A DNA stretch of 35,621 nucleotides from a virus: IMG/VR virus record IMGVR_UViG_3300042896_000231, positions 1 to 35,621 of that record. One strand, given 5' to 3'. The notes under the pieces were generated by a model. That model had not been told where the DNA came from and made no database searches. It saw only the letters and a list, made by a program, of their open reading frames with translations. Position 1 is the first letter of the stretch. Every line of letters starts with the position of its first letter. The position numbers and the translations under genes are program-made. Below are positions 1 through 35,621 of the stretch, piece after piece.

Positions 1-254
1 GGCTATCGGGGGTCTGGCATCGAGGCCGGAGGGGTTTGTTATTTACTTAACGACTCAATCTGATGACCCTCCAGCGGGAGTTTTTAAGCAGAAATTGCAG
101 TATGCGCGTGATGTGCGTGACGGAAACATTCACGATCCGCGATTTGTGCCGATTATCTTTGAGCATCCGCCAGAGATGGTCGCAGCAAAAGAGCATTTAT
201 TAATTGAAAACCTTGGAATGGTTAACCCAAATCTCGGTTATTCAGTCGATAAAG
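1..254. repeat. Left copy of the 254-bp terminal direct repeat
   Basis: These bases recur as 35368-35621 with one difference: C at 127 versus G at 35494, which changes Asn to Lys in the terminase. The repeat lies inside terL, far from the likely cos region, and the reading frame continues across the join. It is therefore best explained as the overlap of a circular assembly and not as a physical terminal repeat. Confidence 0.95.
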
Positions 255-1066
255 AGTTTCTAGACCGTGAATTTACAAAGGCGCAGATGGGCGGAGAAGA
301 ATCGTTTAGAGGATTTCTTGCCAAGCACGCAAATGTAGAAATCGGCCTGAATCTGCGATCAGATCGGTGGGCTGGTGCTGATTTTTGGGAAAATCAGAGT
401 GCGAACGTCACGCTAGATTCGATTTTGAATGAATGCGAAGTGGTAGACATTGGCATCGATGGCGGTGGATTGGACGATTTGCTCGGATTGGCCGTGCTGG
501 GTCGGCACAAATTAACGCATAAATGGATGCTGTGGTCGCACGCATGGGCGCATCCGTCCGTGATGGAGCGTAGAAAAAGCGAAGCATCGAGGTTTAAAGA
601 TTTTTCGCGTGATGGTGATTTAACGCTAGTGCGACAAATTGGCGATGACATTGTAGAAGTTGCTGAAATTGTTTCAAGAGTTGAACTTTCGGGATTATTG
701 GATCGTGTCGGTGTAGACCCGCACGGCCTTGGCGGAATTATTGAGGCATTGAACGATGCCGGAATCCCCGAGGACAAAATCGTCGGAATTTCTCAGGGTT
801 GGAAATTGACCGGAGCAATTAAGACGATGGAGCGAAAACTTGCAGAGGATGCCCTGGTGCATGGCGGTCAACCGCTTATGGCCTGGAGCGTTGGTAATGC
901 AAAAGTTGAACCAAAAGGAAACGCGATTTCTATCACTAAGCAGGCAGCCGGATTCGCAAAAATCGATCCGTTGATGGCCGCGTTTAATGCCGTATCGCTT
1001 TTAAGTTTGAACCCCGAAGCGATGGGGTCGATTAACGATTTTATTTTTGAACCACTAATTTCATAA
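2..1066 (+). CDS. terL: Terminase large subunit, C-terminal part (gene continues from the window end)
   Basis: C-terminal two thirds of the HK97-type large terminase, the motor that packages DNA into the prohead and cuts it with its nuclease domain. The frame is open from base 2. After removing the 254-bp overlap it joins the N-terminal part starting at 34763, giving 556 residues in all, a normal size for this family. The nuclease-domain acidic motif is visible in VVDIGIDGGGLDD (about 436-480), and further downstream GVDPHGLGG is the kind of segment seen in these terminases. The stop TAA shares its last A with the portal ATG, so the two genes are translationally coupled. The first in-frame ATG of this fragment (95) is internal and is not the real start. 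Confidence 0.93.
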   Translation, partial: AIGGLASRPEGFVIYLTTQSDDPPAGVFKQKLQYARDVRDGNIHDPRFVPIIFEHPPEMVAAKEHLLIENLGMVNPNLGYSVDKEFLDREFTKAQMGGEESFRGFLAKHANVEIGLNLRSDRWAGADFWENQSANVTLDSILNECEVVDIGIDGGGLDDLLGLAVLGRHKLTHKWMLWSHAWAHPSVMERRKSEASRFKDFSRDGDLTLVRQIGDDIVEVAEIVSRVELSGLLDRVGVDPHGLGGIIEALNDAGIPEDKIVGISQGWKLTGAIKTMERKLAEDALVHGGQPLMAWSVGNAKVEPKGNAISITKQAAGFAKIDPLMAAFNAVSLLSLNPEAMGSINDFIFEPLIS

Positions 1067-2322
1067 TGGCAAACATACTCACTTCGATGCTTGGGTGGTT
1101 TGGCCTTGGAAATGACGCATTAAGCGACCGCGTGGGGCAGCAATACGCAAAGCCATCAAGCACATTAATTTCCGACATAAGCAACCTAAAGACAGACGGG
1201 GCTTTACAGTTGTCGGCGGTTTGGGCTTGTGTTGATCGCCGCGCAAATATTGTCGCAAGCTTGCCGCTTTTTGCTTATCAGCGTGATGCCAGTGGTCAGA
1301 AAACACTGGATCGTAATTCCAGGCTGTACCAGTTATTGCACGACTCCCCAAATAGTCGCATGACTCCGCTGGATTTCTGGCGCGTGATGATGGTTAATCA
1401 CGATCTGCGCGGCAACGCCTACGCTCGAATTGACCGTGATGCGAATGGAGAGGCGATTAGTTTATGGCCGATGCCAGCTGATCAGGTAGAGGTAAACGTA
1501 TTACTGGATGGCTCAGTCGTTTATCTGTACCGCATCTTTAATGACTTGGTAGTGTTGGCCGAGGAAAACGTATTGCACCTGAAGAATCTAGGCAATGGCA
1601 CCGTAGGGTTTGCCAAGCTGGATTTTATGCGGGTAACGACTGACGAAATGTATAAGGCGCAAGAGTCAGCGAGTAAGTTATTCGGTGCCGGTGGCAAACC
1701 GACAGGCGTGTTGATGTATGACGGGGTACTTAAACCCGAGCAACGCAACGCGATTCGGACTTCGTTTTCTGAAATGTCAACGACCGCCAGCACAGGCCGA
1801 TTGTTTGTTCTTGAAGCCTCAATGAAATATCAGCAACTTGGTATTTCACCCGAGGATCAGCAATTACTGGAATCGCGCAAGTTTGGCGTAGAGGAAATTT
1901 GCCGCTGGTTTGATGTGCCGCCAGTGCTTGCGCATCACTCAAACGTCACGACTTGGGGTACAGGAGTCGAGGCGATTATTGACGGTTGGTACAAATTATC
2001 GATCCGGCCTTTGCTGGTTGGCATCGAGCAAGCGATTACAAAACGCGTTATGACTTCGCAACAACGCGCTCGAATGTCTGTGGAATTCAGCTTCGATGCG
2101 CTTTTGCGTGGAAATATTAAAGACCGCTTCGAGGTGTATGCGAAAGGGGTGCAGAACGGCATCACAACACGCAACGAGGCACGGCAATTGGAAAACCTAC
2201 CACCTATCGCGGGTGGCGATGAATTAACGGCACAGGTCAATCTGGCGCCGCTGGCAATGCTCGGACAAACGGGCAACGGAGCAAGCAATGCAACGAATAC
2301 TCAAAACGATCAAGCTCAATAA
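1066..2322 (+). CDS. Portal protein, HK97 family
   Basis: A 418-residue portal protein, forming the dodecameric ring at one capsid vertex through which DNA enters and leaves. Recognised from the pattern SAVWACVDRRANIVASLPL near residue 50, the segment around LLHDSPNSRMTPLDFW, and the LESRKFGVEEICRWFDVPP stretch near residue 270, all typical of the HK97 gp3 family. Length fits the family. The start codon overlaps the terL stop by one base and the 3' end overlaps the protease gene by 35 bp, the usual tight packing of this module. Confidence 0.95.
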   Translation: MANILTSMLGWFGLGNDALSDRVGQQYAKPSSTLISDISNLKTDGALQLSAVWACVDRRANIVASLPLFAYQRDASGQKTLDRNSRLYQLLHDSPNSRMTPLDFWRVMMVNHDLRGNAYARIDRDANGEAISLWPMPADQVEVNVLLDGSVVYLYRIFNDLVVLAEENVLHLKNLGNGTVGFAKLDFMRVTTDEMYKAQESASKLFGAGGKPTGVLMYDGVLKPEQRNAIRTSFSEMSTTASTGRLFVLEASMKYQQLGISPEDQQLLESRKFGVEEICRWFDVPPVLAHHSNVTTWGTGVEAIIDGWYKLSIRPLLVGIEQAITKRVMTSQQRARMSVEFSFDALLRGNIKDRFEVYAKGVQNGITTRNEARQLENLPPIAGGDELTAQVNLAPLAMLGQTGNGASNATNTQNDQAQ

Positions 2323-2962
2323 CGCAAATCTGCAAATGGACGATGCCGAAACAGGCAAGTTCACGGGTTATGCGTCTGTTTTTGGTGGTGTAGATAGCTA
2401 CGGCGACACGATTATGCCGGGCGCATTCGCTGAGACATTGGCTAAAAACGGTTTGCCAAAGATGTTTTTTAATCACGAATGGGATATGCCAATCGGCAAA
2501 TATACCTTCGCGCAAGAGGATCAAACGGGTTTACTCGTTTCAGGCGAATACACGCCAGAACTCGGCCTGGCCGAGGACGTTTACGCAGCAATGAAGCACG
2601 GAACAATCGACGGTTTAAGCATCGGTGGGTACTTATCCGCTGGAGATTACGAAGAGACAGAGCGCGGGCGCATTATTCACCGCTGGACCAATCTTGTAGA
2701 AATCTCCCCGGTCGTATTTCCTGCGGATTCATCAGCCCGCGTGGGCGATGTGAAAAGTATAAATTTTGAAGCTTTGCTTGCTGAGTGCAAGACAGAGCGA
2801 GACATTGAACGGCTACTGCGGGATGCAGGGCTGGGCAAGTGGGAGGCTATGGCGACAGTCTCCCGCGTGAAAGCAATTATCGACGGGCGGGATGCTCAAG
2901 ATGATGCCAACACGAAGGCACTCGATGCTGTGCTAGATCGAATCAAGCGCATCGCCGGGTAA
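2288..2962 (+). CDS. Prohead protease, HK97 S78 family
   Basis: A 224-residue serine protease that cleaves the capsid protein's scaffold-like delta domain and itself during prohead maturation. The N-terminal part GYASVFGGVDSYGDTIMPGAF is the family signature. The catalytic His lies in FNHEWDMPIGK (about residue 60) and the catalytic Ser in DGLSIGG (about residue 112), followed by EISPVVFPAD. The ATG at 2288 is preceded by GGAG at a good distance and lies within the end of the portal gene. The residues after about 155 are poorly conserved in this family and are expected to be removed. Confidence 0.94.
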   Translation: MQRILKTIKLNNANLQMDDAETGKFTGYASVFGGVDSYGDTIMPGAFAETLAKNGLPKMFFNHEWDMPIGKYTFAQEDQTGLLVSGEYTPELGLAEDVYAAMKHGTIDGLSIGGYLSAGDYEETERGRIIHRWTNLVEISPVVFPADSSARVGDVKSINFEALLAECKTERDIERLLRDAGLGKWEAMATVSRVKAIIDGRDAQDDANTKALDAVLDRIKRIAG

Positions 2963-2986
2963 GAAGTCGCGCATTCCGCAATAAGC

Positions 2987-3008
2987 AACCGCCTACGGGC
3001 GGTTTTTT
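2987..3008 (+). terminator. Hairpin with TACG tetraloop and T-run before the capsid gene
   Basis: AACCGCC, loop TACG, GGCGGTT, then TTTT. The 7-bp stem is perfect and is closed by a C(TACG)G loop, a very stable RNA tetraloop. It looks like an intrinsic terminator, but it sits inside the structural operon just upstream of the capsid ribosome site. It may be read through by an antiterminated polymerase, or serve as an RNA processing or stability element. Confidence 0.75.
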
Positions 3009-3027
3009 CATTTAAAAGGATCGAAAA

Positions 3028-4188
3028 ATGTCTGAAGCAATTATGAAAGCCCTCGATGGTATCGAGGCAAAAATGTCGCAAATGTCTGAGAAAGCAGACA
3101 ACGAGATGAAATCCCTTGGCAAAGTATCCTCGGATACCAAAGCCGCGCTGGACAACATCGGTATTCAACAGCGTGAATTCGCTGATCGTTTGCTTGTAGT
3201 TGAGCAGAAAGGCGTTTCAAGCGTATCCGACGAGAAAGCTAGTGAAAGCTGGGGCGCTCAAGTTGTAAAAGCCGGTGCCTTTGTAGATTTCGCGGCTGGC
3301 CGTACACAAAAGGCACGCATCGAAGTTAAAAACACGCTGGTCGGTGCCGATGCAAACGTAGCGCCTGATCGTAAGCCTGGCGTTGTGCCCGGTGCTTTCC
3401 AAATGCTCACAATCGAGGGATTGCTGAACTCGGCAAACACCACCAGCAACGCGATTGAGTTCACGAAGGAAAACGCCTTCACAAACAATGCAGCCGAAGC
3501 CGCTGAAGGCGCTGCAAAAGCTGAATCAGCATTGACATGGACTCTGGTAAATATGCCAGTTTCTACCGTTGCGCACTGGATCAAGATTTCGCGCCAGCTT
3601 GCAATGGACAACACGGCTCTGGCCGCGTATGTGTCAAACCGTATGCGCTACGGTATCCAGCGCAAAGTTGAAACACAGCTTTGCACCGGCGATGGCACTG
3701 CACCAAACATCAGCGGCATTTTTGACAGCGGCAACTACACAGCACACGGCTATTTGTCGGGCGCTTTGGGTTCAACCCTGGCAAAGCTTGTCCTGATTCG
3801 CAAGATGATTGCCGATTCATGGGCCGCTGGCTATCCAGCCGAAGCAATCCTGTTGAACCCTACCGATTTCGCTGCAATCGAAATCGATATGTTCACCAGT
3901 GCAGCCGGTCAAAGCCTATTCAGCGTCGATGCTGGTGGCAATCAGCGCCTGTTCGGTATTCCTGTCGTTCAGTCTGTTGGTGTAACCGCTGACACAGTGG
4001 CAGTCGGTGCCTTCTCTCAGGCTTACACCGTCTACAACCGCGAGGGCGTAACGGTCGAACTGAGTGAATCAGATAGCGACAACTTCACCAAAAACCTGAT
4101 CACGGTACGCGCAGAGCGCCGCCTTGCTCTGGCTACTGAAGTTCCTGGCGCTATCCGTGCTGGCGATCTCACCCCCGCAGCATCGTAA
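3028..4188 (+). CDS. Major capsid protein, HK97 fold
   Basis: A 386-residue HK97-type major capsid protein. Residues 1 to about 100 are charged and helix-prone (KALDGIEAKMSQMSEKADNE and on), matching the delta scaffolding domain that the upstream protease removes. The mature part starts around NTLVGADANVAPDRKPGVVPG and shows the family's usual middle (VAHWIKISRQLAMDN) and the late LLNPTDFAAIE segment. AAAGGA lies 7 bases before the ATG, the best ribosome site among the head genes, as expected for the most abundant protein. The gene stands alone between two stable hairpins, unlike its overlapping neighbours. Confidence 0.95.
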   Translation: MSEAIMKALDGIEAKMSQMSEKADNEMKSLGKVSSDTKAALDNIGIQQREFADRLLVVEQKGVSSVSDEKASESWGAQVVKAGAFVDFAAGRTQKARIEVKNTLVGADANVAPDRKPGVVPGAFQMLTIEGLLNSANTTSNAIEFTKENAFTNNAAEAAEGAAKAESALTWTLVNMPVSTVAHWIKISRQLAMDNTALAAYVSNRMRYGIQRKVETQLCTGDGTAPNISGIFDSGNYTAHGYLSGALGSTLAKLVLIRKMIADSWAAGYPAEAILLNPTDFAAIEIDMFTSAAGQSLFSVDAGGNQRLFGIPVVQSVGVTADTVAVGAFSQAYTVYNREGVTVELSESDSDNFTKNLITVRAERRLALATEVPGAIRAGDLTPAAS

Positions 4189-4200
4189 TCAGTAAATAAA

Positions 4201-4225
4201 GGCTGGGGAGAAATCCCCACCTTTT
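4201..4225 (+). terminator. Hairpin with GAAA tetraloop after the capsid gene
   Basis: GGCTGGGGA, loop GAAA, TCCCCACC, then TTTT. The stem of eight pairs has one bulged C and a GNRA loop. It lies 12 bp after the capsid stop. It could terminate part of the transcription or protect the 3' end of the capsid message. Confidence 0.7.
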
Positions 4226-4285
4226 CAAATCGTTGCGAGTCAGCGATTTGGAAAGGTTAAGACGAATTTAAAAAGAGAAAATCAC

Positions 4286-4507
4286 ATGGTTTCGATCAAG
4301 TTCAAGACGTTCGGCGCGACCTCCGCTGGCGGATCGTTTGGACCCGGCGACATTATGCGCTGCGATGAAAAGCTGGCTAAACACTTGGTAGATGAGGCGC
4401 AATGTGCCGTTTATCTGCAAGCACCGCAGCCAGTTCAAGCGCCTAGCGTTGAAATTGACGCAGATCAGCCCCAAGTGCGCCGCGCACGCCGCGCAAGCAA
4501 GGAATAA
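4286..4507 (+). CDS. Small head-region protein of unknown function
   Basis: 73 residues. The first half (MVSIKFKTFGATSAGGSFGPGD) is compact, and the tail is rich in Pro, Gln and Arg (QVRRARRASKE). Small proteins with a similar N-terminus commonly sit between capsid and connector genes in HK97-like phages, but no function is established. A purine-rich GAGAAAA precedes the ATG. The stop is 3 bp before the next start, so it is co-translated with the connector genes. A role in head completion or decoration is only a guess from position. Confidence 0.75.
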   Translation: MVSIKFKTFGATSAGGSFGPGDIMRCDEKLAKHLVDEAQCAVYLQAPQPVQAPSVEIDADQPQVRRARRASKE

Positions 4508-4510
4508 ATC

Positions 4511-4807
4511 GTGGCTCTAATAGACGAGGTTAAAGCATCCCTGCGCGTGACTCATACAGACGATGACGCAATGCTTACCCGTTTGATTACAGCCGCATCC
4601 CAAGAGTGTGCGCAATACGTTTACGGATCAGTGCCAGATTACAGTGCCTCGGGCGCTGTGGCCAATCCGCAAACGGTTGAAATGCTCAAGCAGGGAATCA
4701 TTTTGATGGTTCAAAGCGATTACGAGGGCGATCCAACAAAACGCGATGAGTATTTAGCTGTGGCAAAAACGCTTTGGAACCCATACCGAACGGTTTGGGG
4801 CCTGTAA
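4511..4807 (+). CDS. Head-tail connector, HK97 gp6-like
   Basis: 98 residues starting at GTG 4511, with AAGGA 7 bases upstream. The opening LIDEVKASLRVTHTDDDAMLTRLITAASQ is the signature of the gp6/gp15 connector family, which forms a ring under the portal. YEGDPTKRDEY and the NPYRTVWGL ending also fit. The stop TAA shares its last A with the following ATG at 4807. Confidence 0.9.
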   Translation: MALIDEVKASLRVTHTDDDAMLTRLITAASQECAQYVYGSVPDYSASGAVANPQTVEMLKQGIILMVQSDYEGDPTKRDEYLAVAKTLWNPYRTVWGL

Positions 4808-5151
4808 TGTTTGCCGGGCAACTACGCCATCCAATCACAGTACAGCGCCGAACTTCGACGCAGGATGATTACGGTCAAAAAGTAAATACTTGGTCAACAG
4901 TTGCGGCAACCAGGGCGGATATTCGCCCGGTCGGTGGCCGTGAACAAATGGCCGGTATGGAAATGCGGGTAAAGCTTACGCATACCGTTGCAGTTCGGTA
5001 TCAGTCAACCCTGGTCCCGCCTCTTGAAGCAAGTACCTGGCGTATTTTGTTCGGCACTCGCGTATTAAACATTGTGAACTCGCGCAATCTAGAAGAGAAA
5101 AATCGCTGGATCATTTTTGAATGCGAAGAGGGGTCCCGTGATGGCGAGTAA
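4807..5151 (+). CDS. Head closure / head-tail adaptor protein
   Basis: 114 residues. MFAGQLRHPITVQRRTSTQD followed by YGQKVNTWSTVAATRADIRP and GREQMAGMEM is the typical pattern of the SPP1 gp16 / head-tail adaptor family, small beta-barrel proteins that seal the connector after packaging. I chose ATG 4807, which overlaps the preceding stop, over the upstream in-frame ATG 4774: the family begins with this motif and the upstream stretch only re-reads the connector gene. The 3' end overlaps the next gene by 11 bp. Confidence 0.88.
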   Translation: MFAGQLRHPITVQRRTSTQDDYGQKVNTWSTVAATRADIRPVGGREQMAGMEMRVKLTHTVAVRYQSTLVPPLEASTWRILFGTRVLNIVNSRNLEEKNRWIIFECEEGSRDGE

Positions 5152-5716
5152 TGACGTCAGTATTTCAGGGCTTAAAGAACTTGACGCATTGCTTAAATCC
5201 CTACCCGCAAAGATTGAGGGCAATGTAATGCGCGGCGCTTTGCGTGCAGGGCAAAAAGTTATGCTCGATGGCGCAAAGTTAAACCTCGCCAGCATCACGA
5301 AACAAGATACTGGATTATTAGAAAAAAGTTTACGCATTCGATTTGCACGAAAAAGCCAGAAATTCGGCTGGCTACGCTCGCACTTGTACGCCGGTGACAA
5401 AGATGCGTATTACGCAAATATGGTCGAGTTTGGAACGGCAGCGCACTATATATCTATTAAGAAAGAAGCCCGGCCAGGTCGAATGACTCGCCGAGGCGAA
5501 AAGAAGTTCGGCGTCAGCACTATCAATGAAATGGTAAATCGGGGGAGTTTGGTTATCGGCGGTAATTTTGTCGGTGCATCCGTTGCACACCCAGGCAGTA
5601 AGCCCAAGCCATTCATGCGCAGAACCTTCGATGCGTACAGTATGCCCGCAATTAATGCCAGCGTTGAATACATACGCAAGCGTCTACCAAAAGAATTATT
5701 GAAGGCGAATAAATGA
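5141..5716 (+). CDS. Neck / tail-completion protein, HK97 gp10-like
   Basis: 191 residues from ATG 5141. The start SISGLKELDALLKSLPAKI followed by MRGALRAGQKVMLDGAK is the hallmark of the HK97 gp10 family, neck proteins that join head and tail. YANMVEFGTAAHYI and the late PKPFMRRTFDA segment also fit. An in-frame ATG at 5117 would add eight residues, but the family pattern begins after 5141. The stop overlaps the next ATG (ATGA). Confidence 0.88.
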   Translation: MASNDVSISGLKELDALLKSLPAKIEGNVMRGALRAGQKVMLDGAKLNLASITKQDTGLLEKSLRIRFARKSQKFGWLRSHLYAGDKDAYYANMVEFGTAAHYISIKKEARPGRMTRRGEKKFGVSTINEMVNRGSLVIGGNFVGASVAHPGSKPKPFMRRTFDAYSMPAINASVEYIRKRLPKELLKANK

Positions 5717-6108
5717 GCATCGAACTGATTACTTCAGCCTTGCTTAATGTTTCAGGCGTCACTGCGATTGTTGGTGATAGACGGGCATTGTCTCAGTTGC
5801 CGCAGGGCACATCGATGCCAGCGGTAGTTTACGAAGGCATCAGCACAACGCCACAGTTGACGATGAACGCTGCAAGCGGTCCGCAATTGTTGATCAGTCG
5901 CGTGCAAATTACAGCACTGGCACTGAATCCTGGCGATGTGGCTGCAATCCTCACCGCAGTGATGGCGGCCTTGAATTTAAAAAGCGGTACTTACGCGGGC
6001 AAACAAGTTGCATCGGTTATTCGTGACATGAAAACGTCAATCACGAAGGATAACGATGCGGGCGTCTGGTATGGATCGCAAGATTTTATGGTGCATTGGT
6101 ATGAATGA
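5713..6108 (+). CDS. Tail terminator protein, DUF3168 family
   Basis: 131 residues. ELITSALLNVSGVTAIVGDR followed by LPQGTSMPAVVYEGIS is the DUF3168 / lambda gpU-like pattern. These proteins cap the tail tube and set the joining surface to the head. Length is normal. The ATGA overlap with the neck gene shows coupling. Position just before the tail tube gene is the standard one. Confidence 0.87.
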   Translation: MSIELITSALLNVSGVTAIVGDRRALSQLPQGTSMPAVVYEGISTTPQLTMNAASGPQLLISRVQITALALNPGDVAAILTAVMAALNLKSGTYAGKQVASVIRDMKTSITKDNDAGVWYGSQDFMVHWYE

Positions 6109-6121
6109 TGCACACAACCAC

Positions 6122-6145
6122 ACCGCTGACGAGGCGGTATTTTTT
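6122..6145 (+). terminator. Terminator-like hairpin before the tail tube gene
   Basis: ACCGC, loop TGACGAG, GCGGT, then ATTTTTT. It is the third stem-loop placed directly next to a highly expressed structural gene in this window. Five GC-rich pairs and a run of six T suggest a weak intrinsic terminator or a processing hairpin. Confidence 0.6.
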
Positions 6146-6184
6146 AGCAATTAATCGCCTGTCGGCAATCACGAGGAAATTATC

Positions 6185-7405
6185 ATGGGTCAAGCATCCG
6201 GCGTATTTAAGCAAATCGCAATAAAGGAAGAGACAACATACGGCGTAATCCCAGCCGTGGCAACGGGTGCGCAATTACTGCGCCGCACCGATGCAACTTT
6301 TAACCTGTCAAAAGACACCTACGAATCGAACGAAATCCGCACCGATTTGCAGACAGCCGATATGCGCCACGGTGTACGCCGTGTCGGTGGTACGCTGAAT
6401 GGTGAACTTTCACCTGGTTCGTATGCCGCATACTTGGCCGCCCTGGTTAAGCGTGAATTCGCAGCCGTTACAGCGCTTACGACATTAAGCTTAACTGTCG
6501 CTGGCTCCGGTCCGACTTATACAGTTACCCGCGCATCTGGTTCATTTTTAACCAGCGGATTAAAGATTGGCCAAGTTGTACGCTTGACCGCTGGCACATT
6601 CAACGCTGCAAACTTGAATAAAAACTTGTTTATCGTTGGATTAACTGCGCTTGAGGCAACAGTAATCGTGTTGAACGGTTCCGCCCTGGTTGCTGAAGGT
6701 CCAATTGCAACGGCTACGATTACCGTACCTGGCAAAACAACTTACATCCCAACTACCGGCCACACCGACAAGTCATTCTCGATTGAAGAGTGGTATTCAG
6801 ACATTGCACGCTCTGAGGTTTTCTCTGGCTGCAAATTTACAAAAGCATCGGTTCAATTGCCGCCTTCAGGTATGGCAACGCTCGGGCTTGATGTAGCTGG
6901 TAAAGATCATGGCCAAACACCAGGATCGACCCGCTATTTCACCAGCCCCACTGCGCTTTCATCGTCTGGAGTTGTGGCCGCTGTCAATGGCGTGCTGCGC
7001 GTGGGTGGTGTCACGATGGCATCAGTAACCGGCCTGAATTTCGACATTGATGCAAGCTTTACAGGCGATCCAGTTGTCGGTGCAAACGTGGTCCCTACAC
7101 AGTTTGCGGGCCGGGTCAAAGTTACCGGGCAATTCACCGCCTATTTTGAGGATGGCGTAATCCCTGCGGCATTCTTTGACGAATCAGAACTTGGCATCCA
7201 GGTTGCACTGACAACCAGCAACGATGCAGCCGCAGATTTCGTTTCTTTCTCACTGTCACGCGTAAAGCTTGGCGGTGCAGACAAGGCTGATAGCGATGGC
7301 GGCGTGGTTCGTACTTATCCGTTTACCGCATTGCTGAATTCAAACGGCGGCGCGGGTACGGCACATGAGCAATCAACGATTGCCATCCAGGACAGCCTGG
7401 CGTAA
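6185..7405 (+). CDS. Major tail tube protein
   Basis: 406 residues. The N-terminus SGVFKQIAIKEETTYGVIP and the following TDATFNLSKDTYESNEIRTDLQ are typical of siphophage tail tube proteins, whose rings stack on the tape measure to form the tail. The rest alternates short beta-type segments rich in Thr, Gly and Val, with a late IDASFTGDPVVGANVVP and a C-terminal QSTIAIQDSLA. At about 400 residues it is larger than lambda gpV, as is common in this family. GAGGA lies 7 bases before the ATG, a strong site in line with high expression. Confidence 0.9.
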   Translation: MGQASGVFKQIAIKEETTYGVIPAVATGAQLLRRTDATFNLSKDTYESNEIRTDLQTADMRHGVRRVGGTLNGELSPGSYAAYLAALVKREFAAVTALTTLSLTVAGSGPTYTVTRASGSFLTSGLKIGQVVRLTAGTFNAANLNKNLFIVGLTALEATVIVLNGSALVAEGPIATATITVPGKTTYIPTTGHTDKSFSIEEWYSDIARSEVFSGCKFTKASVQLPPSGMATLGLDVAGKDHGQTPGSTRYFTSPTALSSSGVVAAVNGVLRVGGVTMASVTGLNFDIDASFTGDPVVGANVVPTQFAGRVKVTGQFTAYFEDGVIPAAFFDESELGIQVALTTSNDAAADFVSFSLSRVKLGGADKADSDGGVVRTYPFTALLNSNGGAGTAHEQSTIAIQDSLA

Positions 7406-7443
7406 TTCCGCGCCAGAGTATCGGGCACCGACCAGGCCCCGTT

Positions 7444-7504
7444 CGCACCTTTGAGGGGTGCGGCGGGTCTTGGCACGGGCAAAAAGTTTCTCACCCCTCA
7501 AAGG
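7444..7504 (+). promoter_or_regulatory. Two competing RNA stem-loops, one masking the tail chaperone ribosome site
   Basis: CCTTTGAGGGGTG at 7448-7460 is the exact reverse complement of CACCCCTCAAAGG at 7492-7504. The 13-bp stem would bury AAAGGA (7500-7505), the ribosome site of the gene starting at 7512. The left arm can instead fold locally as CGCACC (7444-7449) with GGTGCG (7457-7462). The two folds exclude each other. The complementarity is plain in the sequence; a regulatory role in keeping chaperone translation low is inference. Confidence 0.65.
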
Positions 7505-7511
7505 AAATCAA

Positions 7512-7922
7512 ATGTCAGGCTTCAATCTCAAATCAATTAAACAGGTTTTTAGTGCAAAAGTTGCTATTAAAGACCCTAACGGTGAACCCACCGGCGTTGT
7601 GTTTGAAATGGCAGGGCCAGAGCATCCAGACCGCAAGCGCATCACTTTCGCGCAATCGCGTAAGTTTATGAAGTCATACGCAAAAACTGGACGCGCAGAA
7701 ATGCCCGAGCCGGAGGATGCCGAAGCGCAGAAACGCGACAATTTAGCGGCATTTACTCTTGGCTGGTCCGGTCTTGTTGATGAGGCTTATAAGCCTGTGG
7801 CGTTTTCAAAACAAGCAGCGCTTGAAATGTATAACGATCCAGAAATGGCGTGGCTGGTTGATCAACTAGAAACAGCGCTGGGTGATAAGGAACTTTTTAT
7901 CACGCGCTCCGCGAAGGTCTGA
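7512..7922 (+). CDS. Tail assembly chaperone, upstream frame (G-like)
   Basis: 136 residues from ATG 7512, with AAAGGA 6 bases upstream. The order tail tube, this gene, short gene, tape measure is that of the tail assembly chaperones (lambda G/GT), which bind the tape measure protein and guide tube assembly. The sequence is mostly charged and helical, with FEMAGPEHPDRKRITFAQSR early and FTLGWSGLVDE late, a pattern seen in other phage chaperones of this kind. An in-frame upstream start at 7458 falls inside the RNA hairpin region and is unlikely. It ends at 7922 inside a frame that stays open in the -1 direction. Confidence 0.8.
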   Translation: MSGFNLKSIKQVFSAKVAIKDPNGEPTGVVFEMAGPEHPDRKRITFAQSRKFMKSYAKTGRAEMPEPEDAEAQKRDNLAAFTLGWSGLVDEAYKPVAFSKQAALEMYNDPEMAWLVDQLETALGDKELFITRSAKV

Positions 7923-7981
7923 TCAGCCACGTTAGAGCGCAATTCAAACTTGGAAAACGTCGAAAGGATGGTAGTTCGGAA

Positions 7982-8254
7982 ATGGACCACCTCCTAGCGA
8001 TTCAAAAATCAACGGGCAAAACTCCGCCCGAATTAGACATTCCCCGAATACCCACCGGCTGCGAATATTTGATGTCCGTTTTTATGGACCTTCACACTAC
8101 GCGCCCGTCCGGTGGGTTTGGACCGTCAGCAATACCAATATCTGAAATAAACGCATGGCAACGGGCAATGAATTCAAGCCTGACGCCGTGGGAGATCGAG
8201 ACAATTTTGCATCTTGACCGTGCAGCCCTTTCTGAAATGATGGACACAAAATGA
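7982..8254 (+). CDS. Tail assembly chaperone, downstream frame (T-like), probably made by -1 frameshift
   Basis: The first ATG gives 90 residues, ending in TPWEIETILHLDRAALSEMM, a typical tail-chaperone C-terminus. The same frame is open back to 7889 (the stop before it is TAA 7886-7888) and reads REGLISHVRAQFKLGKRRK, good protein sequence with no start codon. This frame is -1 relative to the upstream gene and overlaps it for 34 bases, so a fused GT-type product is likely. A run of five T at 7894-7898 is the best slip site, though it is not the canonical heptamer. Independent starting at 7982 is possible but its AAGGA is 13 bases away. Confidence 0.7.
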   Translation: MDHLLAIQKSTGKTPPELDIPRIPTGCEYLMSVFMDLHTTRPSGGFGPSAIPISEINAWQRAMNSSLTPWEIETILHLDRAALSEMMDTK

Positions 8255-11200
8255 GCATACCTGTCGGACAGCTAACTATTGAGATGGCGGCCAATGTCGC
8301 CCGCTTAATGACCGACATGGACAGAGCGCGCAAAATTGTCGAGTCGTCCACTAGCCAAATGGCAAAGTATGCGGCTATGGCATCTAAGGCGCTGGGCGCT
8401 ATTGGTCTGGCAGTCGGTGCAATGGCCGCAGTAAAGGGCTTTGCCGGGTTTATCCAGGGCGCTATTGATTCGGCTGATGAAGCATCAAAGCTTGCTCAAA
8501 AAGCGGGCATCGCAACGTCTGAGGTTGCGGGGCTTCAGCTTGCATTCAGGCAGGGCGGTGTTGATGCCGAAGGACTACAAAAGGCCGTTTCGAAATTGTC
8601 TGTTGGCATCCTCGATGGCAATGCGGCTTTAAAAGCAATGGGGATTTCAGCCCGGAATGCTGACGGTTCGCTTATGTCGTCGCGTGAAGTGCTTGGGTTG
8701 ATTGCGGATAAGTTCGAAGGCTATTCCGATGGAGTTGCAAAAACCGCCCTGGCAATTGAATTGTTTGGTAAGTCTGGCGCGGATTTAATACCTATCCTGA
8801 ATGGTGGCGCGGCCGCAATAGACGAATACGACAGCATGGCTAAAAAACTAGGCTTGACTGTCGGGGATAGCACTGGAAAAAGTGCAGAAAAGTTTAATGA
8901 CACAATCGACCTGATAGGACAAGGGTTAAAAGGTATTGCAGCGCAAGTCGCCGAAAAAATCCTCCCAGTTCTAGAATCGCTTGCAGGTAAATTTTTCGAA
9001 ACAATGTCTGAAGGCAACCGCTTGCAGACGGTTGCGACTGTCTTGGGTAATGCCCTAAAAGGTCTGTACTCCGCCGCGCTTGTTGCAGTTGATGGATTCA
9101 AAATATTATTTGAATATTTAAATGGATATTCGACTGCAATGGTCGAATTTGCAAAGGGTAACTTCTCAGCGGCTGCGGATGCTATTACAGAAACAGGCCG
9201 CAAAGCGATTGAGATAGGTAAAAAATCAATTGCCGATGTGAGCGCCGTTTTTAGTGATGCAGGAAATACCGCAGTTGAAACGCTTGCCAGAATAAACGGC
9301 GAGGCCAAGCGAGGCGCTCCGCTAGTTGGAAAGCTTGCAGAGGAGGCGGCGGCGGCTGCAAAAAAATCACGCGATGAATACGAGAAAATGATTAAGTCGG
9401 CGGATGAACTTGTCGCATCGATTAAGTTCGAATCTGATGCCTACGCAATGAGCAACGTAGAAAAAGAATCCGCCATTGCCCTGCAAAAGCTTATGAATAT
9501 GGGCCTGAAAGAAGGCACCGACGAATACAAAAAATATACCGAAGCAGTAATCGGCGCGGTGATTGAAAAAGAGCAAATGAAGGCTCTGGCTGATCTTAAA
9601 AAGAAAGAGATCGAGGATGAAAAAAAGCTTGAAGAAAAGGCACTTGCTGATCGGTTAAAGGAAGAGGAAAAATTTGCCGACGAAATCAAATCCATCAATA
9701 ACCAGATCGGTCAATCACTCACCGATGCGTTAATGAGTGGCGGCATGAACGCTAGAGATTTCATCGTCAATATGTTTAAGACGATGGTTTTGCGTCCAGT
9801 TTTGCAGCCAATCATCACCGGCATGGTTGGGATGTTTACTGGCGGTGCCGCTAGTGCTATGGGCGGCGCAGTTGGTGAAAGTGCTGGCGGCAATTTAAGT
9901 AGTTCGCTTGGATTGCTGGACATGGGAAGCAAACTAAAAAGTGCTTACGATATGCTGACCGGCGGCTTTACATCGCTCGGTGAAACAGTTGGTAACTACG
10001 CGGCGAGCATTTACGGCACGCTTGCTATTGATACGGTCGCCGCCGCAGAGGGCGCAACCGCACTGATGGCATCTGCCGGCGGGGAAGCTTCAGCGGTCGC
10101 TATAGCGCAAATCGAAGCTGCAAATGCAGGAACCGCAGCCGTTGGGGCAACCGCCTCCGCTGCGGCCTCCGCAATGGCTGGAATAGGCGCGGGCGTTGGT
10201 CTCGGGATGCTTATTTCAGGAGATAAATCGCTAATCGGCGGCAATTCAATGTATACGGTTGGCGGTGGCGTTGCGGCGGGTGCCGCAATCGGCTCAATCG
10301 TGCCTGGCATTGGTACTGCAATCGGCGCAGTTGTGGGTGGTATTGTTGGGGGTCTTGCTAACCAGTTCGGAAATGCAGCAAAAAAGGTAACAGATTTCGG
10401 CATAAGCGGTTCGCTTTCGTCAAATGGCGCATCGGTTAAGCAATATTCAGAATGGGAAAAACAAGGCGGCTGGTTCGGTAGCGATAAAAACGGTGCCGAA
10501 TTTTCCGCTGTCGAATCAAAAGTTTCAAAATACATAAACGCATCGGTGGCTGGCTCGGCCATCGCAGTAAGGCAATATGCCGATATTCTTGGATTGCCAG
10601 CAAAAGGAATCTCTGATTTCGCATTCGAGATTAAGCGCAGCATGGATGGCCTAAGCCCTGAAGAGGCTACAAAGGCGCTGAATGAGTTACTGGCAGCTTA
10701 CGGCAATTCACTTGCGGCCACGGTAACGGCTGAGATCGGACCATTCCAAAAAGATGGAGAGGAAGCCGGAGCAACACTCGCACGATTAGCAACAAGCTTG
10801 CAATCTGTTAACAGCGTATTCGATACCCTCAATATCACATTGATGGAAACGTCATTGTCTGGTGCAGACGCATCAAGCAAAATGATTGAAATGTTCGGCT
10901 CAGTTGATAAATTTGTATCTGCGACCGATGCGTATTACCAAGCGTTTTATACAGAGCAAGAACGGGCAGCAAAGACAACCGAGCAATTGACGAACGTATT
11001 TGCGCAGCTTGGCTTATCGTTGCCAAATACAAATGCCGCATTCCGTGCGCTGGTTGAATCAGCCAGGGCAGCCGGTAATGATGGGTTATTTGCTGCGCTG
11101 ATCAAACTTGCACCTACTTTTAGCGGTCTGCAAACATCTATTGCAAATATGGCCGCAGCAACAGGCCAAAGCGCATCATCAATCGCGAGTAGTGCAACAC

Positions 11201-12273
11201 AACTAAATCAGGCGCTCGATGATTCATTTTCGGCATTGAAATCATCAATTCAAAATGAACTTGATGCGGCATTGGCATCGATTGAAACGCAAAAAACCCT
11301 TGCAGATACAGCGCGACAAGTTGCAAGCGAATCAGTCAGCGCATTCAAATCAATATTTGACTATTTGAAAGGTCAAATTAACGATATTCTCGGCACCGTA
11401 TCTACTGCACAGACCGCATCGCAGGGTATGTCGTTTATCCAGAATGCACTGGAAAATGCTCAAAATACTGGGTATATGCCTGATCAGGGGCAATTAAGCG
11501 ATGCTGTAAGTGCTGCACGCGCAGGGCTTTCGTCTGAGAACTACGCGACCGCATTTGAAATGAAGCGTGGCAATTTACGCCTTGCTTCAGACCTCCAGCA
11601 ATTGCAGGATATTGCTGGCGATCAAATGACAACGGCACAGGAGCAATTGGCCGTAGCAGAGGATCAGTACGCTTTCTGGACTGCACAAGCCGAATCCACA
11701 AAGCTTTATTACGACAACCAGCTACAAATGGCGCAGAACCAGGTGAACGAGTTGCGCGGCATTAATGGCGGGATTCTTTCGGTTGCCGATGCAATGGCAT
11801 CGTTTGGTGCAGCCATCAATGCAAGCAGGGCGGCAGCAAACGCCACAAGCAACGATTTAACGGCGCAAGTCTCGCAAATGTACATCGACATACTTGGCCG
11901 CGCTCCTGATGCGGCTGGCCTGTCTGATTGGCTGAGTCGCGGCATAAGTTCAGACCAAATCCGCGCAGGGATCATGGGTAGTCAGGAAGCTAAGTTGCGC
12001 GGCTACGCAACCGGCGGATCGTATCCAGGCGGCTTGGCTATGGTCGGAGAATCAGGCCCTGAGTTGATTAACTTCAACCGCCCCGGCATGGTTTACAACG
12101 CTGCGCAAACAAACAGCTTGCTTTCTGGTGAGAGCGTAGCGGGTGAGGTTCGCGCCTTGCGTACAGAGAATCAGGCGCAATCCCGTGCGATTGTGCAGCT
12201 TCAATCGAGACTTACTCGCGTACTTGAAAGATGGGACGGAAATGGCATGCCAGAGACTCGGGTGGTTGCATAA
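8251..12273 (+). CDS. Tape measure protein
   Basis: 1340 residues, by far the longest gene, which fixes tail length and may exit with DNA at infection. The N-terminus IPVGQLTIEMAANVARLMTD with the following MDRARKIVESS is a standard tape measure start. Residues about 45-75 and several Ala/Gly-rich blocks between about 510 and 710 are hydrophobic and could span membranes. Residues about 365-490 and 1125-1165 are coiled-coil-like and rich in Lys, Glu and Ala. Near 1207 SQMYIDILGRAPDAAGLSDW is a DUF4214-like module, followed by GGLAMVGESGPELINF, a motif common near the ends of tape measures. The start overlaps the chaperone stop (ATGA). Confidence 0.95.
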   Translation: MSIPVGQLTIEMAANVARLMTDMDRARKIVESSTSQMAKYAAMASKALGAIGLAVGAMAAVKGFAGFIQGAIDSADEASKLAQKAGIATSEVAGLQLAFRQGGVDAEGLQKAVSKLSVGILDGNAALKAMGISARNADGSLMSSREVLGLIADKFEGYSDGVAKTALAIELFGKSGADLIPILNGGAAAIDEYDSMAKKLGLTVGDSTGKSAEKFNDTIDLIGQGLKGIAAQVAEKILPVLESLAGKFFETMSEGNRLQTVATVLGNALKGLYSAALVAVDGFKILFEYLNGYSTAMVEFAKGNFSAAADAITETGRKAIEIGKKSIADVSAVFSDAGNTAVETLARINGEAKRGAPLVGKLAEEAAAAAKKSRDEYEKMIKSADELVASIKFESDAYAMSNVEKESAIALQKLMNMGLKEGTDEYKKYTEAVIGAVIEKEQMKALADLKKKEIEDEKKLEEKALADRLKEEEKFADEIKSINNQIGQSLTDALMSGGMNARDFIVNMFKTMVLRPVLQPIITGMVGMFTGGAASAMGGAVGESAGGNLSSSLGLLDMGSKLKSAYDMLTGGFTSLGETVGNYAASIYGTLAIDTVAAAEGATALMASAGGEASAVAIAQIEAANAGTAAVGATASAAASAMAGIGAGVGLGMLISGDKSLIGGNSMYTVGGGVAAGAAIGSIVPGIGTAIGAVVGGIVGGLANQFGNAAKKVTDFGISGSLSSNGASVKQYSEWEKQGGWFGSDKNGAEFSAVESKVSKYINASVAGSAIAVRQYADILGLPAKGISDFAFEIKRSMDGLSPEEATKALNELLAAYGNSLAATVTAEIGPFQKDGEEAGATLARLATSLQSVNSVFDTLNITLMETSLSGADASSKMIEMFGSVDKFVSATDAYYQAFYTEQERAAKTTEQLTNVFAQLGLSLPNTNAAFRALVESARAAGNDGLFAALIKLAPTFSGLQTSIANMAAATGQSASSIASSATQLNQALDDSFSALKSSIQNELDAALASIETQKTLADTARQVASESVSAFKSIFDYLKGQINDILGTVSTAQTASQGMSFIQNALENAQNTGYMPDQGQLSDAVSAARAGLSSENYATAFEMKRGNLRLASDLQQLQDIAGDQMTTAQEQLAVAEDQYAFWTAQAESTKLYYDNQLQMAQNQVNELRGINGGILSVADAMASFGAAINASRAAANATSNDLTAQVSQMYIDILGRAPDAAGLSDWLSRGISSDQIRAGIMGSQEAKLRGYATGGSYPGGLAMVGESGPELINFNRPGMVYNAAQTNSLLSGESVAGEVRALRTENQAQSRAIVQLQSRLTRVLERWDGNGMPETRVVA

Positions 12274-13199
12274 TGGCTAACAAAAATGCCCTTGTTGTTG
12301 TCAGCCCTTTGGCAATCACCGATGCAATGCTTACATCGTCGAATGTGGCTGAAACTGATTATTCAGTATGGAGTAGCGGAACAACGTATGCGCTTGCGGC
12401 TAGAGCGATTCTGACAAGTTCAGGAACGCACAAGATTTACGAAAGCCTCCAGGCATCAAACACAAACCACGATCCGCTAACTTCACCGCTATGGTGGATT
12501 GAGGTATCACCGACGAATCGCTGGTGCGCATTTGATACCGCAGTCTCTACGCAGACCAAGCAAGCAACAAGCATCACTTACACGATTACCCCTGGCCAAG
12601 CGGTCAACACCATTGCCGCATTGAATATCGCCGGAGCGACTTCGCTCACGGTAACAATGACAAGCGCATTGGCGGGCGGTGCAACGGTATATACAAAGAC
12701 CGTCGATTTATCTAGTGTGCCTATTGCGCCAGAATGGTGGGCTTGGTTCTATGGCGCGAAAACGGCACCGACGCAATGTATCTTGAATGATTTGCCATCG
12801 TATTCGGATTGCGTCATTAACTTCAGCTTTTCAGGTACATCGAGCTTGGCGGTTGGTGTAATTATGATCGGCAGTCAGCGCGCTTTCGGTGTTGGTATCC
12901 AATTCGGTGCGCGGGTTGGAATACAGGACTACTCAAGAAAAGAGAAAAACGACTTTGGCGATACGGTGCTGGTTCAAAGAGCATACGCAAGACGGGCAAA
13001 CTTCGATATTCAAGTTGCACGGTCTGAGGTCGATTCATTCCAGAATTTCCTGTCAGACGTAAGGGCAACGCCTTGCCTGTGGATCGGCAGCACAGCATAC
13101 GAATCAACGACAGTATTCGGCTTTTATAAAAACTTTGAAATTTTAATTTCTTACCCAGAACACGCTGACTGTTCTTTGGAACTTGAGGGACTCACATGA
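12273..13199 (+). CDS. Minor tail protein (tail tip region)
   Basis: 308 residues from ATG 12273, which shares its A with the tape measure stop. The N-terminal half has YSVWSSGTTYALAARAILTS and HKIYESLQ with DPLTSPLWWIEV, a short Trp/Tyr-rich module seen in phage tail proteins that resembles small carbohydrate-binding repeats. The C-terminal half (RKEKNDFGDTVLVQRAYARR, and CLWIGSTAYESTTVFGFYK) resembles tail-tip proteins placed after tape measures in betaproteobacterial prophages. I infer a structural role at the tail tip; a sugar-binding role is possible but unproven. Confidence 0.75.
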   Translation: MANKNALVVVSPLAITDAMLTSSNVAETDYSVWSSGTTYALAARAILTSSGTHKIYESLQASNTNHDPLTSPLWWIEVSPTNRWCAFDTAVSTQTKQATSITYTITPGQAVNTIAALNIAGATSLTVTMTSALAGGATVYTKTVDLSSVPIAPEWWAWFYGAKTAPTQCILNDLPSYSDCVINFSFSGTSSLAVGVIMIGSQRAFGVGIQFGARVGIQDYSRKEKNDFGDTVLVQRAYARRANFDIQVARSEVDSFQNFLSDVRATPCLWIGSTAYESTTVFGFYKNFEILISYPEHADCSLELEGLT

Positions 13200-13600
13200 C
13201 CATCGACGCATTGCCATCGGCACCGCTACCCACGGATAGCACGGCCACGTTTAATTCTAAGGCGTTTGCGCTGGTTGCCGCGCTCAATACTTTTGTCACG
13301 CAAGCTAATGCACTCGGAATCGCTGTTGATTCTGATGCTGTATCGGCGGCCGCTGACGCAATCACCGCCTTAAACGCTTCGGCTGCGGCTGTTGGTGCGG
13401 CTAACTACAAAGGCGAATGGTCAACCCTAACGGGTGCATTAGCAATTCCCGCATCGGTATCGCATAACGGCGGCGTATGGGTTTTAAAAGCAAACCTTGC
13501 TGACGTAACAACGGCGGTGCCTGGCGTATCTAGTCAATGGCTATCGGCCACTTTCTCAACCGGCAAGGCCATTGCCATGTCTATCGTATTCGGGGGTTAA
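13196..13600 (+). CDS. Tail fibre-type protein, short
   Basis: 134 residues overlapping the previous gene by ATGA. DALPSAPLPTDSTATFNSKA is the common opening of phage tail fibre N-termini, followed by an Ala-rich helical stretch and then ANYKGEWSTLTGALAIPASV with an HNGGVWVLKANL segment, a module repeated in many fibres. It looks like a fibre base that lacks a long shaft, so the receptor-binding part is probably supplied by the next two genes. Confidence 0.72.
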   Translation: MTIDALPSAPLPTDSTATFNSKAFALVAALNTFVTQANALGIAVDSDAVSAAADAITALNASAAAVGAANYKGEWSTLTGALAIPASVSHNGGVWVLKANLADVTTAVPGVSSQWLSATFSTGKAIAMSIVFGG

Positions 13601-13603
13601 AAA

Positions 13604-13957
13604 ATGTCTGCACCTAATATCGTAAGCGTTACAACTATCACAGGAAAGACTGCGGTTCAGATCGTCGGCACTTCTGCGGCGGCCATCATCACAAACTCGG
13701 CGGGTAGTGGCAAAGTAATTAAAGTTAATGCGCTGTATTGCGGCAATGTGGATGCAACAACTGCATACGATCTGACAGTTGATTTATATCGTTCAACTGT
13801 TGCATACCGCCTTGCACCTACGATTTCAGTATCTGCAAAGTCATCGATGGATGTTCTGAGTAAAGCTATTTATTTGGAAGAAGGCGATACCCTTCGTTTA
13901 ACAGCTAGTTCGGCTAGTAAGTTGGAGGCGGTCGCATCTTACGAGGAGATTTCCTAA
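13604..13957 (+). CDS. Small tail-associated protein of unknown function
   Basis: 117 residues with the look of a single beta-sandwich: alternating Val/Thr/Ile strands (VSVTTITGKTAVQIVGTSAA), a central Tyr-rich part and the ending KLEAVASYEEIS. I recognise no named domain. It lies 3 bp after the fibre gene, and its stop shares its last A with the ATG of the glycine-rich adhesin gene, so it is likely a small virion or fibre-tip component. Confidence 0.65.
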   Translation: MSAPNIVSVTTITGKTAVQIVGTSAAAIITNSAGSGKVIKVNALYCGNVDATTAYDLTVDLYRSTVAYRLAPTISVSAKSSMDVLSKAIYLEEGDTLRLTASSASKLEAVASYEEIS

Positions 13958-14817
13958 TGAGGCGCGGTAATGCGGGACAGATTGGATCATATCGCTCTCC
14001 TAGAAGTGGCGGGGTAGTTTCTCTATCGGAACTTCAACAAGACAAAACCATTTCTAATATTGCACAGTTTCTTTTAGCTGCGGGGGGCGGTGGTGGATCC
14101 TACAATACAGGTGGGGGCGGTGGCGGTGGCGGTGTAAAAACTGGATTTTTTACATTGGCTTCTGCCACTACTTACACAATTACTATCGGCGCGGGCGGTG
14201 CTGCTAATTCTGGTTTAAACGGTTCAGCCGGATCAAACTCCGTGATTGGTACTGCCGCCATTACCGCAACTGGCGGTGGATTTGGAGGTGCAGCGGCAAA
14301 CAATGGCGGCGCTGGCGGTTCTGGTGGTGGAGGGGGAGGTTTTTCTTCTGCGCCAGGTGGGGCAGGAAATTCTGGCGAAGGATTTAATGGCGGGTACGGC
14401 GAACAAGCGACTTACACAGGTGGAGGTGGTGGAGGAGGAGCCGCTACAAAAGCTTTTAATGGTGGTGGTAACGGATCAGGTGGTGCTGGCGGAAACGGCA
14501 TTCCAAGTCTAATTTCAGGGACGCTTACTTATTATGGCGCCGGTGGCGGCGGTGGGGGTAATGGTTCATTAGGTGGTCTAGGCGGTGGTGGTGTTGGTGG
14601 CGCTTATGGCTCTAATACTGGTTTGACAGCAGGAACAGCAAACACAGGCGGCGGTGGCGGGGGCGGAGGTGCTGGGTATAACGGAGCAGCAGGGGGATCA
14701 GGTACTACGATCATTTCTTACTATGGCCCGCAACAAGCTACTGGCGGTGTTATCACGACCGCTAACGGTTTCACTATTCACACTTTCCTGACGAGCGGAA
14801 CGCTCGTTACCTATTAA
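13957..14817 (+). CDS. Glycine-rich tail fibre / adhesin protein
   Basis: 286 residues. The first 45 (SYRSPRSGGVVSLSELQ) form an attachment segment, and the rest is dominated by more than ten poly-glycine tracts of four to eight Gly separated by short variable loops, ending in a compact GFTIHTFLTSGTLVTY. This design resembles glycine-rich phage adhesins with packed polyglycine helices (as in the T-even gp38 type), where the variable loops between Gly tracts bind the receptor. The similarity is by pattern, not by alignment. It is the best candidate for host-range determinant. GGT/GGC-rich codons make this the most repetitive coding stretch of the window. Confidence 0.72.
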   Translation: MRRGNAGQIGSYRSPRSGGVVSLSELQQDKTISNIAQFLLAAGGGGGSYNTGGGGGGGGVKTGFFTLASATTYTITIGAGGAANSGLNGSAGSNSVIGTAAITATGGGFGGAAANNGGAGGSGGGGGGFSSAPGGAGNSGEGFNGGYGEQATYTGGGGGGGAATKAFNGGGNGSGGAGGNGIPSLISGTLTYYGAGGGGGGNGSLGGLGGGGVGGAYGSNTGLTAGTANTGGGGGGGGAGYNGAAGGSGTTIISYYGPQQATGGVITTANGFTIHTFLTSGTLVTY

Positions 14818-14827
14818 GGATACGGCA

Positions 14828-15217
14828 ATGGGCAATTTTGCAAAAATTGACGTGAACGATGTCGTGCTTCAAGTTCAAGTAATTGAACAGGACGTAATCA
14901 ACACGGGCCTGTTTGGCAATCCAGCATCATTTGAGCGCACTAGCTATAACACTCGCGGCGGTATTTATTACACGCCGAACACAAATACCCCTGATCCAGA
15001 TCAATCGAAAGCCTATCGAAAGAATTTTCCTGGTATTGGTTTTAAGTTAGATCGAGCGCGCGATGCGTTTATTCCTCCGCAGAATTTTCCTAGCTGGGTA
15101 TTAAACGAGGATTCATGCCTATGGGAAGCCCCGGCACCGATGCCGAGTGATGGTAAGAGATACGCCTGGAATGAATCGACTTTATCTTGGGATGAACTGA
15201 CGGTGCCAAGTGTTTAA
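14828..15217 (+). CDS. Conserved aquatic-phage protein, tail region
   Basis: 129 residues. The second half reads FPGIGFKLDRARDAFIPPQN, then WVLNEDSCLWEAPAPMPSDG and YAWNESTLSWDE. I recognise this pattern from many phages of freshwater and marine bacteria, including cyanophages, where it is encoded near tail fibre genes; no biochemical function is known to me. AAGGA lies 9 bases before the ATG. It overlaps the next gene by 8 bp. Probably a virion accessory or fibre-related protein. Confidence 0.75.
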   Translation: MGNFAKIDVNDVVLQVQVIEQDVINTGLFGNPASFERTSYNTRGGIYYTPNTNTPDPDQSKAYRKNFPGIGFKLDRARDAFIPPQNFPSWVLNEDSCLWEAPAPMPSDGKRYAWNESTLSWDELTVPSV

Positions 15218-15818
15218 GGCTGTAATAATCTGGGCGCTCAAGGTTCCGATCTTGATTGCTCTGAGTCTCATTGCTTACATCATCGCGCCATTTTTGGCGC
15301 TTTTTATTGTCCACGATGAAGAGTCAGAAATTACAGGCCATCCGAGTTTATTGCCCGGCACTCCGCGAGAGTTCTTGCAAGGCTGGTGCCGCATATTTCA
15401 AACACCCGATGCGCCAGTAGATGAGGTGTATTGGGCTGAATATGAAATGGATGGTTGGCTACAAATAAACTTTCGATCAGCGTATGCAGATTACGCATTC
15501 GTGCGCTGGATGTATCGCGTGGCTTGGCTATGGCGTAACCCTGCTTACGGCTTTGGGGAAATGTTTGGATGGGATGGCACAGGGTTGGAAATCCTATCGT
15601 CGCACGGCTCAGACGAAGCATGGTACAGCGGCAAATCATCCTGTTCATATTGGACTGCGCAAAACGCATACGGCCAGAAATCATTTTATGTACAGATTCG
15701 CCTGTATTTCTATAAAAACCGATGCCTGGACATTCTGGCCGGGTACAAGTTTTTTAGCGATCCGCAGATCAAGTTTGTAGCGATGCGATTCAATCCGTTT
15801 CGCAAATATCCAAAGTGA
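15210..15818 (+). CDS. Membrane-anchored protein of unknown function
   Basis: 202 residues. Residues about 5-35 (VIIWALKVPILIALSLIAYI and on) form one or two membrane segments, and the remainder is rich in Trp, Tyr and Phe with conserved-looking WRNPAYGFGEMFGW near 110. Proteins of this general shape occur between tail and lysis genes in several phages, without assigned role. The start lies in the end of the preceding gene, so it is made with the late proteins. No signal for secretion beyond the membrane segment. Confidence 0.68.
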   Translation: MFKAVIIWALKVPILIALSLIAYIIAPFLALFIVHDEESEITGHPSLLPGTPREFLQGWCRIFQTPDAPVDEVYWAEYEMDGWLQINFRSAYADYAFVRWMYRVAWLWRNPAYGFGEMFGWDGTGLEILSSHGSDEAWYSGKSSCSYWTAQNAYGQKSFYVQIRLYFYKNRCLDILAGYKFFSDPQIKFVAMRFNPFRKYPK

Positions 15819-15848
15819 AATTTAAATTCTAGTTTTAAAGGCTTCACC

Positions 15849-16277
15849 ATGCTGCAAATCAAACGAATTGATGTGCGGCATGAGAAAGCTATCGCACTCC
15901 TGAACTGGTTACAGCTTGAGATATTGCCCGCAGATATACCTGACGATGTAACGGTCGGTAACTGGTGGGTTGCTTATTTTGACGGTTCACCTATCGGATT
16001 CTGTGGAATCAAAAGATCGTCGCGCTGGTCAAATGCCGGGTATTTATCCCGTGCCGGTGTACTGCGCAAGTTCCGAGGTAAAGGTATTCAAAAGAAATTA
16101 ATTCGAGTGCGCATCACCCAGGCTAAAAAACTCGGCTGGCAATGGGTAATTTCTGATACTTACGAAAACCCTGCAAGCGCAAACAATTTAATTTCTACTG
16201 GCTTTCAAATGTATATACCGTCACGCAAATACGGCGCTGATGGCACCTGTTACTGGCGGAAACGAATATGCGCTTAG
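15849..16277 (+). CDS. GNAT-family N-acetyltransferase
   Basis: 142 residues, the size of a single GNAT domain. Motif A, the acetyl-CoA pyrophosphate loop, is GVLRKFRGKGIQKKLI (about residues 74-89, R-x-x-G-x-G). Before it lie the two beta strands WWVAYFDGSPIGFCGI, and after it motif B with ISDTYENPASANNLISTGFQ. The substrate is unknown; candidates are a host or phage protein or a small amine. A gene of this kind between tail and lysis cassettes is expressed late, which favours modification of virion or cell-envelope components. It overlaps the next gene by 10 bp. Confidence 0.85.
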   Translation: MLQIKRIDVRHEKAIALLNWLQLEILPADIPDDVTVGNWWVAYFDGSPIGFCGIKRSSRWSNAGYLSRAGVLRKFRGKGIQKKLIRVRITQAKKLGWQWVISDTYENPASANNLISTGFQMYIPSRKYGADGTCYWRKRICA

Positions 16278-17428
16278 ACCCGAAATTAAAAGAATTCGGC
16301 AATGAATCACAGAGTTTTCGGCTAGACAAAATAAACGAATTAGGTTCATACAAAAAAGCATCGCAAGCCCTGGGGGTATCTCAGACAGCTTTAAAACAAT
16401 CCGTTGCCATCTTGAAGCGAAACGCTGCATTGCGCGGCTACGCTCCAGATAACGACATGAGCAAGATTGTTCCTGATGGGTTCAAGGTCAAAGGGGTATC
16501 GACTTATTACAACCGCGAAGGCAAAGCCTCCGGTCAGTGGGTTAAATCATCAGCCGATGAGGAACGGCGCGAACAACTTATTAAAGAAATGTTCGCAGTA
16601 ATGGCTGGCGATGTTCCAAGGCTACCAAAGATTGATTTGCCGGTAGGAAATAACGGCAAAGACTTGTTAAACGTAATCCCAATGGGCGATCCGCATATAG
16701 GTTTATATGCTTGGGCGGCAGAGTGTGGTGAGGATTTCGATACTGAAGAGGCTAGGCGGATTACTTTGGGTGCAGTGGATCGGCTTATGGAGTCAGCACC
16801 AAACGCAGAGACTTGCATCATTTTGCCGCTTGGCGATGTATTCCATGCGAACGATCAGAGCAACGTAACCCCAGGACACAAACACCAGCTTGATGTAGAT
16901 ACTCGGTTCGTTAAGGTTCTAGGTATTGGCATAGAGACATACAGACACGCAATCATTCGAGCGCTTGAAAAGCACCCGAAAGTAATCGTTCGATTTGTAT
17001 CTGGCAATCACGACCCGCAAGCGATATGGGCTTTGGCTTTCACAATACAGGCTTTCTTTTCTGATAACCCGAGAGTCACTGTCGATCTGTCACCCTCGAA
17101 ATTCTGGTTTCATCAATTTGGAAATGTGCTGATCGGTGCAACGCATGGCGATACAGTCAAGCATGAGGCTTTGCTCGGCGTGATGGCGTGCGATCAATCT
17201 GTTGCATGGGGCAGTACAAAGCATCGCTATTGGTACACCGGCCATGTGCATCACCAGAGCGTTAAGGAATTCCCCGGCGTTATCTGTGAGTCATTCAGGA
17301 CATTGGCTGCAAAGGATGCTTATGCCGCTGGACACGGATACAGGGCAGGGCGCGACATGGTTTGCATTACACAGCATCGTTTACATGGTGAGGTTGAGCG
17401 TCATCGCTGCGACATTGGGATGCTTTAG
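16268..17428 (+). CDS. HTH-metallophosphoesterase fusion protein
   Basis: 386 residues. Residues about 10-45 (LGSYKKASQALGVSQTALKQ) are a helix-turn-helix. From about 135 a calcineurin-like metallophosphoesterase follows with all metal-binding motifs: GDPHIG, GDVFH, GNHD, ATHGD and GHVHH. Such enzymes are nucleases or phosphatases using two metal ions; the DNA-binding N-terminus favours a nucleic-acid substrate. Similar proteins occur in many tailed phages near tail or lysis genes and are often annotated only as phosphoesterase. The intact motif set argues for activity. The target is not evident. Confidence 0.85.
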   Translation: MRLDPKLKEFGNESQSFRLDKINELGSYKKASQALGVSQTALKQSVAILKRNAALRGYAPDNDMSKIVPDGFKVKGVSTYYNREGKASGQWVKSSADEERREQLIKEMFAVMAGDVPRLPKIDLPVGNNGKDLLNVIPMGDPHIGLYAWAAECGEDFDTEEARRITLGAVDRLMESAPNAETCIILPLGDVFHANDQSNVTPGHKHQLDVDTRFVKVLGIGIETYRHAIIRALEKHPKVIVRFVSGNHDPQAIWALAFTIQAFFSDNPRVTVDLSPSKFWFHQFGNVLIGATHGDTVKHEALLGVMACDQSVAWGSTKHRYWYTGHVHHQSVKEFPGVICESFRTLAAKDAYAAGHGYRAGRDMVCITQHRLHGEVERHRCDIGML

Positions 17429-17499
17429 AAATCCTTGCCTATTTAAACGATAACCGTACACCCCGAATAACCGATTAATTTTTCACGCAAGGAATCGCA

Positions 17500-17826
17500 A
17501 TGTCAGACGCAAATAGTTTTCAAGATATAGGCGTAATCAAAATAATTTCTGGCGTTGCGGGGAGTTTTGTTTCTCTGCGATTCATTCAGGGGACATGGAT
17601 CGAGAAGTTGATTATGTCGATTGGCGGATCGTGCCTCAGTTACTTTGCGACCACGCCTGTCGCAGTCTGGCTCAATGTAGAGAATGCCGAGGGCTTAGTG
17701 GGCTTTCTGATCGGTTTATTCGGTATGTCCATTGCCGCGAAGGTTTACGAGGTAATCCAGTTTATAGATGCAAAAAATGCGGCGTCTCAGTTTTTAGAAT
17801 GGGTCGCACGCAAGTGGAAAGCATGA
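17500..17826 (+). CDS. Putative holin
   Basis: 108 residues with three hydrophobic segments (about 12-29, 36-57 and 65-85) and a charged C-terminus (VARKWKA), the layout of a class I holin that opens the inner membrane for the endolysin. AAGGA stands 7 bases before the ATG. It is the first gene of a compact lysis cassette that runs to 19080. No specific holin family is recognised, so the call rests on topology and position. Confidence 0.7.
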   Translation: MSDANSFQDIGVIKIISGVAGSFVSLRFIQGTWIEKLIMSIGGSCLSYFATTPVAVWLNVENAEGLVGFLIGLFGMSIAAKVYEVIQFIDAKNAASQFLEWVARKWKA

Positions 17827-17827
17827 C

Positions 17828-18097
17828 ATGGACGCGCTCTATATCGTTGCGCTTTTATTAACCGCTGCACTGTCATTTGCTGCGGTTTTTACTTGCACGT
17901 TTAAAGACAACACCATGCAGCGGATAGGTTTATCGATGGTGGGCTTTGGTTCATGTATCGAGTTATGGCTCACATTTAACGATCTGGATTGTTGCAGGAT
18001 GCAAAACGCCCGCGACATTCTTGTAATTGGGATTGCCACCTACGGGATCGGCACCCTGGTTAAAGTTCTCAAACATAGGCGCAATGATGACATTTGA
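17828..18097 (+). CDS. Small membrane protein of the lysis cassette
   Basis: 89 residues with three hydrophobic stretches (about 3-22, 30-48 and 63-80) and a basic C-terminus (KHRRNDDI). It starts 1 bp after the putative holin stop and ends inside the endolysin gene. It could be a second holin or an antiholin; sequence alone does not decide. Confidence 0.68.
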   Translation: MDALYIVALLLTAALSFAAVFTCTFKDNTMQRIGLSMVGFGSCIELWLTFNDLDCCRMQNARDILVIGIATYGIGTLVKVLKHRRNDDI

Positions 18098-18596
18098 TGA
18101 CGCATTTGCAAGGCTGATCGGCCACGAAGGGAAATATACGGACGATCCACGCGACCCCGGCAATTGGACCAGTGGACAGGTGAAAGTCGGAGAACTGAAA
18201 GGAACAAAGTTCGGGATCGCTGCGAATACCTACGGATACCTGGATATTAAAAATCTCACCCTAGACGAAGCGAAAGAAATCTACAGGCGCGACTTTTGGG
18301 ATGTGATTGGCCAAGCGCATCCATCCATAAAATTTCAGCTATTCGATGCCGCAGTCAACCACGGCAGGGGCAATGCCATCCGTATCTTGCAAAGGGCGGT
18401 AAAAGTTGCCGATGATGGCGCATGGCAAAAGGTATCCCAGGCCGCGCTCGATGCAATGGACACGAATGATGTTTTATTGCGCTTCATTGCCTACCGTTTG
18501 AAGTTTTGGGCGACTTTGCAGAAATTCGACACCTATGGACGGGGTTGGACAATCCGGGGCGCTGACAACCTCCTATACGCAGCCGAGGACAACTAG
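18084..18596 (+). CDS. Endolysin, GH108 N-acetylmuramidase type
   Basis: 170 residues from ATG 18084. The catalytic Glu lies in LIGHEGKYTDDPRDPGN, the signature of glycoside hydrolase family 108, followed by TKFGIAANTYG, a C-terminal peptidoglycan-binding-like segment (FDAAVNHGRGNAIRILQRAV) and GRGWTIRGA at the end. It cleaves the glycan chains of peptidoglycan once the holin has opened the membrane. No signal peptide is seen, so it depends on the holin. An upstream in-frame start (18027) would only re-read the previous gene. Confidence 0.92.
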   Translation: MMTFDDAFARLIGHEGKYTDDPRDPGNWTSGQVKVGELKGTKFGIAANTYGYLDIKNLTLDEAKEIYRRDFWDVIGQAHPSIKFQLFDAAVNHGRGNAIRILQRAVKVADDGAWQKVSQAALDAMDTNDVLLRFIAYRLKFWATLQKFDTYGRGWTIRGADNLLYAAEDN

Positions 18597-18974
18597 ATGC
18601 TTGCGATACTGGCAAACCGCTATGTGGTTTACGCAATTGGTGCCATTGGCCTAGTAATCAGCCTGTGGGCTTATGGTGCGTTTCAGCATCACGCTGGTTA
18701 CGCAGAGGCAAAGCAGGATCGCGCATTCGCAGACTTGGCCTCATTCAAATCTGAGTCTGAGCGATTGCAGGGCTTATCCGTCACCATCGAGGCGCAACTA
18801 AACGAAATGCGCTTGGTTAAACCTCAAATTATCGAAAGGTACATCAATGTCGCAGTTAAAAACCCTTTGCCTGTTGATTGCCGCATTGATGCTGACCGGC
18901 TGCGCGAACTCAATTCCGCCACTCAAGCCGCAAATACCCGCAAACCTAGCCAGCCAATGCCCACCAGTAAGTGA
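18597..18974 (+). CDS. Rz: Inner-membrane spanin subunit, Rz-like
   Basis: 125 residues. One N-terminal membrane anchor (residues about 8-26) is followed by a long charged helix (HAGYAEAKQDRAFADLASFK and on), the type II membrane design of Rz. The ATG follows directly on the endolysin stop. Together with the lipoprotein encoded in another frame inside its 3' part it forms the spanin bridge that fuses inner and outer membranes in the last step of lysis. Confidence 0.88.
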   Translation: MLAILANRYVVYAIGAIGLVISLWAYGAFQHHAGYAEAKQDRAFADLASFKSESERLQGLSVTIEAQLNEMRLVKPQIIERYINVAVKNPLPVDCRIDADRLRELNSATQAANTRKPSQPMPTSK

Positions 18975-19080
18975 ATTTAATTCCGAATCTTGGGATGCAC
19001 TCGCCCAGGCTTACATTGATCTGGCCGTGCAATATGGCCAATGCGCAGCAAAACACGATGCGCTAGTCAGGGCTTGGTAG
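18847..19080 (+). CDS. Rz1: Outer-membrane spanin lipoprotein, Rz1-like, embedded in Rz
   Basis: 77 residues with a signal peptide ending in the lipobox LTGC (Cys 19), then a Pro-rich stretch SIPPLKPQIPANLASQCPPV. The reading frame overlaps the last 128 bases of Rz in a different frame, the classical embedded Rz/Rz1 layout, with a further part beyond the Rz stop. It marks the host as Gram-negative. The gene ends 4 bp before the convergent umuD-like gene. Confidence 0.88.
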   Translation: MSQLKTLCLLIAALMLTGCANSIPPLKPQIPANLASQCPPVSEFNSESWDALAQAYIDLAVQYGQCAAKHDALVRAW

Positions 19081-19084
19081 TAGA

Positions 19085-19510
19085 TTAAGCAGGGGTAAGC
19101 TTAATAAATGGCTTAATCGAAGCAACAACAACGCCCCATATTTCAATTTCCTGGCACTCTTTCGGAGTGATTGGCGGGAATTTCGCATTCTCTGCAATCA
19201 GCCGAATCATTCCGTTTTTGAGATCAAGCTTCTTGACGGTGTAATCACCATCAACAATAGCGACCACAATTTGACCTGATCTTGGCGGTATAGATCGATC
19301 AACCAAAATAAAGTCACCCTCATCAATCCCGACACCCGTCATTGATTCACCTTTAATTTTTAGCTGAAAGGTGGATGATGGATTGATTATCAAATGCTCG
19401 AGCAAATTAATTCGTTTTGATGTTGTTGCGTCATCCGGCAAAGGGAATCCTGCGCGTACTGATGCGTCAATTAATCCGACTGTTATTTGCGTGTCTTTTG
19501 TACTGTTCAT
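19085..19510 (-). CDS. umuD: UmuD-like S24 protease
   Basis: 141 residues, matching UmuD of E. coli (139) from end to end. The cleavage site is Ala-Gly in VRAGFPLP (residues about 18-25, where UmuD has Cys-Gly), the catalytic Ser is in KGESMTG (about 55) and the catalytic Lys in YTVKKLDL (about 92). UmuD cleaves itself on activated RecA and then joins UmuC as error-prone polymerase V. No umuC is present here, so it must act on a host partner or interfere with it. The start codon lies inside a near-perfect LexA box and lacks a ribosome site, which suggests a very short or absent leader. The gene is convergent with the lysis cassette and next to attP, a usual place for lysogen-expressed cargo. 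Confidence 0.9.
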   Translation of the reverse strand: MNSTKDTQITVGLIDASVRAGFPLPDDATTSKRINLLEHLIINPSSTFQLKIKGESMTGVGIDEGDFILVDRSIPPRSGQIVVAIVDGDYTVKKLDLKNGMIRLIAENAKFPPITPKECQEIEIWGVVVASIKPFIKLTPA

Positions 19511-19520
19511 CCATACAGTA
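19501..19520. promoter_or_regulatory. LexA (SOS) box over the umuD-like start
   Basis: TACTGTTCATCCATACAGTA against the E. coli consensus TACTGTATATATATACAGTA. Both outer arms (TACTGT and ACAGTA) match fully, with 16 of 20 positions identical or nearly so. On the minus strand a -10-like TATACT overlaps its upstream edge, so bound LexA would block transcription of the umuD-like gene. The box is seen directly; regulation by host LexA is inference. Confidence 0.85.
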
Positions 19521-19697
19521 TATTTTATTTATGCGCTTAAATTTCTTGTGCAATTTTTGTGCGACACCTGTGCTATTGAAAAAATATGAGTCTTTTAGAA
19601 TCAAAGGCTTACAAATCAACTTTTAAAAATCCAATAGCACAAATTCAGTCTAAAATACCTTTTGGTTTCAAAGAGTTAAATCGATTAGAATAGCTAT

Positions 19698-19742
19698 CTC
19701 CTAAGAAGGGAGTCGGACGTTCGATTCGTCTCGGCGGCACCA
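19698..19742 (+). other. attP core: 3' half of a tRNA-Arg(CCU) gene
   Basis: Read with standard tRNA numbering this is half of a tRNA: anticodon CCT (19700-19702), AA, 3' anticodon stem GAAGG, variable loop GAGTC, T stem GGACG, T loop TTCGATT, T stem CGTCT, 3' acceptor strand CGGCGGC, discriminator A and CCA (19740-19742). All element lengths are right. The 5' half is missing, so it is not a working gene. Phages carry such a piece so that integration rebuilds the host tRNA. The target tRNA-Arg(CCU) is inferred from this. Confidence 0.87.
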
Positions 19743-19752
19743 TAACCATTTA

Positions 19753-19777
19753 TTTACGCCACTCTTGAGAGCGTAAA
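19753..19777. terminator. Small hairpin between attP core and integrase
   Basis: TTTACGC at 19753-19759 and GCGTAAA at 19771-19777 form a 7-bp stem with a loop that has its own CTC/GAG. It is followed on the + strand by ATTTTATTT and on the - strand by AATAAA-rich sequence. It may end the integrase transcript, or isolate the tRNA from phage transcription. Weak as a terminator on the minus strand. Confidence 0.45.
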
Positions 19778-19831
19778 ATTTTATTTAGCCATGACTTGTG
19801 CTAGATTTTGAGCATCGTGCCATTGATTGTG

Positions 19832-20926
19832 CTATTTGACCCCACCAAGCGGCATCACGCGCTCAGGCTTGCGGCGATATACGGATTGCGTTGTTCTGCT
19901 ATCCGCATGGGATAAAAGCGCTCGAGCCTGATCGAGTGAAGCCGCATCAGAGGCGCATTTTGCCCTCAGATCGTGTTCTGTGAACTTTGCTTCAACCTTT
20001 GTCTCTTTCAAAATTCTAGCCATAAATCTTTGCCACATTGAATCCCATCCAGAGGATTCTCCAGTTTCTTCGTTTATGTACGGCTGACCCTTGGTATTGC
20101 AAAATAGGAAACTGGACAGCACAGGACGCGCCGACTTCGCTTGTTCGATTGCCCTTGATAGATCGGGTGTCATTTCATAAACGGTGCGCTTACCGCTGCT
20201 TTTGCGCGTTTTATGGCGCTGAATATGAACTCCATCATCTTTAAGGTCTGAAACAGTCAGGCGAAGCAAATCAGATCGAGCCATACCCGTCATCAATTTG
20301 ATGCGTATATAAGCCTGAATCGCTAAAACGCTTCCTGATTTCCTAAATGTTGGCAGTGCCAGGCACTCTACGATCTCCCAATTCTCTATATACCGATCCC
20401 TGGGCTTCTGTCCTGTCATTCTGATTTCATGCTTAAACGGGTGTCTATCAATCAAACCCCACTCTACAGCCTTGGTAAATGCACCAGATAGCGTTTTAAC
20501 TTCACGCTGCGCAACGGCTAGGCCACCCTCAGTTCTACCATTGGCATTGATCTTTTTTTCTTTTCTGAAATCAATGTATTTGTATAAATGTTGCGGTTTT
20601 ATCGTTTCTAACGCCATTTCACCAAAAACGGCAGTCAATCTGACGATATGGTCTGCGGCATCCCTTTGTGTCTTTGGCGCTTTCTTTGGTACTTCCTCGA
20701 TTGCATAGCGGGTTAAAAGTTGCCCGATAGTTGAGCATTCCTTTTTTGATTCCATGCGCTTAGACCAGACTGCAAATGCCTCTGGCAATGTAGTTCCAAG
20801 CCTAAACTGTTTCTTTCCATCGAAGAATTTTTCTTGACCCGGCGGGACATGGAAATAATAGGCACCGTGGTATAGCCTCCACCGAGCAGGAAGCCCTGAG
20901 TTTTCCGAATTTCTTTGCCTGGCCAC
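19832..20926 (-). CDS. int: Tyrosine-type integrase
   Basis: 364 residues. The start ARWRLYHGAYYFHVPPGQEK is an arm-binding N-terminal domain, residues about 85-170 are the SAM-like core-binding domain, and the catalytic domain shows Arg in MTGMARSDLLRL, Lys in HIQRHKTRKSSG, His-x-x-Arg in EHDLRAKC, then LLSHADSRTTQSVYRRK with the second His and the nucleophilic Tyr. It recombines attP with the host tRNA gene. The start codon is GTG (20926). It is last in the left operon, 12 bp after the DUF4224 gene, and ends inside the attP arm sites. Confidence 0.93.
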   Translation of the reverse strand: MARQRNSENSGLPARWRLYHGAYYFHVPPGQEKFFDGKKQFRLGTTLPEAFAVWSKRMESKKECSTIGQLLTRYAIEEVPKKAPKTQRDAADHIVRLTAVFGEMALETIKPQHLYKYIDFRKEKKINANGRTEGGLAVAQREVKTLSGAFTKAVEWGLIDRHPFKHEIRMTGQKPRDRYIENWEIVECLALPTFRKSGSVLAIQAYIRIKLMTGMARSDLLRLTVSDLKDDGVHIQRHKTRKSSGKRTVYEMTPDLSRAIEQAKSARPVLSSFLFCNTKGQPYINEETGESSGWDSMWQRFMARILKETKVEAKFTEHDLRAKCASDAASLDQARALLSHADSRTTQSVYRRKPERVMPLGGVK

Positions 20927-20938
20927 AATATTTCTACC

Positions 20939-21151
20939 TTAGATTGCCGACCAATTTGGCTCGGCTATTTTTGCTTTCTTTTGATTTGGCGCACGCACCC
21001 CAAAAGATTGCTCAACGTGGGCTTTAAGCACAGCAACAGAACCGTCCGGTCTGATCTTATGCTCTATACCCATGAATCGCAATACACCTATTTGAGAGGC
21101 TTTTTGCCGCCTTCCGGTAAGTTCTGCGATCTCAATTTGGTTAAGCCACAT
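20939..21151 (-). CDS. DUF4224-type protein, possible excision factor
   Basis: 70 residues. WLNQIEIAELTGRRQKASQI, then FMGIEHKIRPDGSVAVLKAH is the DUF4224 pattern, a small DNA-binding-like domain that in many prophages lies directly before the integrase gene. By position and size it may serve as recombination directionality factor, but this is unproven for the family. AAGGAG lies 6 bases before the ATG, the best ribosome site in the left operon. It overlaps the preceding gene by 11 bp. Confidence 0.8.
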   Translation of the reverse strand: MWLNQIEIAELTGRRQKASQIGVLRFMGIEHKIRPDGSVAVLKAHVEQSFGVRAPNQKKAKIAEPNWSAI

Positions 21152-21584
21152 TTTTGCTCCTTAGTTTGGCCTCGATTGCACTGGCGAATGTTTGATGATC
21201 TAAACAAACAGCATCTTTTATTTCTTTCCAAATGCTATAAATCTCATCATCCGTCAACCCGACCCATCGCTTGCACGGTGGTGCGGTGTAAAGCGTTAGC
21301 CCATCTAACTTATCTGCGTCATAGACACTAACGTCATCACACCAATACAAATCACCTTTTTCAACATACGCCACAGGCTCATGTACATTTTTGCTCGAAA
21401 CTTGTACACGTTCTTCGGATGTGTTTACATTTTGCTGTTTTTTAGACAGGTCAGGCTTGGCTAACTCAAGATCAATGACTTTTGCAATATGGCTAGACCA
21501 CCATACTGGATCACCAATAACCGTACCCGCTGGCATTTCTTTTGATAAGTATTTTTCCAAAGCTTGCTGCAAGATTTCACGCAT
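21141..21584 (-). CDS. Early-region protein of unknown function
   Basis: 147 residues. The N-terminal half is helical and charged (REILQQALEKYLSKEMPAGT). The C-terminal half carries EPVAYVEKGDLYWCDD, KLDGLTLYTAPPCKR and LTDDEIYSIW, a string found in many small early proteins of enterobacterial and betaproteobacterial prophages, with no known function. It overlaps both neighbours by 8 to 11 bp. Confidence 0.7.
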   Translation of the reverse strand: MREILQQALEKYLSKEMPAGTVIGDPVWWSSHIAKVIDLELAKPDLSKKQQNVNTSEERVQVSSKNVHEPVAYVEKGDLYWCDDVSVYDADKLDGLTLYTAPPCKRWVGLTDDEIYSIWKEIKDAVCLDHQTFASAIEAKLRSKNVA

Positions 21585-21804
21585 TTGATTCTCCTGCTTT
21601 GGCGAGTGCGGCTAATGCTTTTTGTTTATCATCCCATTCAATTATTATTTCTTGGTCAAATATTTGGCTGGTTAAACATTTCAACGCCTCCACCAACTCC
21701 TGATTCACCTCATGCAATCTGCGTAGTTCGGCTGCTGCTGCTTTGTCGTATGGGTCGATTCCTAAATCTAGCCATTCAGCAATGCGCAAAGCTTCGTTAT
21801 TCAT
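21577..21804 (-). CDS. Small early protein, helical, unknown function
   Basis: 75 residues, Ala/Leu/Glu-rich and probably two helices (ALRIAEWLDLGIDPYDKAAA, then LRRLHEVNQELVEALKCL). The middle LRRLHEVNQELVEAL resembles the coiled part of many prophage early proteins. The 8-bp overlaps with both neighbours support a real gene. Confidence 0.65.
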   Translation of the reverse strand: MNNEALRIAEWLDLGIDPYDKAAAAELRRLHEVNQELVEALKCLTSQIFDQEIIIEWDDKQKALAALAKAGESNA

Positions 21805-22078
21805 TTGATTCTCCTAGTGCGTAGAGTGGAAGCTTGATTGGATCGCTTTTAACAAGCTTTTCCTGCAATGCCTCTATCACTGACATATGGAAATCAATAT
21901 CGCACCCATCGTATTCACCATTTGTATCTATGCCTCCCAAAAATAACTCCCCGACAGGCTTCAACGCACGCAACTCACGGGCAGCGGTAAGTGCTTCATA
22001 AGCTATGTATCTTGGACTGCCAGTCGTGTTATGTGCAATCTTTTCGATCAATGTAATAATCAGATCAAGCTTGCTCAT
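21797..22078 (-). CDS. Early protein of unknown function
   Basis: 93 residues without a domain I recognise. It has an N-terminal helix (SKLDLIITLIEKIAHNT), an Ala/Arg-rich second helix (AYEALTAARELRAL) and an acidic loop (DTNGEYDGCDIDFH). It starts in the stop of the 37-residue membrane protein (ATGA) and ends in the next gene, so it is part of the translationally coupled chain. Confidence 0.65.
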   Translation of the reverse strand: MSKLDLIITLIEKIAHNTTGSPRYIAYEALTAARELRALKPVGELFLGGIDTNGEYDGCDIDFHMSVIEALQEKLVKSDPIKLPLYALGESNE

Positions 22079-22188
22079 TTCGCACCTCGGCGCATCAGAT
22101 ACTCATAGGCGATACAGATACAGGCTGCGAAGCATCCGGCTAATAAAAGCCAGGCATAGTTGCTGAATATTTCGAATATTTCGCTCAT
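22075..22188 (-). CDS. Small membrane protein, 37 residues
   Basis: MSEIFEIFSNYAWLLLAGCF, then AACICIAYEYLMRRGAK. One membrane segment (residues about 10-27) and a basic end. ATGA overlaps at both ends (with the stop at 22185-22187 and the start at 22078) fill the gap in the operon exactly, which is strong support for such a short gene. Function unknown. Confidence 0.65.
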   Translation of the reverse strand: MSEIFEIFSNYAWLLLAGCFAACICIAYEYLMRRGAK

Positions 22189-22634
22189 GCTGCAAGCCTC
22201 TCAAACTCGTAACGAATCTGAGCCGACCTTAAAATGTCAATCTGCTCATCTGGGTCTGCAAATGACAGCGTGTGTCGAATGATCGGCAATGCTTCTTTCA
22301 ACTTTTGCATAAGTAAGCTAGTTACCGGGACCGAATACTCAAGCGCAATCTGAAGCTGCTTGATTGGCTCAATTGGTAATTGAATATTGCGCCTTACGCA
22401 CAGCATTTCAAGGTGATACACAAGACCTTCTAGCGCTGGTGCTGTGGCGTACCAAATACCATCTGTCGCACGAAACTGGGGTATGCCACGGCTATCTACA
22501 TTCACCGTACCGTCTGCGCTGATCTGGTCGAATATCGCCTCAATGGGCGATACGACAAGGCTTGCGCCGATTAGCATAGGTGCGCGTACTTCTTTTGGAC
22601 GGTATGCCTTGCGTGGCTTTTGTGACTTAGCCAT
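22185..22634 (-). CDS. Early-region protein of unknown function
   Basis: 149 residues from ATG 22634. It begins with a basic stretch (AKSQKPRKAYRPKEVRAPML), has a central FRATDGIWYATAPALEGLVY and ends in charged helices (LRSAQIRYEFERLAA). Similar small proteins starting with a KPRKKYRPK-like string occur in betaproteobacterial prophages, without function known to me. The longer in-frame reading from 22682 would overlap the HTH gene by 56 bp; the chosen start overlaps it by 8 bp. Confidence 0.7.
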   Translation of the reverse strand: MAKSQKPRKAYRPKEVRAPMLIGASLVVSPIEAIFDQISADGTVNVDSRGIPQFRATDGIWYATAPALEGLVYHLEMLCVRRNIQLPIEPIKQLQIALEYSVPVTSLLMQKLKEALPIIRHTLSFADPDEQIDILRSAQIRYEFERLAA

Positions 22635-22959
22635 GATGCGATCCAATATTGAATGGATTATGCGCTGCACGGATAAATGCAAGGTTAAAAATAGGCTCTG
22701 GCTTTGGCTCTTCCCTAGTCCTAACCGTCATAAATTCACGATTCAAAATGGCCGTAGTACCAACAGTTACAAATAAGCAAGGCTGGCCGCCCTTGTAACT
22801 CGTGACCATTTCAATTTTTTTAATATGATTTGAATTACGAAGAGATTGCATATAACGATGTACTGTTGTCGGAGCCAGTTTGAATTCGTTGCATATTTCA
22901 ATGGTTGTTTTCCCACCTTTGCAGAATTCAAGTAATGGCTCTTGAAGTTTTAGGCTCAT
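22627..22959 (-). CDS. Winged helix-turn-helix DNA-binding protein
   Basis: 110 residues. The N-terminal half GKTTIEICNEFKLAPTTVHR with the following MQSLRNSNHIKKIE is a helix-turn-helix with a short wing (GQPCLFVTVG). The C-terminal part is rich in Pro, Arg and Glu and lacks clear structure. It may regulate the left operon or act in replication; nothing in the sequence names its target. It lies 9 bp after the Gp157 gene. Confidence 0.72.
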   Translation of the reverse strand: MSLKLQEPLLEFCKGGKTTIEICNEFKLAPTTVHRYMQSLRNSNHIKKIEMVTSYKGGQPCLFVTVGTTAILNREFMTVRTREEPKPEPIFNLAFIRAAHNPFNIGSHHG

Positions 22960-22968
22960 GCTGGCTCC

Positions 22969-23469
22969 TTATTTAATTGAAAGGCGAACGCCTTGATTCA
23001 GTCTGCAACCAGGCACTTCGAATCCGTCTTTGATTGCTTGCATAACCAATTTCTTATCAAGTCTTGGGGGCGGTGGTGGCTGCTCAACAAAATAATCAGA
23101 TGGGATTGTTCCTTCGTCGAATACATCAACTGAAGGCGGGTTTTTAGCAATGCTGACAACAAAATATGGACATTCAATTTTCTGGATATTGTTGTTTAGC
23201 ATTGACTCAAGAACGTAATGCTTCATACGATCAACCCGTGCCTCAATCGTCTTTCTGCGCGCTGACATTTCCGCCTCGGCAGATTTGATGCTTTCTGCTA
23301 ATTTCTCAAGGTGGCGGCTGAACCCAATTACCGATTGAGTTTTCGCCTCCAGTTCGCCTCCAAGAGATTCAAGCGTGTCGCGCACAACATCCTCAGACAA
23401 ATCTAGATCAGCCAACGTCTCAAGCTGTGCACGATATTCAGAGGCCAAGTTGTAGAGTGTGATTGTCAT
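22969..23469 (-). CDS. Siphovirus Gp157-like protein
   Basis: 166 residues from ATG 23469. TITLYNLASEYRAQLETLAD at the start, a long central coiled coil (GFSRHLEKLAESIKSAEAEM and on), then MLNNNIQKIECPYFVVSIAKNPPSV and SDYFVEQPPPPPRLDKK are the signature of the Siphovirus Gp157 family. It is found next to single-strand annealing and SSB genes; a role in recombination or resistance has been proposed but is not settled. GAGG stands before the chosen ATG, which lies just after the SSB-like gene's stop. An upstream ATG at 23496 would overlap that gene. Confidence 0.88.
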   Translation of the reverse strand: MTITLYNLASEYRAQLETLADLDLSEDVVRDTLESLGGELEAKTQSVIGFSRHLEKLAESIKSAEAEMSARRKTIEARVDRMKHYVLESMLNNNIQKIECPYFVVSIAKNPPSVDVFDEGTIPSDYFVEQPPPPPRLDKKLVMQAIKDGFEVPGCRLNQGVRLSIK

Positions 23470-23476
23470 AGTGGCC

Positions 23477-24085
23477 TCAGAACGGAATATCATCATCTGC
23501 GGGGTTAAATCCGCTTGATTGTTGAGTGTGCGCGGGTGCTGCGGGTGACTTCAGAAATTTGTCACGCAACATTGCGACCATCTTTGTCAGTGCTACTGGC
23601 TGAGTTTTACGATCAAGAATTTCACTTGCTACCAGTTCTGTATCTGCTTGAAATACACCGGATAGGTTAGGGCGCATTTTTCCTGCTTCGTATTCCTCCA
23701 TTGAGAGTAAGAGTCCAATTGGTTTATTCAGCAACTCAACAAACTGATCCGCAGTTTTATCGACCTCGGCTTTCAGGTCATAGTCATAGACTTTTGATAC
23801 AGTTGGGATTGGGTCAGCAAGCCCTCGCAATCCAAGTACAGTCATAATCGCCATAAGCTGCTTATAGCCATAGATAGTTGTGCCATCAGCCTTCACCGTA
23901 TAAATGGAGAATCTTCCCTTTTGTCCATTCTCTGCAACGAAATCAAAATCAATTCCTTTCGTGCCTGTTTTCTTTGATTCGATGTTCTCGGCGCGGGTGA
24001 AGTGACCTTTGTATTTCCCTGTCTCCTGAATGCGTGAGCCGGTTGAATCTGCTGCTTTAGCTGCATTTGTGTCAAGTTTGTACAT
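23477..24085 (-). CDS. Phage single-stranded DNA-binding-type protein with SSB tail
   Basis: 202 residues. The first 110 look like an OB-type fold (GSRIQETGKYKGHFTRAENI, DFDFVAENGQKGRFSIYT), the middle is charged, and the end is a flexible segment closing in NPADDDIPF. The last six residues, DDDIPF, are identical to the tip of E. coli SSB, through which SSB recruits repair and replication proteins. It lies between a Sak4-like ATPase and Gp157, the usual company of phage recombination genes. I infer an SSB that can also recruit host SSB-binding enzymes. Confidence 0.82.
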   Translation of the reverse strand: MYKLDTNAAKAADSTGSRIQETGKYKGHFTRAENIESKKTGTKGIDFDFVAENGQKGRFSIYTVKADGTTIYGYKQLMAIMTVLGLRGLADPIPTVSKVYDYDLKAEVDKTADQFVELLNKPIGLLLSMEEYEAGKMRPNLSGVFQADTELVASEILDRKTQPVALTKMVAMLRDKFLKSPAAPAHTQQSSGFNPADDDIPF

Positions 24086-24093
24086 GATTGTTT

Positions 24094-24741
24094 TTAAGCC
24101 TCTGTGAGTTCGTAATAGTTAAAAATTGCGGTGTCTACTGCTGATAAATCGTTTTCGATTAGTTCATCCTCAAACAAACCCATTGGGCTTTTGACCGTAT
24201 CGCTCCCATTATTTTTAGTGCTGAAGAAATACTGACCATCACGAATCATTGTTCTGAGGCAGATGCTGACCATGCCTTCAAGTGTGATTTTTTCGTCAAG
24301 CATCTTGCCTATTGTCTTGATCTTGATGCGACCTGATTCACTTGTTTCTGTATGCGATAAAACGTAGACACGCACATCATCTGGCAACCCTGCTGCAACA
24401 GTAAGAATGTCCCAGGCGTGTTTACCTATCTCGGTAAACTTTGCAAATCCAGTTTCGTCGGTGCGGCGCATATACTCGTTAGCTAACGTGTACTGAAAGT
24501 CATCAAGAACGATTACTTTTCTGCGCGTCTTTGTCATCAGCTTGATAATTTCATCGTGCCTATCACTGACAAAAATATTTCCTGTTAGGTTTTCTTTAGT
24601 GAAGCGTGACCACTTAGATGATTTAAAAGGCAGCGGCTTCTTGACTGACTGGATTAAAAGCGTATGGTCTGGATCGAGATTGCGCAGACTTGCTGATTTG
24701 CCTGTTCCTGACTCGCCCAAAATCATTGTTGTGATGCTCAT
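24094..24741 (-). CDS. Sak4-like RecA-fold ATPase
   Basis: 215 residues, a single ATPase core. Walker A is GESGTGKSAS (residues 8-17), Walker B is KVIVLDDFQY (about 74-83), and SHTETSESGRIKIKT later supplies a sensor-like loop. Single-domain RecA-like proteins of this size coupled to an SSB gene form the Sak4 group, which promotes annealing of single strands with SSB help. GGAG precedes the ATG by 7 bases. Other phage AAA ATPases of similar size exist, so the Sak4 label rests on size, motif and neighbour. Confidence 0.8.
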   Translation of the reverse strand: MSITTMILGESGTGKSASLRNLDPDHTLLIQSVKKPLPFKSSKWSRFTKENLTGNIFVSDRHDEIIKLMTKTRRKVIVLDDFQYTLANEYMRRTDETGFAKFTEIGKHAWDILTVAAGLPDDVRVYVLSHTETSESGRIKIKTIGKMLDEKITLEGMVSICLRTMIRDGQYFFSTKNNGSDTVKSPMGLFEDELIENDLSAVDTAIFNYYELTEA

Positions 24742-24823
24742 TTGATTGCTCCGATTGCTGTATTTGTTGCTGATCTAGTTCTGCTTGATGCGCAAGTGCT
24801 GCATCCTCATCGTCTCTATTCAT
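24623..24823 (-). CDS. Possible small overlapping gene
   Basis: 66 residues (NRDDEDAALAHQAELDQQQI and on), starting 8 bp inside the preceding gene's end and overlapping the Sak4-like gene by 119 bp in another frame. The first 40 residues, rich in Gln, Glu and Asp, look like a small polar early protein; the later part is the shadow of the ATPase gene. There is no clear ribosome site. The call is uncertain; the only other explanation for 24742-24815 is a 74-bp gap. Confidence 0.3.
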   Translation of the reverse strand: MNRDDEDAALAHQAELDQQQIQQSEQSNEHHNNDFGRVRNRQISKSAQSRSRPYAFNPVSQEAAAF

Positions 24824-25160
24824 GTTCAACACAAATAGGACAGCCAGCGCCGAAACAAACCCGGCACTCATCATCTAAAAGTTCCTCTGCTTTGCGTCTT
24901 GCTCTGATAGTCCAGTAGTCAACGACGATCTGCGCTTCAAGTTTTCCTGATTCGTAATGCAACCCGCAGCGGTTAAAGCTGATAACTGGACGCATATCCG
25001 ATTCCTCAAGCGCAAACAGGTAATTACCCTCTTCAAATGGATCGAAATCACCCTTCATCAAATCAATAGTTTTATTGATCAGGGCAACCTGATACAGAGC
25101 AGATTTATCGTGATAGTCATTGAAAACAGAGAGGGCGGCGGAGGCGGCGCAGAAATTCAT
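24816..25160 (-). CDS. Cysteine-rich early protein, possible zinc binding
   Basis: 114 residues from ATG 25160. A central MRPVISFNRCGLHYESGKLE and the end ECRVCFGAGCPICVEHE carry two Cys-x-x-Cys-like pairs (C-x-x-C and C-x-x-C around 101-111), which could hold one zinc ion. The start is 2 bp after the stop of the preceding small membrane gene. The longer reading from 25235 would overlap that gene. Function unknown. Confidence 0.62.
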   Translation of the reverse strand: MNFCAASAALSVFNDYHDKSALYQVALINKTIDLMKGDFDPFEEGNYLFALEESDMRPVISFNRCGLHYESGKLEAQIVVDYWTIRARRKAEELLDDECRVCFGAGCPICVEHE

Positions 25161-25162
25161 AT

Positions 25163-25357
25163 TCAGAACCCCACTACTGACGCAACCTTGAGCGCCAAGA
25201 AGCCGATTGATGCAAAGACAGCGACAAATACCCAAGCTGACTTAGGGATGCGCTCAGAGCCTTTTCTATACGACCCTGCTGCTGAATACCAACCTGAATC
25301 TAGCGAACTATGGCGGGTGAAGTTGATTTGCGTCTGGCCGTTGAAGTTGCTTTTCAT
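25163..25357 (-). CDS. First gene of the left operon: small membrane protein
   Basis: 64 residues. A polar N-terminus (NFNGQTQINFTRHSSLDSGW) is followed by one membrane segment (about 43-62, WVFVAVFASIGFLALKVASV). AAGGAG lies 6 bases before the ATG, about 36 bases after the predicted PL start. In lambda this place is held by the antiterminator N; this protein shows no arginine-rich RNA-binding region and is not N-like. Confidence 0.7.
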   Translation of the reverse strand: MKSNFNGQTQINFTRHSSLDSGWYSAAGSYRKGSERIPKSAWVFVAVFASIGFLALKVASVVGF

Positions 25358-25392
25358 TTCGTTCTCCTTTGCGCTGTTGTGTTTTCAGTGCA

Positions 25393-25443
25393 TAGAAGAA
25401 TATTAGCGTTACGCTAATCTTTTGTAAATAGCGTAATGCTAAA
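25393..25443 (-). promoter_or_regulatory. PL promoter with operators OL1 and OL2
   Basis: On the minus strand -35 is TTTACA (25428-25423), the spacer is 17 bp and -10 is TAATAT (25405-25400), giving a start near 25393. OL1, ATTAGCGTTACGCTAAT (25402-25418), is a perfect 17-bp palindrome lying in the spacer. OL2, AATAGCGTAATGCTAAA (25427-25443), matches at 13 of 17 positions and touches the -35. The same element occurs three times at OR, so this is the binding site of the phage repressor and Cro. Confidence 0.88.
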
Positions 25444-25515
25444 TTTTTACAGTATTTAAACCCTAATGTGAAAATACTTAGTATTTAATTTGGATTGGTT
25501 GATTCTGTTACAGCA

Positions 25516-25544
25516 CCCATGGATTGAGTTACTGAATCCATGGG
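25516..25544. repeat. Perfect 10-bp inverted repeat between PL and rexB
   Basis: CCCATGGATT (25516-25525), a 9-base spacer, AATCCATGGG (25535-25544). It lies right behind the rexB terminator, has no T-run of its own on the minus strand, and does not resemble the repressor operator. It could be a second back-up hairpin for the terminator or a protein-binding site. Confidence 0.6.
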
Positions 25545-25547
25545 CGT

Positions 25548-25568
25548 AAAAAAACCCGCCAGAGCGGG
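25548..25568 (-). terminator. Terminator of the immunity operon
   Basis: Read on the minus strand: CCCGC, loop TCTG, GCGGG, then a run of seven T. It lies about 50 bp after the rexB stop. It ends the cI-rexB transcript before it can run into the PL promoter, as the terminator behind rexB does in lambda. Confidence 0.85.
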
Positions 25569-25616
25569 CTACAAAATATTTAAGGTGAATGGATAAATTA
25601 ATAAATTATTCAATAT

Positions 25617-26096
25617 TCACGTATGTTTTTTCATTGCTTTATAAGCAACTCCAAATATTGCGTATGTCACTACAACAACTTGTGATAAAGATAATGTAAA
25701 TAAAAATATCATTATATTGAAAGCATAGTATGTATCTCTTTCAGAAAAATTATAAAGTGACACAAATGAATTTAAAACCAAATAAAATATAGCAATAAAA
25801 TATAATGACATAAAAACATTAATATTTTTGCGATTTACATAATCTTTAAATGTTTGTGTATTAAAGATTGTAAAAAAAATAGCAATGACAGCTGCTAAAA
25901 ATCCAAGCATCGTATAAGAAAATCCTGAAATCATAGTTGCAATTTCAAGTTTTTTAGTTTGTAATTTTAGTGGATCTATCCATTTTAGATGCAGAACTAT
26001 CTTGTATGTCGCCAATAATATCAAACCAATTGTCGGAGCTATTAAATTTATGGATAGCATCAATAATCGTTCTGTCGTAGTCGTCATTCTGCTCAT
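25617..26096 (-). CDS. rexB: RexB-like four-helix membrane protein
   Basis: 159 residues with four membrane segments (about 13-34, 54-78, 91-117 and 124-151), as in lambda RexB (144 residues). In lambda RexB is thought to form an ion channel that depolarises the cell when RexA senses a superinfecting phage. The assignment rests on topology, size and position directly behind a clear rexA. Start ATG 26096 has TAAGG 10 bases upstream, inside rexA; a later ATG at 26060 has no such site. The gene thus overlaps the last 143 bases of rexA, whereas the lambda genes only touch. Strongly AT-rich, like all cargo of this operon. Confidence 0.78.
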   Translation of the reverse strand: MSRMTTTTERLLMLSINLIAPTIGLILLATYKIVLHLKWIDPLKLQTKKLEIATMISGFSYTMLGFLAAVIAIFFTIFNTQTFKDYVNRKNINVFMSLYFIAIFYLVLNSFVSLYNFSERDTYYAFNIMIFLFTLSLSQVVVVTYAIFGVAYKAMKKHT

Positions 26097-26928
26097 GATC
26101 TTGTACCTTACTAGCTAAAATGTCATTAGCATTTATTTTTTCAAATATCTCATCATATATATGTTTTTCATTTGATGACTCTAGAATATCATGAACAATT
26201 CCAAGTCCTTCAATTCTAAAATCCGTAAGCTTATCTGCAATCTCATTTTTTGCTCTAATTGTTAATTTATCAATACCTTGGTTATCTGCGTTTATTAAAT
26301 GCTGGCTAATATTTTTGATATTTTGTCGCGATTTTGGTTTAAGTATTACTTCAAATGTTCCTAAATCTTCAAGATCAGATGGTGTAGCTCCAAAAACTTC
26401 AGCTATACGACTAAAAAATGAACTATCTGAATTAACTTCAATAGCAGTTGATCCTATAAAATCCATTTTTAGTGCATCACCACGAGATAGTTTCTCTGTA
26501 AATGCATTAAGTCTAAATTGATAGGCGTGACAATTAAGTCTAGTGAGTAACTCATTGACCAAACTAGTAAATGCTGTAACTGATGGCGCTAATTGTGTTG
26601 AAGCAAAAGCGATATAGTTACTTTTTACCATTATGTAAGATACGAACCCAATGCTTTCATTGAGTGCTAACCGAGACGATATTTCTTCAACTGAAATATT
26701 TTGTTTATCAATTGTTTTAACGATTTCTGTATCTTTTGTTTTAAGAAATAAAAATAAATCACTTCGCTGATTAAGTAAAAAAATTTTCTCATCATTATGA
26801 ATTAGAGTATTTTTAAAAGTTGCATTGTCAAAATTACAAAATCCAATAAGAAAATCTTTAATACTCATTAATATTCTTCTTTCTTTAGCAACCTCATAAA
26901 AATAATATCCATAATAATTAAGTTTCAT
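25954..26928 (-). CDS. rexA: RexA homologue, superinfection-exclusion sensor
   Basis: 324 residues. Compared with lambda RexA (279 residues) from memory, blocks run in the same order: LFLKTKD (59-65; RexA LFTKTND), SVEEI then LNESIGF (89-95; RexA DDESLGF), MDFIGST (155-161; RexA MHFIGRT), VFGAT (178-182; RexA VLGAT), ILKPKSRQNIK (195-205; RexA VIKPKFKRDIK) and IRAKNE (224-229; RexA LRAKDE). RexA binds DNA, and with RexB aborts infection by other phages. The extra C-terminal 45 or so residues correspond to the part that overlaps rexB. GAGATGAT precedes the ATG. As in lambda it sits in the repressor operon, so it is made in the lysogen. Confidence 0.88.
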   Translation of the reverse strand: MKLNYYGYYFYEVAKERRILMSIKDFLIGFCNFDNATFKNTLIHNDEKIFLLNQRSDLFLFLKTKDTEIVKTIDKQNISVEEISSRLALNESIGFVSYIMVKSNYIAFASTQLAPSVTAFTSLVNELLTRLNCHAYQFRLNAFTEKLSRGDALKMDFIGSTAIEVNSDSSFFSRIAEVFGATPSDLEDLGTFEVILKPKSRQNIKNISQHLINADNQGIDKLTIRAKNEIADKLTDFRIEGLGIVHDILESSNEKHIYDEIFEKINANDILASKVQDHEQNDDYDRTIIDAIHKFNSSDNWFDIIGDIQDSSASKMDRSTKITN

Positions 26929-27022
26929 ATCATCTCATTTATATAATTAAAGTTGCAAAACTTGTTTTTTAAATAAAATTTTTTATTAAACAAATTAATT
27001 TTTGATATTTAAAAATAATAAG

Positions 27023-27877
27023 TTAGTTCTTTAACTCACCAGCATACTTATCCCGAAATTCCGCCAGAGTCATAGTGCAAAGTGACTGATCAACCTTTGT
27101 TCCGTATGGCATTCCAATACAGGCGCCCATACCTTCGGCGAGAGGAGTGCTGGACAACACATCAAACTGTTTAATATCCCCATTACGCAGCTTCAACGTA
27201 TATCGAATTTCGTATTGCTCAACCGCTTGCTTGTTAAACAAGGCAGCACCAATGACAGCACCAAGCAAAGTGCTTGATACATCCTTGTTTAGTGAATAAT
27301 TTGCAGGATTTACGTTATTAACGTAAGCCACTGCACCAGCTGCGCCTCCAGCTTCTGCACCGAAATTGCTGCCTGGTGTACTTAAGTTTCTTACTTGTCT
27401 ATCTGTAACGATGCCAACTTCTGAAGCTTCATAAAAAATTATCTTGTAATTATCTGATAAATATTTTTGCTCTTTTTCATTTAATTTTGAATATAAACCT
27501 TTTGATAAACGTAATTCTTTTTTAATTGTTTTTTCTACTGATAAAACATTGTCTACTGCTTGATTGCACTGTTGAGTAGTTGCAACTATGCAAAATCTTT
27601 CAACTTCAATTTTTTTATAATATAAATCACCGGTTTTATTTACCCAGTAATTTAGTGAATCTATTGAAAATGTAGAAAATCCATAATTGACAATTTCTGG
27701 ATAATCTTTCACTAACAAAATCATTCTTTCTGTATCTTCTTTTTTATTTTTAGAAAGAATGAAATCAACCCCATCATAAGCATAATTCCATTGCTTTTTC
27801 TCCGCCCTAGATTGAGGGTTTGTAGTTGATGAGCAACCCTGTATAGCTATTAAAAATATACAGATAATAAATTTCAT
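27023..27877 (-). CDS. Lipoprotein with glycine-zipper-like segments, lysogenic cargo
   Basis: 284 residues. A signal peptide (KFIICIFLIAIQGC) with the lipobox Cys at 15 marks a lipoprotein, probably bound for the outer membrane. The middle is rich in Lys, Asn and Tyr. Residues about 170-215 hold two small-residue-rich stretches (FGAEAGGAAGAVAYV and LLGAVIGAALF) like the glycine zippers of SlyB-type proteins, and the C-terminus with YEIRYTLKLRNGDIKQFDVL resembles their beta part. As part of the repressor operon it would be displayed by lysogens; a role in changing the envelope or blocking adsorption is inference. Low GC compared with the structural genes suggests recent acquisition. Confidence 0.72.
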   Translation of the reverse strand: MKFIICIFLIAIQGCSSTTNPQSRAEKKQWNYAYDGVDFILSKNKKEDTERMILLVKDYPEIVNYGFSTFSIDSLNYWVNKTGDLYYKKIEVERFCIVATTQQCNQAVDNVLSVEKTIKKELRLSKGLYSKLNEKEQKYLSDNYKIIFYEASEVGIVTDRQVRNLSTPGSNFGAEAGGAAGAVAYVNNVNPANYSLNKDVSSTLLGAVIGAALFNKQAVEQYEIRYTLKLRNGDIKQFDVLSSTPLAEGMGACIGMPYGTKVDQSLCTMTLAEFRDKYAGELKN

Positions 27878-27888
27878 TTAGCTCTCAA

Positions 27889-28437
27889 TTATTCAAATGG
27901 CTTAATGTCTAGACAAATACCGTAATTAGCTTTGCTACCATCTTGCATTAAATAACCGCCAGTAATTTCAGCATCACATGTAGTTATCTTTCCGCCAAGT
28001 TTTTTGGCACTTAATCTACGTCTAAAGCTTCTTGCATCATCTTTAGACATACAACCGACAGTCATATTATTTATATCGATTCGAACAGCTAATTTATCGA
28101 ATTGATTGTCATTTTCTGGAATCAGCTTTGCTATGTACTGCCCTACAGGAGATTTATCTCCGTGGTTTCCAGCTGCGGATCTAATTGCAGGTTGATAATT
28201 AGACTCACCAACAACTTCAAAATCAAAGTTTCCTAATGATGGCCAATGCAAGAATGATTCAGTATCAGCATTAACTTTAGGTTTAAGTTCTTCTTGCGCC
28301 CCTTCGATGAGGTTAATTGCATAATATGCAATAACTAGAACACCAAACAAACAAAGCCAGAAATTCTGATCAAATATTCTAGAAAGTATTTCAGCTAGGA
28401 AAGTGACTATAAGGATTACAACGATCCATCTTTTCAT
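27889..28437 (-). CDS. Membrane-anchored HIRAN-domain protein
   Basis: 182 residues from ATG 28437. Two membrane segments open it (about 4-18 and 24-40), followed by a HIRAN-type domain from about 70: FEVVGESNYQPAIRSAAGN, then YIAKLIPENDNQFDKLAVRI and MTVGCMSKDDARSFRRRL. HIRAN domains bind DNA 3' ends or damaged DNA in helicases such as HLTF; alone and attached to a membrane they are uncharacterised. The longer reading from 28497 would overlap cI. It is the first gene behind the repressor, 35 bp away, and its product would be present in every lysogen. Confidence 0.8.
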   Translation of the reverse strand: MKRWIVVILIVTFLAEILSRIFDQNFWLCLFGVLVIAYYAINLIEGAQEELKPKVNADTESFLHWPSLGNFDFEVVGESNYQPAIRSAAGNHGDKSPVGQYIAKLIPENDNQFDKLAVRIDINNMTVGCMSKDDARSFRRRLSAKKLGGKITTCDAEITGGYLMQDGSKANYGICLDIKPFE

Positions 28438-28472
28438 TCTTAGCCCAATACGTAAACATGATGAATGACTCT

Positions 28473-29198
28473 TTACAGTTTCCCGCCCGTTTGCCATTCA
28501 ACTACAACGCCAATAACACGCAGTGCAGGGTCATCAATTTCTTTTGTTGGATATGCTGGATTAATGGGCTTTAAAAACCAACTGGCTCCGTCAGTAGTCA
28601 ACTTCTTAAATGTGGCTTTTTGCGTTGTTGTATCTTTCGCAACAACATAGTCACCAGATTTTGGCGCACGCTCAGGATCAATAATAATCAAACATCCATC
28701 TGGGAAATTAACCCCGTTAGTCCCACCAGACATACTATCGCCTTCAACACGCAATGCGAATGCATGTCTACTTGGCTTTGTATATTCAGGTGTTACCCAT
28801 TGATCTGCTTCACCAGGCAAGTGGTTATCCTCTATATCAACTAAAGAACCAGCCGTTACCCATGAAATCAAGGGGACTTGATCGGCTGATAGCGTAGCTT
28901 TACTGATATTTGAGGATAAGTCAATTTTAGTTTCTAAAGAATCAATTAGCTTTGAGAGTTCTGAAGTATGGTCGGTATCTAACCAATTCTTAGACATTCC
29001 AATTTTTTCTTCAATTCTTCTGCAACTTTCCGAACGCATACCTCTAGGGCGGCCTGTTTTCGAATCTAGAGATCCGTTAATCCATTGACTTAATTGCGAT
29101 GAAGAAATGCCGCACGCCTCTGCAAACTCATCAAGAGTTCGGTATTTGGTTCTTAGTTTTGCTAGGTTTTCGCGCCTAATTTCTGTGATTTCTTTCAT
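28473..29198 (-). CDS. cI: CI-type repressor, LexA-like with S24 domain
   Basis: 241 residues from ATG 29198. The helix-turn-helix is TLDEFAEACGISSSQLSQWI (about residues 22-41). The self-cleavage site is Ala-Gly in WVTAGSL (about 117-123), the catalytic Ser lies in EGDSMSG (about 155) and the catalytic Lys in TFKKLTTDG (about 197). It keeps the prophage silent by binding OL and OR and cleaves itself on activated RecA, so the phage is SOS-inducible. A TTG start at 29216 would add six residues, but ATG 29198 lies 8 bases behind the PRM -10, leaving almost no leader, as for lambda cI. There is no ribosome site. Confidence 0.92.
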   Translation of the reverse strand: MKEITEIRRENLAKLRTKYRTLDEFAEACGISSSQLSQWINGSLDSKTGRPRGMRSESCRRIEEKIGMSKNWLDTDHTSELSKLIDSLETKIDLSSNISKATLSADQVPLISWVTAGSLVDIEDNHLPGEADQWVTPEYTKPSRHAFALRVEGDSMSGGTNGVNFPDGCLIIIDPERAPKSGDYVVAKDTTTQKATFKKLTTDGASWFLKPINPAYPTKEIDDPALRVIGVVVEWQTGGKL

Positions 29199-29206
29199 GA
29201 TTTGAT

Positions 29207-29274
29207 TGAATAGCAAAACGCTAATAAAAAGAATTCGCGAAACGCTTGCAATAACATTAGCGTTACGCTAAATT
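29207..29274. promoter_or_regulatory. OR operators with divergent PRM and PR
   Basis: Three copies of the 17-bp operator lie 23 to 24 bp apart: OR3 29209-29225 (13 of 17), OR2 29233-29249 (11 of 17) and OR1 29256-29272 (16 of 17, against the perfect OL1). PR, + strand: -35 TTGCAA (29246-29251), 17 bp, -10 TAAATT (29269-29274), with OR1 in the spacer. PRM, - strand: -10 TATTCA (29212-29207) inside OR3, with a poor -35, as expected for a promoter needing repressor at OR2. Start points fall on or next to the start codons of both genes. Confidence 0.87.
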
Positions 29275-29280
29275 ATGGAT

Positions 29281-29520
29281 ATGGAACTCAAAACATATCT
29301 ATTAAGCAAAGGCCGAGGGTCTTTATCTTCACTAGCCAAACAGATTGGTGCTCATGCACCAGATTTGTCGTGCTGGTCAAGCAAAAAAAAACCAATTCCC
29401 CCTTTTCGATGTGTCGATATTGAAAAAGCAACCAAAGGAAAAGTTACTCGTCGCGACTTGCGTCCTGATGACTGGCGGCAAATTTGGCCTGAGTTAGTCA
29501 AATCAAAAATGCATAACTGA
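29281..29520 (+). CDS. cro: Cro-type regulator, YdaS family, probably leaderless
   Basis: 79 residues from ATG 29281. ELKTYLLSKGRGSLSSLAKQ with the following IGAHAPDLSCW is a helix-turn-helix, and RRDLRPDDWRQIWPEL closes it, the pattern of YdaS/Cro regulators in betaproteobacterial prophages. It should bind the same operators and shut down the repressor during lytic growth. An in-frame ATG at 29275 exists, but the predicted PR start falls at 29281, and family members begin with M-x-L-K. There is no ribosome site, so translation from a leaderless message is likely. Confidence 0.88.
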   Translation: MELKTYLLSKGRGSLSSLAKQIGAHAPDLSCWSSKKKPIPPFRCVDIEKATKGKVTRRDLRPDDWRQIWPELVKSKMHN

Positions 29521-29555
29521 ATAGTCCCATTTTTTTCAGTATGAGAGATAGACAA

Positions 29556-29978
29556 ATGTCATCAAAAAAATTAATTACCGTTGAGCACCCTGAGCTTGCT
29601 TTAGTGCGTAAAGCAAATGTAATGGAGGCACCGCATGAGCTTGTTGCTCGCAAAAAAACATTTCTATCTTCAATTGTTTTATGCGTGCAGCTATCTGGCT
29701 TGGATGACAAAGAGGTTTATTTAACTCTTGGAATAGATGCCGGACACTGGTCACGGATTATGAAAGGTGACGCACATTTTCCTGTCGATAAGATCGATGA
29801 ATTAATGACATTGTGTGGCAACGAGGCTCCATTACAGTGGCTCTCACACCGCAGAGGTTATCAGCTTGTAATGCTCAAGAGTGCAGCCGAGCGTCGCATT
29901 GAAGAACTTGAACGAGCACTCGTAAAAGAAACAGAACGTAGGCAATGGGCTGAAGACCTTGTGGTGAATCGTAAGTGA
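29556..29978 (+). CDS. CII-like regulatory protein
   Basis: 140 residues. The core reads LSGLDDKEVYLTLGIDAGHW, then SRIMKGDAHFPVDKI, a helix-turn-helix unit, followed by APLQWLSHRRGYQLVMLKS and a C-terminal coiled coil (RRIEELERALVKETERRQWA). Proteins of this type regularly follow the YdaS/Cro gene in betaproteobacterial prophages and occupy the place of CII. A role as activator of the lysogeny promoters is inferred from place. ATG 29556 has GAGA upstream; ATG 29541 does not. Confidence 0.78.
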   Translation: MSSKKLITVEHPELALVRKANVMEAPHELVARKKTFLSSIVLCVQLSGLDDKEVYLTLGIDAGHWSRIMKGDAHFPVDKIDELMTLCGNEAPLQWLSHRRGYQLVMLKSAAERRIEELERALVKETERRQWAEDLVVNRK

Positions 29979-30406
29979 AGCAAGTGTTTCACCTCACCCA
30001 CAACATAGCGCGACAAAGCGCTTGTGCAGCGATCCTTTCTGCACCTGATAACTACAGAGTAGAAATTCGTGAGCGCACTAGATCACTTGATCAAAATGCG
30101 AAGCTTCACGCAATGGTTAGCTTCATTGCAAAAAATCTACCTTGGTGCGGAAAGCACCAGACAACAGACACATGGAAGAGGCTTTTAACCGCAGCCTGGC
30201 TCCGCGCGCGCGGCTATCAAGTTGAGTTTCTTCCGGCTCTCGATGGCCACGGCGTTGATGTTGTGTTTCGCAGGACTTCAGATTTAACAGTTGCAGAACT
30301 TTCAGAACTGATTGAATTTATTTATGCGTGGGCAACAGAGATAAATTTTGTAATCGTCGAGTCGCAAGGCCTTGGATATACAAAACGCATAAAGGCCGCT
30401 GCATGA
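29975..30406 (+). CDS. ninB: NinB-like recombination protein
   Basis: 143 residues. RTRSLDQNAKLHAMVSFIAK, TWKRLLTAAWLRARGY, PALDGHGVDVVFRRTSDL and ELSELIEFIYAWATE are the NinB (Orf) signature. NinB helps phage recombination by replacing RecFOR functions and binds SSB and single strands. ATGA overlaps with both neighbours. Confidence 0.92.
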   Translation: MKQVFHLTHNIARQSACAAILSAPDNYRVEIRERTRSLDQNAKLHAMVSFIAKNLPWCGKHQTTDTWKRLLTAAWLRARGYQVEFLPALDGHGVDVVFRRTSDLTVAELSELIEFIYAWATEINFVIVESQGLGYTKRIKAAA

Positions 30407-30741
30407 TTCAAAAATCCCGCCCTCTACGCTCACGCAAGCACCTGATGGATGTTGCATCAATGCCTTGCATCAAGTGCGGCATAGATGGCTATACGCAAGC
30501 CGCACACACAAATTTCGGTAAAGGGATGGGAATCAAGGCCTGTGACTCACAGACTTTCCCTCTTTGCGTGTATTGCCATACCTGGCTTGATCAGTCAGGC
30601 AAGTTAAACAAAGACGAAAGAAGAAATATAGAGCGCTCATTCGTCATAAAGACGCGCCAAAAAATGATCAATAGCTGTAAGTGGATGCCTGATGTAGAGG
30701 CAGCATTTCAAAAAATTCATAAAACAAACGGAGAGGCTTGA
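30403..30741 (+). CDS. HNH-like putative nuclease, DUF1364/YbcO type
   Basis: 112 residues from ATG 30403, with ATGA overlap. The metal-binding pattern is PCIKCGIDGYTQAAHTNFG, then GMGIKACDSQTFPLCVYCH followed by TWLD: two Cys pairs around an Ala-Ala-His. This fits the DUF1364/YbcO group of phage DNA-binding nucleases next to NinB and RusA. A role in recombination or DNA processing is likely. The longer reading from 30328 re-reads NinB. Confidence 0.82.
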   Translation: MIQKSRPLRSRKHLMDVASMPCIKCGIDGYTQAAHTNFGKGMGIKACDSQTFPLCVYCHTWLDQSGKLNKDERRNIERSFVIKTRQKMINSCKWMPDVEAAFQKIHKTNGEA

Positions 30742-31541
30742 TGCATTACTACAAGCACAACATTGGCGATTATCGGCGTGATACTGCTCATTTAACCTTG
30801 CTCGAGCATGGTGTTTATCGGCAATTAATTGACCTGTATTACTTGCAAGAATCTGCTATCCCAAACGAAACCGAGTGGGTTATGCGCCGGTTATGCGCAC
30901 GAACCGATGAGGAACAAAATGCGGTGCATTCAGTGCTATCCGACTTCTTTGAACTGACAGAAAACGGGTATGTACATGGACGTTGCGACAAGGAATTAGC
31001 AGAGTATGGAGAGAAAAAGGTTACTAACAAGGTTAACGGACAGCTAGGCGGAAGGCCGAAGAAAACCCAGTCGGTTATTTCTGAAAACCAAGAAGAAAGC
31101 GAAAGCAAAGCGAATGAAACCCTAACCATTAACCATAAACCATTAACCATTAACCATAATAAAGAAACTACAAAAACGAAAAAAAGCCATTCGGCAAAAC
31201 CGGATGACGTATCAGATTCAGTTTGGGCTGACTTTCTGCAAATCAGAAAAGCTAAACGCGCACCACTTACCAACACGGCAATGAGCGCAATCGCAGCCGA
31301 AGCGCAGATTGCAGGAATAAACCTGCAAACAGCCCTTGAGCATTGCTGCGCGAGAGGCTGGCAAGGATTCAAAGCTGAATGGCTGCAAAACGCAAAAGCT
31401 GCGCAACCAGGAAAGGCTGAGACAACTTACCAGCGATCAATGCGCGAAAGGTGGGAAGAGGCAACCGGAAAACGAACGCTTGATGAAAGCAACGTAATCG
31501 ACATTACACCGATGCAAAACAACACAGCGAGGATCGCATGA
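30741..31541 (+). CDS. DUF1376 (YdaU-like) replication initiation protein
   Basis: 266 residues from ATG 30741, which overlaps the preceding stop, with GGAG 7 bases upstream. MHYYKHNIGDYRRDTAHLTL and LLEHGVYRQLIDLYYLQESA are the DUF1376 signature, a winged DNA-binding domain. A hydrophilic linker with the repeat TLTINHKPLTINH follows, then a C-terminal domain (SVWADFLQIRKAKRAPLTN, CCARGWQGFKAEWLQN). By position it takes the place of lambda O and probably binds the origin. The tandem heptamers in its own linker region may be that origin. Confidence 0.87.
   Translation: MHYYKHNIGDYRRDTAHLTLLEHGVYRQLIDLYYLQESAIPNETEWVMRRLCARTDEEQNAVHSVLSDFFELTENGYVHGRCDKELAEYGEKKVTNKVNGQLGGRPKKTQSVISENQEESESKANETLTINHKPLTINHNKETTKTKKSHSAKPDDVSDSVWADFLQIRKAKRAPLTNTAMSAIAAEAQIAGINLQTALEHCCARGWQGFKAEWLQNAKAAQPGKAETTYQRSMRERWEEATGKRTLDESNVIDITPMQNNTARIA
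31124..31158 (+). repeat. Five tandem heptamers AACCAT(T/A), possible replication origin iterons
   Basis: Five uninterrupted copies of AACCATT or AACCATA stand inside the DUF1376 gene, with AT-rich DNA on the right. In lambda the origin lies as iterons in the middle of gene O. The repeats are also explained as codons for the peptide TLTINHKPLTINH, so an origin role is inference. Confidence 0.5.
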
Positions 31542-31999
31542 GCCTACCAGTGCTTTGGGTTGAAAAGATATTCACCAAGTTAACGCTTGCATACGGTCGT
31601 GATTTTCTTGGACGTTGGGAGGGGATTCCACTTTCTGAGGTAAAGACTGATTGGTCAGAATGCCTTAAAGGATTTGCTGATCAACCGCAATCAATAGCGT
31701 TTGCCTTAACAAACCTACCTGATTCAAAGCCACCGACAGCACAGGAGTTTCGTGCTTTATGCCGCCAGGCACCGCAAACACCGACTTCACTGCTTACGGC
31801 ATCGAAAGCTGATTACACCGTAGTTGCGGAGCAGTTGGCCAAGATCGGAAAGACGGTTGGAACAAAACCAAATGATTCAAAGCAAGATCACAAAGCCTGG
31901 GCGAAGCGATTAAAAGCCGGACACGAAAACGGTATGAAGCTGAATCTTGTACAGGTCAATGCCTACCGTACAGCGCTTGATATTAAAGCGGCGGCGTGA
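31538..31999 (+). CDS. Replication-region protein, P-like position
   Basis: 153 residues. The N-terminus VLWVEKIFTKLTLAYGRDFL with GIPLSEVKTDWSECLKGFAD and later PDSKPPTAQEFRALCRQAP recurs in betaproteobacterial phages just after DUF1376 genes. In lambda this place belongs to P, the helicase loader, and the N-terminus resembles P-type proteins in part; the C-terminal part is short and basic (AWAKRLKAGHENGMKL). Helicase loading is likely but unproven. ATGA overlap with the initiator gene. Confidence 0.7.
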   Translation: MSLPVLWVEKIFTKLTLAYGRDFLGRWEGIPLSEVKTDWSECLKGFADQPQSIAFALTNLPDSKPPTAQEFRALCRQAPQTPTSLLTASKADYTVVAEQLAKIGKTVGTKPNDSKQDHKAWAKRLKAGHENGMKLNLVQVNAYRTALDIKAAA

Positions 32000-32175
32000 A
32001 CCACCAGCACGGTCCCGTTTACCAGCTACGCAATTGCATAACTTGCTGCGCAGCACTGGTTTTATCTGCACGGCCATCAAGAAAGCATCAGGAAGCAATG
32101 ATTGCTCATGTAAGTCGGTATTTCTCAAGAGATGAAATCCTCAAGGAGATCGGAAATGCGAACTCAGGTAGCTGA
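31996..32175 (+). CDS. Small Cys-containing protein, GTG start
   Basis: 59 residues from GTG 31996, which overlaps the preceding stop (GTGA). It reads NHQHGPVYQLRNCITCCAAL, then VLSARPSRKHQEAMIAHVSR and YFSRDEILKEIG: a Cys cluster followed by a helical basic part. The stop overlaps the next gene by 20 bp. The coupling to the upstream stop supports it; the function is unknown. Confidence 0.55.
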   Translation: MNHQHGPVYQLRNCITCCAALVLSARPSRKHQEAMIAHVSRYFSRDEILKEIGNANSGS

Positions 32176-32452
32176 AACAAGTTTGGTTGCATATCACTCA
32201 CTGCAAGCTGAAAAGAAGTTATCAGCTAAACAAGCGTTGATTATGGGATTCCTTTCATCTGGTACGGCTATGACTAGACAGGAGTTAGTCAATGTGACAG
32301 GTGAGCCGATCAATAGCGTTACGGGTCGGGTCAATGAGTTGCTTACTGCGAAGAGGATCGTAATCCGCGGTGAGGTAGTAAATCAAAAGACGGGTAAGCC
32401 GAATTACTTGGTTGGTATTCCGATAGTCGAACAGTTTGATCTTTTCCAATAG
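32156..32452 (+). CDS. Winged helix DNA-binding protein
   Basis: 98 residues from ATG 32156, with AAGGAG 7 bases upstream. LSAKQALIMGFLSSGTAMTR, then QELVNVTGEPINSVTGRVNE is a helix-turn-helix, and KRIVIRGEVVNQKTGKPNYL forms the wing. Proteins of this kind are common in early regions of phages. It may regulate replication or early genes; the target is not known. The upstream start 32132 has no ribosome site. Confidence 0.75.
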   Translation: MRTQVAETSLVAYHSLQAEKKLSAKQALIMGFLSSGTAMTRQELVNVTGEPINSVTGRVNELLTAKRIVIRGEVVNQKTGKPNYLVGIPIVEQFDLFQ

Positions 32453-32460
32453 GCGCTGAA

Positions 32461-32694
32461 ATGTTCACACAAAAGCTGATCGATGCTGGTATCAGGGCAA
32501 AAGAAGCAAGGATTGCATCTGAAGTCTATGCCTACCAAAAGGAAATCCAAACCATTGATCGGCTATCCGCGCAGATTAGAAAACTTAATCCTGAGAAGTA
32601 TTGGTCTGATGGTTCGCCTGAATATGCAGCGTTAACCGATTACTGGCAAGCAGAACGCGAAATGCGCGAAGCACTGAAAAAGGCAGCGGCCTGA
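32461..32694 (+). CDS. Small early protein of unknown function
   Basis: 77 residues, helical and charged (FTQKLIDAGIRAKEARIASE, YWSDGSPEYAALTDYWQAER). It lies directly before rusA, sharing one base with its start. I recognise no domain. Confidence 0.65.
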   Translation: MFTQKLIDAGIRAKEARIASEVYAYQKEIQTIDRLSAQIRKLNPEKYWSDGSPEYAALTDYWQAEREMREALKKAAA

Positions 32695-33077
32695 TGATTG
32701 TCATTGTTACCCCATTCCCGCCCAGTATTAACCACTACTACGGGAACGGGCGCAATGGCCGTAAGTTCATCAAAGCGCCTGGTATTGAGTACAGGGCTGC
32801 GGTGCTTGATTACGTCACAAGATACAACTCTAAGGCTCCAGAAGGCAGATTATCAGTAGGCATCCAGCTATACCCACCAGACAAAAGACGTAGGGATGTG
32901 GATAACAGCGCAAAGGCTGCCCTCGATGCGCTCACTCATGCCGGTGTTTATCAAGATGATTGCCTCATTGATGATCTGCGAATCACTCGTATGCACATCG
33001 TCAAGGGCGGAATGCTCAGGATATTCGTATCAAATCATATTCCAGAACCAGAAATAGAAACGAGGGGGGTTGAATGA
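32694..33077 (+). CDS. rusA: RusA-like Holliday junction resolvase
   Basis: 127 residues. PFPPSINHYYGNGRNGRKFI starts it, and the metal-binding core is YPPDKRRRDVDNSAKAALDAL, with DDCLIDDLRITR next, carrying the acidic residues of RusA. The enzyme cuts four-way junctions made during recombination and replication, so that branched DNA can be packaged. Length is close to that of E. coli RusA (120). Confidence 0.93.
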   Translation: MIVIVTPFPPSINHYYGNGRNGRKFIKAPGIEYRAAVLDYVTRYNSKAPEGRLSVGIQLYPPDKRRRDVDNSAKAALDALTHAGVYQDDCLIDDLRITRMHIVKGGMLRIFVSNHIPEPEIETRGVE

Positions 33078-33241
33078 AAAACAAATCAACAGGTGAGAAA
33101 GCATTACCGCAGCAAGTATTCAAGTTAAGACCTTACAAATATGACTTGGCAATGAGGCTTGCAGCTAACCGTGCCGAATCACATCCTCAGATGATTAGCA
33201 TGGCTTCGAACTTACCGGAGGTGAAAGATGCCCGTCTTTGA
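33074..33241 (+). CDS. Small basic protein of unknown function
   Basis: 55 residues (KNKSTGEKALPQQVFKLRPY and on). GAGGGGGG stands before its ATG, which overlaps the rusA stop, and its end overlaps the next gene by 14 bp. Real by coupling and ribosome site; function not evident. Confidence 0.6.
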   Translation: MKNKSTGEKALPQQVFKLRPYKYDLAMRLAANRAESHPQMISMASNLPEVKDARL

Positions 33242-33458
33242 ATCCTGGCTATACGGGGACCCCGAAAAGATAGCGATACGAAAGGAGTCTATGCGTATTC
33301 GGAAAGACAAGGCGTGCGGTGAATGTCTGCACAAAAGGTCAGTCGAATGGAAAGGAGAGGTTCTCAACGCTTGCGAATTTAAACGTCGAGTCTATGGCAA
33401 GCGTTGCGAACTTTATAAGAAAGATCAATCAGTACACTGGGAGGAATTAAGCAAATGA
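33228..33458 (+). CDS. Cys-containing small protein of unknown function
   Basis: 76 residues from ATG 33228, with GGAGG 8 bases upstream. DKACGECLHKRSVEWKG, then ACEFKRRVYGKRCELYKKD carries four Cys in the order C-x-x-C, C, C that could bind a metal. Similar small Cys proteins lie before the Q-type genes of betaproteobacterial phages. The function is unknown. Confidence 0.68.
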   Translation: MPVFESWLYGDPEKIAIRKESMRIRKDKACGECLHKRSVEWKGEVLNACEFKRRVYGKRCELYKKDQSVHWEELSK

Positions 33459-33865
33459 CCAAAGATCAATCGGACGTTATAGAAGAACTATTCATCGTTT
33501 GGTTTGTTTGGTCAAGCCAGTACCGGCCACACTTAGGCGCACCAAGAGTATCCACATACAGTCGAGGTTTTACATCCCACGACATTTATATTGATGCAGA
33601 TGATTCAGATAGTAGGATCGAGAAGGACCGAGCCGAGCAGGTTGATGCGTGCATCGATAGCCTACCAGGTGAGCAACGCATTGCAATCGGCATCCACGCT
33701 GGCAACAAGTCAACGGGTAACAACGTCTACAAGAGTCTCAGATATACAACAGAGCAATTGCACATCAACTACCAAGCGGCGAAGAGCGCAATCTTTCCCA
33801 TGCTGATGCGTAGGGGATTGGTTCCAAATGAAACAAATTCAGAAATGTTATTGAAAACCACTTAA
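33455..33865 (+). CDS. Q-position protein, possible late antiterminator
   Basis: 136 residues. The N-terminus DQSDVIEELFIVWFVWSSQY with RPHLGAPRVSTYSRGF, then IDSLPGEQRIAIGIHAG and YTTEQLHINYQAAKSAIFPM, a helix-turn-helix-like end, are in line with the phage antitermination / sigma-like regulators placed at the end of the early right operon. Two strong terminators follow at 33923 and 33987 before the late genes, exactly what a Q protein would have to overcome. The family assignment is by pattern and context, not certain. Confidence 0.68.
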   Translation: MTKDQSDVIEELFIVWFVWSSQYRPHLGAPRVSTYSRGFTSHDIYIDADDSDSRIEKDRAEQVDACIDSLPGEQRIAIGIHAGNKSTGNNVYKSLRYTTEQLHINYQAAKSAIFPMLMRRGLVPNETNSEMLLKTT

Positions 33866-33879
33866 AAGTATGTGAGAAT
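33851..33879 (+). promoter_or_regulatory. Possible late promoter
   Basis: TTGAAA (33851-33856), 17 bp, GAGAAT (33874-33879), overlapping the end of the Q-position gene and about 45 bp before the first terminator. The match is moderate (5 of 6 and 4 of 6). The place is that of lambda PR'. Confidence 0.35.
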
Positions 33880-33922
33880 TAAACCGTTGGGAGAAGTCAC
33901 GCCCATATATTCCAAATTTAAG

Positions 33923-33954
33923 GCCCATCGATCAAAAGTCGGTGGGCTTTTTCA
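33923..33954 (+). terminator. Strong intrinsic terminator after the Q-position gene
   Basis: GCCCATCGA, loop TCAAAAG, TCGGTGGGC, then TTTTT. The nine-pair stem contains one G-T pair. It ends early transcription before the late operon. Confidence 0.88.
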
Positions 33955-33986
33955 TTGTCTCCTTGGTTTGGTTGATACCAGCCATT

Positions 33987-34011
33987 GACCCTCTGTGTGA
34001 GGGTCTTTTTT
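33987..34011 (+). terminator. Second strong terminator before the late genes
   Basis: GACCCTC, loop TGTGT, GAGGGTC, then six T. The seven-pair stem is perfect. Only 10 bp separate it from the HNH gene, so all late transcription from upstream must read through both terminators. Confidence 0.88.
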
Positions 34012-34020
34012 ATTCATGCG

Positions 34021-34338
34021 ATGAAAACCCTAAAGCCAACACTTAAGACGATCAATACATCGTTGGTAAAGGCCGGAGGGGCAACGACTCGTATACGCGG
34101 CAATAGCTTGTACTCAATCATGCGAAAGTTTGAGAGAGGCAATCCAAGGTTATGCGCAACCTGTACCAGACTAGGATTAGTAGGTTACGGGGATGAGTTA
34201 GAACATATCGTCCCGCTATGGCAGGGAGGCGCTGAGAGCGATTCAAACCGCGAGTGGATATGCAAGGATCACCACCTAATCAAAACCGCAACAGAGGCCA
34301 AGCAGAGGGCTTCATCCGGCGGGGGAAGGGCGGGTTAA
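34021..34338 (+). CDS. HNH endonuclease next to terminase
   Basis: 105 residues from ATG 34021. LCATCTRLGLVGYGDELEHI, then VPLWQGG and NREWICKDHHLIKT form the HNH motif with two Cys pairs. In HK97-like phages an HNH nuclease beside terminase is needed for cleavage of DNA at cos during packaging. Good ribosome site lacking; it stands right behind the second terminator. The longer reading from 33985 would start inside the terminator. Confidence 0.88.
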   Translation: MKTLKPTLKTINTSLVKAGGATTRIRGNSLYSIMRKFERGNPRLCATCTRLGLVGYGDELEHIVPLWQGGAESDSNREWICKDHHLIKTATEAKQRASSGGGRAG

Positions 34339-34421
34339 AAGTCTAAAAAGTTCGCGGGACGTAAACCGCTATCTATCCCATTCGCGGAAAAAATCCCTAT
34401 TTCAAAGGTAATCATCATCAA
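34339..34421. other. Likely cos region between HNH and small terminase genes
   Basis: A gene-free stretch of 83 bp where the HK97 group carries its packaging site. TTCGCGG occurs twice, at 34351-34357 and 34381-34387, exactly 30 bp apart, with GGGA and TCCC facing each other in between. The cut site cannot be read from sequence alone. Confidence 0.4.
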
Positions 34422-34766
34422 ATGTCCGGGGTCAAAGGAAAAAGCGGTGGCGCTCGCCAGGGTACAGGTGGCGCACGTCCCGGTACTGGTGGCGCTCGCC
34501 CTGGTGCTGGACGCAAGCCTAAGCCTAAGCCAGTATTAGCAGTTTCATCTGAGCCAGATTCGGACCCGAAGAAGTTTCTTCAGTCTGTGATGAATGATGA
34601 ACTTGCAGACCCACGCATCAGGATGGATGCAGCGAAGGCACTATTGCCATTCATGCATCAGAAATTAGGTGAGGGTGGCAAGAAGGATGAACGATTAAAT
34701 GCGGCAAAGAAAATTGCCACAGGTAAGTTTTCTCCGGTTGCTCCACCTTTGAGATTGGTTAAGTGA
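34422..34766 (+). CDS. terS: Terminase small subunit
   Basis: 114 residues. The start carries three tandem GGAR(Q/P)G(T/A) units ending in GAGRKPKPKP, the GARPGAGRK motif typical of small terminases in phages with HK97-like heads, then MNDELADPRIRMDAAKALLP and HQKLGEGGKKDERL, a helical domain for DNA binding and oligomerisation. It marks the phage DNA and presents it to the large subunit. The gene ends inside the terL start (GTGA). Confidence 0.87.
   Translation: MSGVKGKSGGARQGTGGARPGTGGARPGAGRKPKPKPVLAVSSEPDSDPKKFLQSVMNDELADPRIRMDAAKALLPFMHQKLGEGGKKDERLNAAKKIATGKFSPVAPPLRLVK
34446..34508 (+). repeat. Three tandem 21-bp repeats in terS
   Basis: Units start at 34446, 34467 and 34488; each begins with GGTGGCGC and encodes GGAR(Q/P)G(T/A). 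The copies differ at a few third positions. The number of units may change by slippage, altering the length of the flexible Gly-Arg tail. Confidence 0.85.
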
Positions 34767-35621
34767 AGGAATGGTCAACAGCTTGTCTTGATTGGGCTGA
34801 ACGGATTAAGACGGGTAAGTCAATAATTCCAGCACCGATTTTCCCTGAGCAAGCAGAGATTGCATTAAATATTTTCAAGCAATTAAAGATTGTTGATGCA
34901 CCAGGTAGCCCGACATTTGGTGAGTCGTGCGCACCGTGGGTATTTGACCTAGTTGCATCGATATTTGGTTCTTACGATGCTGATTCAGGGCGAAGGCTCA
35001 TTACAGAATGGTTCGTTTGCTTACCAAAAAAGAACAGTAAAAGCACGATTGCAGCCGGTGTAATGATGACCGCGCTAATCCTTAACTGGAGACAGTCGGC
35101 AGAGTTTGCAGTTATCGCCCCGACAGTAGAGGTAGCGAATAACGCCTATGCCCCAGCGCGGGACATGGTGCAGAAAGATGAAGAACTGGATGCGCTGATG
35201 CACGTTCAGACGCACATCAAGAGCATCACGCACCGCGACAGCGGCGCAACGCTCAAGGTGGTGGCGGCAGATAGTAATACAGTTGGTGGCAAGAAGTCAG
35301 TCGGCACTCTAGTGGATGAACTCTGGTTATTTGGCAAGCAGTCTGGTGCCGAAGCGATGCTCAGAGAGGCTATCGGGGGTCTGGCATCGAGGCCGGAGGG
35401 GTTTGTTATTTACTTAACGACTCAATCTGATGACCCTCCAGCGGGAGTTTTTAAGCAGAAATTGCAGTATGCGCGTGATGTGCGTGACGGAAAGATTCAC
35501 GATCCGCGATTTGTGCCGATTATCTTTGAGCATCCGCCAGAGATGGTCGCAGCAAAAGAGCATTTATTAATTGAAAACCTTGGAATGGTTAACCCAAATC
35601 TCGGTTATTCAGTCGATAAAG
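34763..35621 (+). CDS. terL: Terminase large subunit, N-terminal part
   Basis: The ATPase part of the large terminase, from GTG 34763 overlapping the small-subunit stop. EWSTACLDWAERIKTGKSII opens it. The Walker A-type loop is CLPKKNSKST (about residue 88), and Walker B with the catalytic Glu is GTLVDELWLF (about 186). AGVMMTALILNWRQSAEFAV between them and LTTQSDDPPAGVFKQK (coupling motif region) fit the HK97-type family. The frame runs off the window end and continues at base 2 after removing the 254-bp overlap. Confidence 0.94.
   Translation, partial: MKEWSTACLDWAERIKTGKSIIPAPIFPEQAEIALNIFKQLKIVDAPGSPTFGESCAPWVFDLVASIFGSYDADSGRRLITEWFVCLPKKNSKSTIAAGVMMTALILNWRQSAEFAVIAPTVEVANNAYAPARDMVQKDEELDALMHVQTHIKSITHRDSGATLKVVAADSNTVGGKKSVGTLVDELWLFGKQSGAEAMLREAIGGLASRPEGFVIYLTTQSDDPPAGVFKQKLQYARDVRDGKIHDPRFVPIIFEHPPEMVAAKEHLLIENLGMVNPNLGYSVDK
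35368..35621. repeat. Right copy of the 254-bp terminal direct repeat
   Basis: Same sequence as 1-254 except G at 35494 (C at 127). This copy encodes Lys where the left one encodes Asn, in the stretch RDG(K/N)IHDPRF. Confidence 0.95.

Follow-up and report, generated by a model that had tools for sequence, protein, structure and literature searches.

The window, by which we mean the whole stretch of viral DNA analysed here (IMG/VR record IMGVR_UViG_3300042896_000231, 35,621 nucleotides), contains a lambda-like immunity region that begins with the left operators, runs through rexB and rexA and then two cargo genes to cI, and ends with the right operators and cro. Its features are as follows:

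25403-25442, no strand assigned: left operator pair (25403-25417 and 25428-25442), from palindrome matches
25553-25570, minus strand: intrinsic terminator after rexB, from a terminator scan
25617-26096, minus strand: rexB, 159 aa from the ATG at 26096 or 156 aa from the ATG at 26087, with four predicted membrane helices
25954-26928, minus strand: rexA, 324 aa, an open reading frame with profile, tblastn and structure-library matches
25954-26096, minus strand: rexA/rexB overlap of 143 nt, comprising rexA codons from about 278 to 324 and the stop and, in a second frame, the start of rexB
26025-26028, minus strand: bases shared by RexA Trp301 (TGG, 26026-26028) and RexB Gly24 (GGT, 26025-26027)
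26105-26109, minus strand: Shine-Dalgarno-like AAGGT within rexA Lys-Val codons, 8 nt 5' of the rexB ATG
27023-27877, minus strand: gene between cI and rexA for a predicted lipoprotein, with a signal peptide and GCSS lipobox
27889-28437, minus strand: gene between cI and rexA for a protein with an N-terminal membrane helix and a soluble domain that is HIRAN-like by eye only
28473-29198, minus strand: cI-type repressor with an S24 peptidase domain, start ATG at 29198, from profile matches
29210-29271, no strand assigned: right operators (29210-29224, a weaker 29234-29248, and 29257-29271), from palindrome matches
29275-29520, plus strand: YdaS/Cro-type regulator in the cro position (PF15943, 5.6e-17)

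The 324-residue protein is RexA. It matches Pfam PF15969 with an E-value of 6.4e-61 (206 bits against a cut-off of 25), the PADLOC RexA model (1.1e-59), the PHROG family 'RexA-like exclusion protein' (2.1e-34) and, in a profile search, the structure of lambda RexA, PDB 8TWQ (3.6e-24); NCBIfam gave no match for it, every other general profile library searched having matched RexA. Lambda itself is reached by tblastn (2e-20, 32% identity), and identity to lambda-type RexA is 24-29% by alignment and 28-34% over tblastn segments. R225 and K227 align with R219 and K221 of lambda RexA, both residues being kept, and the lambda residues are reported to be required for DNA binding (PMC11077077). A Foldseek search with an AF2 model of RexA returned chains of 8TWQ as its only significant matches (2.8e-15; next match 0.05), from a model that has a low-confidence C-terminal half, is weak past residue 140 and was built on an alignment that included lambda RexA. 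Since the AF2 models of RexA and RexB are of modest quality (pLDDT 59 and 65 for the two), we base no claim on them by themselves.

RexB is more divergent, being only 12-22% identical to lambda-type RexB, and tblastn of the window protein on named phages returned nothing usable; its homology was established through PADLOC, its relatives and profile comparison. The PADLOC RexB model matches the window protein at 5.6e-8 and recognises RexB in all seven of the overlapping relatives tested (described below), while comparing a RexB profile built from its relatives with that of lambda-type RexB gave an alignment of 131 columns (E 1.4e-10). Four hydrophobic segments are predicted from sequence, and the AF2 model is all-helical, at low confidence. 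The original prediction had identified the pair as RexAB from motif blocks running in the same order as in lambda RexA and from a four-helix membrane protein of RexB size behind them. Each of these points is borne out: ESIGF/ESLGF, FIGST/FIGRT, FGAT/LGAT, KPK and RAKNE/RAKDE all align in order with lambda RexA, the four segments accompany a PADLOC RexB match, and beside the strong RexA profile match neither protein is better matched by another defence system.

The pair occupies a lambda-like slot behind the repressor. Beyond the terminator lies the palindrome ATTAGCGTTACGCTAAT, which recurs at a distance of 25 bp (25403-25442), and the palindrome TTAGCGTTACGCTAA is common to a site left of the terminator and a site upstream of cro. 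An exact copy of the left-operator 15-mer is found at 29257-29271, upstream of the gene in the cro position; a weaker copy occupies 29210-29224, and the site between these two is degenerate. The centres of these right operators are 23-24 bp apart, which is the spacing of lambda OR. The 15-mer has seven matches with three or fewer mismatches in the window against 0.9 expected, a count in which palindromes are scored on both strands and the consensus derives from these same sites. A terminator closing the pair before PL had been foreseen; it lies at 25570-25553, with the left operators beyond it. The expectation of a lambda-like position stood as far as the shared strand with cI, the terminator and the matching operator palindromes are concerned, but two extra genes (27889-28437 and 27023-27877) separate cI from rexA.

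By eye, the soluble part of the first of these products looks like a HIRAN domain (VVGESNYQ...PENDNQFDKLAVRI...VGCMSKDDA), and a Pfam search gave no match for the protein; the same kind of search placed the predicted lipoprotein, the second product, in no family. Lipoprotein-like genes also lie just upstream of rexA in two relatives (L127 and L131), and a staphylococcal-nuclease-type protein is encoded there in another (L125). The scan found no terminator-like site on this strand between cI and rexA, and we infer that rexAB is cotranscribed with cI in the lysogen; rexA is preceded by a 94-nt AT-rich gap, which could hold a separate promoter. In eight other loci (L113, L114, L121, L125, L127, L128, L129 and L131), rexA likewise has a repressor-type gene, recognised through Pfam or by eye, upstream of it on its own strand, either immediately adjacent or separated from it by one or two genes, and the slot behind the repressor is described as a home of prophage defence genes, namely BstA and RexAB (PMC8585504).

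The other genes of the phage are of mosaic origin. Its tail tube is closest to those of Curvibacter and Limnohabitans phages (48-49%), its integrase to that of a Xanthomonas phage (58%) and its portal to those of Klebsiella and Moraxella phages (39-41%), such that the betaproteobacterial character originally ascribed to its genes finds only partial support. There is no tRNA in the window. RexA matches were found in none of the 44 records that share the phage's tail protein, about 18 of which exceed 30 kb, a result that carries less weight for the fragments among them; in a sample of 369 genomes from the class and another of 399 from the phylum, RexA was found in a single genome besides the lambda-bearing genome used as centre. 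The suggestion that a Rex module has kept its place next to cI is therefore right about the slot, but with no RexA match in those 44 relatives the pair looks like exchangeable cargo that settles repeatedly behind a repressor, rather than a demonstrated inheritance from a common lambdoid ancestor, and rexAB is best seen as rare and mobile. Thirteen genome-contig matches with lambda or near-lambda RexA (L010-L021 and L023) were not accepted as family spread, as many lie in unrelated bacteria on contigs that are short or the size of lambda, and contamination is likely. The Citrobacter match among them is likely an ordinary lambdoid prophage; the lambda sequence in L010-L020 and L023, from assemblies labelled Streptomyces, Capnocytophaga, Bradyrhizobium, Neobacillus and others, is probably sequencing contamination.

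A feature absent from the original prediction is that rexB starts 143 nt inside the 3' end of rexA. The AAGGT motif lies inside rexA, 8 nt before the rexB ATG, so translation of rexB is probably coupled to that of rexA; purine-rich motifs precede rexB in relatives too. Alignment-based searches recovered 15 further intact overlapping pairs, in which RexA has 304-318 residues and the overlap spans 71-113 nt in one common frame (a single-protein search of viral contigs had found one locus only); with the window, the ranges become 304-324 aa and 71-143 nt, and neither frame is broken in any of the 16. Members are IMG/VR phages and proviruses (L113-L116 and L125-L131), two gammaproteobacterial genomes and Acinetobacter plasmids. 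In the genomes, G175 (L112) and G489 (L124), the pair is chromosomal, and the part of each contig that was read shows no recognisable phage genes. The plasmid pairs (L134-L137; for example NZ_CP149839 and NZ_CP045100) combine a long RexA, an overlapping rexB and the common tail motif. Their plasmids are small and the genes are listed as hypothetical proteins; on NZ_CP149839 rexB is annotated from an internal start, the CDS being limited to its 3' part, on NZ_CP027248 an IS256-type element interrupts the pair, and on one plasmid the overlapping pair adjoins tet(39) and mph(E).

In overlapping pairs the RexA tail carries a motif around an invariant Trp, whose bases also encode an invariant RexB Gly; these are Trp301 and Gly24 in the window, both invariant across the aligned overlapping pairs. 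Compact enterobacterial (lambda-type) RexA has 277-283 residues and mostly a gap of 12-30 nt before rexB, and the window, with 324 aa and a 143-nt overlap against a RexA of about 280 aa and a separate rexB, falls outside that branch. In the RexA tree the compact forms make up one branch with 100/100 support on a long stem, the window excluded; overlapping forms are the remainder, with weak inner support, and a divergent pair (L132) lies outside. For an unrooted tree with such inner support, an 'overlap first' history is only a suggestion. The divergent pair (L132:8001-9300, also L133) comprises RexA-like and RexB-like proteins with 24% and 32% identity in part and a 4-nt overlap; it adjoins an integrase, and surrounding genes hint at a possible P4-like satellite. 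Out of 5,426 complete E. coli genomes, 21 carry this pair, annotated as hypothetical proteins, and its RexA goes unrecognised by PADLOC.

We consider it likely that the pair is a RexAB abortive-infection (exclusion) module in an overlapping-gene form, expressed by the prophage, with RexA as DNA-binding sensor and RexB as channel. The genes would lie towards the distal end of the repressor mRNA. By analogy with the lambda, CarolAnn, Sbash and Pseudomonas putida systems, from which the sensor and channel roles are taken (PMC11077077, PMC6426606, PMC6426596, PMC12894663), RexA would be a dimeric, non-specific DNA-binding sensor with the lambda RexA fold that senses infection by another phage and switches on RexB, a small four-helix inner-membrane protein; active RexB would then permeabilise the membrane, and growth and phage production would stop. 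Weighing against this reading are the low identities to the lambda-type proteins (24-32% for RexA, 12-22% for RexB), the uncharacterised genes between cI and rexA, and the AT-rich gap that could supply rexA with its own promoter.

Two other accounts of what the proteins do need to be weighed. The pair might mainly tune its own lysogeny-lysis switch, RexA-DNA binding biasing CI/Cro to lysis and exclusion being secondary or absent; lambda RexA is reported to exert such a bias without RexB (PMC11077077), and rexAB is located between the operator clusters. Some relatives, however, are carried by small plasmids of Acinetobacter or by chromosomal stretches in which no phage genes are recognisable nearby; these would have no CI/Cro switch to tune, yet retain rexB beside rexA, which makes this account unlikely. 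A second account reverses the roles, with RexA as toxic effector and RexB as a membrane anchor that keeps it inactive, as reported for one RexAB-like pair, that of mycobacteriophage Butters (PMC12894663); the conserved RexA tail could then be the part held by RexB. Yet the effector is described as the membrane protein in lambda, CarolAnn, Sbash and P. putida (PMC12894663), and the window pair directly matches lambda RexA and RexB models, where the P. putida pair reportedly needs HHpred, so we judge a reversal very unlikely.

In 14 overlapping pairs we held the RexB protein fixed, redrew its codons 1,000 times from the usage of the same pair and read the RexA frame. Similarity of the RexA tail was 1.23, against -0.43 (sd 0.10) after resampling; there were no stops in the tail frame where 11.9 were expected; and the tail Trp was present in 14 of 14 pairs against 6.5 expected under rexB codon resampling. 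None of the 1,000 resamplings reached the observed values for similarity, stops or Trp. This null ignores shared ancestry, but the resampling z was 14.9 within the overlap against -0.1 to 2.0 in control windows across the rest of rexB, which argues against ancestry as the cause. Because the high z is confined to the overlap, the RexA tail is kept as protein, selected there beyond what rexB forces. It is thus highly improbable that the tail is a decayed relic or chance overlap, a functionless read-through into rexB: the window RexA does have the longest tail, the 23 residues past its conserved Trp being mostly unshared with relatives, but in every one of the 16 pairs with a retained rexB the two frames are both open throughout, and conservation exceeds what rexB imposes within the overlap only. 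A frameshift product fusing RexA to RexB was also considered, and nothing supports such a fusion.

For the exclusion module, two consequences can be proposed. Embedding rexB in rexA may fix the RexA:RexB ratio by translational coupling, and the Trp tail may touch or dock on RexB. For lambda, and perhaps also for P. putida, exclusion is reported to depend on this ratio (PMC12894663), a known sensitivity for which the overlap offers a physical reason. We put forward tentatively, as possible but doubtful, the fuller version in which the Trp tail is a docking piece that opens the RexB channel, the shared DNA fixes the stoichiometry, and the overlap is the ancestral and more diverse state from which the separated genes of lambda are derived.

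A conserved RexA tail that is absent from lambda and present in diverse pairs supplies specific residues to mutate, and with them a new handle on the 70-year-old question of how infection is sensed by RexA and RexB is switched on. Overlapping pairs also show that annotation can overlook rexB or cut it short, and published cases of 'orphan RexA', such as those reported from Salinisphaera and Shewanella (PMC11077077), may therefore hide an overlapping rexB.

Among known systems, RexAB of phage lambda (NC_001416; 8TWQ) and its enterobacterial relatives share with the window homologous RexA and RexB, gene order on the cI strand, terminator and operator framing, and the DNA-contact residues; they differ in their shorter RexA, which lacks the Trp tail and is mostly separated from rexB, and in lambda rexA follows cI with nothing intervening, where the window has two genes. 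The actinobacteriophage pairs CarolAnn gp44/gp43 and Sbash gp30/gp31 likewise combine a cytoplasmic DNA-binding protein with a four-helix membrane protein; exclusion is reported to need both genes in each, and the CarolAnn pair adjoins the repressor (PMC6426606, PMC6426596). Their link to RexA, however, runs through a weak DUF4747/HHpred resemblance, whereas RexA and RexB models pick up the window pair directly. RexABpp of P. putida (PP_5643/PP_5644) is, like the window pair, a two-gene prophage system outside the lambda group, in which RexA is reported to bind DNA and RexB to damage membranes upon RexA overproduction; it is described as detectable as RexA by HHpred only, and the portion of that account available to us mentions no gene overlap (PMC12894663). 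The Acinetobacter pairs have the overlap and tail motif of the window, but are plasmid-borne. RexAB-type genes far from lambda, some behind a repressor, have thus been described previously (CarolAnn, PMC6426606; Sbash, PMC6426596; P. putida, PMC12894663), and overlapping rexA and rexB with a conserved RexA tail were not found in the published RexAB descriptions, as far as the available portions of these extend. RexAB outside the lambda group being already known, the novelty is the overlap architecture together with the conserved RexA tail.

Follow-up and report, generated by a model that had tools for sequence, protein, structure and literature searches.

A membrane-anchored HIRAN protein and an allele-swapped lipoprotein downstream of the repressor gene of a lambda-like temperate siphophage

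What do two AT-rich genes contribute between a phage repressor gene and rexA, and do they form a unit with the genes that follow them? The question is raised by a 35,621-nt virus record (IMGVR_UViG_3300042896_000231, positions 1 to 35,621, here called the window) in which the minus strand, from position 29198 downward, carries cI, a membrane HIRAN protein, a lipoprotein, rexA, rexB and an intrinsic terminator. The original prediction placed both genes in the repressor operon and proposed that, together with rexAB, they look like a block protecting the lysogen against other phages. Its gene coordinates and gene order are confirmed by our analysis, as is the AT-rich composition of the HIRAN and lipoprotein genes, with 35.7% and 34.7% GC against 46.3%; rexA reaches 29%. 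The features on which our argument draws are the following.

28473..29198, minus strand: cI-like repressor (helix-turn-helix and S24 peptidase), the operon's first gene; Pfam Peptidase_S24 1.4e-22, PHROG transcriptional repressor 3e-39
27889..28437, minus strand: membrane-anchored HIRAN protein, 182 aa, with predicted helices 2-22 and 26-50 and a HIRAN domain at about 70-182
27892..28230, minus strand: soluble HIRAN domain, 82-92% DNA identity to elements L003 and L049 over most of its length
27023..27877, minus strand: predicted outer-membrane lipoprotein, 284 aa, with lipobox IQGC, Cys15 and Ser at +2
27428..27826, minus strand: variable region of the lipoprotein, aa 18-150, mostly helical, with alleles that differ in otherwise near-identical elements
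27026..27427, minus strand: conserved C-terminal glycine-zipper domain of the lipoprotein, SlyB-like by profile comparison
25954..26928, minus strand: rexA; Pfam RexA 6.4e-61, PADLOC RexA 1.1e-59
25617..26096, minus strand: rexB, assigned by PADLOC RexB (5.6e-8) and its count of four transmembrane helices
25553..25570, minus strand: intrinsic terminator that ends the operon; in the siblings a similar one comes directly after HIRAN
25488..27893, minus strand: cargo segment lipoprotein-rexA-rexB, missing from siblings L009 and L008
25403..25442, no strand: candidate left operator sites, one copy of TTAGCGTTACGCTAA and another that departs from it at two positions
29210..29271, no strand: candidate right operator sites between cI and a cro-like gene, one exact copy and one with three mismatches
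25163..25357, minus strand: small membrane-protein gene that the window shares with L009 and L008, at the far edge of the cargo slot

The phage is a lambda-like temperate siphophage, and its immunity operon reads cI, HIRAN, cargo and terminator. The exact 15-base palindrome TTAGCGTTACGCTAA is found at 25403 and 29257 with a weaker copy near each, so that, as in lambda, the operon is flanked by candidate left and right operators; matches with up to three mismatches number five, only weakly above chance, and it is the two exact copies, and where they lie, that carry the case. Lying between these operators and ending at a single terminator, the operon is probably transcribed in the lysogen. The window cI is 81% identical to that of L009, and a cI-based search for further siblings returned one remote match besides it. 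DNA similarity to L009 covers cro, cI and HIRAN, breaks off at the HIRAN stop codon and is picked up again at 25487, immediately beyond the terminator region, and the same pattern is seen in L008. Compared with the siblings, the window thus has a 2.4-kb insertion comprising lipoprotein, rexA and rexB. The HIRAN gene, whose ATG start at 28437 is kept in both L009 and L008, is part of the resident operon, siblings included, and the lipoprotein and rexAB are cargo gained in the window lineage.

RexAB is a known abortive-exclusion pair, of which lambda RexAB and RexABpp of the Pseudomonas putida prophage P1 are other members. In the window, the RexA and RexB homologues are encoded side by side downstream of the repressor; the two genes share up to 143 bases, read in different frames (25954-26096), if the first rexB ATG is used, and RexA carries a C-terminal extension of about 50 residues relative to the other aligned RexA proteins. 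At the 18 other rexA loci compared (16 viral loci and two annotated phages), rexA follows the repressor immediately, unlike in the window, with a detected repressor 113-400 bases upstream in 17 of the 18, and neither a HIRAN nor a lipoprotein gene was found at any of them within the DNA examined around each. Conversely, 13 other records that encode a membrane HIRAN protein or a homologue of the lipoprotein, some of them fragments, gave no match to PF15969 (RexA); the same search found the window's own rexA as a positive control. Because neither gene was found in the DNA examined at the 18 loci, nor RexA in the 13 records, the four-gene block is not conserved, and RexAB is not a conserved partner of either protein. 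The original prediction of one four-part defence system could appeal to the window phage, where all four genes share one operon ahead of one terminator, but these two sets of absences and the siblings that carry HIRAN alone render it highly improbable. In the P. putida prophage P1, two genes do lie between cI and rexAB, and deleting either one left resistance to phages 7B and 9A unchanged (PMC12894663); the likeness of these genes (PP_3897 and PP_3898) to the window pair is one of position.

The identity of the HIRAN protein is firm from its family profile, a PDB profile search and the predicted fold, although its single sequence fails: the window protein alone has no Pfam HIRAN match at E<=1 and receives no HIRAN call from PHROGs or PADLOC. 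Relatives were drawn from viral contigs and other collections, a contig scan with narrow peptide patterns yielding one locus, and 31 of the 32 aligned relatives match PF08797 (best 4.4e-11), while the family profile finds the HIRAN domain of human HLTF in the PDB at 3.2e-9. The AlphaFold2 model (pLDDT 88.5) comprises two helices and one domain. Its first 17 Foldseek matches, at probabilities of 0.84-1.00, are each HIRAN or its relative lp_0118, and VIA-align scores it against HIRAN structures at Z 5.4-8.3 (rmsd 2.8-4.2 A over 85-96 residues), with the next match at Z 3.8. The relatives have in common the signature VGESNYQ...E-x-x-N-x-[YFHW]-D...A, and N111, an aromatic residue or His at 113, and D114, which correspond to HLTF N91, Y93 and D94, are kept in all 32 members. 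The window protein has the same fold and N-x-aromatic-D motif as HLTF HIRAN (PF08797; PDB 4XZF, 4S0N, 2MZN), but it has no helicase, is joined to membrane helices and carries VGESNYQ in place of R71/Y72, as judged by eye. In HLTF, the N90A-N91A double mutant disrupts HIRAN function (PMC11237066), and both Y72 and Y93 make stacking contacts with DNA bases (PMC4666394). The position of Y72, in an alignment register set by eye, appears as Asn in 30 of the 32 members, so DNA-end binding by the family is not assured.

When grouped at 75% identity the phage HIRAN members fall into 29 clusters, and a membrane helix is predicted in 23 of these, mostly N-terminal and in several cases C-terminal, and in none of the other six. 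Most single N-terminal helices have their Lys and Arg residues at the end facing the HIRAN domain, a placement consistent with a cytoplasmic HIRAN domain. Repressor adjacency was found in 13 of the 29 clusters, 12 by their representative and one through L009, whose cluster is represented by a truncated contig; among the 12 representatives HIRAN lies six times downstream on the same strand and six times tail to tail with the repressor. The adjoining repressors are S24-type with unrelated sequences. Membrane HIRAN proteins are thus a recurrent phage family, often repressor-adjacent, which is apparently undescribed: no description of membrane-anchored phage HIRAN proteins was found in the open-licence papers searched, where the combination of genes in the window likewise looks undescribed, as the original prediction had supposed. 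The 16 other clusters have no detected repressor alongside, and some of them occupy a second phage niche beside a tape-measure-like gene, named by reading rather than by family search (L015-L018, L023-L029, L031-L033 and L036); one group in this niche has a long C-terminal extension, giving proteins of 275-347 aa. In Burkholderiales (L054, L055, L057, L058 and L059), a membrane HIRAN gene follows a short signal-peptide-bearing gene, whose product by eye resembles periplasmic glutathione peroxidase.

Repeated adjacency to S24-type repressors of unrelated sequence also favors the main rival of a role in phage exclusion, in which membrane HIRAN tunes lysogeny by binding DNA ends or damaged DNA and altering the RecA-stimulated cleavage of its own repressor. 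The precedent would be Hex of phage 434 (PMC3564112). Its gene, like HIRAN in the window, comes straight after cI as the second in the repressor (PRM) operon; it is co-transcribed with cI, and Hex lowers or blocks RecA-mediated repressor cleavage. HIRAN is a domain that binds DNA ends, and it also occurs in HipN antitoxins (PMC8262856). We nevertheless hold this reading to be rather unlikely. More than half of the clusters lie away from a detected repressor, induction control presents no obvious need for a membrane anchor, and Hex, for which the excerpt of PMC3564112 describes neither a HIRAN domain nor a membrane anchor, is thought there not to compete with RecA for DNA.

The HIRAN–lipoprotein pair recurs in L003 and L049, two mutually related elements with a different repressor, whose homology to the window sets in around where the soluble HIRAN domain begins and ends at the lipoprotein stop. 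The upstream transmembrane part of the window HIRAN gene, at 39-45% against L003 and L049, is not similar to them at the DNA level and resembles L009. The window gene is a probable recombinant of an L009-like membrane part and an L003-like soluble domain, with the joint near codon 65-70. Comparison of the window with L003 and L049 gives dN/dS values of 0.11-0.14, indicating purifying selection, for the HIRAN domain and the lipoprotein C-terminus. L003 and L049 themselves diverge after the lipoprotein stop, and the slot that follows HIRAN, or HIRAN and lipoprotein, is filled differently from element to element: it is empty in L008 and L009, holds RexAB in the window, a PDC-M03-type HipA/HIRAN pair with a HigB-type pair in L003 (7393-10282), and a HicAB pair in L049 (3239-3966). 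The M03B-type HIRAN protein near the pair in L003 recalls HipN (HipS-HIRAN) antitoxins and HipL kinases, which are also bacterial HIRAN proteins in conflict-related mobile loci, but whose HIRAN is joined to HipS-like or kinase domains, with no membrane anchor mentioned in the excerpt of PMC8262856. Neighbors therefore vary freely where rexAB is concerned, the association of HIRAN with repressors holds across the 13 clusters, and that of HIRAN with the lipoprotein holds in part, at three loci of which two are sister elements.

The second gene bears out the predicted lipoprotein through its lipobox, and Ser at +2 predicts an outer-membrane location by the Lol rule. Its C-terminal half is kept in distant homologues, including one in L084, and its weak matches in other genomes are SlyB-like proteins. 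Alignment to SlyB-type proteins by hhalign reached 96% and 2.2e-9 over 105 columns, for compared sequences that had been found with the same profile; the Pfam glycine zipper was matched by one of six family members (0.0056), and the profile search gave no convincing PDB relative. With SlyB-type glycine-zipper lipoproteins the window protein shares the lipobox, the zipper and a beta region after it, and differs by an allele-swapped helical N-terminal region and two conserved C-terminal Cys. The model of the N-terminal region gave helical matches of moderate quality (Z at best 6.0, with rmsd 3.6 A over 96 residues), perhaps reflecting a common arrangement, and no fold is assigned to it; that of the C-terminus is unreliable (pLDDT <45). 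In L084 (4956-6216) a short homologue stands directly after an S24 repressor and is followed by a second small lipoprotein gene, and in a Burkholderiales genome (L052, 1144-2370, minus strand) a distant homologue carries a C-terminal SH3-like domain.

The variable region of the lipoprotein has been exchanged by allele replacement. Between L003 and L049, dS is 0.045 for the repressor, 0.10-0.15 for HIRAN and 0.16 for the lipoprotein C-terminus (0.05-0.16 over the flanks as a whole), and 1.28 for lipoprotein residues 21-150. Diversifying selection is ruled out in favor of replacement because dS is raised too and dN/dS is about 0.3. This swapping, together with the defense and toxin–antitoxin cargo nearby, suggests conflict rather than housekeeping, and it is on these grounds that we regard as distinctly unlikely the proposal that the two are morons, unconnected with each other, whose benefit goes to the host cell, the lipoprotein stabilizing the envelope as SlyB does and HIRAN having a repair or stress role. 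That proposal would draw on SlyB being an envelope-stress lipoprotein (PMC13067283), on the HIRAN genes of Burkholderiales chromosomes beside a short signal-peptide-bearing gene and on the SH3-bearing lipoprotein homologue of the same order.

The reading that we tentatively prefer, judging it possible and somewhat short of probable, is a lysogenic-conversion operon that shields the lysogen from other phages in layers, based on place, neighbors, fold and allele swapping. The inner-membrane protein would hold its HIRAN domain on the cytoplasmic face, where it may bind DNA 3' ends such as those of an entering linear genome, and this binding would hinder use of the entering DNA or provide a signal. 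The outer-membrane lipoprotein would sit around outer-membrane proteins through its SlyB-like glycine-zipper domain, much as SlyB rings may enclose such proteins (PMC13067283), and the choice of surface protein to be masked would lie with its exchangeable helical region. RexAB would supply abortive exclusion. Points in favor are the key HIRAN residues, the transmembrane anchors, repressor adjacency, the varied cargo slot, SlyB likeness, allele replacement and the L084 lipoprotein homologue behind an S24 repressor. Against them we count the six clusters without a membrane helix, Asn at the Y72 position and the P1 deletions without effect; neither the HIRAN protein nor the lipoprotein matched a PADLOC defense family at E<=0.1. 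The HIRAN gene is accompanied by this lipoprotein only in the window and the two sister elements, and in L084 the lipoprotein is found with no HIRAN gene; joint action is therefore not required. A broader version of layered exclusion, about which we are more doubtful, would make membrane HIRAN proteins a widespread class encoded in temperate-phage immunity regions, which capture the 3' ends of phage DNA as it enters at the inner membrane and thereby block or sense it; in some phages an outer-membrane lipoprotein would join them, its exchangeable domain determining which phages are affected.

The means by which prophages stop foreign DNA at the envelope are incompletely understood, and a recurrent DNA-end-binding fold joined to membrane helices, often beside a repressor, provides a short list of testable candidates. 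The lipoprotein region swapped between near-identical elements amounts to a natural specificity experiment. Whether the role proves to be exclusion or control of induction, either outcome would assign a function to a family found in 29 clusters.
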